Below, in pieces: positions 1-47,246 of a DNA stretch of 47,246 bases; position 1 is the stretch's first letter; each line of letters starts with the position of its first letter. A program made the position numbers and the translations under genes. Location: positions 1 through 47,246 of the IMG/VR virus record IMGVR_UViG_3300031456_000006; one strand, 5' to 3'. The notes beneath the pieces were generated by a model. The model ran no database searches. It worked only from the letters and a program-made list of their open reading frames with translations, and had not been told where the DNA came from. The DNA is from a virus.

Positions 1-126
1 TCGTCCCGGATCTGCACTGCTGCAGCGAGCTTCGCTTGGGCTGCCTTCAGCTGGTTCGCGACGGCGGCACGCTTGTTCGCCAGCAGCTGCATCGCCACGT
101 TCTCGCGCTGCAGCATCCCGATGATC
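1..126. repeat. Terminal direct repeat, left copy
   Basis: These 126 bases recur exactly at 47120-47245; only the very last base of the window (47246, a) differs from its partner (127, g). The tape measure reading frame continues through the join. A repeat of this size at contig ends is what an assembler leaves when it opens a circular sequence, so it most likely marks circularity rather than a biological terminal repeat. Confidence 0.93.
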
Positions 127-3100
127 GCGTTCCGCTTCTGGGTCGTACCAAGCCTCGCGGCGATCGAGCTCACGTTCGCCAGGTCCGTCTTGGCCGACTT
201 CAGCTTCGCCTGGATCGCACGGATGCTCGCGGCAACAGCCCGGTTGGAGCGTTCCGCCGCCGCCGCCTGAGCCTTGGACATGCCGTGCGTGATCGGCTTG
301 ACCCGGTCACGGGCCTTCGCCAGCGCAGCGTTCAGGGAGGCGATCGTCTTCTGGATGGCCTTCTTCGTGTCCGCCGCGTTGTAGGAGATGTCCAGGACCT
401 TCGACATCAGCGACGCCATGACGCCCTGGACCTGCTTCGCCGACCCCTTGAGGCCGGTCGAGAATCCCTGGTTCACCCATAGACCCAGCTGCGCGAACGC
501 CTTCGACGGCGACGAGATCCCAAGCACCTCGCGAGCCTTCGCGAGAATGCCGGACGCCAGATCCCCCGCAGCGGTGACCGCCTGACCTGCCCCGCCACGC
601 ACACCGGCCGCCAGACCGGACACGATGCCCTTGCCGGCCTTGAGCGCGTCGTTCGGGATGACGACACCACTCGCGGACGGTACGACGATCTCCGGGCCCT
701 TCTCGCCCACCAGGTACGGCGTACCGGCGGACACCGGCCCGCCGCCTGCACGCTTCTCCGTCGGCACGTGGCCTCCGGACGCACCGGACACGGTCCGTGA
801 GATCTTCTCGGTCACAAGCCGCGTGGTGATCGTCACGGTCTTGCTACCTAGCAGGCCGTTGATGAGAGCCTGCGCGGTGCCGATGCCCGCCTTCAGTTGG
901 GCGATCTCAGCCTTCAGGATCGCCTTCTTGGTGGCGGTCAGCGCGGGGTTCTTCAGTTCCTTCTGCGCGGCGGCAAGCTTGGCTTCCAGGTCGGTCTTGT
1001 TCGCCAGCAGCTTGGCCGTCCGGCTCACCGGCAGACCGTTCAGCAGGCTGTGCGACTTGGCGATCCCAAGCTCGAGGTTCTTGATCTCAGCCTGGACCTT
1101 GGCCTTCTTGGTAGCGGTGAGGTTCGGGTCCTTCAGTTGCGCCTTCGCGGTCGCCAGCTTGGCCTCGAGATCGGTGATGTTCGCCTGGATCTTGGCCGTG
1201 CGGGTGACGTTCGGGATCTTGATGAGATCAGCGGCCATCGTGCGCGCCTCAGCGGCGGTGTACCCCATCTGCTGAGCGAGCTTGATGTACCCAGCGCGAC
1301 CTGTCTCGGCAGCCTTTGCCGCCGCCACGTTGCCGTCGTTGGCCTTCAGCATGTTGTCGCGCTGGTTCTTTGCCGACACCGCCAGGGCGTCGAGGGCCCG
1401 CTGGTTGTCGCGGCCCTTCTGGGTGTTCTTGTCGTGCGTCTTCCCGTTCGCCTCGACGGCAGCGGTCGCGTCATCCACGGCCTGCTGGTAGTCGATCTCC
1501 GCACCAGACAGGGACAGCAGCAGATCCGACTGACGGTTCAGCGCGTCGATCGAGCGCTGCGTGGCAGCGGCCTGCCGGTCGTACGCGCCAGCCAGCAGCA
1601 ACGCGGCAGCGTTCGCCTCGTGGGTCGCATGCGCCGCGTGCGCCAAAGAGGCACCCAAGTTGGTGCTCGCCTCGCCGGCAAGGAAGGCGGCAGTCTTGTT
1701 GCCCTTGAGGGCGTTCGTGTTGGTGATCGCCGCTACCGCGCTGGAGTCCAGACCCTGAGTCCACAGCTTCGCCGTCTCAGCCGCGTCCGCCGCAGACTGG
1801 TTCATCGCGTCGACGTCCTGGCTCGACTTCTTTGCCTTCAGGCCGAAAGCCTCCAGGCCCTTCTCCGCCAGCGCGAACGGGGCAAGGACGGACTTCACGG
1901 CGGCGTTCAGCGTGTTCATCGTGCGCGTGACCGCCGAGCCGCCGCCGGGGAGGATCTTGAAGGCGTCGTTCAGGTCGTTCAGGGTCGCGAGTCCGGACGA
2001 GATCGTCACGAACAGCTCGCCGGCGCCGGTGACCAGATCGGACAAGGCGTCCGGGCTCTTCGCCACCGACGCCGAGATGATCTGCAGCCCCTTCGCGAAC
2101 GAGGCCATCGCCGTGTTCATCGCCGGACCCAGCGACTTCAGCACAGCCTGGAAGGCCATGTTCAGCGGCTGGATCGCGGGACCGAGCCGTTCGAACGCCC
2201 GACCGAGGTCGTCGCCGAACTGGGACATCGCCGGCGCGAGACTCTTGAATGCGTTCGCGAGGGTCGGGGTCAGGTTCGTGAAGGTCCGCCGTGCCACGTC
2301 CGCCATCTGCGACAGGGTCTTCTCGAACGGCGCCGAGATGATCTTCATGTCGGAGGCCATCGCCCACAGGGTGCGGTTCCAGTTGTTGCGGACCTGCACC
2401 GACTTCGCAGCGAACACGAGACCGAGCACACCGAGGCCGGCACCGAAGCCGGTCACGAGTGCGCCTGCCGCGACAGCGCCGACCGCTGGCATGACCGTGA
2501 CCACGCCGGCTGTGATCGCCGCCACCACAGCCGGACCGAGGATCGGGGTCTTGATGACGCCGAGGAACCCGGAGCCGAACACGGTGCCGCCAGCGCGACC
2601 GGCTTCACCCATTCCACCGGAGCCGGTGAGCCACTTCTTCAGGTTCGAACTGAAACCCTTACCTGCCTTCTTGCCCTCGTTGTCGAGAGCCTGGCTGAGC
2701 ACCTTCGTGGCCTTCTGCGCCTCGTTTCCGGCCACCGCGGCCTCACGGCGCGCCTTCGCCAGCGCCTTCTCACCAGCGAGCACCCTGGAGGTAGACGAGT
2801 TCGCTGAGTTGCGGGCGTTCTGCAGCTTCGTCTCAGCGGCAGCGATTTGCGAGGTCGACGACGAGCTGTCGTTGCGAACCGTGAGAAGGTCCTTCTCCGC
2901 AGTCTTGACCTGCGCGACCTTCGTCTGCGCGGCCTGGCGGGCGTCCGACAGCTTGGACTCGGCGACCTGCACCTTGTCCAGGGCATCGGTCTCCTTGTTG
3001 CGGATCGCCGTCAGGTTCGCCGAGGACTTCGCTACCTCATCGGAGATCTTGCCGGTCTTCTTCAGGGACGCGCCGGTCCGATCGGCCGCACGCGCCACCT

Positions 3101-3167
3101 TGTCGAAGACAGCTGACGCCCCGTCATCGCGGGCCATGATGTCGAACGCGAGACGGGAGTCAACCAT
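1..3167 (-). CDS. Tape measure protein, N-terminal part (continues at 47246-46348)
   Basis: This is the start of the tail tape measure protein, which sets tail length and enters the cell wall at infection. The frame opens with ATG at 3167 and runs off the window; joined with 46348-47246 it gives about 1312 aa. Visible are a long helical N-terminus, a hydrophobic stretch near residues 195-245, a 60-aa tandem repeat near residues 650-755, the typical motif VGEKGPEIVVPS near residue 820, and an SPSK-type motif near residue 885 that recurs near 1213. It follows the tail assembly chaperone, as expected. The long opposite-strand frame at 897-2807 is a shadow. Confidence 0.95.
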   Translation of the reverse strand, partial: MVDSRLAFDIMARDDGASAVFDKVARAADRTGASLKKTGKISDEVAKSSANLTAIRNKETDALDKVQVAESKLSDARQAAQTKVAQVKTAEKDLLTVRNDSSSSTSQIAAAETKLQNARNSANSSTSRVLAGEKALAKARREAAVAGNEAQKATKVLSQALDNEGKKAGKGFSSNLKKWLTGSGGMGEAGRAGGTVFGSGFLGVIKTPILGPAVVAAITAGVVTVMPAVGAVAAGALVTGFGAGLGVLGLVFAAKSVQVRNNWNRTLWAMASDMKIISAPFEKTLSQMADVARRTFTNLTPTLANAFKSLAPAMSQFGDDLGRAFERLGPAIQPLNMAFQAVLKSLGPAMNTAMASFAKGLQIISASVAKSPDALSDLVTGAGELFVTISSGLATLNDLNDAFKILPGGGSAVTRTMNTLNAAVKSVLAPFALAEKGLEAFGLKAKKSSQDVDAMNQSAADAAETAKLWTQGLDSSAVAAITNTNALKGNKTAAFLAGEASTNLGASLAHAAHATHEANAAALLLAGAYDRQAAATQRSIDALNRQSDLLLSLSGAEIDYQQAVDDATAAVEANGKTHDKNTQKGRDNQRALDALAVSAKNQRDNMLKANDGNVAAAKAAETGRAGYIKLAQQMGYTAAEARTMAADLIKIPNVTRTAKIQANITDLEAKLATAKAQLKDPNLTATKKAKVQAEIKNLELGIAKSHSLLNGLPVSRTAKLLANKTDLEAKLAAAQKELKNPALTATKKAILKAEIAQLKAGIGTAQALINGLLGSKTVTITTRLVTEKISRTVSGASGGHVPTEKRAGGGPVSAGTPYLVGEKGPEIVVPSASGVVIPNDALKAGKGIVSGLAAGVRGGAGQAVTAAGDLASGILAKAREVLGISSPSKAFAQLGLWVNQGFSTGLKGSAKQVQGVMASLMSKVLDISYNAADTKKAIQKTIASLNAALAKARDRVKPITHGMSKAQAAAAERSNRAVAASIRAIQAKLKSAKTDLANVSSIAARLGTTQKRNAIIGMLQRENVAMQLLANKRAAVANQLKAAQAKLAAAVQIRD
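907..1212 (-). repeat. 60-aa tandem repeat inside the tape measure gene
   Basis: Two diverged copies of a 180-bp unit encode the pattern TAK-NxTDLEAKLA followed by a conserved TATKKA segment. The unit starts are offset by exactly 180 bp (907 and 1087). Tape measure genes often grow by such in-frame duplications, which lengthen the helical rod and so the tail. Confidence 0.75.
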
Positions 3168-3216
3168 CAGTCAGCCTCCGTACGTCTGCGTGCGCTGGAT
3201 GAGGCTTTCGCCGCCG

Positions 3217-3608
3217 TCATTGGGATGCTCTTTGCTTCTCAAGCTCGTCGAGGACTTCCTCATACGTGTAGAGCGTTTCCCAGTCCTCATCGAGGAGGAC
3301 TGCGTACGGGATGTGGGTCAGGAGGGAGAGTCGGATGAGGTACCGCTGGACGGAACCTCCGGGGTAGGTTCCACCGGCTCTTCGAAGTCCTCGACGTCCT
3401 CAACCCGGTTCAGCCAGGTCTCGAAGTCGATCGTCTCCTTGCCCGCCACCTGAAGCGCCGCCCACCCGAGGTGGAACGTTGCCGAGAGCGCGTTCTCCGA
3501 CTTGAAGCCACTGAAGTGCTGCTCGGTCATCACCTGTGCACGTGGCAAGACCTTGACGACCTCTTCGCGGCCGTCCTGGTAGGTGACCTTGACCTTCTTC
3601 GCTGCCAT
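3217..3608 (-). CDS. Tail assembly chaperone, -1 frameshift product (G-T type)
   Basis: Translation starting at 3608 and slipping back one base before the first stop would continue to the stop at 3217 and give about 130 aa. The extension contains the stretch THIPYAVLLDEDWETLYTYE, which looks like a real protein and lies directly before the tape measure gene. The -1 frame is open only downstream of a stop near 3397, so the slip must occur between there and 3318. No textbook X-XXY-YYZ heptamer is present. The best partial match is C-CCG-GAG at 3363-3357. The arrangement is that of lambda G/GT; the slip site is inferred. Confidence 0.7.
3318..3608 (-). CDS. Tail assembly chaperone (G type)
   Basis: This 96-aa protein starts at ATG 3608 behind AGGAG. 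It has a lysine-rich N-terminus (AAKKVKVTYQDGREE) and an acidic proline/serine tail. Size, position between a tail protein and the tape measure gene, and an overlapping -1 frame extension all fit the chaperone that coats the tape measure protein during tail assembly. A longer frame upstream, to 3809, would overlap the preceding gene and lacks a ribosome site. Confidence 0.75.
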   Translation of the reverse strand: MAAKKVKVTYQDGREEVVKVLPRAQVMTEQHFSGFKSENALSATFHLGWAALQVAGKETIDFETWLNRVEDVEDFEEPVEPTPEVPSSGTSSDSPS

Positions 3609-3642
3609 TTCTTCTCCTGACCGTCCTGACCGTGGGTATGGC

Positions 3643-3675
3643 AGCGGCCCCGCCCGGTCAGGAAACGGGGCCGCT
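3643..3675 (-). terminator. Stem-loop between tail genes
   Basis: AGCGGCCCCG and CGGGGCCGCT form a perfect 10-bp stem with a 13-base loop in the 77-bp gap between the gene ending at 3686 and the chaperone start at 3608. No T-run follows on the minus strand. It may act as an attenuator or RNA-stability element that lowers expression of the chaperone and tape measure relative to the tail tube genes. Confidence 0.6.
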
Positions 3676-3685
3676 GGACTTGCTT

Positions 3686-4123
3686 CTACGCGATCTTGCG
3701 GGCGAGCTTGTCGAGCGCATTCACCAGCTCCGCACGAACCTTCGGCGCGCCGGCCAGGATCGGCCGGTTGAACCAGTCCCGCGCCTTCGGGATCGCCTGA
3801 CCCACCCACGTACCCGGGTTCCCGTACACCGGGTGCCGGACCTTGCCCTCGTTCGTGAGCTTCAACTGCGTGATCCCGCGGGCCGTGATGCGGATCCCGC
3901 CCGCCCTGCGTTGATGCGACATGCCCGCAGACGCGACGATCGCGGCCAGCCCACCACGGTGCGGCAGGTTCGCCGCCGCCGAACGGGTAGCCGCCCGCTC
4001 CAGCGGAGGCGCTGCGCGTTCGAGAGCGTCGTACAGCTCAGGCTGCAGCTCACCCTCAGCCCTGCGGAGGCGCGCGGCGAGAGCGTTGAACTTCTCCTCG
4101 CCGCGAACCTCGATGCTGGGCAT
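3686..4123 (-). CDS. Tail completion or minor tail protein (HK97 gp10-like)
   Basis: This 145-aa basic protein follows the major tail protein frame with a one-base TGATG-type junction at 4123. It has an N-terminal helical segment (EKFNALAARLRRAEGELQPE), a HP-VYGNPG-TWVGQ segment and a C-terminal helix with LVNALDKLARKIA. These are typical of small head-tail joining or tail completion proteins with an HK97 gp10-like fold. The exact role is inferred from order and size. Confidence 0.55.
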   Translation of the reverse strand: MPSIEVRGEEKFNALAARLRRAEGELQPELYDALERAAPPLERAATRSAAANLPHRGGLAAIVASAGMSHQRRAGGIRITARGITQLKLTNEGKVRHPVYGNPGTWVGQAIPKARDWFNRPILAGAPKVRAELVNALDKLARKIA

Positions 4124-4548
4124 CAGGAAGTGGGGTAGGTCATGCCACTGTTGCCGCTGTTCTTGAAGGTGCAGGTCGTCATCGGGACGTCACCCACACT
4201 GGCGTCCAACGCCTTGTAGTCGAACATCAGAGCCGTGGCCAGCAGGTGGGCCGGGTTGGTCGCCGAGCGAGCCGCGGAGGTCGCCCGGACCTCTACGGCG
4301 ACGGTGGTGTTCGAGCTGATCAGCGGCGAGATGGTGGCATGGGTCTTGCCGGCGGAGTAGTCCTGGAACAGGACGATGTCCATGCTCGCCTCACCGAGTC
4401 CCTTGAGGCTGGACTTGCTGGTCGCGCCGAACGCGGTGCCGTCCTTCTCTTCGCGGCTGTCAGTGATGGTCACCTGGTTCGCGTGATCGGACAGGGTGAC
4501 GCCATTGATGATGATCAACGCGTCGGTCAGGGTGAACGGTCCGGCCAT
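4123..4548 (-). CDS. Major tail protein (tail tube), probable
   Basis: This 141-aa protein is beta-rich, starts with AGPFTLTDALIIINGVTLSD and contains the pattern SLKGLGEASMDIVLFQDY, reminiscent of tail tube proteins. It lies between head-tail connector genes and the tail assembly chaperone, where siphophages place the tube gene. The start ATG at 4548 is preceded by a purine-rich stretch. Assignment rests on order and fold-like pattern, not on a clear motif. Confidence 0.65.
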   Translation of the reverse strand: MAGPFTLTDALIIINGVTLSDHANQVTITDSREEKDGTAFGATSKSSLKGLGEASMDIVLFQDYSAGKTHATISPLISSNTTVAVEVRATSAARSATNPAHLLATALMFDYKALDASVGDVPMTTCTFKNSGNSGMTYPTS

Positions 4549-4551
4549 CTG

Positions 4552-4902
4552 TCAGTCCTCTTTCTTCTGCTGCTTGGGCGCGGCCTTGCCGCCTTGACCG
4601 CCATCGGCGGAGACTTCCTTGACGCTGGTCGCGCCGCCATCACTTCCGGCGTCGACTCGTTCGAGGTGGCCACCCGAGATGAGGGCCGCCTCGTTCTCGA
4701 CGGGGTACGCGCCATCGAAGGTCTCGCCTTGGGGTGCGGCCGTGTAGTTGTCCGAGAGGACCCGGTACTTGCGCGGCACGATCTCAAGGTGGCCGCCGCT
4801 GACCTCGCTGTGCTCGTCGTAAGGAGACAGATCGAGTTCGACCACGCCGTCGCCGTACTCCGACTTCGCGATCACCGACAGTGCCCTGTATGTGTTCGTC
4901 AT
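4552..4902 (-). CDS. Hypothetical head-tail region protein
   Basis: This 116-aa acidic protein starts in a TGATG overlap with the preceding gene. It contains two short related segments, SEVSGGHLEIVPRKYRV and ALISGGHLERVD, suggesting an internal duplication of a SGGHLE motif. The last 30 residues are a low-complexity tail rich in Gly, Lys and Gln. I do not recognise the family. Position between a beta-rich small protein and the tail tube gene points to a virion or virion-assembly role. Confidence 0.6.
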   Translation of the reverse strand: MTNTYRALSVIAKSEYGDGVVELDLSPYDEHSEVSGGHLEIVPRKYRVLSDNYTAAPQGETFDGAYPVENEAALISGGHLERVDAGSDGGATSVKEVSADGGQGGKAAPKQQKKED

Positions 4903-5243
4903 CAGAGTCCGTTCGGGTAGAGCTTGTACGTCACCGACGTGGTGAACGTGTGAGTGACGGTGACCACGAGGGTCGTCGGGTTCACCTGCGTCGGGCTGAT
5001 CAGGAAGGCCTGCGAGGTGCCCGCGGTGACGGCGTCGCTCGGCGGCGCGGCGGCGCTCCCGGCAGGCGTGAGGCCTGCGTCCGAGATCGTCACCGTGTCG
5101 GGCGAGCCGCCCGCGTTGATGATCTCCAGGATCAGGCCACGAGGACCCATCAGGGCCTGGGCGATCGTGTCGGACGCCGCCACCGCGGCACCAGTGCTGA
5201 CAGTCCCGGTGCTTGTCGGTGTAATGAGGGCTAGTGCGCCCAT
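4902..5243 (-). CDS. Small beta-rich virion protein, probable
   Basis: This 113-aa protein starts at ATG 5243 behind AAGGAG. It is rich in Thr, Val, Ala and Ser with alternating hydrophobics (LEIINAGGSPDTVTISDAG) and few charges, and ends in TSVTYKLYPNGL. This resembles beta-sandwich decoration or Ig-like accessory proteins of phage particles. It has no catalytic features. Neighbours are a tail-terminator-like protein and a small unknown gene. Confidence 0.6.
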   Translation of the reverse strand: MGALALITPTSTGTVSTGAAVAASDTIAQALMGPRGLILEIINAGGSPDTVTISDAGLTPAGSAAAPPSDAVTAGTSQAFLISPTQVNPTTLVVTVTHTFTTSVTYKLYPNGL

Positions 5244-5257
5244 GGTTGCTCCTTCGA

Positions 5258-5707
5258 TCAGATTTGGCCCTTGTAGGTGACCGTGAACACGACGCGCACT
5301 TTCGCGCCCTGCTGGGTTTGCACCGGGGAGTACCGGTAGTCCGTGACGTACGCCTGCATCACCAGGCCACCCAGTGACATGTCGGCGCGCAACGCGGCCT
5401 CCGCGGCAGCAAGGAACCCGTTGGCGCGAGCGCGGGTGGCGGTGATGTCCGAATCTCCACTGCGAGACACCACAGCGCAGGTGACTTGGCCGTCGTCGCC
5501 CTTCACCTTCGCGAACGCCATCAAGGACTGCACACCGACAGCGCCCTCGTTGTACTCATCCGGGGTGTCGCCGTTGAAGCCGACGAACAGCCGGTCGTTC
5601 ACTGGGTCACTGTCAACTTGGGGGCCGTCGACAACATCCAGGTCCGTGAGCGCAGCGGTCCATACCTCGATGAGTTTCAGGATCACCGGATCTATCAGGC
5701 TCGCCAT
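5258..5707 (-). CDS. Tail terminator or head-tail joining protein, probable
   Basis: This 149-aa protein begins MASLIDPVILKLIEVW at ATG 5707, which shares one base with the stop of the connector gene. It contains FVGFNGD, a central segment on replication of VQSLMAFAKVKGDDG and a beta-rich end (KVRVVFTVTYKGQI). The pattern and position fit siphophage tail terminator proteins. A longer upstream frame to 5947 is rejected because it overlaps the connector and lacks a ribosome site. Confidence 0.55.
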   Translation of the reverse strand: MASLIDPVILKLIEVWTAALTDLDVVDGPQVDSDPVNDRLFVGFNGDTPDEYNEGAVGVQSLMAFAKVKGDDGQVTCAVVSRSGDSDITATRARANGFLAAAEAALRADMSLGGLVMQAYVTDYRYSPVQTQQGAKVRVVFTVTYKGQI

Positions 5708-6516
5708 CAATAGACCATCGGCTGGGCGGATGACGGGAGGTTCAGCAGAGCGATCGCCTGGTACGGAACCAGATGCCCCGAGCCGGTCACCACGTAGCCG
5801 GGGTTGTCTCCCTGGATGCTGGGCAGGTTGCCGAGCTTGTTGCTCCACATGTGCTTCACGATGATCTTCGCCGCCGTGGTCCAGTTCGCCTTCATGACGG
5901 AACGGCCGACGGTGTAGGCGATGTCGAACGCGCCGTAGGGGAAGCATCCGCCGTACTTGAGGTAGACGTCCCCCGCCTCGGTGTCGATCGACAGGTTCAC
6001 CAGCGGGACCGGGGTAGTTCCGGTCGAGACAGACGTGATCGCCGTGACCGAGAGAACTTGCGTGTGCGGAAGGATCAGCACGTTCCGGCCGCCGTTGACT
6101 CTCGATGTGTAGGTGCGGCGGACAACCGGGCCGATGTACCCCTCGACCACCTCAGTGGCCGCCTCGAGGTATTCGCGCAGTTCGTCGTCAGATGCCGTCC
6201 CTGGGATGTTCAGAAACGCTTTGGCGTCCGCCAGCGACAGGAGCGCCGGCGACACGTTGCCACGGACCACGAACACATCGCCATAGGCCGTGTTGGGGAC
6301 GGTGGTGACCGCACGCCACTCGTACCGGCCCTCGAGAGTGGGGATGTACGTAACGCGGTACTGGCCGGCGAACGAGGGGGCGGGGACCACTGGGGTTGCG
6401 GTGGTTCCGTCGGGGAGAGTGACTGTCAGCACCGCCGTGCTGGCGGTGGTCGACGTCCCTGCTGCGTCCCTCACGTCCCAGGCGATCGGGACGGAATCAG
6501 CGATGTCGTACGGCAT
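5707..6516 (-). CDS. Head-tail connector (gp6-like) with N-terminal Ig-like domain
   Basis: Residues about 1-90 form a beta-rich Ig-like module (WDVRDAAGTST through DVFVVRG). Residues about 95-180 have the helical pattern LADAKAFLNIPGTASDDELREYLEAATEVVEGYIG, typical of gp6-like head-tail adaptors that sit under the portal. The C-terminal third is a beta and helical region ending PSSAQPMVY. The added N-terminal domain makes this protein longer than the usual 100-170 aa adaptor. The start directly abuts the stop of the RRGxF repeat gene. Confidence 0.75.
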   Translation of the reverse strand: MPYDIADSVPIAWDVRDAAGTSTTASTAVLTVTLPDGTTATPVVPAPSFAGQYRVTYIPTLEGRYEWRAVTTVPNTAYGDVFVVRGNVSPALLSLADAKAFLNIPGTASDDELREYLEAATEVVEGYIGPVVRRTYTSRVNGGRNVLILPHTQVLSVTAITSVSTGTTPVPLVNLSIDTEAGDVYLKYGGCFPYGAFDIAYTVGRSVMKANWTTAAKIIVKHMWSNKLGNLPSIQGDNPGYVVTGSGHLVPYQAIALLNLPSSAQPMVY

Positions 6517-7542
6517 CTATCCTCCAGTCGCAGTAGGGACAGTCATGGAGCCGGCGGATGCAGACGCTGTAGCCACGGCAACCGCTGAGGCCACGGGTAC
6601 GGGGCCCGTGGCCGCATGCGCAGTACCTGATGTCGGCGGCGGCGGTGGGATGTACACCCACGTCGGGCCCCAGGAGTGACCACGGCGTGCGGTCGGTAGA
6701 GCGGCACGCCTCGAGGGCATCCGGAGCGGGCAGGTCGCGCGCGGCGACGGAGCAGCCAGGAACTCGCCGCGGCGAGTCGGGCCGACCTGCGGACGTCTTG
6801 CCCGCGCGGCCTGCGGCACCCACGACGTCGGCGGAATCACCTGTTGCGGTATCGGCTGCACCCAGAAGCGTCCACGGCGCGTGAACGACACCTTGACCCG
6901 ACTACGGGGCATCTGCGGGAGCGCCACGGACGGAACCGGGGCAGCACCGACCTGCGGGAATGTGTAGAACTCGCCGCGCCTCGGTGACACCAGACGCCGC
7001 GTGGACGGCCTCAGGATGTTCGGCGGGCACGGACCCGGCCCGGCCGGTACAACCGCCGCAGGGACGCCATGGAACCGTCCGCGGCGAACCACAGCGGCAC
7101 GCCGGGACGACGGACGTTGCATGATCGGTGCCAGCGACCCCGGACCGGACAAGATGACCGGGGGGAGAACGGTCTGGAACTCGCCACGCCTAGCCGGGCG
7201 GGCCAGGGCACGGCGGGCGTTCAGGAACGGCGGCACCCAGACCGCAACAGCAGCGATGGATGCGGGTGGTACGGCGTAGAACTTGCCTCTACGGGTTGAG
7301 TGAAGACGGGAGTTCCGTCCGGCTGGCTCCATGACCGCCGGAATAGGCGGCAACGCCTGCACGACCGCAGTCGGTGTAACGCGGTAGAACTGTCCACGTC
7401 GCGTGGCTCGCGGGCGGGAGTTCCTGCCCGCCGGCTCCTGGAAGGACGCCACATAGGACGGCGGGGCGGGAGCCGTCTGGGTCTTGATGATCTGGTAGAA
7501 GATGCCCCGGCGCGGCCGGGGGTAACGCCATCTGCGGGACAT
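6517..7542 (-). CDS. Basic RRGxF repeat protein, unknown function
   Basis: This 341-aa protein consists of about nine copies of a 32-38-residue unit. Each unit carries a conserved RRG-x-F core (for example RRGIFYQ, RRGQFYRV, RRGKFYAVPP, RRGEFYTFP, RRGRFWVQP; the last copy is RRGHSW) followed by a proline/valine-rich spacer. It is strongly basic, nearly free of acidic residues, and ends in an Ala/Thr-rich tail. ATG 7542 follows GAAGGGG. It sits between decoration-type proteins and the head-tail connector, so a virion or DNA-packaging role is plausible but unproven. I know of no assigned function. Confidence 0.75.
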   Translation of the reverse strand: MSRRWRYPRPRRGIFYQIIKTQTAPAPPSYVASFQEPAGRNSRPRATRRGQFYRVTPTAVVQALPPIPAVMEPAGRNSRLHSTRRGKFYAVPPASIAAVAVWVPPFLNARRALARPARRGEFQTVLPPVILSGPGSLAPIMQRPSSRRAAVVRRGRFHGVPAAVVPAGPGPCPPNILRPSTRRLVSPRRGEFYTFPQVGAAPVPSVALPQMPRSRVKVSFTRRGRFWVQPIPQQVIPPTSWVPQAARARRPQVGPTRRGEFLAAPSPRATCPLRMPSRRAALPTARRGHSWGPTWVYIPPPPPTSGTAHAATGPVPVASAVAVATASASAGSMTVPTATGG

Positions 7543-7573
7543 GCGCTACCCCTTCGACGTCAGAGAACCCGGC

Positions 7574-8077
7574 TCACTCCTCGTGTTCGACGGTCAGCGT
7601 GTACGAGTGGCTGGCCGGCAGAGCGTTGGCGGTGTTGATGAAGGAGATGCCGTTCGCGACACCCAACCCGCATACCAGCTCCTCGAGTAGTTCGTACGGC
7701 AGGTCGACGCCGGACTGGCTGTTGAACGTCACCAGATACATCCAGTTCGTCGCCGTCCAGGTCGCCGTCGGGACAGTCGACCAAGCGGTGTCCAGGCCGG
7801 TGATGGACGCGGTCTGCAGCGAGTTCGGATCCATCGCCTTCGGCGCGAACGTGGTCGTCGCGGTCCCGCGGGCAGTCGTGCGAACCAGCGCGACAGACAC
7901 CTGCTGAGAGGTCGGAACCGCAGCACCAGCGATGACACCGAGGGTGACCCGGCGCAGCTTGTACCCGGCGGTGGCGGACGCGTTGAGGTTCGCGAACAGG
8001 GCGTTCGCGGTCGCACCGGACGGCGCGGTGGCGTTGATAGCCGCAGCCGACGTAACCGTCGACAAGAATCGGGCCAT
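7574..8077 (-). CDS. Small beta-rich virion protein
   Basis: This 167-aa protein is rich in Ala, Thr, Ser and Val with few charges and ends in SHSYTLTVEHEE. It contains AGYKLRRVTLGVIAGAA and a Trp-rich middle (TWTATNWMYLVTF), consistent with an all-beta decoration or minor head protein. The start ATG 8077 follows a GGAAGTGAG ribosome site. It belongs to the run of decoration-type genes between capsid and connector. Confidence 0.6.
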   Translation of the reverse strand: MARFLSTVTSAAAINATAPSGATANALFANLNASATAGYKLRRVTLGVIAGAAVPTSQQVSVALVRTTARGTATTTFAPKAMDPNSLQTASITGLDTAWSTVPTATWTATNWMYLVTFNSQSGVDLPYELLEELVCGLGVANGISFINTANALPASHSYTLTVEHEE

Positions 8078-8093
8078 GAGGTGGACTCACTTC

Positions 8094-8759
8094 CTAGTAG
8101 AAACCTGTGTACTGGCTGATCGTCGGCAGCGGTACCCCCGCCACCACTGCTGTCACTGGTGTGTTCATCAACGTGGTGATGGTCGCCGCGTCCAGTGCCG
8201 CGTCGTAGTAGCGGAGATCGTCGATGACTGTCTCCGCGCCGAGCCCGTCGAACAGGCTGCTGCTCGTCGACGTGGTCTTCAGTGGTCCGGTCAGCGCGGT
8301 ACCGGTGCCGATCTCGGAACCGTTGATGAACAGGTGGACCTTCGCGTCAACGGTGCTGTACGAGCCGGCCACGTGATAGAAGGTTCCGGCGGTGGGCTGC
8401 GCGGTGGACACGTTCGCGCTGGTGCCACCGGAGTTACGCGCCCGCGCCTGGACATTGCCGGACAGGAATAAAATTCCGCGATCGCCTGACCCGGCGTCCT
8501 TGATCTCGGCGAACCAGCCGTCCTGACTGTTCGAGCTCCGATTCACCCAGGCCATCACCGTGAACTGCGCCGTCTGCAGACCCGTGAGCGACGGTCCGTT
8601 CGCGTCACCCGCGGTGGTGGTCTGCGAAAGCCCCTTGCTGGTGTGGCCCGAAGCGGACCGAGAGAGTGAACCGCCGAACACCGTGTTCCGGCTGTTTCCT
8701 GACGCATCGAGGATGTCGCCGCTGGCTTCGTCGAAGTTGTACGCGTACAGGAGAGTCAC
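8094..8759 (-). CDS. LamG/concanavalin-like virion protein with QYTGFY tail
   Basis: This 221-aa protein has the LamG-like pattern LLYAYNFDEASG-IL-DASGN, VMAWVNRSS, FYHVAGSYST, VHLFINGSEIG and IDDLRYYDAALDAATI, the signature of a concanavalin-type jelly-roll that often binds sugars. The start is GTG 8759 behind GGGGG. The last residues, ISQYTGFY, match the end of the next upstream gene product. It is probably exposed on the capsid and may help adsorption. Confidence 0.75.
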   Translation of the reverse strand: MTLLYAYNFDEASGDILDASGNSRNTVFGGSLSRSASGHTSKGLSQTTTAGDANGPSLTGLQTAQFTVMAWVNRSSNSQDGWFAEIKDAGSGDRGILFLSGNVQARARNSGGTSANVSTAQPTAGTFYHVAGSYSTVDAKVHLFINGSEIGTGTALTGPLKTTSTSSSLFDGLGAETVIDDLRYYDAALDAATITTLMNTPVTAVVAGVPLPTISQYTGFY

Positions 8760-8772
8760 TGTGCCCCCAGCA

Positions 8773-9432
8773 TCAGTAGAACCCGGTGTACTGGCTCCGC
8801 ACCGGTGGAACCTTGACCGGTGCGGAACTGGCCGGTGCGAGGACGCCGAGGAACGCCTTCATGAACGACGAGACCGAGGCGGTCGCGGTGACGTTCCCGG
8901 TGGAGCCTGAAGCAACCGCGTCTCTCGTCTCCAGCGCGATCACAGGCAAGGCGACCCGCTGCGTGTAGTTCGTGGGCACGGTCCACGACGCCCCGCCGTT
9001 GAAGTTGGTCCACATCCCCACCGCGTCACCTAGCGCGGCGGCCGGGGCGGTGGAGACGTTCAAGGTGGTGCTGGCGACCGTGTTCTCAGCGGTTCCCACC
9101 GTGCCGTCGAACGGGTCGCCCGAAGTGGTGCGCCCGGACCACAGGCCGGCAGCGGCAGCGCGGAACACTGAGCCAGTCCAGCTGAACGTGTAGGTCCCGG
9201 TGTCGCCCGCGGAGAGCCGCTTCCAGAAGACGTACAGGCTTCCGCGGGTGGTGGCTGACGTCGAGAGCGCGACCTTCTGGGTGAACCCGGGTGCGATCAC
9301 GTTAAACGCCGCCGTGCTCTCCTTGTAGATCCCTACGACCGCGATGTCGAGATTCGCGGCACCCGCCGGGACATTGATGACGACAGTTGCCCCGCTTGCG
9401 CCGGCCAGACTGGATGACGAACGGAACGCCAC
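8773..9432 (-). CDS. Beta-rich virion protein with QYTGFY tail
   Basis: This 219-aa protein is rich in Ser, Thr, Ala and Gly with a jelly-roll-like pattern (LYVFWKRLSAGDTGTYTFSW, GLWSGRTTSGDPFDG). It ends RSQYTGFY, nearly the same as the end of the 221-aa neighbour. The start is GTG 9432 behind GAGGT; no in-frame ATG lies nearby. It directly follows the capsid transcription unit and its stem-loop, so a capsid decoration or fibre role is likely. Confidence 0.65.
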   Translation of the reverse strand: MAFRSSSSLAGASGATVVINVPAGAANLDIAVVGIYKESTAAFNVIAPGFTQKVALSTSATTRGSLYVFWKRLSAGDTGTYTFSWTGSVFRAAAAGLWSGRTTSGDPFDGTVGTAENTVASTTLNVSTAPAAALGDAVGMWTNFNGGASWTVPTNYTQRVALPVIALETRDAVASGSTGNVTATASVSSFMKAFLGVLAPASSAPVKVPPVRSQYTGFY

Positions 9433-9476
9433 GGGGACCTCATCGTGCTAATCCCCAGGATGAACTGACTTCCATG

Positions 9477-9510
9477 CGTAGGCAGGCGGAGTGAGGTCCG
9501 CCTGCCTACG
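9477..9510 (-). terminator. Strong stem-loop after the capsid block
   Basis: CGTAGGCAGGCGG and CCGCCTGCCTACG form a perfect 13-bp stem with an 8-base loop, just after the gene that follows the capsid gene. There is no T-run, but actinobacterial terminators often lack one. It probably reduces read-through so that capsid protein outweighs downstream products. Confidence 0.75.
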
Positions 9511-9515
9511 ATCCA

Positions 9516-9818
9516 TCAGCGGGAGATGGCGCCCTTGCCGACGTCTTCCGGCTTCACGCCCACCGGGGTGAGCTGCCAGCCGCCGTTGACGTAGTGCAGG
9601 TCGGCGGTGTGCACCGGCCCGATGGTCGGCGGCGGCGACAGTTCACCGCGGGCCAGCTTCTCCAGCGTCTCGTCCGAGAGTCCGTGCTTCTTGACGAACT
9701 CGGCGTTGAGGCTCGGGGCCTTCTCCTGTGCGCGGGCCAGCAGGTCGCCGACCTCAGCGGGTGCATCCTGCACCTTCGGGGCTTCCTTCTCGGGAGCGCT
9801 CGGCTTGATGTCTGCCAT
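9516..9818 (-). CDS. Small head protein after the capsid gene
   Basis: This 100-aa protein starts MADIKPSAPEKEAPKVQD at ATG 9818 behind AAGGAG. The N-terminal half is charged and helical (DLLARAQEKAPSLNAEFVKKHGLSDETLEKLARGE); the C-terminal half contains TADLHYVNGGWQLTPVGV. It overlaps nothing and sits 14 bp after the capsid stop. Such small genes behind a capsid gene often encode decoration or head-completion proteins; the role here is inferred. Longer frames running into the capsid gene are shadows. Confidence 0.7.
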   Translation of the reverse strand: MADIKPSAPEKEAPKVQDAPAEVGDLLARAQEKAPSLNAEFVKKHGLSDETLEKLARGELSPPPTIGPVHTADLHYVNGGWQLTPVGVKPEDVGKGAISR

Positions 9819-9832
9819 GGGACTACTCCTTC

Positions 9833-11239
9833 TCAGGTGAGGGTCGCGAAGACGCGGACCGCGGTCGAGGTGGACACGTCGGCACCGACACGCCAGAACG
9901 CGTACCAGGCACCCTGACCGGTCGGCCGGCGGTTCGCGCCGAGCACGATCGGGTCGTACACGACGGACATGCCGACACGGTCGACGATGTAGTACTGCCG
10001 GGCGTCCAAGTACGCGAGCACCTTGTTGCCGGTGGTGAACGTACCCAGCACCGAGGTGGACTCCATGAACGGCTTGCCGAGCATCGTCGGCACCGGCCCC
10101 GAGTCGTTCACGATCGACGTGGTCGACCCGGTGAACGACGGGATGTTCCGCAGTGCGTTGATCGTGTTCAGGTTCGCCACCCACACGTTCTGCGCACGCG
10201 GGCCGCGGAACCGAGCCGGGAGAGCGGCCTGCAGGGCGTAGACGTCCTGTGCGGCAGGACCCGCAGCAGCGGTGCCCGCACGGTTCTGTGATGTACCGGC
10301 CGGGATGATGCCCTTCGGCTGGCCGGAGCCGGTACCGATGGCGAAACCGGTCTCCTCGATCCGGTCCTTCGCGTCGGCCAGCAGCTCAGGGAGCTGCTGC
10401 GCGAAGTCCGAGTCGGACAGAACCTCGAACGAACCGAACAGGTACGCGTCGGCCTTCTGCGGGGTGATCTTCAGCTGGCCGACAGTCGGGGTCGCGTCCG
10501 CGGCCTCGACGCCTTCCGCGGTCCACTCAGCTGTGATGCCGGCCGAAGTGACGCCGTTCCAGTCGTTGGTCGTGGTGGTCTTGACGTTCGCGACCTGCCG
10601 GTACGGGTTCGCCGAACCCGCGTTGGTCAGGATGATCGTCGGGTCCAGCGTGAACGGCACCAGGTAGCCACCGTTGGCCGGGGTCAGCGACAGCGCGGCA
10701 CGAGTCGAGAAGCCGCCCGGGTCCGACAGGTACGACTCGAACGCAGCCAGGTACTCCGGGGAGCCGGTGACCAGGATCTGCTCGGCGATCGCCTTGCCGA
10801 AGTTCTTGCCGCGCTTGTAGATCAGCTGAGTGACGTTCTCCGCGGCATCTCCATCGAGCGCCCAGTGGTCGTCTCGATTGGCGTAGGCCTCGACGGCACC
10901 GGCGGCGCGGGCACGGACCTCGTTGAGCGGCATCATGTGCTGCCGGATCTGGTCCAGGTCCGCGAACGGGTCCTTCGTGGTCCGGCGGGTCACCAGTTCG
11001 GGGGTGCCGTCGATCGGCTCCACACGGGCAGCATCCTGCTCGGCGCGTGCCCGGACAGCGGCGACCCGCGCCTCACGCTCGGCGAGCGGCTCGAGCTCCA
11101 CGCCCAGGTCGTCGTGCTCGCTGAGGAGGGCGTCGAGTCGTACGTGGTCTTCCTCGGTGGCGTCCTCGATCTGCTCGAGGGTCTCCATGTCGGACCGGAT
11201 CTGGGTCATCCGGGTCCGGATCTCTTCTGCACGCTTCAC
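9833..11239 (-). CDS. Major capsid protein, HK97 family
   Basis: This 468-aa protein starts at GTG 11239 (first residues VKRAEEIRTRMTQIRSDMET) behind GGAG, four bases after the protease stop. Residues 1 to about 90 form a charged coiled-coil delta domain expected to be removed by the protease. The body shows capsid patterns, including YLVPFTLDPTIILTNAG, an anti-parallel region FGSFEVLSDSDFAQQLPELLADAKDRIEETGFAIGTG (N-arm and spine helix) and AYLDARQYYIVDRVGM. Expected role: HK97-fold shell protein. Confidence 0.93.
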   Translation of the reverse strand: MKRAEEIRTRMTQIRSDMETLEQIEDATEEDHVRLDALLSEHDDLGVELEPLAEREARVAAVRARAEQDAARVEPIDGTPELVTRRTTKDPFADLDQIRQHMMPLNEVRARAAGAVEAYANRDDHWALDGDAAENVTQLIYKRGKNFGKAIAEQILVTGSPEYLAAFESYLSDPGGFSTRAALSLTPANGGYLVPFTLDPTIILTNAGSANPYRQVANVKTTTTNDWNGVTSAGITAEWTAEGVEAADATPTVGQLKITPQKADAYLFGSFEVLSDSDFAQQLPELLADAKDRIEETGFAIGTGSGQPKGIIPAGTSQNRAGTAAAGPAAQDVYALQAALPARFRGPRAQNVWVANLNTINALRNIPSFTGSTTSIVNDSGPVPTMLGKPFMESTSVLGTFTTGNKVLAYLDARQYYIVDRVGMSVVYDPIVLGANRRPTGQGAWYAFWRVGADVSTSTAVRVFATLT

Positions 11240-11243
11240 CGTG

Positions 11244-12047
11244 CTACTCCATTCCTCGCGTGATGCGTGCCGCGCGGATGCGGCTACGCAGGGACGGTCG
11301 AGCGGAGTGCCGAGCAAGCTCAGGCGAGTCTTCGACCACTTCGGCGGGTCCATCAGATGGAGTGCCGATGACGGGGACTTCCGGGTCCATGAGTGGAGTG
11401 GTGAGTCCCTCGAACTGTTGCAGCCAGTCCAGCCGCTGATCGGGCGGCGTCTCGAGCAGGGTACGGACGAACTGCTCCGCACGCGTGCCCAGGATGGCTG
11501 CTTCCTTGTACGCGGCGAACACGGCGGGACCGTATTCGCGCATGTCGATCTCGTGCCGGGTGATCAGCGGCAGCCTGCCCTGACCCCGGCCCTCCGGGTG
11601 TGTCCGGGTGGACTTCACGAACCGCCCGGAGAACGACTGCGCCTTGATCGCGCCGTTCTTGACCGCGTCGAGCACCTGGTCAGCCAGCGGGTTGTCCAGG
11701 TAGCGGGTAGCGGTGAACACGCCCCGCTCGTCGGAGCGGACCTCGAGCGGTACGCCGATCGGCATCGTGGCCATCGGGTTCGGTTCGCCGTCCACGGTGC
11801 GTGCGTGGTTGAACAGCACCCCGAAGTTGACGCCCTTGTGCTGGATGGTCCGATCGAACGACGTGGTTGGCAGGGTCTCGTTGTAGTGGCCGTCCTGGTC
11901 ATAAATCTCGGACCGGACATTGAAGGCCGCGGCATAGGCCTCAACCACCCTGCCCGAACCGTCGGACCGGACGTGAAGGTCCTCGAGGGCATACGCCCGG
12001 TCACACGAGCGTGTCGGCAGCTGCTCGTCACTCATGCTCTTGCTCAC
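11244..12047 (-). CDS. Prohead protease, HK97 (U35-like) family
   Basis: This 267-aa protein matures the procapsid by removing the capsid delta domain. The serine protease core is visible: VLFNHART with His81 and IKAQSFSG with the candidate Ser138/140. GTG 12047 overlaps the portal stop in GTGA. The C-terminal 60 residues are proline- and arginine-rich and probably a linker or tether. It lies between portal and capsid as in HK97. Confidence 0.9.
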   Translation of the reverse strand: MSKSMSDEQLPTRSCDRAYALEDLHVRSDGSGRVVEAYAAAFNVRSEIYDQDGHYNETLPTTSFDRTIQHKGVNFGVLFNHARTVDGEPNPMATMPIGVPLEVRSDERGVFTATRYLDNPLADQVLDAVKNGAIKAQSFSGRFVKSTRTHPEGRGQGRLPLITRHEIDMREYGPAVFAAYKEAAILGTRAEQFVRTLLETPPDQRLDWLQQFEGLTTPLMDPEVPVIGTPSDGPAEVVEDSPELARHSARPSLRSRIRAARITRGME

Positions 12048-13390
12048 CCGCCTACCGGAGTCGTTTTGTTGGAGCCGTTCAGGGATGTTTGAGCCAGAGC
12101 GGCAAGTTGCTGCCCCTGCACTGTCGGGATGCCTGTGTGGACCAGGAGCGTCATGTCCTGTGCGGCGATCGCCGCCACCACGGACTCAGGCTTGAACTGG
12201 GCGTCGACCAACTGGCGGATCGCCTGCGCGTCGATGAACTGGATCTCGGCGGCGTCCTTGCGGTCTTCCTGCAGGAACGAGATGTCGCGGTCGTCGTACC
12301 AGAGTTCCGCGAGCTCCGGAGGCGTCAGGATGGACTCGAGCGACCCCGCAGCGTTGCGCCACAGCGGTCGCAGGGTCCGATCGGCGACGAGTCGCGCGGC
12401 CGACTGGAAGTTGCCGGCGTTCAGCGACGAACCCGACATTCCCTCGGACAGCGCGGCGACAACCGGGTGCACACCGGATGCGGCAGCGACCCTGGTCTCG
12501 CCCGCACCCTGGGTGTTCTTGAAGTCGAGCTGCTGCAGGTCCTTGCCGACCACCGTGACGTCGGCGCCGCCACCCAGGTACAGGGTCTTGTAGGCGTTCT
12601 GCCAGCCACGGTGGGAGTCGTCCATCTTCGCGACGAACTGCTTCAGGTTCTCCGGCTTCACTTCCGGGCCCATGGTCACGACCATCTGCGGGGAAGCGCC
12701 GTTCTCGAAGAACATCAGCTTGTGCGAGGTCGCCGCAGAGTCCGCCTCGACCTCCCGAATGATCGGCGTCAGCCACGACATACCCCTGTAGGTCGCCAGC
12801 GGATCGATCGCGCCAGGAGGAGTGAACTGCGCGAACTCATCGACAAGCAGCGGCACGGGTGTGTGGCCGGAGTTGATGCCGCCGGGGTAGTACATACACC
12901 CGAGAACCTCGGCATCCATCGCGAGGTTCGAGAAATCCGGCTCATCCTGCGACCCGAGCACCAGTACGACCCAGTCGGGCCGCATCCGCATCAGCCGGTC
13001 GCGCCGCTCCATGCGGCGAGCGATGTAGGCGGACCCGCCAAGGTCGGCGTCGATCAGCATCCGGGCCAACAGGTCGCCGGTCACTCCACCGGGCCAAGGG
13101 CGCTGGAGCACCGACAATTCCGGGGAGTTGAACAGGTCACCCGGCCGGCCGTCGTTCAGCTTGCGCCACTGGAACCGGGCCTCGGAAAACAGCGAGATCC
13201 GGGTCATTTCGCAGGCGTAAACGATCGCATTCGCCTTGTACGCGCCCTGCACCAGGCCGACGAAGTCGGAGGTGATGCCTTCCTCGTTCGGGCGCCAGTT
13301 GTTCACCGGCATCGACCAGAACTGGTTCACGTCGTAGGAGTGACCGACCTCGTATCGGTTCGAGCGGGAGGACTGGATCAGGTTCGTCAC
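12044..13390 (-). CDS. Portal protein, HK97/SPP1-type
   Basis: This 448-aa portal would form the ring through which DNA enters and leaves the capsid. Typical features are VYACEMTRISLFSEARFQWRK, LLARMLIDADLGGSAYIARR, GMSWLTPIIREVEADSAAT with FFENGASPQMVV (portal wing and stem), and YKTLYLGGGADVTVVGKDLQQLDF. GTG 13390 overlaps the preceding small membrane gene. Order terminase-portal-protease-capsid is standard. Confidence 0.93.
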   Translation of the reverse strand: MTNLIQSSRSNRYEVGHSYDVNQFWSMPVNNWRPNEEGITSDFVGLVQGAYKANAIVYACEMTRISLFSEARFQWRKLNDGRPGDLFNSPELSVLQRPWPGGVTGDLLARMLIDADLGGSAYIARRMERRDRLMRMRPDWVVLVLGSQDEPDFSNLAMDAEVLGCMYYPGGINSGHTPVPLLVDEFAQFTPPGAIDPLATYRGMSWLTPIIREVEADSAATSHKLMFFENGASPQMVVTMGPEVKPENLKQFVAKMDDSHRGWQNAYKTLYLGGGADVTVVGKDLQQLDFKNTQGAGETRVAAASGVHPVVAALSEGMSGSSLNAGNFQSAARLVADRTLRPLWRNAAGSLESILTPPELAELWYDDRDISFLQEDRKDAAEIQFIDAQAIRQLVDAQFKPESVVAAIAAQDMTLLVHTGIPTVQGQQLAALAQTSLNGSNKTTPVGG

Positions 13391-13578
13391 CAGATCTCCT
13401 CTCGCGTCTGCACCTGCTCAGTAGGTTCAGCCACGTCGTACAGCCACACGAAAGCCGCCGCGGTCATGAGACCGAGCGCCACCAGACCCCATCCCAGGCC
13501 AATCGCCAGGTAAATCCCGACGGCGACAAGAAACGCGCCGGCGAAGTAGCCGACACGCGCGCGGATCACTCGCTTCAC
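13387..13578 (-). CDS. Small membrane protein between terminase and portal
   Basis: This 63-aa protein has a basic N-terminus (VKRVIRARVGY) and one or two membrane spans (FAGAFLVAVGIYLAIGLGWGLVALGLMTAAAFVWLY), ending in an acidic tail. GTG 13578 overlaps the terminase stop as GTGA; a GTG at 13593 is an alternative start. It is co-translated with terminase and portal. Function is unknown. Confidence 0.75.
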   Translation of the reverse strand: MKRVIRARVGYFAGAFLVAVGIYLAIGLGWGLVALGLMTAAAFVWLYDVAEPTEQVQTREEIW

Positions 13579-15065
13579 TCGAACACGCCCCACGGCTCCA
13601 CCTCCTTGCGCATTGCAACCAAGCGAGCCAAGGCGACGGCCTCGAGCATTGACACATCTGCGCCGCGCACGTTCAACGTGCGCCGGTCGTTGACCTTCCT
13701 CCAGCGAGACCCCAGGACAGCAGAATCGAGCTCACTCATGGCGCCGTGAGCCAACATTCCGGTGTCCACAGCGTCCGCGAGGTCCGCAGAAGCCTGAACG
13801 AGGTCGTCGAACGACGTCCGCGCCACATCAACACCGGCTTCCTCGAGGTCGCCGATCAGAACACCGGCCATACCCTTCTCGCCGACAGCGACCGGCACCT
13901 TGTGCTTCAGCGCCACCTCGGCGACCCGAGCCACAAACGCGGCACGCCCATGCTCAGCCCGCCGTCGGTCAACTGGCGCAACGAACCCGTCGCCATAGGC
14001 ACCCAGCGAGAACCACGAACCGGTCGCATCCGCGGCCACACCAAGTGCTTCGGGGGACGGTGGGATGCGTTGCGTAGCCAAATCGGCCCATCCGGGCAGC
14101 GCACCCCCCGCGCCCTGGGCCAGCTGCCATCTGTTCAGGTACTGGCTCTCGAAGCCGGCCACGGGGTCCGGGTCGTCGAGCTCTGGGTCCACTTCACCGC
14201 GCATCGCCTTGTCGAACTTCGACTGCATCAGCTTCAAGCGAGAGGGGGACCAGTGAGCAGATGCTGCCCGCCAGATCTCCTGATCCGCAGTATCGGCGCC
14301 ATCTGGGACACCCCACAGCAACAAAAGCGCCGAATCGACCGCCAAAGCATCCGTGATGCGACCCCGCATCAGCGAGGTCGCCTTGCGGTGAGCCGTTGAA
14401 GTCAGGACGATCTGCGGACTGATCCGTTCAAGTACCGCCGGCTCCATGCCCTCCGAGACCGTCGTCGGATCGACGTCCCATCCCTCGTCCACCATCCCGA
14501 GCGTGATGTCGTAGCCGTAGACACTGTCCGTTGCCCGGGCGAGCCAGCGATGGTCTCCGTTCTCGATCGTCTCCCGTCCGAGAGCACGGACAATCCGCCA
14601 GTCCTGGGAGTCCGCCCAGCGCCACGCGCCGCGCTGGATCTCGCGGACGATGGCCAGATCCTTGCCAGTGTGGATCGCGAGTTGCGACTCATCGAACAGC
14701 GAAGGGCCTACATCCAGCCGCCACAGCGCCATCGTCCGCAACCGCACCGATTTCCCGACGCGGCGCGACGCGGACTCAATGACATCGGACCAGCACAGGG
14801 AACCGTCGTCGCGGCACTCCAACTGGCGAACAACAGCCAGTTGCTGCCACCACCGCAGCTTGATCCCGAGCTCAGCGTCGATCCACTTGACCGCGGCAGG
14901 CCCATGAGACCCCGTGGCTTCGGGGTGGACAGGCGACATCGCCAGTGGAGGGCTCGCGTCCTCCGGGACCTCCAAGAACGGCTCCAGCCATACCGGAGGG
15001 TCACTCAGGTGCGCTTCCCAGGTCAGCGCAGGACGGATCAGCCGGCCGCCGAACTCCATGCTCAC
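13575..15065 (-). CDS. Terminase large subunit
   Basis: This 496-aa ATPase/nuclease would package DNA into the prohead. A Walker A-like SRRVGKS lies at residues 100-106 and a Walker B-like LGMVDE at 189-194; RRAWRW and WLARATDSVYGYDITLG match the usual ATPase core. The C-terminal part contains acidic segments (VAADATGSW, LADAVDTGM) expected of the RNase H-like nuclease. ATG 15065 follows GGAGTGAGC. No small terminase gene is obvious; the HNH gene upstream occupies its place. Confidence 0.92.
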   Translation of the reverse strand: MSMEFGGRLIRPALTWEAHLSDPPVWLEPFLEVPEDASPPLAMSPVHPEATGSHGPAAVKWIDAELGIKLRWWQQLAVVRQLECRDDGSLCWSDVIESASRRVGKSVRLRTMALWRLDVGPSLFDESQLAIHTGKDLAIVREIQRGAWRWADSQDWRIVRALGRETIENGDHRWLARATDSVYGYDITLGMVDEGWDVDPTTVSEGMEPAVLERISPQIVLTSTAHRKATSLMRGRITDALAVDSALLLLWGVPDGADTADQEIWRAASAHWSPSRLKLMQSKFDKAMRGEVDPELDDPDPVAGFESQYLNRWQLAQGAGGALPGWADLATQRIPPSPEALGVAADATGSWFSLGAYGDGFVAPVDRRRAEHGRAAFVARVAEVALKHKVPVAVGEKGMAGVLIGDLEEAGVDVARTSFDDLVQASADLADAVDTGMLAHGAMSELDSAVLGSRWRKVNDRRTLNVRGADVSMLEAVALARLVAMRKEVEPWGVFE

Positions 15066-15150
15066 TCCGTGTGTGTGTGGACGGCATGAGTGCGGTCATG
15101 GTGAGGTCAAGGTTGCGTCGCGACCCCACCCCCGGCCCCGTATGGGGGTC

Positions 15151-15438
15151 TCAGAGGTCCCAACGGCGCGGGGTGGTCACGCGACGCTTGTAGGTGGCTG
15201 TGTTGCCGCCCATGGGGCACTCACGGCCTACATGCTCAGGTCCGCGGTAGATCGAGCGGTCCACGTCATCATGGCCTAGGTGCCAAGGCATGCCCGGCTG
15301 GAGGAGGTGGCCGCAGCGCCAGCACGTGAACTGCTCGCCGGCGTCCATGCGGGCCTGATAGTCCGCACGTAGCTTCTGATGCTTGGCGCCCCACCCACCC
15401 CTGGTGGTGCTACCTGGTGGCTTGGGTCTCCTTGCCAT
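15151..15438 (-). CDS. HNH-type endonuclease next to terminase
   Basis: This 95-aa protein has CWRCGHLLQPGMPWHLGHDDVD, with a CxxC pair and a GHDD (HNH-like) core, plus RECPMGGNTATYKRR. HNH proteins beside terminase are needed for packaging in several HK97-like phages. ATG 15438 follows AGGTAGGTGATGACGC. That ribosome site lies in the loop of a short GCGTCAT/ATGACGC hairpin (15439-15461). Confidence 0.8.
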   Translation of the reverse strand: MARRPKPPGSTTRGGWGAKHQKLRADYQARMDAGEQFTCWRCGHLLQPGMPWHLGHDDVDRSIYRGPEHVGRECPMGGNTATYKRRVTTPRRWDL

Positions 15439-15599
15439 GCGTCATCACCTACCTATGACGCAGTAGCTACTGGGTTGGTGCCTCGTGGTCTTGGCATACG
15501 AGCTCGACCACTGGGTCACCGTGGTCAGTGGGTACGGGACGCTCAGTGTCGGCAGGCTGAGGGCAACCGGGTTCGATGCACACTGGTTCGCTCATCGGT
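15439..15599. other. Gap before the HNH-terminase operon
   Basis: No gene is seen in this 161-bp gap. It holds the GCGTCAT/ATGACGC hairpin (15439-15461) around the HNH ribosome site and a second dyad CCACTG/CAGTGG near 15511-15534. A GGTTCGA motif near 15572 resembles a tRNA T-loop but has no matching stem. The gap may carry a promoter or attenuator for the packaging genes. Confidence 0.5.
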
Positions 15600-15833
15600 T
15601 CACGGCTCCATCACGGGTAGTGGCTCGGCATGGTCCAGCTCATACACGGGCTGACCCGGATCAGTCGAGCGCTTCACGTAGACCCACAGCGCCACGTTGT
15701 TCTGGATGTACAGGCGGTCATGGGCTGGCGAGGTGGTGGCTGTCTGGCCATCGAAGGGACCGCCGGTGAGCTGGGCATTCTCGGTGTACGCCAGCCCTCG
15801 GGTCTGGATGGACGTCCCTCTGAGTTCGGTCAT
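15600..15833 (-). CDS. Conserved-type small phage protein
   Basis: This 77-aa protein starts at ATG 15833, overlapping the upstream stop. It has the pattern LTGGPFDGQTATTSPAHDRLYIQ, VALWVYVKR and YELDHAEPLP; a GGPxDG core followed by a Tyr-rich strand is common in small actinophage proteins of unknown function. It closes the late-operon head segment before the HNH gene. Confidence 0.7.
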   Translation of the reverse strand: MTELRGTSIQTRGLAYTENAQLTGGPFDGQTATTSPAHDRLYIQNNVALWVYVKRSTDPGQPVYELDHAEPLPVMEP

Positions 15834-16021
15834 GTTCCCACCTGGATGATGAAGGGCTGGGAGTAGGTGGCGTCCACTGGCCGGCCAACAGGGGCGTCGT
15901 CCAGTGAGCCTGTCATCGCCAGCTGAGGGTGGGCCTCGATGCAGTCGCGGCACCAAGTGTCACCGTGCCAGGCGTACAGCGTGCCGTCTTCACGGTTGCA
16001 GTACTCGCAGGCTTCGGTCAC
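15830..16021 (-). CDS. Small zinc-ribbon protein
   Basis: This 63-aa protein has two CxxC pairs, CEYCNREDGTLYAWHGDTWCRDC, that should form a single zinc ribbon. GTG 16021 overlaps the stop of the preceding short gene as GTGA. The C-terminal half is proline-rich and uncharged. Function is unknown; a nucleic-acid or protein-binding role is possible. Confidence 0.75.
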   Translation of the reverse strand: MTEACEYCNREDGTLYAWHGDTWCRDCIEAHPQLAMTGSLDDAPVGRPVDATYSQPFIIQVGT

Positions 16022-16194
16022 GGCTTGTCCTCGTCGCGGAGTTGGAACCTGCGGGCCCGCAGGCCGTGCTCGTCAGGGCAAGCACCAAGATGCCTGAGTC
16101 CACCGTGCGCTTCTCGAGGTTCGCCGCATCTCGCGCAGATGGCAGCCAAGCCTGGATCGGGTAGCCGTCCACCATGGGGACGTGGCTCACTCAA
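16018..16194 (-). CDS. Small zinc-finger-like protein with TTG start
   Basis: A 58-aa frame starts at TTG 16194, overlapping the MmpS-like stop as TTGA, and ends in a GTGA overlap with the next gene. It encodes ICARCGEPREAHGGLRHLGACPDEHG, a CxxC/H/C pattern like that of other small phage zinc proteins. A competing GTG frame (16190-15990) lacks such a motif and would run 32 bp into the next gene, so I prefer this one. Confidence 0.6.
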   Translation of the reverse strand: MSEPRPHGGRLPDPGLAAICARCGEPREAHGGLRHLGACPDEHGLRARRFQLRDEDKP

Positions 16195-16667
16195 CGCGAC
16201 ACACGCCCTTGGCAGGTGGCGATGGTGTACCCACCGTCCGAGGTGTTCTCGCTGACCACCACACCATCGACCATGATGCGGCAGGTCACCGAACCTAGAC
16301 CCTGACCGTTCTGCACCGACAGGTACAGGACGTCACCCGAGTTGAAGGTGTAGGTGCCGGTGATCGGGAGCAGGCCGGTCTTCTGGGTCGTACCACCGGG
16401 GGCTTGGGCTGTGACCATGCCGGTCCTGCCAGAGCCGTACGCGGAGTCAGCGGAGGCTTGGTACACCACGGTGTGGGTGGTGGAGGTTGGGGTGGTGGGA
16501 GTTAAGCCGTCTGTGGCCCACAGTGCGACGCCGATGACGGAGACCGCGATCAGGGCCAGCAGCACGAAGGCGGCTACGACGAGGCGGTTGCGCTTCGCCG
16601 GCGGGCGTCCTGGATACGGCAGGAGCGGTCCGTCTGGTGTCCACTTGGTCTCGTGCTGCTGCGTCAT
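16191..16667 (-). CDS. MmpS-like membrane protein
   Basis: This 158-aa protein has a short cytoplasmic N-terminus (proline-rich, TKWTPDGPLLPYPGRPP), one membrane span (RLVVAAFVLLALIAVSVIGVALWA), then an extracytoplasmic beta domain. The end, GSVTCRIMVDGVVVSENTS followed by GGYTIATC, fits the C-terminal pattern of mycobacterial MmpS proteins, including the paired cysteines. ATG 16667 follows GGGGGC. In bacteria MmpS proteins partner MmpL lipid exporters; here it heads the late operon, and a role in envelope change or host survival is inferred. Confidence 0.75.
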   Translation of the reverse strand: MTQQHETKWTPDGPLLPYPGRPPAKRNRLVVAAFVLLALIAVSVIGVALWATDGLTPTTPTSTTHTVVYQASADSAYGSGRTGMVTAQAPGGTTQKTGLLPITGTYTFNSGDVLYLSVQNGQGLGSVTCRIMVDGVVVSENTSDGGYTIATCQGRVSR

Positions 16668-16796
16668 GGTTGCCCCCTGTTGATGGGGGCTGTGACGCGT
16701 GCCCTGACCGGCCGGTTCCCTGGCTCCCCAAGGCGAGTGTGGCACCGAAGCGTGTTTAACACCAGAGTCTCGGGCTGGCGAGGTAGGGTTTAACAC
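16668..16796. promoter_or_regulatory. Divergent control region with GTTTAACAC repeats
   Basis: This 129-bp region separates the leftward late operon from the rightward RHH gene. GTTTAACAC occurs at 16754-16762 and again at 16788-16796, ending directly before the RHH start codon. The first copy is part of the palindrome GTGTT-T-AACAC (16752-16762). These are good candidates for the binding site of the RHH protein. A TAGGGT (16784-16789) seven bases before the ATG could be the -10 of a leaderless transcript. Confidence 0.65.
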
Positions 16797-16946
16797 ATGG
16801 CCAAGCGGAGAGTGATGATCGGGGTGAAGCTGTGGCCTGAGGCCATCGCCTACATCGACACGCTCGCCAAGGCTGAGAAGGTCAACCGCAGTGAGATGGT
16901 GCGGATCCTGCTCGCGGAGGCTGCAGCGGCGAGGCGTAAGCGCTAG
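16797..16946 (+). CDS. Ribbon-helix-helix DNA-binding protein
   Basis: This 49-aa basic protein reads MAKRRVMIGVKLWPEAIAYI, then DTLAKAEKVNRSEMVRILLAEA, then an Arg/Lys-rich tail. The short N-terminal strand followed by two helices with NRSEMVRILL is the CopG/Arc-type RHH fold, which acts as a dimer. It is the only plus-strand gene among the late genes, lacks a ribosome site and sits directly beside a repeated palindromic motif. It probably autoregulates and may control the late operon. Confidence 0.85.
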   Translation: MAKRRVMIGVKLWPEAIAYIDTLAKAEKVNRSEMVRILLAEAAAARRKR

Positions 16947-17073
16947 CCGCGCCACCATCCCCGCTGCTCACGAGCGCCTGTACGGCTAGTCTCCCACGTC
17001 TCCACGAGTGGCCAGATCGCCGGCTCAGTCTTGGTGGGGCGGTGTCTGCCTCGGGACCAGCGGGGCCAACGCA
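16947..17073. other. Intergenic gap
   Basis: I see no gene and no strong hairpin in these 127 bp between the RHH stop and the stop of the converging 103-aa gene. Confidence 0.4.
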
Positions 17074-17385
17074 TCAGCGGACACGCTTGAAGGTGCCGTC
17101 TGGCTGGAGCTGCTGGACGGCCCCATTGGGCGAGATGATCTCGTCGAGCCTGGTCTCGGGCCGCAGTCCGAGGTCTCGTCTCAGCTCCGCTTGGAGCTGG
17201 TCGAGGTGAGCGTCGTGAGCCATCTCGCCACCCCCACCTTCAGACGGACGAGCCAGTGCTGTGGTCGCCTGTGGCGGCCCTGTTTCATCCACACCCCCAG
17301 TGTGGTTACAGGTAGTGATCAGACGAGGCGCAGTCGGCTGCCGCTCGGGCCACTCAGCACAGGTGCATCGTGCGTCGCTGTGCAC
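17074..17385 (-). CDS. Small protein with N-terminal Cys/His cluster
   Basis: The 103-aa frame starts at GTG 17385 behind GGGAGC. The N-terminus has C-x-C and C-x-H pairs (CTCAEWPERQ and TTCNHTGG), suggesting a zinc site; the C-terminal part is HLDQLQAELRRDLGLRPETRLDEII and QLQPDGTFKRVR. An in-frame ATG at 17223 (49 aa, behind a GGGGGTGG run) would give only the second part. Function is unknown. It lies between the late and early modules. Confidence 0.55.
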   Translation of the reverse strand: MHSDARCTCAEWPERQPTAPRLITTCNHTGGVDETGPPQATTALARPSEGGGGEMAHDAHLDQLQAELRRDLGLRPETRLDEIISPNGAVQQLQPDGTFKRVR

Positions 17386-17450
17386 CGCTCCCGGATGACC
17401 GGGGTGGCGGGCCTCGTCCTCTTACCCGCTCGTCAGCGGGAAGTTACATA

Positions 17451-17495
17451 CCGAAGGCCCAGCTACTCAGGTGGTCTAGGTAGCCGGGCCTTCGG
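17451..17495 (-). terminator. Terminator at the end of the early operon
   Basis: CCGAAGGCCCAGCTAC (17451-17466) and GTAGCCGGGCCTTCGG (17480-17495) form a 16-bp stem with a single A/C mismatch and a 13-base loop. It lies about 95 bp past the last early gene stop (17589), so it should end the long leftward early transcript. The rest of the gap 17386-17588 contains no gene; a TTGACA at 17562-17557 (minus) has no convincing -10. Confidence 0.8.
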
Positions 17496-17588
17496 GTGAT
17501 CAAGGACCGGCTCTTTCAATACGTCAGCCAGTCAAGCAGCAGAGTACACGACGGAGTGTCAATAGCGGGTGCGCATTAATCGGCGTGT

Positions 17589-18038
17589 TCACCCGGTCGT
17601 CAATGCGAGGGATGCCTCCCGTTCCCTGTACGCGGCGTACAGGGTTTTCCGCTCTGGCCCAGGCTCGATGATCAGATACGGCAGCATCACCTCATCGAGT
17701 GTCGTCATCTGCGCCTCGATGATCGCGAGTTGCGCCTCCAGCCACACCTTGGCCACCCGCCACGCCGTGCGCTCCGCCTGCTGCTCATCCGCGTACCGCT
17801 TCTGGATCTGCCGGTTCCGCAACTGCTTCACCAGCAGTCGGTGTACCGCATGGATGTCGATCGGCAGCGAGAACTCGCGAGGCCCGTGCGGGGTCTCCAA
17901 TGTGAACTCAAGACCGACATGCTGCCCGTTCTCGAAGACCGCCGTAACCCGACTCGCACCATGCTTCGACAGCAGCGCGCTCATCTCACCAGCCGTCTTC
18001 GAGGCACCGACGGTCGTGGTGTAGTTGAGGGTGCCCAT
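17589..18038 (-). CDS. Hypothetical phage protein, helical C-terminus
   Basis: This 149-aa protein has a beta-rich N-terminal half (VTAVFENGQHVGLEFTLETP, SLPIDIHAVHRLL) and a long charged helix (KQLRNRQIQKRYADEQQAERTAWRVAKVWLEAQLAIIEAQ) followed by EVMLPYLIIEPG. Similar proteins of about 150 aa occur as unknowns in actinobacterial prophages. It is the last early gene and shares one base with the preceding stop. Confidence 0.75.
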   Translation of the reverse strand: MGTLNYTTTVGASKTAGEMSALLSKHGASRVTAVFENGQHVGLEFTLETPHGPREFSLPIDIHAVHRLLVKQLRNRQIQKRYADEQQAERTAWRVAKVWLEAQLAIIEAQMTTLDEVMLPYLIIEPGPERKTLYAAYREREASLALTTG

Positions 18039-18331
18039 CAGGCCTTGGCCTCGGGTCCGAAGTAGTACTCAAGGGTGGCCGAGCGGGTGGCGTCACGCTT
18101 CGCTGCGAGTTCAGCGACCAGCTCGTCCGTTAGGTGGGGATTGCTGTCGGCAGTGCAGTCGTTGCCCGACAACTGGAACCACTCCGCCCACAACTCGTGG
18201 GCCGCCTTCTCGCGGTCAGTCCCAGCTACCGAGGGAGACCATGCGTACATCACGCAGACGTCCTCAGCTGCCGACAGCCGCGTCTCCAGTTCAGTGCGGG
18301 AGAGCGCTCCGTACTTGGTAGCGTTTGCCAT
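18038..18331 (-). CDS. Hypothetical protein
   Basis: This 97-aa acidic, helical protein contains LSRTELETRLSAAEDVCVMYAWSPS, HELWAEWFQLSG and LTDELVAELAAKRDATRSATLEYYFG. ATG 18331 has a strong AAGGAG ribosome site. It follows a 70-bp gap with a stem-loop. No family is recognised. Confidence 0.7.
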   Translation of the reverse strand: MANATKYGALSRTELETRLSAAEDVCVMYAWSPSVAGTDREKAAHELWAEWFQLSGNDCTADSNPHLTDELVAELAAKRDATRSATLEYYFGPEAKA

Positions 18332-18355
18332 ATCGACTCCTTGTTAGTCGGTCAC

Positions 18356-18386
18356 GCTCCGGGGCCGTTCGCGCGGTCGCCGGAGC
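18356..18386 (-). terminator. Stem-loop between early genes
   Basis: GCTCCGG and CCGGAGC (7-bp stem) enclose a GC-rich 17-base loop that can pair further. It is in the only sizeable gap (18332-18401) of the terminal early operon and may attenuate expression of the last two genes. Confidence 0.5.
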
Positions 18387-18401
18387 CTCTCCTGAATTGT
18401 C

Positions 18402-19169
18402 TCACGATGCACGCTCCGCAGGTGCGTTCGCGGCGGCCAGTGCCACGAGGTCATCGAACAGGTACAGCCACTTGCCTTCAGCGTCCCGCTCATGGTCGGC
18501 CAGACGCTTCCGCTCGTGCCACTTGTCGATCGTCTTCTGCGCCACCGGTAGCCCGAAGCGGGACAGCAGCACCACGCCTTCCTTGGCTGTGACGAGCCGC
18601 CCGTACACCTGCGATTTCATCCACGCCACACGGCCCGCCACGTCGTACCCGACACCACACGGTCGGCACTCCACCGATGCAGCATCAGGCTTGGCGTACA
18701 TGTCGCCTCCGCACTCGACACAAGGCCCCGCATAGATCCGCTCCGCTGGACGGTCCACGGCACGGCGTACGGCGTTGACGGCGTCGGTCAACTCCTCCAC
18801 CGCCTCACTGCCGGCGCGATGGTGACGCAGCCACGTGACCTGGTTCAGCAGCCAGTAGGCCACGGCAGCAGGGTGGTCCTCGGGTAGGTCTTTGCCGCGC
18901 TCCTCCGCGATAAGGCGGCACCAGGTGTTCAGCAATCCTCGGAGCGCTGTGCCGAGCTCGGAGGCTTTGATGTTGAACGGGACCGCCTTCTCCCCGCCGC
19001 GGCCTTCAGGGTCGCTGTAGCGGGACTGGCGGGTCAGGACGGTGTCCAACTCGTCCCACAGCGCGGGGATGTCTCCCAGAGCCACGGAGAGCTTGTCGGC
19101 GCACCGCTGGCACGTGTAGCCGTCACCAACCGGGCGACCGCACCACTCGACCAAGCAGGGTTCGTTCAT
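18402..19169 (-). CDS. Zinc-ribbon and helix-turn-helix protein
   Basis: This 255-aa protein has an N-terminal zinc cluster (CLVEWCGRPVGDGYTCQRCA), a helical middle (LRGLLNTWCRLIAEERG, AYWLLNQVTWLRHH), a second cluster (CVECGGDMYAKPDAASVECRPCG) and a likely helix-turn-helix with LVTAKEGVVLLSRFGLPV and KTIDKWHERKRL. It resembles a group of actinophage DNA-binding proteins whose role is not known. Replication or transcription control is inferred. Confidence 0.75.
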   Translation of the reverse strand: MNEPCLVEWCGRPVGDGYTCQRCADKLSVALGDIPALWDELDTVLTRQSRYSDPEGRGGEKAVPFNIKASELGTALRGLLNTWCRLIAEERGKDLPEDHPAAVAYWLLNQVTWLRHHRAGSEAVEELTDAVNAVRRAVDRPAERIYAGPCVECGGDMYAKPDAASVECRPCGVGYDVAGRVAWMKSQVYGRLVTAKEGVVLLSRFGLPVAQKTIDKWHERKRLADHERDAEGKWLYLFDDLVALAAANAPAERAS

Positions 19170-19636
19170 GCGTTCCCCTCGGTGAGTGCGTCGGTGTGGC
19201 AGGGGCAGGTTGGGTGCCCACAGGGCTCCTGTGGCAAGCGATTGCTAACGGCTTGGGATTCCGAACCGACCTCAGAGGACTCCGGAACCCCTGAAGTCGC
19301 GTCAGAGGCAGCCTGGGGGCCTTGTGAGGTGGCATAGCGGCCAGCTAGCGCGTCCGCATAGGCGCGGATCTGGCCCCGGGTGCCGATATCGGAGCGGCGA
19401 CGCAGTTCGGCTGCGATCTCTTCAGCCGCTTCGGCTCTGCCGAGCTTCAAAGCGAGTCCACTCGCCACCCTCGTAGCTGTCTCGGTGAGTACCTTCACCT
19501 CAGAGGCGGTGTACGTGGGTTCGGCGTCAAGCGCAGGCGGGACGGTCTCCTTGCTGACCATGCCCGACGGCGGGGGCTTGAGTTCGGACGCTGGGGTGTT
19601 ACCTGCGGCGTACCCGCCACGTGGCCAGTTGGTCAT
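19166..19636 (-). CDS. Hypothetical protein with helical core
   Basis: This 156-aa protein has a proline-rich N-terminus, a helical core (YTASEVKVLTETATRVASGLALKLG, EAAEEIAAELRRRSDIGTRGQIRAYADALAG) and a Ser/Pro-rich tail ending CGHPTCPCHTDAL, a possible metal site. It overlaps both neighbours by four bases. No family recognised. Confidence 0.7.
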   Translation of the reverse strand: MTNWPRGGYAAGNTPASELKPPPSGMVSKETVPPALDAEPTYTASEVKVLTETATRVASGLALKLGRAEAAEEIAAELRRRSDIGTRGQIRAYADALAGRYATSQGPQAASDATSGVPESSEVGSESQAVSNRLPQEPCGHPTCPCHTDALTEGNA

Positions 19637-19992
19637 TCGGGGTCCCTCCTTCCGATCTCACGGCGTGCGGCGGCCTCGTCTTTGGTCTCCCAATGCCACT
19701 CAGGCAGCAGCCTCCAGTGGCACTTGTAGCCGCGCTGGTCGGCCATGATGATGAAGCAGGGCATGCACAGGATCTCGGCGTTGTCGGTCAGGCGAGGCTC
19801 GACCCGGACTACCGCGTTCCAGAACACGCTCTCCGTGAACCAGATTGGGTTGTTGCGGGTGCCGCAGTTGCTGCACGGCCCATCGCCACGGATGTGCTCA
19901 GGCAGCCTGCTCACTGCTCGTGCCTCTCGGGTCTCATGCCGAGCCTTCAACCCGGCGTCCCTGTTGGCGCGGAAGGCGTCTCGGTCACTCAC
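19633..19992 (-). CDS. Zinc-finger-like protein
   Basis: This 119-aa protein starts at GTG 19992 in a GTGA overlap. It contains two CxxC pairs far apart (GPCSNCGTRNNPIWF and ILCMPCF), as in treble-clef or zinc-ribbon proteins, and ends in a charged helix (WETKDEAAARREIG). Function unknown. Confidence 0.7.
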   Translation of the reverse strand: MSDRDAFRANRDAGLKARHETREARAVSRLPEHIRGDGPCSNCGTRNNPIWFTESVFWNAVVRVEPRLTDNAEILCMPCFIIMADQRGYKCHWRLLPEWHWETKDEAAARREIGRRDPE

Positions 19993-20162
19993 AACGCCTC
20001 CCACGGGTCCACGGGACCGAATTTGGCCTCGTCGCATTCATGTCCGTCGTACTGCGGGATCTCCGCGTGGATCCAGCCGACGTCATCGACATGGCGGATG
20101 CCGTAGCCGCAATTCGCGCAGTCACCGATCCATGGGATCGATTCAGGCTTCACGTCAGCCAT
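19989..20162 (-). CDS. Small zinc-site protein
   Basis: This 57-aa protein has IGDCANCGYGIRHVDDVGWIH followed by YDGHECDEAKFG, a CxxC plus H/C pattern for one metal site. ATG 20162 follows AGGAGACAACC. A longer start at 20201 would overlap the neighbour more. Function unknown. Confidence 0.7.
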   Translation of the reverse strand: MADVKPESIPWIGDCANCGYGIRHVDDVGWIHAEIPQYDGHECDEAKFGPVDPWEAL

Positions 20163-20397
20163 TGGTTGTCTCCTGTTCGGCAGGCTCGATCTGGTCCTCA
20201 TGCGCGACGAACCACAGCGGCGAGAAGCTGCCAGGCTCCGTCTTCCCCGGGTTCTCGTCGAGGCTGTAGAAGTCGCCTGATTGTCCGATCCAGCCGACCT
20301 GCCGCATCGTCAGACGGAAACGGCGTCCATCGCTCCACTCGTCGATGACGGTTTGCTCGGGACCTTCGGCGTGCATCGGTCGGTTCGGACGGGTCAT
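20155..20397 (-). CDS. Hypothetical small protein
   Basis: This 80-aa acidic protein contains RFRLTMRQVGWIGQSGDFYSLDEN and FSPLWFVAHEDQIEPAEQET. ATG 20397 has GAGGAGC at good distance. An in-frame GTG at 20421, overlapping the MazG-like stop as GTGA, would add eight residues. The ending AEQETT is shared with the MazG-like neighbour, possibly a short duplicated tail. Confidence 0.7.
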   Translation of the reverse strand: MTRPNRPMHAEGPEQTVIDEWSDGRRFRLTMRQVGWIGQSGDFYSLDENPGKTEPGSFSPLWFVAHEDQIEPAEQETTNG

Positions 20398-20417
20398 TTC
20401 GGTGCTCCTCGGGTTGC

Positions 20418-20723
20418 TCACTTGGTTGTCTCCTGTTCGGCGTAGGGGGTGGCGGGCTTGCGATCGATCGCAGATACCCAAGCGGCAGCGACAGCCAGGA
20501 CATCCACGAGCTCGGCGCGCAGGTTCCCAGTCGGCCCGTCGTAGGTGAGCGCGTTGGCTACCTCGCCGATCTCCTCCACGAGGATCGACAGCCAGCGAGG
20601 AGAGCCCGGATGCTCGGCCTCGATGGAGTTGTCGCCATGCTTCTCGTGGGCCTTCAGGCGCGCATGCAGCACCTCGCGGTACAGCGCGTGGTCGTCGCGG
20701 TAACAGTGCATGTCGTCGCTCAT
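20418..20723 (-). CDS. MazG-like nucleotide pyrophosphohydrolase
   Basis: This 101-aa protein has the MazG-like core LYREVLHARLKAHEKHGDNS, LVEEIGEVANALTYDGPTGNLRAELVDVLAVAAAW. The E-x-x-E and later E-x-x-D pairs should bind magnesium. Such enzymes hydrolyse NTPs or (p)ppGpp-like nucleotides and may shape host physiology during infection. It overlaps the methyltransferase stop. Confidence 0.8.
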   Translation of the reverse strand: MSDDMHCYRDDHALYREVLHARLKAHEKHGDNSIEAEHPGSPRWLSILVEEIGEVANALTYDGPTGNLRAELVDVLAVAAAWVSAIDRKPATPYAEQETTK

Positions 20724-21493
20724 TCGGTCTCCTCGGTGTAGGGGCCTGCGAGAGCGTGTGTGAAGTCGAGAACGCCCTGCGAGAGACGCTTGGCGGTGGC
20801 CTCGCACTGCTCCTCGCGGACCTCGATACCGACTGCGCGGCGGCCTAGGTTGCGTGCGGCCACGAGGGTCGACCCGGACCCGGCGAACGGGTCCAGCAGC
20901 GAACTCGCCTCACGGCACCCGTACTGGATCAGCCGATCCAGCAAGCCGACTGGCTTCTCGGTGGGGTGGATGCCGCCCCGCACCGATTCGAACTTCTGCA
21001 CCGAGCGCGCTAGGCGTAGACCGTCGTCGACATACAGGCTCGCCTCGATTGCTCCGGTGTGGCCGCTGGACTTCCGCTTGGTGTCACCGCCGCGCTTGGC
21101 GGTCGCTGGAACTCTCGGGACGTCATGGTGGACGTTGCCCCAGTCACCCCGGTACCAGTGCAGCGCATGCTCATGCACACGCTTGAACCGGTCCGACGCG
21201 AACCCGGTCCCGTTGTTCTTCTCCCAGACCACATCCTGCGAGAGGTTCCAGTACGGGTCGAACTCGCGGAACCGGTTGAGGAACATGCGCATGGAGCCGA
21301 AGCACCACATGGCCTCGCTGTAGTCCGCCATCACGGCAGGCCAGCCATCGGGCCAGCGGTCCCAGGCGATGCTCGTCTCCTCGTACGGCGGATCAGCCAC
21401 CACGAGCGCGAACGACGTGTTCAGTTGCGGCAGCACCTCACGGAAGTCACCGAGGTACAGCTGCACTAGATCGTCGGCGTAGTAAGGCTCCAT
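20720..21493 (-). CDS. DNA N4/N6 methyltransferase, beta class
   Basis: This 257-aa enzyme has motif IV DPPY at residues 34-37 and motif I DPFAGSGST at 201-209; the order IV before I places it in the beta group of N6-adenine/N4-cytosine methylases. IHPTEKPVGLLDRLI is also typical. No partner nuclease is nearby, so it is an orphan enzyme, probably for protection from host restriction. ATG 21493 starts MEPYYADDLVQLYLGDF. Confidence 0.93.
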   Translation of the reverse strand: MEPYYADDLVQLYLGDFREVLPQLNTSFALVVADPPYEETSIAWDRWPDGWPAVMADYSEAMWCFGSMRMFLNRFREFDPYWNLSQDVVWEKNNGTGFASDRFKRVHEHALHWYRGDWGNVHHDVPRVPATAKRGGDTKRKSSGHTGAIEASLYVDDGLRLARSVQKFESVRGGIHPTEKPVGLLDRLIQYGCREASSLLDPFAGSGSTLVAARNLGRRAVGIEVREEQCEATAKRLSQGVLDFTHALAGPYTEETE

Positions 21494-21541
21494 TTCAAGC
21501 GTCCTCAGGGTCGGTGTAGGGGCCTGCGTAGTCAGCGGCGG

Positions 21542-21940
21542 TCATGCGGGCCTTCGAAACGTGCGCTCGATCTGCCGCATGTCGCGCTCCGGTAGCTCGA
21601 GCTCTGCGGGCTTCAACTCGCCGTCAGCGATCGCCTGCTGCACACCCGCCCACCAGTCCCGGTAGGCGCCTGTGTCATCCGGGTCCAGATCGGCCGGCGG
21701 AATGATGGGGCCGAACTCCGCGATCCGCTTGGCCCGGATCTTCTTCACCTCGGCGATGATTTCCGCGGGTGACACCCACGGCTGCTTGCGCGCTACCCGC
21801 GTCACGGCGTCCTTCGCGTCGACGAACCGGATGTCTTCGAGCAGCAGCCCCCAGGCGTCGGGCGTGTACTCGTCGAACTTCTGACTGGGGCAGCAGGCCG
21901 CGGTGAACCGGCACAGGGCTACGGCCTCTTGAGGTGTCAC
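21542..21940 (-). CDS. Helicase-loader-like replication protein
   Basis: This 132-aa protein begins at GTG 21940 overlapping the initiator stop. It has ALCRFTAACCPSQKFDEYTPDAWGLLLEDI and AKDAVTRVARKQPWVSPAEIIAEVKKIRAKRI, which resembles SPP1 gp39-like or DnaI-N-type helicase-loading domains that follow phage initiator genes. The tail PERDMRQIERTFRRPA is basic. Role inferred from pattern and position. Confidence 0.6.
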   Translation of the reverse strand: MTPQEAVALCRFTAACCPSQKFDEYTPDAWGLLLEDIRFVDAKDAVTRVARKQPWVSPAEIIAEVKKIRAKRIAEFGPIIPPADLDPDDTGAYRDWWAGVQQAIADGELKPAELELPERDMRQIERTFRRPA

Positions 21941-22833
21941 TGGACGATCTCCAATCGCTGCTGGGCGCGGTCCATTGCCCGGTCGAACAAGCCATCGGTC
22001 TTGGCTTGCTTGCCGTAGGGGTTTTTGGGTGAGTTCCCCCACTTAGCGTTGTTGCGCAGCCAGTTGTTGAAGGCGGCGTCGAAGTCCTTCCACACCGGAC
22101 CTTTGGATTTGTCGTAATCCCTGAATTTCTCAACCTCGGCAACGAGGTCCAGCTCGAGCTCGGTGGCCATTGCTGCGTGCTTGTCGTTCGGGTGCCAGTC
22201 GTCAGGGACATGACGCTTGCGGCTACCCGAAGGGGAGCTGGAGCGTGGAGTTGGAGTAGGAGAAGGAGTAGGGAGTAGGGGGGTAGCCACCGGGGTGGTG
22301 GACCTCTGGCCCCTGGGGTCATCAGGGGGGTCATCAAATGGGTGGTAACCGGGGTGATCACCCAGGTGGTCAACTGGGTCTACGGACGGGTTGGTGAGCA
22401 GTTCGTCTGCGTACTTCCAGCCCTTCATTTCAGGTGACTCGGATTTGAGCCGGAGCAACTCGTGGACGACAATCCCGCGCAGCGATTTCGAGGCTATTGA
22501 CCCGTACGAACGGACCATTGCCGCGGCGACCGTCGGCTGTTCCATGAACCCGTCATTACGGATGAAGGAGCGCAACAGGACTTCCTCCGTCTCCTCGTCG
22601 ATTGCGACATAGAGACGCTCAGCCAGGACGTCGCCGGCCATCTGGACGGATGACGCGGGCCAGCTGGCAGCCGATGCGGCGATACGTACCGGGCGCCAGT
22701 CAGTGACGCCGCAGTAGCTGAGCCCGTTCGAGGTCAGCAGTACGAAGTAGAGATGCTGGGCCATCGGGGGAAGGCAACGGAACTCATCGTCTGCCCAGAT
22801 GCTGGTCTTGACCCGGGCGTAGGTTCTCGCCAT
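21937..22833 (-). CDS. Replication initiator-like protein
   Basis: This 298-aa protein has an N-terminal winged-helix-like domain (VKTSIWADDEFRCLPPMAQHLYFVLLTS, GVTDWRPVRIAASA) as in phage replisome organisers, a linker rich in Asp/His/Pro then Pro/Thr/Ser, and a C-terminal domain (KFRDYDKSKGPVWKDFDAAFNNWLRNNAK) like helicase-recruiting initiator ends. The linker DNA holds iteron-like repeats. ATG 22833 shares one base with the GIY-YIG stop. It precedes the helicase-loader-like gene. Confidence 0.8.
   Translation of the reverse strand: MARTYARVKTSIWADDEFRCLPPMAQHLYFVLLTSNGLSYCGVTDWRPVRIAASAASWPASSVQMAGDVLAERLYVAIDEETEEVLLRSFIRNDGFMEQPTVAAAMVRSYGSIASKSLRGIVVHELLRLKSESPEMKGWKYADELLTNPSVDPVDHLGDHPGYHPFDDPPDDPRGQRSTTPVATPLLPTPSPTPTPRSSSPSGSRKRHVPDDWHPNDKHAAMATELELDLVAEVEKFRDYDKSKGPVWKDFDAAFNNWLRNNAKWGNSPKNPYGKQAKTDGLFDRAMDRAQQRLEIVQ
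22231..22374. other. Candidate replication origin inside the initiator gene
   Basis: On the plus strand GGGGTCATCA occurs at 22315-22324 and 22327-22336, with related GGTGGTAACC (22341-22350), GGGGTGATCA (22351-22360) and GGTGGTCAAC (22365-22374), spaced 10-14 bp. Beside them is a purine tract of GGAGTA-like units (about 22231-22285). Lambda-type phages place their origin iterons in the initiator linker in the same way. The repeats could instead reflect low-complexity coding. Confidence 0.45.
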
Positions 22834-23210
22834 CACGCACCAGCCTTCTTGTTGAGGTACGGCTTGCATTCCTTCAGCAGCCGATCCTCGAGCGCGTACG
22901 CCTCCTCTCGGCTGGCGCACGGGTACGCGACCCACACGGCGATCGGCTTCTTGTCCCGTAGGTGCCGCTTCAGGCGTGCGGAGAAGTCGCCTGTGCTGCC
23001 GACATAGCAGGGAGTGTTCGCGGCGTCATAGAAGATGTAGACGACGCTCTGGCCTCGCCGGGGCATGGGGTTCTCGTCGCTTGGCGTGTAGCTCACCCAG
23101 TCAGGAATGGCGTCGTGCCAGTGCGGGTCATAGTTCGTCCATGAACCGTGCGGTCCGGTCGGCACGTACTTGAGGTCGGCCGCCCAGAGGTCCAATGCCG
23201 TGTCGCTCAT
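22833..23210 (-). CDS. GIY-YIG endonuclease
   Basis: This 125-aa protein carries VVYIFYDAANTPCYVGSTGDFSARLKRHL, the GIY-YIG core with the catalytic Arg, and ends REEAYALEDRLLKECKPYLNKK with the conserved Glu and Asn. The first 50 residues (WTNYDPHWHDAIPDW) are not part of the core. Such free-standing nucleases may be homing enzymes or recombination/repair enzymes. It overlaps both neighbours. Confidence 0.85.
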   Translation of the reverse strand: MSDTALDLWAADLKYVPTGPHGSWTNYDPHWHDAIPDWVSYTPSDENPMPRRGQSVVYIFYDAANTPCYVGSTGDFSARLKRHLRDKKPIAVWVAYPCASREEAYALEDRLLKECKPYLNKKAGA

Positions 23211-23404
23211 TCGACCGTCTCCTCTTCGTCGTCTTCATCGACTGCTTCGTTGATCTCGAGTTGCCGCAGCGCCTGCATCTGCGGGTCTTCCATCTGGGGT
23301 GGGATCGTGCGGAACCAGGAGCTGGCGCCGAACCTCTCCGCTGTCAGGTCCTCGACCAGCCGCCGCCGGCCGGGGTTGGCCATGGGTGAGGAAGGGTCGG
23401 TCAC
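23207..23404 (-). CDS. Small acidic protein
   Basis: This 65-aa protein starts at GTG 23404 (GTGA overlap) behind GGGAGG. It contains RRRLVEDLTAERFGASSWFRTIPPQ and ends with a strongly acidic helix, INEAVDEDDEEETVE. Function unknown. ATG 23422 would add six residues. Confidence 0.6.
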   Translation of the reverse strand: MTDPSSPMANPGRRRLVEDLTAERFGASSWFRTIPPQMEDPQMQALRQLEINEAVDEDDEEETVE

Positions 23405-23616
23405 GCAGACCTCCCGGAGCATGCCAACGGCTGATCCACCCAGGCATGCGCCGGGTGCTGTTCAGGTGTGGCGCAGCGCCTCAGGTGGACCGGGTCGTGG
23501 AAGCCGCCACCGAACGTGTGGTCGCCGTTGTGGTTCAGGTAGTACCGGCACTGCTGGCCGACGCTGAACACGGGGCACGGCTCGCCTGTGGACAGCGGGA
23601 GCTCGAGTTGGATCAC
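23401..23616 (-). CDS. Small Cys/His protein
   Basis: This 71-aa protein, GTG 23616, has PCPVFSVGQQCRYYLNHNGDHTFGG and LRRCATPEQHPAHAW. The spaced Cys and His residues suggest a zinc site. It overlaps the methyltransferase stop as GTGA. Function unknown. Confidence 0.65.
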   Translation of the reverse strand: MIQLELPLSTGEPCPVFSVGQQCRYYLNHNGDHTFGGGFHDPVHLRRCATPEQHPAHAWVDQPLACSGRSA

Positions 23617-24266
23617 GCGGCCACCTCCACGAGTGCGAGCAACTGGGTCCCGATGAACTCCGTGTACGCCGGTGGGATCGATTCACAGACCTCGCGAACA
23701 GTCCGCATCCACGGCGTACCCATGGCCTCTGCCGCGGCCTGCTGCCAGGCACGTGAGTGCTTCCCGCCGGTGATCGTCATGAACGGTCGGGCGGGGGTGG
23801 GCAGGTAGCCGTTGCGGGTGCACAACTGCTCGTGGTCCCAGTGCAACGGTCGCTCGATCGGAAACGAGGTCTCGAAGAGTCGGTGCCGGTACATCTTGAG
23901 CCCGAACATCGGGCCGCAGAGCATGATCGGGTCGATTAACTCGGGTCGGGCGGCCTCGACGTTCTCGATGATGTACGGCTGCCCTGTGGCGATCAGCGCG
24001 TCCCTGGCGGGGGCGATGAGATCGGGGTACTCCTTGTGGTTGTAGGCGTTCAAGGGGGTGTAGAGCTGGCATGGCGGGCTGGCGTGGCGTACGGCGGTCA
24101 CGTGGGCGTTCTCGGCGATATGCTCCAGCGCGTCGGCTTGGACGAACTCGTATGGGTAGTTGGGTTGCGGGTCCTTGTCGATCCCGACGACTCGGAAGCC
24201 GGCATCGTGATAGCCCCGGCCAGCGCCGCCAGCGCAGCAGAAGTAGTCGAACATCAGCGGCGTCAC
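23613..24266 (-). CDS. DNA C5-cytosine methyltransferase, compact
   Basis: This 217-aa protein has motif I DYFCCAGGAGRGYHDAGF, motif IV SPPCQ with the catalytic Cys at residue 66, motif VI ENV (101-103) and motif VIII YRHRLFETSF. It is much shorter than bacterial C5 methylases and may lack a full target recognition domain, as do other small phage enzymes. No cognate nuclease is present, so protection from restriction is likely. GTG 24266 overlaps the HNH stop; ATG 24254 is possible. Confidence 0.9.
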   Translation of the reverse strand: MTPLMFDYFCCAGGAGRGYHDAGFRVVGIDKDPQPNYPYEFVQADALEHIAENAHVTAVRHASPPCQLYTPLNAYNHKEYPDLIAPARDALIATGQPYIIENVEAARPELIDPIMLCGPMFGLKMYRHRLFETSFPIERPLHWDHEQLCTRNGYLPTPARPFMTITGGKHSRAWQQAAAEAMGTPWMRTVREVCESIPPAYTEFIGTQLLALVEVAA

Positions 24267-24592
24267 CCGGTCTCCCCGAGGTAGGGGATCCGGGAGCCGT
24301 CTGGCGACAGCAACACCCAGCCGTGGAAGGTGTGCACAGGCTGCTCGGCGGGGTTGTCGATGCGGTACACGATCCAGCCGCTGAGGCGTGCAAGGGTGCG
24401 GTTGTGGTGCGCCCAGCCGTGGCAACCGGTGGTGCCGGTGCCGCACAGCCGGATCATGTTGTCCGCGTCGTCCAGACCGCCCTGGCTTCGAAGCTTCCGA
24501 TGATGGAGCGACGAGGGGATGTTGACGATCGACACCCCGCAGCGTTGGCACTGGTGGCCGTCACGGCTGCGTACGAGCGCTTTGCCGTCCAT
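24263..24592 (-). CDS. HNH endonuclease
   Basis: This 109-aa protein has a CQRCG pair, SSLHHRKLRSQGGLDDADNMIRLCGTGTTGCHGWAHHN, the classic HNH core with zinc cysteines. The tail is FHGWVLLSPDGSRIPYLG. It starts MDGKALVRSRDGHQ at ATG 24592. Role may be homing, recombination or packaging; among early genes it is more likely DNA metabolism. Confidence 0.88.
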   Translation of the reverse strand: MDGKALVRSRDGHQCQRCGVSIVNIPSSLHHRKLRSQGGLDDADNMIRLCGTGTTGCHGWAHHNRTLARLSGWIVYRIDNPAEQPVHTFHGWVLLSPDGSRIPYLGETG

Positions 24593-25008
24593 CAGACCCC
24601 CTCGTGCTGGTTGGTACCGGACAGGTTGTAGGCCACGCTGACGGAGCGCAGAAGAGCCATCGCGATCATTGCCTGATCCCTCACGGTGCGGTGGTGGTCG
24701 AGCGCTCCCTCGCGGGCAGCTACCTTCAGGTCGTAGGTGCGCTGCTGGTTGGCGCACTGGTCGTCGATCCACTGCTTGCGTTCGTCGACCGTGGCTGCAC
24801 CGCGAGCCACCCGCGGGCAGTCCTTCGAAAAGCCTGCCTGCCGACGTGCGGCTTCGTAGTCGTGCTTGGCGGACACCTCGTCGTCGCGTGCACGGCGCAG
24901 GAAGAGTTCGGCTCTGGTCATCTCCGAGTCGAGCCAGACCAGCCGCCGCTCTGCCGCTACAGGGGTGAGCGGGTGGCCGGGAGTGCTCTCGTAGCCGGGG
25001 TCGGTCAT
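24592..25008 (-). CDS. Hypothetical helical protein
   Basis: This 138-aa charged protein is nearly all helical: ERRLVWLDSEMTRAELFLRRARDDEVSAKHDYEAARRQ, DERKQWIDDQCANQQRTYDLKVAAREGALDHHRTVRD. The pattern suggests a coiled coil. ATG 25008 overlaps the previous stop. Similar unknown proteins of this size occur in actinophages near recombination genes. Confidence 0.75.
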   Translation of the reverse strand: MTDPGYESTPGHPLTPVAAERRLVWLDSEMTRAELFLRRARDDEVSAKHDYEAARRQAGFSKDCPRVARGAATVDERKQWIDDQCANQQRTYDLKVAAREGALDHHRTVRDQAMIAMALLRSVSVAYNLSGTNQHEGV

Positions 25009-25187
25009 GAGTACTCCCGGAAGGGCGAGGGAAGCCGCGCTCCACAGCGGCAGGAGTGTCCTCCGGTGTGCTCGACGTGGATGCAGGAGTGGCCGACGTG
25101 GCCGTACAGCACACGGTCTCTCCAGGCACGCCAGCCTCCGCTGGACCACTCAGTGGAGCATCGCTGCAGAAGTCTCATGCGCTCCAT
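25005..25187 (-). CDS. Small Cys/His/Arg-rich protein
   Basis: This 60-aa basic protein contains VGHSCIHVEHTGGHSCRCGARL, a cluster of Cys and His likely to bind zinc. The start shares one base with the preceding stop (TGATG). Function unknown. Confidence 0.65.
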   Translation of the reverse strand: MERMRLLQRCSTEWSSGGWRAWRDRVLYGHVGHSCIHVEHTGGHSCRCGARLPSPFREYS

Positions 25188-25429
25188 CAGTGACCCGTCC
25201 TTTCTGACTCGTCCAGCGTCTCCAGGTAGCGCGGCTCGTCCAGTCGCTGCTGGAGGTTGTCTGCAGCTACCCCCTCACTGGTTGGGGGTACGACAAACCA
25301 CGAGCTGGGGACGAGCTTCGGCAGGGTCCGATGCTGGCCGTACCGCAGGTCGGGGTCCTTGCTGCACTCGTGCACGGAACCGAAGACCGTGGCGTCACCT
25401 TCGCGGGAGCAGCCGCAACGCTCACTCAT
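25187..25429 (-). CDS. Hypothetical small protein
   Basis: This 80-aa protein starts MSERCGCSREGDATVFGSVHEC, has three cysteines and two histidines near the N-terminus, and ends with a charged helix (LQQRLDEPRYLETLDESE). The start overlaps the preceding gene by eight bases. Function unknown. Confidence 0.65.
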   Translation of the reverse strand: MSERCGCSREGDATVFGSVHECSKDPDLRYGQHRTLPKLVPSSWFVVPPTSEGVAADNLQQRLDEPRYLETLDESERTGH

Positions 25430-25619
25430 GAGGCTGCCCTCCGCAGTCGCGACCGTTGCACTCGGCTACAGGGGCGGGGTCGTCAGAAGGCCGCTCGTCC
25501 ACTAGGTGCAGCGGCTCCAGTCCGCAGTGAGCCTCATGCGGCCACTCACCGCCGCCAGCGCAGTTGCAGTGGTCGACGACCTCGCAGACATACCCAGCGA
25601 AGACCACGCGCTCAGCCAT
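25422..25619 (-). CDS. Small cysteine-rich protein
   Basis: This 65-aa protein has VCEVVDHCNCAGGGEWPHEAHCG and AECNGRDCGG, a dense Cys/His pattern that suggests one or two zinc sites. ATG 25619 has its ribosome site (GAGGTGA) inside the preceding minicistron. Function unknown. Confidence 0.65.
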   Translation of the reverse strand: MAERVVFAGYVCEVVDHCNCAGGGEWPHEAHCGLEPLHLVDERPSDDPAPVAECNGRDCGGQPHE

Positions 25620-25653
25620 GACGGTTCACCTCTGCCTGCTCCTCGCCGGTCAC
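25612..25653 (-). CDS. Thirteen-residue minicistron
   Basis: A GTG at 25653, overlapping the preceding stop as GTGA, opens a 13-codon frame (VTGEEQAEVNRHG) whose stop overlaps the next gene start. It fills the only break between two coupled genes and contains the next ribosome site, so it may simply carry ribosomes across. Confidence 0.35.
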   Translation of the reverse strand: MTGEEQAEVNRHG

Positions 25654-25910
25654 AGGACGCTCCCTTGCGGGTCGTGGTCATCGCCGAGATCCGCCGTCGC
25701 CACCTCGTCGAGGATGCGTGCCGCAAACGCTGCGCCCTCGACGTTGGTGCGTGCGAGCAGACCCAGCGCGCTGAACATGTGCCAGAAGCGCCGGGGCATG
25801 TAGGTCCTGTCGTCCAGCACGCGCGCCTTCGCTGTGTCTCTCAGGTCGTCGTAGCGCTCCTGCGAGATCGCACCGGTGGGGGCGAAGGGATCTACCAACT
25901 CGGCACTCAT
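25650..25910 (-). CDS. Hypothetical small protein
   Basis: This 86-aa protein starts at ATG 25910 behind GGAGG. It contains AISQERYDDLRDTAKARVLDDRTYMPRRFWHMFSAL and AFAARILDEVATADLGDDHD; it is mainly helical and acidic. Function unknown. Confidence 0.7.
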   Translation of the reverse strand: MSAELVDPFAPTGAISQERYDDLRDTAKARVLDDRTYMPRRFWHMFSALGLLARTNVEGAAFAARILDEVATADLGDDHDPQGSVL

Positions 25911-26107
25911 GAGGAGACCTCCGCTTGAATTGGCTCCCATTCACCAATGCGAGTCTCGACCTCGCGCATCATGAGCGTGCCGCCATTACTGGAGAAGAAC
26001 TGCGCTTCCTGCAGTGACGCACACACCACCATCTCTTTGCGCTTGGTCGGCGCGACGAAGCCGTACTCGTAGCGAATCTGCAGGGTTCGCTTGGGTCGCG
26101 TGCTCAT
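25907..26107 (-). CDS. Hypothetical small basic protein
   Basis: This 66-aa protein begins MSTRPKRTLQIRYEYGFVAP and ends VETRIGEWEPIQAEVSS. It looks like a small alpha/beta fold with CASLQEAQFFSSNGG in the middle. It overlaps the ERF gene. Function unknown. Confidence 0.65.
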   Translation of the reverse strand: MSTRPKRTLQIRYEYGFVAPTKRKEMVVCASLQEAQFFSSNGGTLMMREVETRIGEWEPIQAEVSS

Positions 26108-26733
26108 GCCCCCGCCTCACTCTTCAGGTGGTCGGCGTAGTCGAGCAGCCGCTGCGCCGGGGCTTCCATGAAGTGCTCACCGTTGGTCCAGTCCGTGAAG
26201 TCGACCTGTACCGCAGTCGCATCCAGCTCGCCAGGATGGTTCGCCTTCCACGCCTCAGCGACGGTGATCCGCGCCGCGACGATCGGATCCGGCGGTGGGG
26301 CGTAGGAGCGCTCGTACGTTCCCTCGTCCGGGTCCGGCTCGTCGGTCGGGATGCACAGCGCTTGCAGCAACGCGATCCGGTAGGCGACACTCATCGCCTT
26401 CGCGGTCCCCTTATCGCCGTTGTCCATCGACTCCCCGGGAACGGTCACCTCGATCTTGTCGCCGGCGGGTCCGACGAAGGTGTAGCGCACCCGCACCGTG
26501 ACCTCACGCGCTGGCTTGTCGCGGCTGGTGCGGACGTCGCGGTAGGAGACGTCCAGCAGTTCGGGCAGCAGCAGCACGTGGTGCTTGCGGAGGACCGGGC
26601 CGACAGCGTTCACGACGGCATCGACGCCACGGAACGAGTAGTTCTGGTCGGTGTTGCGTCCGGTCTTGCGCACCGCGAGTACGTCGGTCATCACCGAACT
26701 GAGTGCGGCGTAGATGTTCTGTACCTCGGTCAT
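26104..26733 (-). CDS. ERF-family single-strand annealing recombinase
   Basis: This 209-aa protein has the ERF core NIYAALSSVMTDVLAVRKTGRN, FRGVDAVVNAVGPVLRKHHVLLLPEL, VRVRYTFVGPAGDKIEVTVPGESMDNGDKGTAKAMSVAYRIALLQAL. These proteins anneal complementary strands in phage recombination and replication. ATG 26733 overlaps the upstream stop as ATGA; the longer frame to 26775 is rejected. A RusA-like resolvase lies two genes upstream. Confidence 0.93.
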   Translation of the reverse strand: MTEVQNIYAALSSVMTDVLAVRKTGRNTDQNYSFRGVDAVVNAVGPVLRKHHVLLLPELLDVSYRDVRTSRDKPAREVTVRVRYTFVGPAGDKIEVTVPGESMDNGDKGTAKAMSVAYRIALLQALCIPTDEPDPDEGTYERSYAPPPDPIVAARITVAEAWKANHPGELDATAVQVDFTDWTNGEHFMEAPAQRLLDYADHLKSEAGA

Positions 26734-26873
26734 AGTGATGTCCTTGCCGCTGCTAGTAGGTTCTCGTCGGTGCACTCGGGTGCGGCTTTGGGTGCGGCGT
26801 ACACAGCCATCTGCCGTTCACGCCGTAACGGCGGGCCGGGCTTGTCCGCGTGCGGACGCAGCTTCCTGGTCAT
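26730..26873 (-). CDS. Short basic protein between RusA-like and ERF genes
   Basis: This 47-aa protein (MTRKLRPHADKPGPPLRRER, then TDENLLAAARTSL) is translationally coupled on both sides by ATGA overlaps. It is basic and proline-rich at the start. Function unknown; position suggests a recombination accessory. Confidence 0.6.
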   Translation of the reverse strand: MTRKLRPHADKPGPPLRRERQMAVYAAPKAAPECTDENLLAAARTSL

Positions 26874-27244
26874 GGCGCCACCTCCGTGAACGTGAGCTCG
26901 AGGAAGCAGGCCACACCTTCGATACGGTGCACGTCGTCGGCGATGCTGTAGCTGACCTTCTTCAGGTAGCGAGACGAGTCATCGGCGAGCAGGCCGGCGG
27001 ACACACAGCCGTCGATCGCGGCCTTGACCGTAGGGTGGATGTTCTCGGCGTCGCGGCGCTGCCGGTTCCCCCACTTCGCGACCACCTCAAGGGTTGCCGC
27101 TGGCATCAGTTGGACCCGCTGGTGCTTGGCCATGATCCACGCCATGTCCCTGATGGCCCGGGTGTGCCTGGCTTTGGTGGCCCAGTGAAGTCTTTGGTTG
27201 CTGGTCATCAGCACGTCTCTGCTGATCGCGAGGCCGACGGTCAC
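26870..27244 (-). CDS. RusA-like Holliday junction resolvase
   Basis: This 124-aa protein shows the RusA pattern: NQRLHWATKARHTRAIRDMAW, KWGNRQRRDAENIHPTVKAAIDGCVSAGLLADDSSRY. The Asp residues of RRDAEN and ADDS correspond to the metal site. It would cleave branched DNA from replication or recombination. GTG 27244 overlaps the preceding stop; an ATG at 27253 is an alternative. Confidence 0.85.
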   Translation of the reverse strand: MTVGLAISRDVLMTSNQRLHWATKARHTRAIRDMAWIMAKHQRVQLMPAATLEVVAKWGNRQRRDAENIHPTVKAAIDGCVSAGLLADDSSRYLKKVSYSIADDVHRIEGVACFLELTFTEVAP

Positions 27245-27495
27245 GCGCTCCACTTCGCCACCCGCTTCCCTGCATCAGTGAGGTTCCAGCCGTCCTCGTC
27301 CCACTCCACGAACCCGTGACGCGCCAGCGCATGCATCGTGTTCGGATGGACCGACGGCTCTACCTCTTCCGCGAGCTGCCGTACGGCGGTCTGTGCGGGC
27401 TTGGAGAGGCGCTTCCAGATGCGCTGTGCGATCAGGACCTCGGCGAGCAACGGCACACCCTCTCGGGTTTGCATCTCGATCTTCCAGTCGCTCAT
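27241..27495 (-). CDS. Winged-helix-like small protein
   Basis: This 84-aa protein has WKRLSKPAQTAVRQLAEEVEPSVHPNTMHALARHGFVEWDEDGWNLTDAGKRVAKW, the shape of a winged helix (helix, recognition helix, GF(V) wing, LTxxG). ATG 27495 follows GGGGAGG. It begins the recombination segment after a 116-bp gap and may bind DNA. Confidence 0.65.
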   Translation of the reverse strand: MSDWKIEMQTREGVPLLAEVLIAQRIWKRLSKPAQTAVRQLAEEVEPSVHPNTMHALARHGFVEWDEDGWNLTDAGKRVAKWSA

Positions 27496-27524
27496 CGGGT
27501 TCCTCCCCTGTCGGTTGATGTGAG

Positions 27525-27553
27525 ACCCCGCCTTGCCCCAGATGGGACGGGGT
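27525..27553 (-). terminator. Weak stem-loop upstream of the recombination segment
   Basis: ACCCCG (27525-27530) and CGGGGT (27548-27553) can pair around a GC-rich loop. It lies in the gap 27496-27611 and may be a leaky terminator or part of a leader. I see no convincing promoter here. Confidence 0.35.
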
Positions 27554-27582
27554 GGGCGATGGACAGTTAGTTGCCTAGGGCA

Positions 27583-27606
27583 TCACCAATCCCAGCCACG
27601 CACCAT
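27583..27606 (-). CDS. Seven-residue minicistron MVRGWDW
   Basis: An ATG at 27606, five bases past the preceding stop and spaced well behind GGAGGTGA, opens a frame of only seven codons. It stands alone at the head of the gap before the winged-helix-like gene, followed by a stem-loop. It may be a leader peptide or chance. Confidence 0.3.
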   Translation of the reverse strand: MVRGWDW

Positions 27607-27611
27607 CGAAC

Positions 27612-27761
27612 TCACCTCCGATCGTCAGGTCGGTTGGCCCGGATGATTGCCGTCCGGGCAGCTGTGGCGTCCGCGGTCGACTGCGGGTCCGGGTCCTCGA
27701 ACGGCGCGGGCCAGATCACCTCACGCAGCGCGAGACGCAAGCAGTGGAGGCGCTCCCTCAT
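27612..27761 (-). CDS. Short hypothetical protein
   Basis: This 49-aa protein, MRERLHCLRLALREVIWPAP, then an Asp/Pro and Ala/Thr-rich part ending IIRANRPDDRR, starts in an ATGA overlap at 27761. Function unknown. Confidence 0.6.
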   Translation of the reverse strand: MRERLHCLRLALREVIWPAPFEDPDPQSTADATAARTAIIRANRPDDRR

Positions 27762-27985
27762 GGCCGACACTCGCCCGCGTGGCCGTCCGACATGCGGCAG
27801 TTCTGGCGCAGCGAGCAGAAGCGGGCGACCGCGCCCAGGCGCAGCTGCTCCTTGATCTGGTAGGCGGCCATGTGGAGCGCCTGGCCGATCGGCGTTGCTC
27901 GCCCGTCGTCCCAGTGCGTGGCGGCGTGCTCCAGTTGCTCGGCGAACAGGGCCGGATCGTCCAGCCGCAAGGTGATCCTGGGCAT
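27758..27985 (-). CDS. Hypothetical small protein
   Basis: This 75-aa protein begins MPRITLRLDDPALFAEQLEHAATHWDDGRA and contains LHMAAYQIKEQLRLGAVARFCSLRQNC and HAGECRP. It is mainly helical with a Cys/His tail. Starts one base after the preceding stop. Function unknown. Confidence 0.7.
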   Translation of the reverse strand: MPRITLRLDDPALFAEQLEHAATHWDDGRATPIGQALHMAAYQIKEQLRLGAVARFCSLRQNCRMSDGHAGECRP

Positions 27986-28168
27986 CTACATCGCGTCCTG
28001 TTCGTGCTCGTGGCTGGTGTCGTAGCCGAGGGACTCCAACGTCTTCTCGGTCTGCTCTGCACGCAGCCGCTCGTTGTGCCGCCAGTAGGCCATGACTACG
28101 GGCACGGCCAGCAGTGAGATGACCACGAACCAGAACGCCACGGCCTGCAGGAAGGCGAGGGCTTTCAT
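27986..28168 (-). CDS. Small single-span membrane protein
   Basis: This 60-aa protein has one clear membrane helix (LQAVAFWFVVISLLAVPVVMAYW) and a cytoplasmic helix with HNERLRAEQTEKTLESLG ending HEHEQDAM. ATG 28168 overlaps the HNH stop. Function unknown; one of many small membrane proteins in this early operon. Confidence 0.7.
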   Translation of the reverse strand: MKALAFLQAVAFWFVVISLLAVPVVMAYWRHNERLRAEQTEKTLESLGYDTSHEHEQDAM

Positions 28169-28785
28169 GACGCACCTCCGAGGTGGCTCCACTGGAGTCC
28201 GTTGACAATCAGCCAGATCCGCGACGGCGCGACCTCGTACTTGCGAGCCAACTCAGCCTTTGTGATCCCCCCACCGGCGAAGAGGGTTCGGATCTCGATC
28301 ACCTGCGCATCGGTCAGCTTGGCTTGGTGGTTGCGCTCACCCATTTGGTGAGTACCATCCCGGAGCTTGTCGCCCATGTTCTCTGCGTGGGTTGCCCAGC
28401 GGAGGTGAAGCGGGGCTACGCAATGCGTGTTCCTGCAGGAGTGTGCCGCTTCGCAACGTTCAGGATCGGCCGGCGGACCTTCCGCGTAGAGCAGCGCTAC
28501 TCGGTGCGCCATGATGGGCTTCTTGTTGATGATGAGACGCCCATAGCCACCCAGCGACTTGCTGCCAAGCCAGAGCATGCAGCCGTTAGCGTCAGGTAAG
28601 GCGACCCTGTCCCAGTACCACGCGAGCTCCCCGCGCCCGACGTACTGCTGCTGCTTCCCCGGAGTTGGTTTAGCGGCGGCCACAGCCTTGGCGTTCGCGG
28701 CCTTGCACGGGTCACACGCCTGTTCCCCGTTGGACTTGTGCCGCTTGTAGGCGGCGAGGGTGCCGCATGGCTTGACAGCCCTCAT
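28165..28785 (-). CDS. HNH homing-type endonuclease with helix-turn-helix
   Basis: This 206-aa protein has an N-terminal zinc-like region (CGTLAAYKRHKSNGEQACDPCKA), a YGRLIINKKPIMAHRVALLYAEGPP and CEAAHSCRNTHCVAPLHLRWATHAENMGDK core (HNH_3 type), and a C-terminal helix-turn-helix (QVIEIRTLFAGGGITKAELARKYEVAPSRIWLIVNG). This domain order matches free-standing homing endonucleases. It may be a selfish insertion or serve phage DNA processing. Confidence 0.88.
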   Translation of the reverse strand: MRAVKPCGTLAAYKRHKSNGEQACDPCKAANAKAVAAAKPTPGKQQQYVGRGELAWYWDRVALPDANGCMLWLGSKSLGGYGRLIINKKPIMAHRVALLYAEGPPADPERCEAAHSCRNTHCVAPLHLRWATHAENMGDKLRDGTHQMGERNHQAKLTDAQVIEIRTLFAGGGITKAELARKYEVAPSRIWLIVNGLQWSHLGGAS

Positions 28786-28997
28786 CGCTCGCTCCTCACG
28801 TAGGTGCCGACGAAACGGAACGGGGCGGGTTCGACCACTGACCGGAGGTGCCGGCGGCGGGCCTCGTACTCGGCACGGACCGCGGCGGCGTCTACCGGTT
28901 CGGTCGGGTCACCGGCGCGTACCAGCTCCTGCATTCGGGCTACGGCGGCTTCGTAGCGGCGGTCGCGGATCAGGTCTGCTACGGACAGGACGGTCAT
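28782..28997 (-). CDS. Hypothetical helical protein
   Basis: This 71-aa protein, MTVLSVADLIRDRRYEAAVARMQELV, RAEYEARRRHLRSVVEPAPFRFVGTY, is charged and helical. Overlaps both neighbours by four bases. Function unknown. Confidence 0.65.
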   Translation of the reverse strand: MTVLSVADLIRDRRYEAAVARMQELVRAGDPTEPVDAAAVRAEYEARRRHLRSVVEPAPFRFVGTYVRSER

Positions 28998-29200
28998 GAC
29001 GCGTCCGCCTTCGCGTGGTGAGCGAGGAAGCTGGACAGGTGGCGTGCCTGCTCGCTACTGATCGCGACACTGCGTTCCTTGGTGCTGACCAAGAACTGCC
29101 CCTCGTCGCCCGTGGCAACGACGAGGTCGGCGTCGTCGGCGTCGTAGGGAGCGACAGTGTCGTCATCCCAGAGGCGCAGCGTGAAGGTTCCCTTGCTCAT
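28994..29200 (-). CDS. Hypothetical small acidic protein
   Basis: This 68-aa protein has a beta-rich first half (GTFTLRLWDDDTVAPYDADDADLVVATGDEGQFLV) and a helix with ISSEQARHLSSFLAHHAKA. Function unknown. Confidence 0.65.
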   Translation of the reverse strand: MSKGTFTLRLWDDDTVAPYDADDADLVVATGDEGQFLVSTKERSVAISSEQARHLSSFLAHHAKADAS

Positions 29201-29203
29201 CAG

Positions 29204-29488
29204 TTAGTCCCTTGGATCGTGGTGAATGTCGTGGATGTACTTGCTGTGCAGGGGATCGGGAGGCGGTGGCTTCGGTACGTCGAACACGATTCGCGTGTCG
29301 CCACCGTGGCCGTGGATCGCTTCCACGTGGCGAATGTCCGTGTAGATGCACACCGAGGGAGTAGCGGACAGCCACACGAGCACGACCGTGTCTCCTGACG
29401 TGCTCTCCCACCCTTCAGCCACCAGCCCGACCCCCGACACATTCGAGTGGTCGATGTCGCGGTAGACCTTGAACGCGTGGCCGGTCAT
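29204..29488 (-). CDS. Hypothetical beta-rich protein
   Basis: This 94-aa protein starts MTGHAFKVYRDIDHSNVSGVG at ATG 29488 (ATGA overlap) and contains VLVWLSATPSVCIYTDIRHVEAIHGH and RIVFDVPKPPPPDPLHSKYIHDIHHD. Histidine-rich tail could bind metal. Function unknown. Confidence 0.65.
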   Translation of the reverse strand: MTGHAFKVYRDIDHSNVSGVGLVAEGWESTSGDTVVLVWLSATPSVCIYTDIRHVEAIHGHGGDTRIVFDVPKPPPPDPLHSKYIHDIHHDPRD

Positions 29489-29610
29489 GCCGCGGCCTTC
29501 CTCTTGCGTGGACCGCGGGCTGCGTCCCGGCTGGCCCTGCATGTCCTGCACGAGCGACTCCCGCGCCAGATGTAGACGTTCTCTACAGTGAACGGGTTCG
29601 GCGCGTTCAC
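29485..29610 (-). CDS. Short basic Cys-pair protein
   Basis: This 41-aa frame, GTG 29610, contains ENVYIWRGSRSCRTCRASRDAARG and an Arg/Lys tail. The R-x-CxxC-R pattern is like the zinc tail of many phage HNH-type proteins, so it may be a free-standing zinc knuckle or a remnant. It is coupled on both sides by start-stop overlaps. Confidence 0.55.
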   Translation of the reverse strand: MNAPNPFTVENVYIWRGSRSCRTCRASRDAARGPRKRKAAA

Positions 29611-29777
29611 TCCGGTACTCGCTTGCTTGGCCGGCCAACGGCGTCAGTGACACCGGTAGCGACCTTGGCCCGCCTACCCGTGAACCCGCAGCACTCGGTA
29701 CAGGGGTACGAGCCTTGACGCTGATTGCGGGTGCAGTCCGAGCAGAACCAGATCGCAGCCGACTGGCGGGCGCTCAT
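29607..29777 (-). CDS. Small zinc-ribbon protein
   Basis: This 56-aa protein has FCSDCTRNQRQGSYPCTECCGF, two CxxC pairs forming a zinc ribbon, then a basic tail. ATG 29777 overlaps the preceding stop. Function unknown. Confidence 0.65.
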   Translation of the reverse strand: MSARQSAAIWFCSDCTRNQRQGSYPCTECCGFTGRRAKVATGVTDAVGRPSKRVPE

Positions 29778-29857
29778 CGCCAACTCCCGGCCCGCCAGAG
29801 CATGTACAGCGCAGCGATGGCGGCGACAGCGATGGCGGTGTACAACAGGCCGGTCAC
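29774..29857 (-). CDS. 27-aa membrane peptide
   Basis: A GTG at 29857 (GTGA overlap) opens VTGLLYTAIAVAAIAALYML followed by WRAGSWR: one membrane helix with a basic end. Its start and stop are both coupled to neighbours, so it is probably translated. Function unknown. Confidence 0.55.
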   Translation of the reverse strand: MTGLLYTAIAVAAIAALYMLWRAGSWR

Positions 29858-30381
29858 GCGAGGATGTCCATCACGGCATCGGCGATACGGGCACGGTTGG
29901 AGTAACCCAGCCTGCGCGCATCTTCGTTGTAGGGGAGGTCTGCCAGGCGCTCGATCAGCTGAGCGTGCAGCGCTTCCCGGTCGATTGCTGGTGTGGCTCC
30001 CTCACCGGCGCGTAGGCGTCGGACCTCTGCCGCGAGGTAGGTGGCGACCGTAGGCCAGTGGCCAGCATTGCCAGAGTCGGCGGCGGACAAGGCGATCTCG
30101 ACGAACCCGCGCTCCTCCTCCGTCCAGTCCTCCAGGTGGGGCGATGACGGGGCGGGGTTGCCTGCCGGAATCGAACCGGCCTCGCCCGCTGCAACGGCGG
30201 GTTCACCAGAGCCCGCCCCGTCATCGGTCAGGTGGGGCAGTGCGGCTTCCAGGGGTACGCGCACTTCGTTGCGGTAGTACTCGCGGCTCTCCGGCTTGAG
30301 GTTCTCCCATGACACCCACGGGTACCGCTCGCGATGGAGCGCCCGGGCTGCTGCCTCTACAGCTTCGCCTGAGAACGTCAT
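29854..30381 (-). CDS. Hypothetical protein carrying a tRNA-like insert
   Basis: This 175-aa protein starts MTFSGEAVEAAARALHRERYPW at ATG 30381 (ATGA overlap). Its N-terminal part (LKPESREYYRNEVRVPLEAALPHL) and C-terminal part (DWTEEERGFVEIALSAADSGNAGHW, AIDREALHAQLIERLADLPYNEDARRLGYSNRARIADAVMDIL) are helical and charged. Between them a Gly/Ala/Pro-rich stretch (about residues 53-80) is encoded by the palindromic tRNA-like element at 30143-30225. The element looks like an in-frame insertion. Function unknown. Confidence 0.7.
   Translation of the reverse strand: MTFSGEAVEAAARALHRERYPWVSWENLKPESREYYRNEVRVPLEAALPHLTDDGAGSGEPAVAAGEAGSIPAGNPAPSSPHLEDWTEEERGFVEIALSAADSGNAGHWPTVATYLAAEVRRLRAGEGATPAIDREALHAQLIERLADLPYNEDARRLGYSNRARIADAVMDILA
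30143..30225 (-). repeat. tRNA-like palindromic element in frame within a gene
   Basis: Read on the minus strand, a perfect 14-bp outer stem (30225-30212 with 30156-30143) encloses a 10-base spacer, a 5-bp arm with 7-base loop (CCCGC/GCGGG), four bases, and a perfect T-arm (GCCGG TTCGATT CCGGC, 30180-30164), then seven bases. This is a three-way junction with a canonical T-loop but no D-arm and no U33 in the anticodon-like loop, so it is not a normal tRNA. Confidence 0.75.
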
Positions 30382-30569
30382 GACTCCACCACCTTGTCGA
30401 GAACCAGGAACGCGGGCCGTCCGTACATCACTCGCGAAACCCAGGTGAGCGCCTCGTCGACACACTCCGGGCGGTCACAGACACGGGTAGCTGCGTGGGC
30501 CTCGTCGGACATGCCGTGCTGCTGGGAGGTCACCGTTGCGGTGCGCGGCAAGTGATCGCAGGGGTTCAC
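30378..30569 (-). CDS. Small protein with Cys/His site
   Basis: This 63-aa protein, GTG 30569, contains ATRVCDRPECVDEALTWVSRVM and YGRPAFLVLDKVVES; CxxxxC with preceding His resembles a short zinc motif found in unknown actinophage proteins. A second in-frame ATG at 30512 would give 44 aa starting MSDEAHAATRV. Confidence 0.65.
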   Translation of the reverse strand: MNPCDHLPRTATVTSQQHGMSDEAHAATRVCDRPECVDEALTWVSRVMYGRPAFLVLDKVVES

Positions 30570-30928
30570 CGGGTCTCACCGCCGACCGGGACGACCTTCA
30601 GACCGGCGACCGTGGTGCGGACGACACCGAGCACGCGATCCTTCAGCTTCTTGCGGCCGTCCTTGCTGTGCCGCCACCACCGCCACAGGTAGTACGCGCC
30701 GACCATCGCGATGATCGGGACCGTCTTGCCAGCGGCAACCGCAAGCACATCCGACACCACGTACAGCACGCCGATGACGGCGAGCCACACGGAGCGGAGG
30801 TGTCGGTACGCCTGCCATCCGGTCCCGCAGTCGCACTGGATCTTGCGGGGCTTCCCGAGCATCTCGAACATCGACAGCGCGAAGGCGGGCGTCCAGACGA
30901 TCCACGAGACGAGCCACAGGGCGCTCAC
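30566..30928 (-). CDS. Membrane protein with CxC motif
   Basis: This 120-aa protein has an N-terminal hydrophobic segment (ALWLVSWIVWTPAFALSMFEML), a loop KPRKIQCDCGTGWQAYRHL, two more spans (VWLAVIGVLYVVSDVLAVAA, VPIIAMVGAYYLWRWW) and a basic tail. GTG 30928 overlaps the preceding stop. It is probably an inner-membrane protein with three spans. Function unknown. Confidence 0.7.
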   Translation of the reverse strand: MSALWLVSWIVWTPAFALSMFEMLGKPRKIQCDCGTGWQAYRHLRSVWLAVIGVLYVVSDVLAVAAGKTVPIIAMVGAYYLWRWWRHSKDGRKKLKDRVLGVVRTTVAGLKVVPVGGETR

Positions 30929-31053
30929 TTGGCTCGCCCCCGCCGGCGGACTGCACGGACAGTGGTGGTCATGCTGACGACCAGCAGCAGGAAGGCGTAC
31001 ACCTTCGGACTGCAGGAGTCCTTCGGCTTGCGGCCATGCCCGTTGCGGCCCAT
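30925..31053 (-). CDS. Short basic single-span protein
   Basis: This 42-aa frame (MGRNGHGRKPKDSCSPKVYA, FLLLVVSMTTTVRAVRRRGRAK) has a short hydrophobic span between basic ends. The start shares one base with the preceding stop. Function unknown. Confidence 0.55.
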   Translation of the reverse strand: MGRNGHGRKPKDSCSPKVYAFLLLVVSMTTTVRAVRRRGRAK

Positions 31054-31160
31054 CAGGGCACCAACGTCAGGTGCACGGCGTACGCCAGGATGGCGATCGT
31101 GGCCGCGGGCAGCCACAACGCGGCGGCTGCCTTGCCCAGCCACTTCCACGCGGCGGTCAT
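31053..31160 (-). CDS. Short single-span membrane protein
   Basis: This 35-aa frame, MTAAWKWLGKAAAALWLPAA then TIAILAYAVHLTLVP, is one long hydrophobic helix after a basic start, holin-like in size. Starts in a TGATG overlap. Function unknown. Confidence 0.55.
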   Translation of the reverse strand: MTAAWKWLGKAAAALWLPAATIAILAYAVHLTLVP

Positions 31161-31327
31161 CAGTGCGCGCCGAACAGGAACATGCCGGCGATGAACACGG
31201 CCTCGAAGAGGACCACGAACGCGGCAGAGCCTGCGGTGATCGGCTTACGTGGCTTGCCGACGTACGCGACGGTGAGGACCGCGTTCAGAATCCACCACGC
31301 CACTACGAACCAAAGGAACCAGTTCAT
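31160..31327 (-). CDS. Two-span membrane protein
   Basis: This 55-aa protein has two hydrophobic segments (WFLWFVVAWWILNAVLTVAYV and AAFVVLFEAVFIAGMFLFG) joined by a basic turn GKPRKPITAGS. ATG 31327 follows a GG-rich stretch just past a strong stem-loop. It starts a set of four small membrane proteins. Function unknown. Confidence 0.65.
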   Translation of the reverse strand: MNWFLWFVVAWWILNAVLTVAYVGKPRKPITAGSAAFVVLFEAVFIAGMFLFGAH

Positions 31328-31353
31328 TTCCGGTAACCTGTCTCTTGTAGGTG

Positions 31354-31386
31354 GCCCGGGTTTTCTCCTAGCGGTGGAGCCCGGGC
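31354..31386 (+). terminator. Stem-loop with T-rich tail, plus-oriented
   Basis: GCCCGGG (31354-31360) pairs with CCCGGGC (31380-31386), with an inner CTCC/GGAG stem. On the plus strand it is followed by tgcttctttgtgttgt, so it looks like a terminator for rightward transcription, although no plus gene lies upstream. On the minus strand it would be an attenuator after the first three early genes. The gap 31328-31484 also has a 9-bp long-range dyad (31414-31422 with 31472-31480). Confidence 0.55.
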
Positions 31387-31484
31387 TGCTTCTTTGTGTT
31401 GTCTGCTTGGAATGCCGACCGGTCGCGCGTCGTAGGGAGCCCCGAGGGGGTGGGAGGCAGCCTCTACACGGCCGGTCGGCAGTA

Positions 31485-31604
31485 CTAGGAGGCTTTCGCC
31501 GGCTGTTCGGAAGTTCGGAACAGGGCTGCGAGCCGTGCGCGCTGGGCGGGGGTCAGGGGCGGGGCGGCTGCGACGAGAGCGGCGATCCGCTCATCGGCGG
31601 TCAC
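31485..31604 (-). CDS. Short helical protein
   Basis: This 39-aa frame, GTG 31604 (GTGA overlap), reads TADERIAALVAAAPPLTPAQ then RARLAALFRTSEQPAKAS. The PPLTPAQRARLAALF pattern is common at the N-terminus of small actinobacterial proteins of unknown role. It is the third gene of the early operon. Confidence 0.55.
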   Translation of the reverse strand: MTADERIAALVAAAPPLTPAQRARLAALFRTSEQPAKAS

Positions 31605-31717
31605 TTCGGCTTCCCCGTCTTCGTGCCACGGCCACCCTTGCTGCCGCCCTTGGGGGCCTTCGGGTTCTGCGGCTTCTGGGGTGGCGGGTTGTTCTTGCGG
31701 CCACCGAAGACCCCCAT
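31601..31717 (-). CDS. Short basic Gly/Pro/Lys protein
   Basis: This 38-aa frame (MGVFGGRKNNPPPQKPQNPK, APKGGSKGGRGTKTGKPK) is very basic and probably disordered. It is coupled to both neighbours by start-stop overlaps right after the Xre regulator gene. Function unknown; nucleic acid binding is possible. Confidence 0.55.
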   Translation of the reverse strand: MGVFGGRKNNPPPQKPQNPKAPKGGSKGGRGTKTGKPK

Positions 31718-31959
31718 CAGGACGCCTTCCGCTCGAAGTCGTCGACGTCGAGCTCGAGCACCTTGGCGAGCGTTGCCAGGAGCGCCGGGCGTGGCACGAT
31801 CTCACCGCATTCGATTCGGCTGAGAGTGCTGTAGTGCACCGACGTTCCAGCAGTCCCGCACTCGTCAGCCAGCTGCCGAAGGGTTAGGCCATGCTCGAGG
31901 CGAGACCGGAGTACGGCACTCCCCTGCGGCTTGCGCCTGCTTGTTGCGTCCTGATGCAT
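31717..31959 (-). CDS. Xre-family regulator, Cro-like position
   Basis: This 80-aa protein has a complete HTH_XRE domain: AVLRSRLEHGLTLRQLADECG, VHYSTLSRIECGEIVPRPALLATLAKVLELDVDDFE. It is the first gene of the leftward early operon and faces a plus-strand regulator, the layout of cro versus repressor. ATG 31959 has no ribosome site; a -35 TTGCGG and -10 TAGCTT with 17-bp spacing end six bases before the ATG, suggesting a leaderless mRNA. Confidence 0.85.
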   Translation of the reverse strand: MHQDATSRRKPQGSAVLRSRLEHGLTLRQLADECGTAGTSVHYSTLSRIECGEIVPRPALLATLAKVLELDVDDFERKAS

Positions 31960-32059
31960 GGTGCGAAGCTAGCACTCTGCACAACAGACCGCAACAGTGC
32001 ACAACAAATCACCCCGAGTGCTTGCCATTCAGTTGCATGGTGTTGCATGCTGTTGCGTG
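31960..32059. promoter_or_regulatory. Divergent operator region with two 10-bp-period arrays
   Basis: Left array on the plus strand: ACAACA (ending 31986), GCAACA (ending 31996), ACAACA (ending 32006), each exactly 10 bp apart. Right array: GTTGC at 32032-32036, 32042-32046 and 32052-32056, again 10 bp apart and in the opposite orientation. The half-site TGTTG(C/T) thus repeats three times on each side on the same helix face. The leftward promoter TTGCGG-17-TAGCTT (31994-31966) lies in the left array. Confidence 0.75.
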
Positions 32060-32434
32060 ATGACAGGACCCCCCGAGAAGGCCCCTGGACCCCGGGCCGC
32101 AGCACACCTAGAGGCCGCCATCGATGCGCGCCGGGTCGAGCTACGCATGTCATGGCGAGAAGTCAGCACAGCGGCCGGTATGTCCTACGAAGGACTGCGC
32201 GCAATACGCAAAGGCGATCGGCATCCGAATGCTGTCACCAGGGGTCGCATAGAAGATGCCCTCCACTGGACCCCCGGGTCCATAGATGCCGTGCTGGCCG
32301 GCGGACAACCCACGCCAGCGGAACCCGAGCGGCCCGACTACGACGTCGACGAGCTCAGGGAACTACGCGCTCAACTGAACGCGGTCATCGACCGCATCGA
32401 AGAGATCCAGCGGCGGCGAGGTAACCGGAGCTAG
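32060..32434 (+). CDS. Helix-turn-helix repressor candidate
   Basis: This 124-aa protein has a DNA-binding domain (AAAHLEAAIDARRVELRMSWREVSTAAGMSYEGLRAIRKGDRHPNAVTRGRIEDALHW) and a C-terminal coiled helix (DVDELRELRAQLNAVIDRIEEIQRR) for dimerisation. It diverges from the early operon and sits next to the integrase, so it is the likely immunity repressor. ATG 32060 is used here; an upstream ATG at 31997 would lie inside the operator arrays. Confidence 0.8.
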   Translation: MTGPPEKAPGPRAAAHLEAAIDARRVELRMSWREVSTAAGMSYEGLRAIRKGDRHPNAVTRGRIEDALHWTPGSIDAVLAGGQPTPAEPERPDYDVDELRELRAQLNAVIDRIEEIQRRRGNRS

Positions 32435-32454
32435 GGCCAGGCCCCGGACTCCCT

Positions 32455-32565
32455 CTAACTCAGCTGCTCGATCAGCAGGTCCAGCTTGTCGCGCGCTCGG
32501 ACGGCGCTACGCCTTGCCTGCTCGAGAAGGTCACCCCAGTCACTTTCTTTCCCCTCTTCGTCCAT
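32455..32565 (-). CDS. Short charged helical protein near the integrase
   Basis: This 36-aa frame reads MDEEGKESDWGDLLEQARRS then AVRARDKLDLLIEQLS, a highly charged amphipathic helix. It converges on the repressor gene and lies downstream of the integrase. A directionality factor is a possibility only by position; function unknown. Confidence 0.5.
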   Translation of the reverse strand: MDEEGKESDWGDLLEQARRSAVRARDKLDLLIEQLS

Positions 32566-32606
32566 CCCTCGTAACTCTCCCGTCACCGGCTCGTTGGACT
32601 GAACGG

Positions 32607-32644
32607 CTGGTACCGGGCTTCCACCCCGTGGTGCTCGGTACCAG
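32607..32644. other. attP-like dyad or terminator downstream of the integrase
   Basis: CTGGTACCG (32607-32615) and CGGTACCAG (32636-32644) are perfect inverted arms of a 38-bp dyad whose 20-base centre contains CCAC/GTGG. Size and arm length are close to serine-integrase attP sites such as that of phiC31. It could equally be a terminator for the integrase gene ending at 32732. The rest of 32566-32731 shows no gene. Confidence 0.45.
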
Positions 32645-32731
32645 TCCTACCGTTGGAACGTCACAATCTGCTACGGCGGGGATGGTCTCATTTCGGCCAC
32701 GACCGATACTCGCCGGTCACGGCAAGTTCAA

Positions 32732-34198
32732 CTATCGCCAGGTAGTGGTCAGCCGCTCGGCTGCCGCCGCGAGCTTGTCGTCAGGCGTCGACGAACGATG
32801 CAGCTTGACCTTCACCGGCGGGCCGACCTTGATCTCGGCGAACAGCGTCGTCAGCACCTCGCGCTGGCCGGCTACAGGCAGCGCCTCGAACGCGGCCCGT
32901 ACATCACTCGCGTTCACCAGCTCGACCAGGACGGCGGGGACTCCAGCAATCGCCCGTCGACGGCGGGCATCCTCGATCTGCGGGACGAGGTCACGTTCGA
33001 TCACGGCCAGGCTGGCAGGGCTCGTCTCGCCCGCGGTCGCGGACCTGCGGAACCCGTCCAGCCGCTGCTCCAACGTGGCCAGTTGTTCCTCTGCCCGGCT
33101 CCGTTCGGTGTCGTCCGCAACGAACAGATCCTTCGCGTCGTCACGCATGAACCGCGCCACCACCAGGCGGGTCAGGTACTCGTCGACCTCCCACTTCCCG
33201 ATGCTGACACACCCGTCCTTGGTGCACCGGTACTTGGCCTTGAAGGTCTTCCGCGGGGGCACAGCCTGCATCAGGGCGCCGCACTTGGAGACCATCAGGT
33301 AGGAGGCGAGCCACTTCTTCAGCCCCGGCTTGGTGGTCATCCGGTCGGGTTCGTCGAGGACCCGGTTGGCGGCGTGCCACTCGTGCTCGGTGACAAGCCC
33401 GTCCCACACGCCGTCACGAAGCTCCTCGGCGAACAGCCGCTTGCCCATGTAGGCCGGGTTGCGGACCAGCTGCCGGATCGCCTGCCGGGTCCACTCCCCA
33501 CCATCGGGGGCCTTCAGCCCGCGGGCGTTCAGATCCTTCACGAGCTCGGAGATCGGCGTCGACCTGGCGATGCGCCGGATCACTTCGGCCGCGACAGGAC
33601 CAGTCACCGGGTCAGCAACCTGTACGTAGAAGTCGGCCCACAGCATCTTCACCGGACGGGTCACCACTTCGGGGTCCTTGAGTTGACGCACGTACCCGTA
33701 CGGGGTTCGCCCGTGAGGGGTAGCGCCGCCCTTGCGTGCCGCGGCCTGCCGTACGCCGCGCAGTACACGGTCGGAGGTCTTGTTCGACTCGGTCGCGCCG
33801 TCGAGCAGCATGCGACCTAGCCGGTCGTAGTGGCTGGTCTTGCGAGGGTCGAACAGCTCTTCCTCGACGATGAGGTAGATCAGTACGTCGTTGTCCCGGC
33901 ACAGGTTCAGCCACGTGAACCCGTCGACCGGCTCCCGGGATCCACGGGTGACCTCCCACACGATCAGTACGTCGAGCTTGTGTGCCTCGAGGTCTCCGGC
34001 CAGCCGGTGCCAGTCCGCGCGCTTCTTGGTGGCGAACCGGGACGCGCTCGAGCCGTCGTCGTACGTGCCGGCGAGTACCCAGTTGCGCTCGTCGATGACT
34101 TCTGTACCGAGCTCGACCTGGTCGTCGACGGACTTCTGCTTGCCCTTGGACTCGCGCCCATAGACCCCGGCTCTGAGAGGTGTTGCGCTAGACCGCAT
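32732..34198 (-). CDS. Large serine integrase
   Basis: This 488-aa recombinase has the resolvase catalytic domain (VYGRESKGKQKSVDDQ with Ser17 and Arg15; DVLIVWEVTRGSRE), the recombinase domain (TPYGYVRQ, GLKAPDGGEWTRQAIRQLVRNPAYMGKRL), a zinc beta-ribbon (SKCGALM and YRCTKDGC) and a coiled-coil near residues 385-430. It would catalyse attP x attB integration. ATG 34198 is preceded by TATAGT at seven bases and no ribosome site. Confidence 0.95.
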   Translation of the reverse strand: MRSSATPLRAGVYGRESKGKQKSVDDQVELGTEVIDERNWVLAGTYDDGSSASRFATKKRADWHRLAGDLEAHKLDVLIVWEVTRGSREPVDGFTWLNLCRDNDVLIYLIVEEELFDPRKTSHYDRLGRMLLDGATESNKTSDRVLRGVRQAAARKGGATPHGRTPYGYVRQLKDPEVVTRPVKMLWADFYVQVADPVTGPVAAEVIRRIARSTPISELVKDLNARGLKAPDGGEWTRQAIRQLVRNPAYMGKRLFAEELRDGVWDGLVTEHEWHAANRVLDEPDRMTTKPGLKKWLASYLMVSKCGALMQAVPPRKTFKAKYRCTKDGCVSIGKWEVDEYLTRLVVARFMRDDAKDLFVADDTERSRAEEQLATLEQRLDGFRRSATAGETSPASLAVIERDLVPQIEDARRRRAIAGVPAVLVELVNASDVRAAFEALPVAGQREVLTTLFAEIKVGPPVKVKLHRSSTPDDKLAAAAERLTTTWR

Positions 34199-34306
34199 GG
34201 CGTGTACTATACACGGCAGTGGCGGTTAATCTTCAGATCCCCCGCCACTCCAGGTAGATCAATCGGCAGCCTCAGGTATAAGGGTAGCCGCAACAGGAGG
34301 GTCCAC
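34199..34306. promoter_or_regulatory. Integrase/HNH divergent promoter region
   Basis: A palindrome GTGTA-CTA-TACAC (34202-34214) overlaps TATAGT (34211-34206 minus), a likely -10 for a leaderless integrase transcript. Next to it AGTGGCGG/CCGCCACT form an 8-bp dyad (34218-34249). Downstream on the plus strand CAGGAGGG provides the ribosome site of the HNH gene. Confidence 0.55.
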
Positions 34307-34678
34307 ATGTCGAGCGGCAAGAGGCCGTACATTCCCGCAGCCGTCAGGCGCGAGGTGTTGCGCGAGGGCTCATGCGCCTACTGCGGTGAGAGCTTCTTCT
34401 CGCTGACGGTCGACCACATAGTTCCATTCAGCAGGGGCGGTGGTGACGGCCGGAAGAACCTGACCGCTGCCTGCGGCCCTTGCAACATGGAGAAGCTCGA
34501 CTTCACACCTGATGAATGGAAGGCGTGGCGTCTCGAGATGGGCTATCCATGGCCTCCGAAGAGCAGGTCCGACTTCATCACGGAGACCCTCCGCAAGCAT
34601 TGGCCGCAGTACCTCGCCGAGAAGGCGGCGGAGGAAGCGGCTCTATCCAATCAGCAGCAGGTAGGGGAGACATCATGA
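34307..34678 (+). CDS. HNH endonuclease
   Basis: This 123-aa protein has CAYCGESFFSLTVDHIVPFSRGGGDGRKNLTAACGPCNMEKLD, a textbook HNH domain with both zinc pairs, and a helical tail. ATG 34307 follows CAGGAGGG; the longer frame into the integrase is rejected. It opens the rightward operon beside the integrase. A role in defence, homing or processing cannot be told apart. Confidence 0.88.
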   Translation: MSSGKRPYIPAAVRREVLREGSCAYCGESFFSLTVDHIVPFSRGGGDGRKNLTAACGPCNMEKLDFTPDEWKAWRLEMGYPWPPKSRSDFITETLRKHWPQYLAEKAAEEAALSNQQQVGETS

Positions 34679-34938
34679 CCGACTCACCGCAGGACCCGGG
34701 CCAGTACCCGCGCACCATCCGACCCGGTGACCCGATCCCGCCGGACTCGGTGATCGGCAACTCCGGGCTGTGGGAGGGAGAGTTGCGCGACGACGAGCCC
34801 GACCTGCTCGGCCCGGTGACCGCGTGGCAGTCGATCCCGGGGGCTGTGCGGGTGGCGGTGTGGCTGTGGTCGATCGCGACCATCGTTGGGTGTGTGGCCG
34901 GTGTGGTTGTCGGGTTCGCGTTCCTGGCGGCGTCCTGA
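34675..34938 (+). CDS. Single-span membrane protein, acidic N-terminus
   Basis: This 87-aa protein has an acidic/proline N-terminal half (GDPIPPDSVIGNSGLWEGELRDDEPDLLG) and one membrane span (VWLWSIATIVGCVAGVVVGFAFLAAS). ATG 34675 overlaps the HNH stop. Function unknown. Confidence 0.7.
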   Translation: MTDSPQDPGQYPRTIRPGDPIPPDSVIGNSGLWEGELRDDEPDLLGPVTAWQSIPGAVRVAVWLWSIATIVGCVAGVVVGFAFLAAS

Positions 34939-35216
34939 TGGCGCAACCACTCACCCTCACCGAGATGGCGGATGAGGCGCAGAGCTACCTCGACAAGATC
35001 GAGACCGCCGACAGCTGGTGCTTCAACTCCACCGAGCTCGCCGTGCTGGAGGACATCCTGGAGTTCGTCATCCAGCAAGCCGAGAAGCGTGAGCGGCGGC
35101 GGGACCGGAAGCGGGACGGGACGTGCACCTGTCCGACCGACCACGACGTCACTCCTCACATGCGGGATGAGACCGGCCAGCACCTGTCCGGCTGTCCCGT
35201 GAGCGGCAAGTCGTGA
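34938..35216 (+). CDS. Hypothetical protein with C-terminal Cys/His site
   Basis: This 92-aa protein has a helical first half (EMADEAQSYLDKIETADSWCFNSTELAVLEDILEFVIQQAEK), a basic stretch RERRRDRKRDG and a possible metal site TCTCPTDHDVTPHMRDETGQHLSGC. It shares one base with the preceding stop. Function unknown. Confidence 0.65.
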   Translation: MAQPLTLTEMADEAQSYLDKIETADSWCFNSTELAVLEDILEFVIQQAEKRERRRDRKRDGTCTCPTDHDVTPHMRDETGQHLSGCPVSGKS

Positions 35217-35662
35217 GGCGTCTGGCTGGAGCGGCGCTCGCCGTCCTCCTGCTGGCAGGCTGTGCCGCCGAAGCCCCAGCCACCGACATCACGGTCACCA
35301 AGTTCGTGGACGGTGACACGATCACACTCTCGACGGGGGACACGGTCCGGTTCATCGGTATCGACACCCCGGAGCGTGGGGTGTGCGGCTACAAGGAAGC
35401 GACCGCGGCCCTCAAGAAGATCGTGGACGGCAAGCCCGTGGTGCTGGCCGGCGGCGCACGCACGGACAAGGACCGCTACGGAAGGATCCTCCGCTACGTC
35501 TCCGTGGACGGTAAGGATGTGGGCCTGCAGATGATCCAGGGCGGGTGGGCCATAGCGAGGTACGACTCACGTGACGGGTACGGTCGGCACCCGCTGCAGA
35601 CTGAGTACATCAGGGCGGATGCCCAGACACCTAACCATTGCGAGACGAAGGCGGCAGGCTGA
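35213..35662 (+). CDS. Thermonuclease-family lipoprotein
   Basis: This 149-aa protein starts at GTG 35213 (GTGA overlap). The N-terminus MRRLAGAALAVLLLAGC is a lipoprotein signal with the lipobox Cys at 17. The rest is a staphylococcal nuclease fold: VDGDT (Asp33, Asp35), VRFIGIDTPE (Arg46, Asp51, Glu54) and DRYGR (Arg88). Catalytic residues appear complete. It would sit on the outer face of the membrane and could cut incoming DNA; a superinfection-exclusion role is inferred. Confidence 0.9.
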   Translation: MRRLAGAALAVLLLAGCAAEAPATDITVTKFVDGDTITLSTGDTVRFIGIDTPERGVCGYKEATAALKKIVDGKPVVLAGGARTDKDRYGRILRYVSVDGKDVGLQMIQGGWAIARYDSRDGYGRHPLQTEYIRADAQTPNHCETKAAG

Positions 35663-35814
35663 TGAGCGCAGCGGACGAGATCGCCCGGGCCGTCGTGGCC
35701 AAGGCTCAGCGTAAGGCGGACAACGCGATGCTCGGGGCGGTGGCTTGGAGCATCTGCCTAGGCCTGCTGAACACCCTCCTACTGGTGGCTGTCCTGCTCG
35801 TGGTGATCCTGTGA
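35662..35814 (+). CDS. Small single-span membrane protein
   Basis: This 50-aa protein has a helical charged start (MSAADEIARAVVAKAQRKADN) and a membrane span (LNTLLLVAVLLVVIL). It overlaps the nuclease stop by one base and the next start by four. Function unknown. Confidence 0.6.
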   Translation: MSAADEIARAVVAKAQRKADNAMLGAVAWSICLGLLNTLLLVAVLLVVIL

Positions 35815-35927
35815 GCTGCGAGCAGGAGGACTGTCCGTTCTGGGACGGCCACGGCTGCCCGTGCGAGGTGCTCGATATCAGCGAGGAAGCCCGCGAGCAG
35901 GCCAAGCGTGATCTGGAGGCGTACTGA
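35811..35927 (+). CDS. Short cysteine-rich protein
   Basis: This 38-aa frame, GTG 35811, has CEQEDCPFWDGHGCPCEVLD, a four-Cys cluster likely to bind zinc, and an acidic helix. The end CPCE recurs in the 80-aa protein at 37789. Function unknown. Confidence 0.6.
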   Translation: MSCEQEDCPFWDGHGCPCEVLDISEEAREQAKRDLEAY

Positions 35928-36049
35928 TGGGGCAGCGCATCGTAGGTCAGAAGGACCCGGTCGGGTACTGGCTGCTGGGGTTGTTCTGGGTGCTGCTCAT
36001 CGGCGCTGGCCTTGTCGGGCTACTGCTCGTGCTCACCTGGCCCCGCTAG
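35927..36049 (+). CDS. Short single-span membrane protein
   Basis: This 40-aa frame begins MGQRIVGQKDPVGYWLLGLF and continues WVLLIGAGLVGLLLVLTWPR: a single long hydrophobic helix. It shares one base with the preceding stop and ends the first half of the rightward operon. Function unknown. Confidence 0.6.
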   Translation: MGQRIVGQKDPVGYWLLGLFWVLLIGAGLVGLLLVLTWPR

Positions 36050-36096
36050 CGCTACTGTTGTAGGTCAGCGGGTCACCGACCCCACAAACAGAAAAT

Positions 36097-36127
36097 GCGC
36101 TCCAGCCCTTGTCGGGGACTGGAGCGC
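36097..36127. terminator. Stem-loop between the two halves of the rightward operon
   Basis: GCGCTCCAG (36097-36105) pairs with CTGGAGCGC (36119-36127), extended by CCC/GGG. An A-run (36092-36095) on the left makes it look like a minus-oriented terminator, while rightward it is a leader hairpin 33 bases before a short ORF. The gap 36050-36159 also carries ACTGTTGTAGGT, similar to a sequence near 31345. Confidence 0.5.
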
Positions 36128-36159
36128 GTAGCCGAACTGACTTAGAGGAGAGTTCGACC

Positions 36160-36192
36160 ATGACGAACGATAGCAACAGAGGCCACCGATGA
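36160..36192 (+). CDS. Ten-residue leader ORF
   Basis: ATG 36160, behind AGAGGAGAG, opens MTNDSNRGHR and stops at 36192, overlapping the next start as ATGA. The good ribosome site and overlap suggest that translation of the leader delivers ribosomes to the 239-aa gene, whose own start has no clear ribosome site. Confidence 0.55.
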   Translation: MTNDSNRGHR

Positions 36193-36908
36193 GCCGCGAG
36201 GTACGGCGGGTACCGGTTGGCTGGAAGCACCCGCTGGAGTACAACCCGCACTGGGAGTTCCAGGCATCCACGCCGTACGGGCGGAACAAGCCCGTCTCGT
36301 GGCTGCACGCCCCGGACGAGCGGTTCGTTCCGCTGTACGGCGAGCAGTACACCGTGGCCCACCAGGAGTGGGAGGCCGAGAAGATCAAGTGGGAGGCCGG
36401 GGAGCACGAGAGCCTGCGCTGGTCGCTGGAATACCACTCCGCTGAGGGCTGGGTGAACCACAAGGGCGAGCGGGAAGCTCCGAAGCCGTACAAGGTGTAC
36501 GCAGAGGACGGCAACACCGTCGTTCGCGAGTTCTTTCCGACCACGGTCGAGGAGATCATCGCGGTCTACCCGTACAGCGAGTACGCGGGTGAACCCACAC
36601 CCGAGACCTACTTCCCGGACTGGGGCATCCCGGAGGATGAGCTCGGCTGGTGCCTGTACGAGACGGTGAGCGAGGGCACCCCATGTACCCCCGTGTTCGC
36701 CACTTCGGAGGCGCTGATCGAGCATCTGTGCATCATCGGGCAGGACTACGATCAGGTCCCGATGCGCCGGGATGCTGCCGAGACGCTGGTCCGCAACGGC
36801 CACTCGATGGGTTCGATGCTGGTCGTCGGCGGCACGCTGTACAAGTCGGACATGGACGCCGACCTGATCGACGCCTTGCCGAAGTCCGAGGGAGCCGACC
36901 AGCCGTGA
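36189..36908 (+). CDS. Hypothetical protein rich in aromatic residues
   Basis: This 239-aa protein has many Trp and Tyr residues: VGWKHPLEYNPHWEFQASTPYG, LHAPDERFVPLYGEQYTVAHQEWEAEKIKWEAG, TPETYFPDWGIPEDELGWCLYETVSEGTPCTPVF, and EALIEHLCIIGQDYDQVPMRRDAAETLVRNGHSMGS. It resembles unknown proteins common in actinobacteriophages. It is the largest gene of the rightward cluster, soluble and acidic. Function unknown. Confidence 0.75.
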   Translation: MSREVRRVPVGWKHPLEYNPHWEFQASTPYGRNKPVSWLHAPDERFVPLYGEQYTVAHQEWEAEKIKWEAGEHESLRWSLEYHSAEGWVNHKGEREAPKPYKVYAEDGNTVVREFFPTTVEEIIAVYPYSEYAGEPTPETYFPDWGIPEDELGWCLYETVSEGTPCTPVFATSEALIEHLCIIGQDYDQVPMRRDAAETLVRNGHSMGSMLVVGGTLYKSDMDADLIDALPKSEGADQP

Positions 36909-37081
36909 CCGATAGCAAGACAGTGGTGGAGGATCGCGTGAGTCCGAAGCTGAACGAAGAGAACATGCGCAAGCTGGCTGAGGCGCTAGCCGCCGTTGGT
37001 CCGTTCGCTCGCCAGCGTGGTGCTGAACTCGGCGTACAGATCGCCGCCGGTCTACGGCAGATGGTGAAGCATCGTGGCTGA
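36905..37081 (+). CDS. Small helical protein
   Basis: This 58-aa protein, GTG 36905, contains LNEENMRKLAEALAAVGPFARQRGAELGVQIAAGLRQMVKH. It overlaps both neighbours. Function unknown. Confidence 0.6.
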   Translation: MTDSKTVVEDRVSPKLNEENMRKLAEALAAVGPFARQRGAELGVQIAAGLRQMVKHRG

Positions 37082-37559
37082 GACGGTGGTGGAGGATCTG
37101 GCAGCGTGGCTGACTGCGGTCTGGGATGAGGAAGAGGAGATCGCGCTCACCGCGGCAGGCTGGGATCATTCCGGGCGCAAACGAGCGAACGGCCAGTGGG
37201 TCCGGTCGGGCATCGGCTCTGTCGAGGACGCCGAACGTCGATCGGTCATCTATAGCGACAACGATCAGGTCACTGGGTCAGTCGCGGACCATGTCGCCTA
37301 CCACGATCCCGCTTCGGTGCTGGCCCGGATCGCGGCCGACCGGAAGATCCTCGCCATGCACGCCGGGAACCACGAGTGCCCCAGCGCCGAGGACAACTGT
37401 GGGTGGTGGACGCCCGGAGAGGCGAACTTCGTTGGCGAGTCTGAAGTCCTGACGCCGGGTCCATACTGTCCGACCATCCTCCTGCTGGCTTCTCCGCAAG
37501 CTGACAAGCCGGGGTTTCGTCCTGAGTGGCTGGTTGAGCGACAGGGGGTAGAGCGATGA
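37074..37559 (+). CDS. DUF6221-like protein
   Basis: This 161-aa protein has the pattern LAAWLTAVWDEEEEIALTAAGWD, VADHVAYHDPASVLARIAADRKILAMHAGNHEC, CPTILLLASPQADKPGFRPEWLVE, which I recognise as the DUF6221 type: a DPA-VLARIAA-RKIL helix followed by a LLALP-DHPG-R-EW end. The family is widespread in Streptomyces and its phages with no known role. An insert around VRSGIGSVEDAERR is unusual. GTG 37074. Confidence 0.8.
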   Translation: MAETVVEDLAAWLTAVWDEEEEIALTAAGWDHSGRKRANGQWVRSGIGSVEDAERRSVIYSDNDQVTGSVADHVAYHDPASVLARIAADRKILAMHAGNHECPSAEDNCGWWTPGEANFVGESEVLTPGPYCPTILLLASPQADKPGFRPEWLVERQGVER

Positions 37560-37792
37560 GCGCGCGCTACGCCTCTCCGGTGCTGCACTTCTACGGCGGC
37601 GACGGCAGGGCATCGGGGTACGTCGTGACCGCTGAACCAGGAGGTCAGGAGGTGGGTGTCGTCCAGCAGTATGACGCGGGATGGACGGGCCTCACCCTGC
37701 CTGACCTGCATCACGCCGGGTTGTGGCCTACCAAGCAGGCTGCTGCTGAGGTACTGGTGAAACAGGCAGGCTACGAACTGGAGAGGTCATGA
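37556..37792 (+). CDS. Hypothetical small protein
   Basis: This 78-aa protein is beta-rich then helical: PVLHFYGGDGRASGYVVTAEPGGQEVGVVQQYDAGW and LWPTKQAAAEVLVKQAGYELE. Overlaps neighbours by four bases. Function unknown. Confidence 0.65.
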   Translation: MSARYASPVLHFYGGDGRASGYVVTAEPGGQEVGVVQQYDAGWTGLTLPDLHHAGLWPTKQAAAEVLVKQAGYELERS

Positions 37793-38031
37793 GCGGCGAC
37801 AAGAAGTGGGGCGACGAGATCGGCTCGTGGTTCGACGAGTCGCCCGAAACCAAGGCCGCCTACGTGCGGGCGAAGCAGGAGCTGGACGAGGCGTGGGAAG
37901 TGGAGTGCCGCTACGGCAACTGCACTGTGTTCGTCAGTGCCGACAGCAGTGTCCGCGAAGACCTCGGCGGCTGGGGTCCAACTGGCTGCCCCTGCGAGGC
38001 CGTTGAAGAGTTGTCGGAGGGAGTGTCATGA
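37789..38031 (+). CDS. Small acidic protein with Cys site
   Basis: This 80-aa protein has DEIGSWFDESPETKAAYVRAKQELDEAWEVECRYGNC and GPTGCPCEAVEEL; the four cysteines may bind zinc, and CPCE matches the 38-aa protein at 35811. Function unknown. Confidence 0.65.
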   Translation: MSGDKKWGDEIGSWFDESPETKAAYVRAKQELDEAWEVECRYGNCTVFVSADSSVREDLGGWGPTGCPCEAVEELSEGVS

Positions 38032-38051
38032 CGAAGGACGTGGAGTGGTGA
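38028..38051 (+). CDS. Seven-residue minicistron MTKDVEW
   Basis: ATG 38028 overlaps the preceding stop as ATGA and the stop at 38051 overlaps the GTG of the next gene. It therefore bridges two coupled genes and contains the next gene ribosome site. It probably serves ribosome transfer only. Confidence 0.4.
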   Translation: MTKDVEW

Positions 38052-38386
38052 GCACCCCGACGAAGGTGACGATGCCGCCCTACCCGGTAGGCAACGAGCG
38101 GGCACGTGAACGGTTCCACCACCACCTGGAGTGGACGCCGGGCTGGGTGTACACGACCACCAGCATCCGCGAGGCAGACGTTCCCCCGCACGCATCGACC
38201 GAGCAGTACCCGGGCGGCTGGGACTACAAGGCCACACGTCCGGACGGGTTCGGTCTGAACGGGGACAAGGGTGTCGGGTACGACGAGGCGTTGGCCGGCT
38301 GGACGCAGCTTCAGCGGGGTGTGCTGCGTAACCCTGCCGCTCCTGGTGGGCCGGTGCTGATCGCGTACTGGAGGCGGAAGCCGTGA
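38048..38386 (+). CDS. Hypothetical protein
   Basis: This 112-aa protein, GTG 38048, contains RARERFHHHLEWTPGWVYTTTSIREADVPP, PGGWDYKATRPDGFGLNGDKGVGYDEAL and GPVLIAYWRRKP. It is basic and aromatic-rich. A longer frame from 37937 overlaps the preceding gene and is rejected. Function unknown. Confidence 0.65.
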   Translation: MSTPTKVTMPPYPVGNERARERFHHHLEWTPGWVYTTTSIREADVPPHASTEQYPGGWDYKATRPDGFGLNGDKGVGYDEALAGWTQLQRGVLRNPAAPGGPVLIAYWRRKP

Positions 38387-38574
38387 GCGAGTCCAACGTG
38401 TCGCCACTCACCGCCGCACGCGTGTCAGCCATGGCCCTGGAAGTGGCCAAGCGTGCGCCTGGAGCCAGCCTCCTCCGCAATGCCATGGGCAACCTGGCAG
38501 TCATACAGAACGCCGAGATGATCGCGTGGATGGACTTCGGTGACGGCTCGGTCCACTGGGTGGAGGATCTGTGA
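38383..38574 (+). CDS. Hypothetical small protein
   Basis: This 63-aa protein, GTG 38383, has SPLTAARVSAMALEVAKRAPGASLLRNAMGNLAV and ends MDFGDGSVHWVEDL. Helical with an acidic tail. Function unknown. Confidence 0.65.
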   Translation: MSESNVSPLTAARVSAMALEVAKRAPGASLLRNAMGNLAVIQNAEMIAWMDFGDGSVHWVEDL

Positions 38575-38726
38575 CTGAGCAGCGCACTGCCTTCGATGAG
38601 TTCGACCGCCGTGCCCACTGGTACCGGCTGGCTGTCGAGCTCGGGCAGCGGGAGGACTTCCTGGCGTTGATCGCTGCTGAGCGGCGTGACGCGGTCGAAG
38701 AGTACAAGCGGACGAAGGAGGGCTGA
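38571..38726 (+). CDS. Short charged helical protein
   Basis: This 51-aa protein, GTG 38571, reads TEQRTAFDEFDRRAHWYRLA then VELGQREDFLALIAAERRDA and VEEYKRTKEG. Charged helix. Coupled on both sides. Function unknown. Confidence 0.6.
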   Translation: MTEQRTAFDEFDRRAHWYRLAVELGQREDFLALIAAERRDAVEEYKRTKEG

Positions 38727-38962
38727 TGAGCATCCAGGAGCCGATCGTCAGCGGTGGGAGGGTGATCGCCTTCTGCCCGCGATGCAAGAAGCCCGTGCAG
38801 CTGAACAAGCGGCTGTTCGGTGGCCTGCACTTCTGCGTCTCCGACTGCGAGATAGCGGGCAAGCACCTCGCGCTCCGTGAAGAGGTGCGGGGTTGGTGGC
38901 TGTGGAAGCGGACTTGGCGGGTCTGCGATGAGTGCGGGCGAGAGCGGAAGGTGCAGCTGTGA
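38726..38962 (+). CDS. Double zinc-ribbon protein
   Basis: This 78-aa protein has FCPRCKKPVQLNKRLFGGLHFCVSDC and VCDECGRERKVQL, six cysteines in pairs, with a basic WWLWKRTWR stretch between. It looks like a small zinc-binding nucleic-acid protein. Function unknown. Confidence 0.7.
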   Translation: MSIQEPIVSGGRVIAFCPRCKKPVQLNKRLFGGLHFCVSDCEIAGKHLALREEVRGWWLWKRTWRVCDECGRERKVQL

Positions 38963-39324
38963 TCAACGCCGTCGCCGCACTGGTCATCTGGGGTTTCATC
39001 CTGCTGGCCTACTGGATTGGCGGCGGTATCCGCGAGTATCTACAGACCCGTCGCTCGCGAGCGATCTACCAGAGCCACACGTGGCTGATGCAGCCTCCTC
39101 CGTCCGTGTCGGATACTCCGCCGCGATCCATCGTCTACCTGGAACCGGGCGAGCGACTGATCCCGCTGCCTGCTGGGTTGAAGCGAACGGCCACCGGTTA
39201 CACGCAGGAGTGCAGCCACTGGCCACGCGACGAGGTGACCCTGTCGGACGGTACGACCGTGGCCTACATCTGCCGCCGCTGCGGTCACGACTGGGTGAAC
39301 GAACAGTGGGTCCTCACCCCCTAG
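38959..39324 (+). CDS. Membrane-anchored protein with CxxC domain
   Basis: This 121-aa protein starts at GTG 38959 (GTGA overlap) with a membrane span (AVAALVIWGFILLAYWIGGGI), a basic turn, then a soluble domain ending CSHWPRDEVTLSDGTTVAYICRRCGHDWVNEQW, a likely zinc ribbon. It is the last plus gene before the terminator. Function unknown. Confidence 0.7.
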   Translation: MINAVAALVIWGFILLAYWIGGGIREYLQTRRSRAIYQSHTWLMQPPPSVSDTPPRSIVYLEPGERLIPLPAGLKRTATGYTQECSHWPRDEVTLSDGTTVAYICRRCGHDWVNEQWVLTP

Positions 39325-39413
39325 GTTCCCCGTTCCCGGCTGACCCCCTGAAGCCGAACGAGATGCCCCGGCCCAGTGGGGGATTCACCAGCCACTCGTA
39401 GGGAACGCGGAAA

Positions 39414-39446
39414 GCGCCCGCCTCCCCTTATATGGGAGGCGGGCGC
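39414..39446. terminator. Bidirectional terminator between converging operons
   Basis: GCGCCCGCCTCCC (39414-39426) pairs perfectly with GGGAGGCGGGCGC (39434-39446), 13 bp with a 7-base loop. It lies between the end of the rightward operon (39324) and the end of the leftward late operon (39499). The rest of the 174-bp gap contains no gene. Confidence 0.92.
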
Positions 39447-39498
39447 GTCTCTATGTCGCAATTCTTAGGACAAAGGCCCCCGCTTCCCGAAGCTCACA

Positions 39499-39669
39499 TC
39501 AGGCGTCGGCCGGCGGGGTGTTGGGGATCTGGAACGTGGCCACTGCGGTGAGGATCACCAGAGCGAACGCCACGTACGTCTTCGCGCTGTCCGGGATGAT
39601 ACCGGTGGTCGCCGACAGTGCGGTCAGGATGGAGCCGAGCAGGGCCGCGTAAGCCTTCGCGTACTTCAT
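39499..39669 (-). CDS. Holin-like protein
   Basis: This 56-aa protein, MKYAKAYAALLGSILTALSA then TTGIIPDSAKTYVAFALVIL and TAVATFQIPNTPPADA, has two membrane spans separated by a short turn and a proline-rich end, the pattern of small actinophage holins. ATG 39669 overlaps the amidase stop. It would permeabilise the membrane at lysis. Confidence 0.75.
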   Translation of the reverse strand: MKYAKAYAALLGSILTALSATTGIIPDSAKTYVAFALVILTAVATFQIPNTPPADA

Positions 39670-40517
39670 GGCTTCGGGTGGAGCGCGTCAGCGAGCGCCT
39701 GCAGCGCCGCGGTCTGTGCCTGCAGCGCCACGAGGTGAGCCGCACGGTAGGCGACCTCCTGCGCGTGCCAGATGCCGAGGGTTCCCTTCGGCCCGTACAG
39801 GCGGCCGTTGTAGTCCTCGTACTCGTCGACAGTCATCTCGTCCTCCAGGGGCTGGGGTGGTACGTCAGGCTTGGGTGGCGTGTTCGGCGGTCCCGCCTTG
39901 AGGAGCGCGGCGACGTCGGAGCGGAACTTCGTCATCGGGCAGTTGCCCGGATCGTTCTTGCGGGCCGTCCATTCGCGGTGGCCGATGACGCTGAGCGCCG
40001 ACCAGCCGTAGTGGTGGCAGATCGCAGCAGCCCACCGCAGTGCGGCTGCGTACTGCTTCGGGGTCATCGGCTGCCCGCCGTCGTAGCGGACCTCGCAGCC
40101 GTAGTAGTGGGCGTTGCCGTCGGTGTTGTCGGGGCCCGGCTTCAACTCGTGCAGGTAGCCGGCGTAGTCCTCGGTGGTGGTGTGCGCCAACACGCCGCTT
40201 GAGCCCTGCCCTGCGTGGTTCGCACGGCCGATCGCACCCATGTGCAGGTCGCCGTCCATGTCCGCCGCAGAGTGGCACAGCGGGCCGGGGATGCCCTCTG
40301 CCGGGCGGCCGGTCTTGAACAGGAACGCGAGGTAGTCGTCGGACTGGCCCGCGTCGGATCCGGTGTGGTGGATGAAGACACCGTGGATCTCGTCGAACGC
40401 GAGCGCCGGGTTCACGAAGTCGCGGCCGCGGGTGTCCCAGCCTGGGTAGTACTTGACCGGGACCTGCCACAGCGTCATGGCCGCGATCCACTCGGACTTA
40501 CTCATCGGTCGCGCCAT
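39666..40517 (-). CDS. Endolysin, N-acetylmuramoyl-L-alanine amidase
   Basis: This 283-aa protein has an amidase_2/PGRP domain: VFIHHTGSDAG (His50, His51), YYGCEVRYDGG, IGHREWTARKNDPGNCP (His180, Cys193). Zinc ligands appear complete. A proline linker near residue 215 joins a C-terminal helical region (VDEYEDYNGRLYGPKGTLGIWHAQEVAYRAAHLVALQAQ). It cleaves the peptide from the glycan in peptidoglycan. A holin-like gene follows. Confidence 0.95.
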   Translation of the reverse strand: MARPMSKSEWIAAMTLWQVPVKYYPGWDTRGRDFVNPALAFDEIHGVFIHHTGSDAGQSDDYLAFLFKTGRPAEGIPGPLCHSAADMDGDLHMGAIGRANHAGQGSSGVLAHTTTEDYAGYLHELKPGPDNTDGNAHYYGCEVRYDGGQPMTPKQYAAALRWAAAICHHYGWSALSVIGHREWTARKNDPGNCPMTKFRSDVAALLKAGPPNTPPKPDVPPQPLEDEMTVDEYEDYNGRLYGPKGTLGIWHAQEVAYRAAHLVALQAQTAALQALADALHPKP

Positions 40518-40553
40518 GGTTCAGCTCCCCGTCTTCACTAGGTGGATTTCAGG

Positions 40554-40685
40554 TCAGTGCCTGAAGGTTGCAATCAGAGCCAGCACACAGAAGGCCACCC
40601 ACACCGCGACCCGCAGCCAGTACAGGACCTCAGTCGCAGACCGCCGACGGTGGGTCCGGGATCGGGTGGTCTCGGCGTGCGTCAT
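40554..40685 (-). CDS. Short single-span protein overlapping the coiled-coil lysis protein
   Basis: This 43-aa frame (MTHAETTRSRTHRRRSATEV, LYWLRVAVWVAFCVLALIAT) has a basic start and one membrane span. It begins inside the 142-aa gene in another frame, overlapping it by 56 bp, behind AAGGAGAG. The overlap recalls Rz/Rz1 spanin pairs, although no lipobox is present. It may be a holin or antiholin-like protein. Confidence 0.6.
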   Translation of the reverse strand: MTHAETTRSRTHRRRSATEVLYWLRVAVWVAFCVLALIATFRH

Positions 40686-41058
40686 CGGCTGTCGCCCTCT
40701 CCTTGGTCTGATTGGTCAGAGCCGTCTGGTAGGCACGGAACAGCCGCAGCACCTCGGTCTGCTCAGCCACCGTCTGCTGCGCCGTGGGCTTGGTCAGGAT
40801 CGGGCTGAGGAACAGCGCGGCCTGTGCGTCGTCGGCCATACGTTCCGCCGTGCGCTCCTGCTCCGCTGCGGAAGTGAGCGCCACGCTGCGGGCGTTGTTG
40901 ACGTTGGCGTACGCCGCCACACACTTGGTGAGCTCGCGGTTCTGGTAGAACGCGACCCCGCCGACAGCCAGCGACAGCACCACCGTGACGCGGATGATGA
41001 TGTCCACCGCCGATGACGCCAGGATCTTCTGCAGGCTACGCCGGACCATCTTTGCCAC
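40630..41058 (-). CDS. Membrane-anchored coiled-coil lysis-region protein
   Basis: This 142-aa protein has an N-terminal membrane span (AVDIIIRVTVVLSLAVGGVAFY) after a basic start, then a long helical region (AEQERTAERMADDAQAALF, AEQTEVLRLFRAYQTALTNQTKERATADDARRD). This inner-membrane plus periplasmic-helix layout resembles i-spanin-like proteins. It lies between a two-span membrane gene and the amidase. Role inferred. Confidence 0.6.
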   Translation of the reverse strand: MAKMVRRSLQKILASSAVDIIIRVTVVLSLAVGGVAFYQNRELTKCVAAYANVNNARSVALTSAAEQERTAERMADDAQAALFLSPILTKPTAQQTVAEQTEVLRLFRAYQTALTNQTKERATADDARRDHPIPDPPSAVCD

Positions 41059-41254
41059 CCCGCTTCAAACTCGGGTTGAGCGAAAAATAGATGGCGGCGG
41101 GGAAGCCCCACACGATCGCGTCGATGTCACTGCCGCGTGCCAGCGTGACCGCCACGTACACGACCCACACAGCCAGAGCGGTCAGCATCACGGTGTTCCG
41201 TACCCAGTCATCCACCACGCCCCCAGGGAGTTCCAGGCATTGAGCCGTTTCCAT
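41036..41254 (-). CDS. Membrane protein in lysis cassette
   Basis: This 72-aa protein has two hydrophobic segments (VMLTALAVWVVYVAVTLARG and IVWGFPAAIYFSL) and a basic C-terminus (LKRGGKDG). ATG 41254 begins a new translation block after a terminator. A holin-type role is possible. Confidence 0.65.
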   Translation of the reverse strand: METAQCLELPGGVVDDWVRNTVMLTALAVWVVYVAVTLARGSDIDAIVWGFPAAIYFSLNPSLKRGGKDGPA

Positions 41255-41317
41255 TACGTCCCCTTACCAGAGTGGTCTGCTGGTTATCGGCGGGGTCTAG
41301 GCCGATGGTGTGACGTA

Positions 41318-41349
41318 CGAAAGCCCCGGCTGTTAGGCCAGGGCTTTCG
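41318..41349 (-). terminator. Terminator between tail and lysis blocks
   Basis: CGAAAGCCC (41318-41326) and GGGCTTTCG (41341-41349) pair perfectly, with extra CCGGC/GGCC pairing in the loop. It lies in the gap 41255-41372 just after the 39-aa gene and separates the tail transcript from the lysis cassette. Confidence 0.8.
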
Positions 41350-41372
41350 AGTAGGTTTCTAGTGTTGAGTTG

Positions 41373-41492
41373 TCACCATGGCTCGTCAGGTCCGAGGATC
41401 GCTTTCATCACCCAGATCATGACTGCGGCGAGCATGACCGGGCCGACGACCAGTGCGACCATCCAGCCCCACTCAGCGAAGAAGCCCGTCAT
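41373..41492 (-). CDS. Short single-span membrane protein
   Basis: This 39-aa frame, MTGFFAEWGWMVALVVGPVM then LAAVMIWVMKAILGPDEPW, is one membrane helix with an amphipathic end. ATG 41492 overlaps the preceding stop. It precedes the lysis cassette and is holin-like in size. Confidence 0.6.
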   Translation of the reverse strand: MTGFFAEWGWMVALVVGPVMLAAVMIWVMKAILGPDEPW

Positions 41493-41809
41493 CCTCGTCG
41501 CTCCTGAAGACTGGGCTTCCAGCCGACCTGAGTCCAGCGCCAGGTCACGGTGGCCGAAATGTTGTCTTCGTTGGCCGTGTCGTACGCCTCCAAGATCCAG
41601 GCTTCGACGTCGGCCACCCGAACCGTGATGATCTGGTCGCGCGGGTCGAAGTCGGTGGCGTCGCCGTCCAGCACGGTGGCCAGGATGCGGCGCGCCATGT
41701 CGGCGTAGATCTGGCTGGAGTCCAGCAGCTTCGGCCCGAGCTCCGCTGTCGCTTCGGCGATGCAGTGCTGCAGCAGGGCGTTCAGTCCAGCGTTGGTATT
41801 GTCTGCCAT
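41489..41809 (-). CDS. Hypothetical protein in tail region
   Basis: This 106-aa acidic protein has LNALLQHCIAEATAELGPKLLDSSQIYADMARRILATVL, DPRDQIITVRVADVEAWILEAYDTANED and a basic tail. It is soluble and probably helical. It follows the deacetylase gene. Function unknown. Confidence 0.65.
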   Translation of the reverse strand: MADNTNAGLNALLQHCIAEATAELGPKLLDSSQIYADMARRILATVLDGDATDFDPRDQIITVRVADVEAWILEAYDTANEDNISATVTWRWTQVGWKPSLQERRG

Positions 41810-41833
41810 ATCGGCCTCTCGGTGGGTCGGTCA

Positions 41834-41862
41834 GTCCCGGGCCGTGACAGCGGTGCCGGGAC
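41834..41862 (-). terminator. Stem-loop after the deacetylase gene
   Basis: GTCCCGG (41834-41840) and CCGGGAC (41856-41862) form a 7-bp stem with further pairing in the loop, in the 84-bp gap between the deacetylase stop (41894) and the next start (41809). Confidence 0.55.
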
Positions 41863-41893
41863 ACTTACGTTCAGAGTACGCCACGACGACAGG

Positions 41894-42889
41894 TCAGCCA
41901 TGCCAGAGCGCGGACGCCACGTACGGTGGCGGCGCTCCGAAGCAATTCGAAAACTGCGACGGCGTCGAGTGGCCGGCGCCGATCGCGAACGAACCCGCTG
42001 CAGGGTTCCATGCCGTGTAGGCCGGTATCACCCGGGACTTGATCCACGCCGTGTACTCGGCACGGCGTGTGAAGTTCAACGCGGCGTCCGAATAGTTGCC
42101 CGGGTAGTTGTTGGGCCACCACGCGCACTGCTCACCCATCCGGGAACCGTGCTGGCCCGCGGGAGTGTTCCACCACACCTTCGACACCCAGAACCGGGCA
42201 TTCACCAGCGCAGCCCCGTAGACAGGGTCAGGAGCCAGGTAGTTCGGGTCGGAGACAGACAGGTGCGGCGTGCCCTTCAACCGGCGCAGAGCCACACCAC
42301 AAGCCGCATGATCCGGGTGCCCGTCGGTCGGGGACATCGACCAGAACACCGTGTTGGGGTACGCGTCGAGGTACTTGCGGATCACCGCGTCCGCCTTCGC
42401 GACACCCTCCTCCGTCCACGGTGCCGTCGACGACGCGGAACCGCTGGAGCCGTACGCCGTACCCAGGTTCTCGTCATGGGTGAACACCGCTCCGGACGCG
42501 GTCAACGGAGGAACCATCGCCATAGCACCCGCTGCCGACATTCCCTCGTGCAGACGGGCCAGTCCGATCTCTTCCACGGTGGGAAGCTCGAACTGTTCCT
42601 GCACGTGGTTGTGCACGTACGGGTGCGACAGGCACGGTTGCGTACCACCCACCCCGCCGTCGAGCCGCAGACTGGTCGCAGTGACTTCGCCGCGGGTGAG
42701 GAACACGAAGTGCGTCTCGTAGTCGCAGGCCAGGTAGTGCATCGCCGGCCACATCGACAGGGTCTCGTCGTCCTCATGGGGGACGAGCACGATCAACCGC
42801 TTGGTCATGGTTCTGCCTCTCGTTGCACGGATCGTCAAAGACGCGGCCGTAAGAGCGCCGAGAAGAAGGGACTGGCGGCGGGTGATCAC
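41894..42889 (-). CDS. PIG-L/LmbE-family deacetylase, possibly Tat-exported
   Basis: This 331-aa protein has the zinc-deacetylase motifs PHEDDE (residues 37-42) and HPDH (191-194), typical of the PIG-L family that removes acetyl groups from GlcNAc-containing substrates. From GTG 42889 (GTGA overlap) the N-terminus TRRQSLLLGALTAASL is twin-arginine-like. A second start, ATG 42808, has a better ribosome site (GAGAGGC) and would give a 304-aa form without the signal. It follows tail genes, so it may act on surface glycans. Confidence 0.88.
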   Translation of the reverse strand: MITRRQSLLLGALTAASLTIRATRGRTMTKRLIVLVPHEDDETLSMWPAMHYLACDYETHFVFLTRGEVTATSLRLDGGVGGTQPCLSHPYVHNHVQEQFELPTVEEIGLARLHEGMSAAGAMAMVPPLTASGAVFTHDENLGTAYGSSGSASSTAPWTEEGVAKADAVIRKYLDAYPNTVFWSMSPTDGHPDHAACGVALRRLKGTPHLSVSDPNYLAPDPVYGAALVNARFWVSKVWWNTPAGQHGSRMGEQCAWWPNNYPGNYSDAALNFTRRAEYTAWIKSRVIPAYTAWNPAAGSFAIGAGHSTPSQFSNCFGAPPPYVASALWHG

Positions 42890-43548
42890 AGGTACGTTGT
42901 GACGATTACTGCCCCGGCCGCGCCTGCACCGCCGGTCTGTGTGGTGTTCGCGCCGAACCCGCCGCCGCCGCCGCCGCCGTATGCGGTCCCGGCGTTACCC
43001 GTCCCGGCGACACCGAGCGCCTTGGCTCCACTGCCGAATCCCGCACCGGAGCAGCCGCCGTGAGCTTCGAGGATCGCTGTCGCGGAGACGACGCGCCCAT
43101 TGCCGCCCGGCTGCCCCGCGATATTCACGTCGCCGCCCGAGCCTGTTCCACCGGCGCCACCCGCAGCGATCGTGCTAGTAGGTGAGTTGGGGCAGACCAC
43201 CCCACCACCACCACCCGTGGATGAGACGGTTTTGAAGGTGGAGGTACCGCCTGCGTTGCCTGTGGCACCGGACACGCCTGTACCACCCGCACCCACGGTC
43301 ACGGTCTCCGTAGCGCTCAGCGCGGACGCCTGAAACAGTTCCCGCGAGTACCCGCCGCCGCCGCCGTAGCCGCCCTCGGACTGGCCGCCAGCGGCACCGC
43401 TGCAGCCTCCGCCCGCGCCCCCGCCGCCGATGACCTCGACCATCGCAGCACGCAAGCCAGCAGGCTTCGTCCAGGTTCCCGAGGACGTGAAGACCTGTAC
43501 ATCGGGTAGGCCAGGACTGACTATCTTGTCGCCAGCGGCGAAGGCCAT
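42886..43548 (-). CDS. Glycine-rich tail protein (second paralogue)
   Basis: This 220-aa protein begins MAFAAGDKIVSPGLPDVQVF, then SSGTWTKPAGLRAAMVEVIGGGGAGGG, followed by many GGGG and GAGG runs and ending GAVIVTTYL. This is the glycine-rich tail domain (Gly_rich_2 type), thought to form a tight polyglycine-helix sandwich at fibre tips. It is closely related to the 223-aa product upstream, differing mostly in spacer residues. Confidence 0.85.
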   Translation of the reverse strand: MAFAAGDKIVSPGLPDVQVFTSSGTWTKPAGLRAAMVEVIGGGGAGGGCSGAAGGQSEGGYGGGGGYSRELFQASALSATETVTVGAGGTGVSGATGNAGGTSTFKTVSSTGGGGGVVCPNSPTSTIAAGGAGGTGSGGDVNIAGQPGGNGRVVSATAILEAHGGCSGAGFGSGAKALGVAGTGNAGTAYGGGGGGGFGANTTQTGGAGAAGAVIVTTYL

Positions 43549-43563
43549 CAGTAGCTCCGTCCG

Positions 43564-44235
43564 CTAGAAGAACGTTGTAAGAATCACTGCGCCAGTGGCA
43601 CCGGCACCGCCAGCACGATCAACGGGAGAGACCTGGCCGGCGCCGAACGCGGCCCCACCCCCACCGCCGAACCCCGTTCCGTTGTTGCCGTTCCCGGCTA
43701 CACCCCTCGCGTTTCCGCCGTGACCGAAGCCCCCACCCGAAGAACCCCCACGGCCTTGCAGGACAGCCAGGCCGGACAGCACCCGCCCCTGAGACCCGGA
43801 CCGCCCAGCGATGTTCACGTCGCCGCCGGAGCCGGACCCGCCCGCGCCAGCCACGGCGAGGGTCGTACCTGAGGTGACGCCTGCTCCTGTACCACCACCG
43901 CCACCGGTGGACGAGACGGTTTTGAAGGTTGAGGTACCGCCTGTACCGCCGTTGAACTGACCGGCTGCAGATGCAGCACCCGCGGCCCCCACTGTCACGA
44001 CTTCCTTCGCGTCGAGATCGGTTGCCTGGAAGAGTTTCCGGGAGTAGCCGCCGCCGCCGCCGTAACCTGCTTCTGCCTGCGAAGGCACCGCGGTCGTCTC
44101 ATCCACACCGCCGCCGCCGCCGCCAGCGCCGATCACTTCTACGATCACGGCCCGGATGCCTGCGGGTTTGGTCCACTCCCCTGACGCGGTGAAGACCTGC
44201 ACGTTGGGCAGGCCGGGTGCGTACACCAAGGCCAT
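43564..44235 (-). CDS. Glycine-rich tail protein (first paralogue)
   Basis: This 223-aa protein, ATG 44235, has LPNVQVFTASGEWTKPAGIRAVIVEVIGAGGGGGG, YGGGGGYSRKLFQ, STFKTVSSTGGGGG, GSGSGGDVNIAGRSGSQGRVLSG and ends AVILTTFF. It matches its downstream neighbour throughout, so the pair arose by tandem duplication. Likely receptor-binding or fibre-tip protein. The W-KPAG start of the domain is the best marker. Confidence 0.85.
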   Translation of the reverse strand: MALVYAPGLPNVQVFTASGEWTKPAGIRAVIVEVIGAGGGGGGVDETTAVPSQAEAGYGGGGGYSRKLFQATDLDAKEVVTVGAAGAASAAGQFNGGTGGTSTFKTVSSTGGGGGTGAGVTSGTTLAVAGAGGSGSGGDVNIAGRSGSQGRVLSGLAVLQGRGGSSGGGFGHGGNARGVAGNGNNGTGFGGGGGAAFGAGQVSPVDRAGGAGATGAVILTTFF

Positions 44236-44245
44236 GAAGGTCTCC

Positions 44246-46351
44246 TCAGAGTGCGTAGCGGGGTGTGTCCCACAGTTCGATCGCGGTCCCGGACGTCTGC
44301 GCCTTCACCACGCCGTTGATGGAGCGGGTGAGACTGCCGAGGGTCTGAGGGGAACTGGCCCCGGTGACGCTGCCGACCCGGATCCGCTCACCGCCGACAT
44401 TGACGTCGAAGGGGACCATCGTTCCGTCGGTGGTCCACAGCGTCGTCCCGGACTTGGTTGCCGACAGCGACGTCGCGGTGGAGGTGATGTTCGAGGTGAG
44501 CGTCGATCCGTCCGCGTCATACCTGGACGTGTCGTAGATCGCGACCGTGTACGGTTCCGCCGGCATGCAGTTGAACGTGATCTTGTGGACGAACGGGTCG
44601 ATCGTCTCGCTGTAGCCGATGATGATCAGGCTGACAGTGTCGTAGATGAACGCCTTGCTCATCCCCGTGATGGTGAACAGGTCCCCGACGTCGGCGGCCT
44701 TGATCGCCGCCCTGAGAGTCGAGTTCATGCCCGGCGCCTGAAGGTTCACTGTCACGCTTGGCCAGCGGGCCTCGTTCAGGGTGCCGATGTTCGCCACCCA
44801 GGACGCGACGTCCAGCAGTTGGCCGTCGGTCTCCACATTGACTGTCAGTTCGGTCGCGTACCGCCCGACACCACTCGGCGGGTCGAGCGTCGACATGGGC
44901 CCCGTGTCCACGGTGTAGCGGTCCGAGCCCCCGTCGCGCCTGGTGGCGGTGACGTCGTTGCGGGTGTACTGGTCGTCGTCGACAGGCTCCAGGGGAGCGA
45001 CGACCTGCCCGGCGTTGTAGGCCAGCGTGAACGCCGCGGTCTGGTTGTACATCGACGCACGGGACAGGTACAGCAGACCCGGTGCGTCGCGTTGCTCGAG
45101 CAGGATCCCCATGTCGGTTGTCTCGACGTCGCGGACCTGCTCCAGCCGGGTCTCGGTGAACTGCGGGCCCATTGTCGTCGACTCTGCCGCGGTCCCCACT
45201 GTCACCAACGGAATCGCGGCGTCGCTGCATACCCGGGTGATCCGGGCGATCGCGGTCTCGCCCGCGTAGGCGAACGCGGCGTCGGTGAACGCCTGCGCGG
45301 TGGGGATGTTAGCGGCGGTGTTGTCGGCCCACAACGCGACGTGAGCCATGTTCAGGTACGTCTGGTCGGTGAAGCGCGAGTAGTGGAACCGGAAGATCGG
45401 GCACCGGCTGACCAGCTGGGTCAGGCCCATCGAGTTGGTGAGGATCAACTGGCCGTCGATGTAGATGTAGTAGTCGATCGTCGGGCCGGCGACCTGCCGG
45501 ATCTCGAAGCGGCACGTATGCAGTTCCGTGTCCTGCAACTCGGGGATCGCGGCGGTCGGGGAAGTGCCGATGATGCCGCCGTTTCCGTCGTTCCACGACA
45601 CCATCGCCGTACCCGCGTCGGCGGAAGTGTTCAACCGCAGGTTCCAGATCTCGTCCAGGTTCGGCCAGATCTGAACATCCAGCACACCGAAGCCGAGCGA
45701 CTGGAACACGAAGTCGAGTGCGACGTTCGTACCCACCGCGTTCGCGATCCCCTGCATGTAGGGACTGTCACCGGTGGCGTTGATCTCCAGGCCCGTACCG
45801 AGCCACGACGCGCCCATGTCAACGCCATACCGGTACACCGCCCCGCCGTACCCGGAGAACGAGCCGGTCTTGCCAGGTGCGATGTTCTGGCTATAGCCCG
45901 TCTCGCCGCCACCCGACAGCGGGTAGTAGGCCGCGAGCGTCGACTGAGCCACAACCCAGTCCTGCAACGCGTTCGACACCGTCGGCTGCCCCTGGCCGAG
46001 GCGGCGGGTGATCCCGTACGCCTCGACCTGGATGTAGTTGTCGGCGTGCGCCTCGTCCCACGTCGGCGCGAGACTCGGGATCTCCCCGACGTACCGCGTC
46101 GACACCCCGCTGTCGATCGTGCACCGCACGTGGGTATTGCGTCCGATCTTCCCGTACAGCGGCGACAGCGGGTTCCGCGGGGAGTATTTGCCGTCGCGGT
46201 TGTTGAGCGTGAACGTCATCCGCTGGGGGGACGCCTGCGACTGCTCGTCGCTGCGCCCCCGGGTGATCGTCAACGGGTCCCGCTGATACCCGTCCACGGC
46301 GGTCCACACCCCGGGTGCGGTCTCGATCTCGATCGTGTACTGGTTCGTCAC
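44246..46351 (-). CDS. Minor tail protein (baseplate/tip, LamG-like middle)
   Basis: This 701-aa protein starts at GTG 46351 overlapping the tape measure stop. The N-terminal part (YTIEIETAPGVWTAVDGYQRDPLTITRGRSDE, RMTFTLNNRDGKYSPRN) looks like distal tail or baseplate domains. The middle (AAYYPLSGGGETGYSQ, YYIYIDGQLILTNSMG, NMAHVALWADN) is a LamG-like jelly roll. The C-terminal part (WVANIGTLNEARWPSVTVNL, FTITGM) resembles tail-tip domains. It probably combines Dit and Tal-like functions. The plus-strand frame at 44156-46483 is a shadow. Confidence 0.85.
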   Translation of the reverse strand: MTNQYTIEIETAPGVWTAVDGYQRDPLTITRGRSDEQSQASPQRMTFTLNNRDGKYSPRNPLSPLYGKIGRNTHVRCTIDSGVSTRYVGEIPSLAPTWDEAHADNYIQVEAYGITRRLGQGQPTVSNALQDWVVAQSTLAAYYPLSGGGETGYSQNIAPGKTGSFSGYGGAVYRYGVDMGASWLGTGLEINATGDSPYMQGIANAVGTNVALDFVFQSLGFGVLDVQIWPNLDEIWNLRLNTSADAGTAMVSWNDGNGGIIGTSPTAAIPELQDTELHTCRFEIRQVAGPTIDYYIYIDGQLILTNSMGLTQLVSRCPIFRFHYSRFTDQTYLNMAHVALWADNTAANIPTAQAFTDAAFAYAGETAIARITRVCSDAAIPLVTVGTAAESTTMGPQFTETRLEQVRDVETTDMGILLEQRDAPGLLYLSRASMYNQTAAFTLAYNAGQVVAPLEPVDDDQYTRNDVTATRRDGGSDRYTVDTGPMSTLDPPSGVGRYATELTVNVETDGQLLDVASWVANIGTLNEARWPSVTVNLQAPGMNSTLRAAIKAADVGDLFTITGMSKAFIYDTVSLIIIGYSETIDPFVHKITFNCMPAEPYTVAIYDTSRYDADGSTLTSNITSTATSLSATKSGTTLWTTDGTMVPFDVNVGGERIRVGSVTGASSPQTLGSLTRSINGVVKAQTSGTAIELWDTPRYAL

Positions 46352-47246
46352 CGGTTCGTCCCGAGAGCCTGCTGGACGTTGCCGCCGTTGACCTGGACGT
46401 ACTTGCGGACGTCACGCATCAACTGGTCCATGTGCGCGCTCCCGTCGCTCTTGAACACGAGCTCGACCTTCAACGGCAGTTGACTTGAGCCGCCACCGCC
46501 CGGCCTACCAGGGGTGGACCGGATACCCGTCGCGGCGTTGCCGAGTCCGGCTGCGGCCTTCTGGACCCGCCCGTACTCGCCTTCGATGCCGCGAGTGAAC
46601 CCCACACCGGCCATCGCCCCGTGCCACTCGAGCACCTTCGACGGGGACCGGATACCCAGGGTCTTCTTGATCTGCGCAACGATCGCCGCGGCCAGCTTCT
46701 TGGAAGCTGCGTCCAGCGCCTTGGTCTTGGCCAGCAGGCCGTTGACGAGACCTTGCGCCGCGTCGACGCCAGCCTGGTACATGTTCTTCGCTGCCGTGTT
46801 CCCCAGCCCTGCGGAGGCGTTGGCGATCTGCCTCTGCAGGTCGTTCGCCGAAGCGACGGCACCCTTACCGCCCTGCAGCAGAGCAGCCGCAGTAGCACCG
46901 CCCGCATCGACACCGGCCTCGGCGATCTGCTTGTACAGGTCACCGCGGAGTCCGAGGTTCTTCAGGCTCGCGAGCTGGTTGGCGAATTGCTTTGTCTTCG
47001 CCAGCGTCTGCTGCATGTGGGCGAGGATGTCCTGCGCCACGAGCGTCCGGCCCTCGTCGCCGGTGATGTTCGTGATCGCGTTGAACGACAGGGCGGCGTC
47101 GGTGATCGACTTCTTGAACTCGTCCCGGATCTGCACTGCTGCAGCGAGCTTCGCTTGGGCTGCCTTCAGCTGGTTCGCGACGGCGGCACGCTTGTTCGCC
47201 AGCAGCTGCATCGCCACGTTCTCGCGCTGCAGCATCCCGATGATCA
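46348..47246 (-). CDS. Tape measure protein, C-terminal part (continues at 3167-1)
   Basis: This is the end of the tape measure protein. The frame enters at the right edge and continues the frame at 1-3167. It contains NRIITNITGDEG-type helical segments, KKLAAAIVAQIKKTLGIRSPSKVLEWHGAMAGVGFTRGIEGEY (the SPSK repeat typical of tape measure ends) and stops at 46348, overlapping the minor tail start as GTGA. The ATG at 47235 is internal, not the true start. Confidence 0.95.
   Translation of the reverse strand, partial: IIGMLQRENVAMQLLANKRAAVANQLKAAQAKLAAAVQIRDEFKKSITDAALSFNAITNITGDEGRTLVAQDILAHMQQTLAKTKQFANQLASLKNLGLRGDLYKQIAEAGVDAGGATAAALLQGGKGAVASANDLQRQIANASAGLGNTAAKNMYQAGVDAAQGLVNGLLAKTKALDAASKKLAAAIVAQIKKTLGIRSPSKVLEWHGAMAGVGFTRGIEGEYGRVQKAAAGLGNAATGIRSTPGRPGGGGSSQLPLKVELVFKSDGSAHMDQLMRDVRKYVQVNGGNVQQALGTNR
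47120..47245. repeat. Terminal direct repeat, right copy
   Basis: Exact copy of 1-126. Removing one copy gives a circle of about 47,119 bp in which the tape measure gene is intact. Confidence 0.93.

Follow-up and report, generated by a model that had tools for sequence, protein, structure and literature searches.

The host gene and its palindrome

The DNA that we analysed (the window) is the whole of the 47,246-nt virus record IMGVR_UViG_3300031456_000006 from IMG/VR. An early leftward gene run on its minus strand includes an ORF encoding a 175-aa protein, whose ATG overlaps the stop codon of the upstream ORF (ATGA) and which contains a long palindrome bracketed by a direct repeat. The features of the locus are listed below.

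29854..30381, minus strand: host gene, a 175-aa ORF with its ATG at 30381 and its stop at 29854-29856 (ORF listing and sequence)
30229..30238, minus strand: left direct repeat GCCCCACCTG, one of only 2 copies in the window, encoding the end of the N-terminal module (...ALPHL); proposed target site
30212..30226, minus strand: left inverted-repeat arm CGATGACGGGGCGGG (inverted-repeat search and shuffles)
30157..30211, minus strand: 55-nt interior, encoding a Gly/Ala/Pro-rich stretch (sequence and folding alternatives)
30142..30156, minus strand: right inverted-repeat arm CCCGCCCCGTCATCG (inverted-repeat search and shuffles)
30133..30142, minus strand: right direct repeat GCCCCACCTG, 96 bp from the first copy, encoding a second Pro-His-Leu in the same frame; proposed target-site duplication
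30133..30228, minus strand: proposed inserted unit, the 86-87 bp element plus one copy of the direct repeat, 96 bp or 32 codons (spacing of the repeats)
30003..30132, minus strand: second module EDWTEEERGFVEIALSAADSGNAGHWPTVATYLAAEVRRLRA, found at the start of small separate ORFs in other viral contigs

The 175-aa protein has no significant match in Pfam or PHROG; phages, IMG/VR, and GTDB contigs yielded no homologue over its full length, and its weak matches in Propionibacteriales were found to be spurious, except for the second module in L040. The N-terminal module (AVEAAARAL...LEAALPHL) is also present in the related phage G006 (L010), where it ends in ALEAALPHL, and the start of gp36 of Arthrobacter phage Bauer resembles it (LEAAAPHL), in a weak match. 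The second module (DWTEEERGFVEIALSAADSGNAGHWPTVATYLAAEVRRLRA) stands at the start of small separate ORFs, as MSQTEEER..., in two other viral contigs, L096 (MSQTEEEREFVEIALAAADAGNAGHWPTVAGHLADEVRR, 82% over 38 aa) and L095 (60% over 45 aa). The palindromic stretch encodes TDDGAGSGEPAVAAGEAGSIPAGNPAPSS, which lies between two predicted helical regions. In a single-sequence AlphaFold2 model, which is of low confidence overall (mean 60.9) and was used for order versus disorder alone, helices span residues 5-19, 30-51, and 88-100 and beyond, while residues 49-85 have a pLDDT <50. The palindrome is thereby predicted to occupy a disordered linker between two helical modules that are found as separate genes in other phages. 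Both the open frame and the model agree with the original prediction, made from the letters of the window, that the palindrome is in frame in the 175-aa gene and encodes a Gly/Ala/Pro-rich stretch with helical flanks.

On the minus strand, CGATGACGGGGCGGG (30226-30212) is perfectly complementary to CCCGCCCCGTCATCG (30156-30142), which gives a 15-bp stem with a 55-nt loop; no other inverted repeat in the 47-kb window is as long. The outer stem had originally been described as perfect and 14 bp long; it is perfect but measures 15 bp (minus strand, 30226-30142). In dinucleotide shuffles, stems of at least 15 bp occur 0.017 times per window. A search of real DNA for inverted repeats of at least 14 bp with a loop of 20-90 nt yielded 18 from 933 kb (actinobacteria and related phages) and 7 from ~0.56 Mb (actinophages). 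Since long inverted repeats are commoner in real DNA than in shuffles, the 15-bp stem is on its own unusual, not extraordinary. The exact 15-bp pairing was recovered in 0.3% of synonymous recodings of the peptide.

Several conventional roles were considered for the palindrome and rejected. We found no supporting evidence for a terminator, a cruciform, or a replication origin; a T-run is absent and the loop is 55 nt long. The arm does not behave as a repeated operator or other repeat either, with matches at up to 3 mismatches occurring at chance level (6 found versus 6.3 expected). Elsewhere in the window, two perfect stems, one of 14 bp with a loop of 6 (9477-9510) and the other of 13 bp with a loop of 7 (39414-39446), are probably transcription terminators.

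A direct repeat brackets the palindrome

The most informative feature of the locus, which the original prediction had missed, is the 10-bp direct repeat GCCCCACCTG that brackets the palindrome, at 30238-30229 and 30142-30133, its sole two occurrences in the window. The right copy overlaps the inverted-repeat arm by 1 base, and the left copy is 2 nt (AC) away from its arm. Because the spacing of the two copies is 96 bp, Pro-His-Leu is duplicated in the same frame, and the added unit corresponds to residues 52-83, TDDGAGSGEPAVAAGEAGSIPAGNPAPSSPHL, which are predicted to be disordered. Judging from G006 and Bauer gp36, the first Pro-His-Leu is the natural end of the N-terminal module; the second is foreign to the module that follows it.

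A direct repeat of at least 10 bp so placed has a probability of ~3e-4, as determined empirically from 135,000 sampled places. We then surveyed direct-repeat pairs (repeats of at least 9 bp, at a spacing of 60-140) in 933 kb and detected 1,715 of them, whose inverted ends were at most 9 bp long except in two low-complexity tandem-repeat stretches, as compared to 14-15 for the pair in the window. Neither another 557 kb of actinophage DNA nor 133 kb from relatives contained a direct repeat of at least 9 bp combined with an inverted repeat of at least 12 bp. Low-complexity tandem repeats aside, ~1.5 Mb of actinobacterial and actinophage DNA thus offers no counterpart to a 15-bp inverted repeat closely flanked by a 10-bp direct repeat. 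Codon choice within the inserted unit is slightly atypical, with a third-position AT content of 36% versus 22% in the remainder of the gene (rank 235 of 4,422 windows of sequence).

The tRNA-like interior

The interior of the palindrome carries an anticodon-like arm, CCCGC-CGTTGCA-GCGGG, and a T-arm-like sequence, GCCGG-TTCGATT-CCGGC (30180-30164, minus strand). Both had been pointed out originally, as an arm of 5 bp and 7 bases and a perfect T-arm with a TTCGATT loop inside the stem, and both are found in the sequence. The accompanying view that this is not a normal tRNA, for want of U33, is borne out as well. The anticodon-like loop CGTTGCA has G33 and C37, i.e., it has neither the invariant U33 nor the purine at 37, and an acceptor stem beside the T-arm cannot form. 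ARAGORN reports no tRNA at the element, and Rfam nothing at the gathering threshold, the best sub-threshold match being to tRNA-Sec (19.7 bits, E 0.21). A tRNA or tmRNA gene was accordingly rejected, given these negative searches and a sequence with no U33, recognised cloverleaf, or acceptor stem. ARAGORN also calls a tRNA-His(ATG) at L013:7749-7827; the other strand has an apparent coding ORF that overlaps it, and the call is probably false.

The T-loop consensus GGYYCGANTCC is found once in the window versus 1.05 expected. Outside called tRNAs, the scan as a whole turned up a strict T-arm with a full 5-bp stem at just two places, this palindrome and one phage attP; three further cases appeared under a looser definition. 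The exact T-arm was recovered in 0.1% of synonymous recodings.

RNA folding gives a different picture from a tRNA. The minimum-energy RNA keeps the outer stem and folds the interior as a single long hairpin, at -53.6 kcal/mol, while the three-way junction, at -49.3 kcal/mol, is 4.3 worse. The pairing probability is 0.013 for the T-arm and 0.009 for the anticodon-like arm. A three-way-junction mRNA was rejected since it differs from the predicted fold, and folding of the minus strand, proposed at the outset as a check, favours the long hairpin. General fold stability is not a signal because 9% of synonymous recodings give folds of equal or greater strength; the exact 15-bp pairing and the exact T-arm are. 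Most likely, the tRNA-like inner arms arose by chance or were left over from the source material of the insert, and are not a working RNA.

A functional tRNA attP was rejected too, there being no matching actinobacterial tRNA and the integrase being a serine recombinase. This large serine integrase (resolvase and recombinase domains) is encoded at 32732-34198 of the window and has no close relative in an IMG/VR peptide scan. The related phage G006 (IMGVR_UViG_3300044841_000029) has a tyrosine integrase instead, which amounts to integrase exchange in this phage group. In G006, the 3' half of a tRNA-Val(TAC) lies 8 bp past the end of the integrase gene, in a perfect 14-bp inverted repeat (L013:15511-15594), an attP-like locus with palindromically placed sites that are probably arm-type sites for the integrase. 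Searching 148 genomes for its core, with one mismatch allowed, gave no match, and its identity as an attP therefore rests on position and tRNA features. The sequence GTGCAGGTCAGAG is present in the G006 arms and also beside the tRNA-like site of phage OnionKnight; the window arms are unlike it, and its occurrence in the window is at chance level. Since GTGCAGGTCAGAG is common to G006 and OnionKnight and not to the window arms, the likeness between the G006 attP and the window element is probably analogous.

A proposed inserted element and its alternatives

The reading that we favour, with modest confidence, is that an 86-87 bp inverted-repeat element was inserted with a 9-10 bp target-site duplication and that the frame was kept by luck and selection. 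The DNA, bounded by 15-bp inverted repeats, would have entered the gene of a small early phage protein at GCCCCACCTG, in the region encoding the linker between its two helical modules, and 9-10 bp of the target would have been duplicated. The uninserted site would have been the junction ...EAALPHLEDWTEEERGF..., with a single GCCCCACCTG. Since the unit is 96 bp long with no in-frame stop, the gene would have stayed open and the disordered linker of the protein would have grown by 32 residues. As for a MITE, the simplest role of the inverted repeats would be as termini for a transposase supplied in trans, and the element is at present probably a passenger. From the observed inverted repeat, direct repeat, frame, linker position, and module boundary, we infer arrival as one insertion, and by transposition with a trans-acting transposase. 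The ends are, however, imperfectly symmetrical, with a 2-nt gap on the left and a 1-base overlap on the right, which speaks against insertion.

That the palindrome might be an in-frame mobile element had been suggested at the outset. The anatomy fits this suggestion, down to the direct repeat, the 32 codons, and the linker, while no other copy, no uninserted relative, and no mobilising enzyme was found. A search for the same palindrome in other actinophage genes had been proposed as a check; a second copy was found neither in the phage itself nor in phage and plasmid collections, nor by exact pattern in IMG/VR. Likewise, ~290 Propionibacteriales and 395 Actinomycetes genomes held no full-length match, and partial DNA matches in L020-L038 and L106-L108 did not lie within a comparable palindrome. 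Homologue searches in phages, IMG/VR, GTDB contigs, and Propionibacteriales found no relative with an uninserted gene. No candidate transposase was identified, and the paired-arm pattern with a 45-70 nt spacer is absent from the 395 genomes. It is because a second copy, an empty-site relative, and a mobilising enzyme were all lacking from these searches that mobility is stated here as a deduction from the anatomy. In a Propionibacteriales genome, two near-identical palindromes of 87 and 89 bp (L057:8219-8305 and 8450-8538), with stems of 18-19 bp and loops of 51 nt, lie 231 bp apart and have the appearance of a small palindromic element present in two copies.

Four other explanations have to be weighed against insertion. 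The stretch could be a Gly/Ala/Pro linker of the ordinary kind, whose GC-rich gene contains a strong hairpin by chance; the direct repeat and T-arm would then be coincidental, and a templated (quasi-palindrome) mutation might have perfected one stem. Its fold strength is indeed unexceptional for the peptide, as the recodings indicate, real sequence has roughly 0.6-0.9 long inverted repeats per 47 kb, and T-arm-like sequences such as GCCGGTCCGATTCCGGC in L084 arise by chance. We nevertheless consider this account rather unlikely: none of the backgrounds searched shows this combination of an inverted repeat and a terminal 10-bp direct repeat a second time, low-complexity tandem repeats aside, and a fold-back template switch would copy the outer flank inverted, not direct. 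It is also conceivable that the palindrome was made during assembly or amplification of the metagenomic contig. Fold-back chimeras are able to create inverted repeats, and the window comes from a single metagenome-derived IMG/VR record. Such an artefact is very unlikely given that the frame is maintained through the unit, and short 15-bp arms, a unique 55-nt spacer, and a direct repeat would be atypical of chimeras.

The remaining two explanations start from the tRNA-like interior. A relic of tRNA-derived DNA, either the tRNA 3' half of an attP or a decayed phage tRNA gene, might have been caught between the modules and translated. In line with this, the T-arm with 4 further nt, GCCGGTTCGATTCCGGCAGGC (21 nt), is identical to an actinobacterial tRNA-Thr(CGT), the attP-like tRNA-Val half of G006 adjoins its tyrosine integrase within a 14-bp inverted repeat with a 56-nt loop, and tyrosine-integrase phages such as VWB, OnionKnight, SF3, and Neville have tRNA T-arms at or near attP. 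Against it, the T-arm plus acceptor is unmatched within 1 mismatch among the tRNAs of 395 Actinomycetes genomes (three, of tRNA-Thr type, match at 2 mismatches), the anticodon-like loop has the wrong bases at 33 and 37, the integrase of the window phage is of the serine type and 2.5 kb away, and a long inverted repeat is absent from all other attP sites examined. This origin is improbable on balance. As for a tRNA-like structure that functions in the mRNA, regulating the gene as a target of RNase P or RNase Z cleavage or of tRNA enzymes that bind it, the consensus-loop T-arm and the tRNA-like spacing are what recommend it. The predicted arms barely pair, no acceptor stem adjoins the T-arm, and ARAGORN and Rfam give no match, which makes it highly implausible; the tRNA mimic cut by RNase P that had been put forward originally gains no support from the same results, nor from the loop bases and the predicted fold.

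The element that we thus favour as an insertion shares traits with several known systems. Rickettsia palindromic elements (RPEs) and the WPEs of Wolbachia are palindromic repeats of ~80-150 bp that lie in frame in ORFs and add residues in a tolerant, exposed region of the protein (PMC3767692, PMC10969869). Like these, the window palindrome is in frame within an ORF, which is open through 32 codons. Unlike RPEs, which form multi-copy families in Rickettsiales, it is single-copy, belongs to an actinobacterial phage, and has no sequence relative that we could find. The motif ATGAC, common to some RPEs, is present in the window arms, but 5 nt are not evidence. A MITE has terminal inverted repeats, a short non-autonomous body, and a target-site duplication, and may be fused in frame to a host ORF (PMC10969869). 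The window element similarly has terminal inverted repeats (15 bp, perfect) and is flanked by a direct repeat, GCCCCACCTG, of 9-10 bp with a 2-nt asymmetry; unlike a MITE, it has no further copies and no identified partner transposase. Repeat-family status was tested, with the negative outcome given above, and the element is therefore not filed as a member of the MITEs or the RPEs.

Phage elements offer two further comparisons. Mycobacteriophage mobile elements (MPMEs) are ~440 bp long, encode a protein, and have short inverted repeats. The window element would, like them, be a small insertion element of an actinobacterial phage, but it is 87 bp long and otherwise dissimilar. With the tRNA-half attP sites of G006 and the Streptomyces phage VWB it shares a T-arm, and the G006 copy is also within a long inverted repeat; it differs in having neither an adjoining tyrosine integrase nor a true tRNA 3' half.

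Palindromic insertions that keep the frame and make a protein longer are known in detail chiefly from Rickettsiales. The window element might represent a protein-coding palindromic mobile element of actinobacterial phages, with a tRNA 3' fragment as its body between inverted repeats, which inserts in frame into inter-module linkers and would be the phage counterpart of RPEs. We regard this broader proposal as improbable. The window element is a single example so far. If true, the actinobacterial phage case would extend protein growth by palindromic insertion to phages, and it would suggest an origin for new linkers upon fusion of small phage genes.
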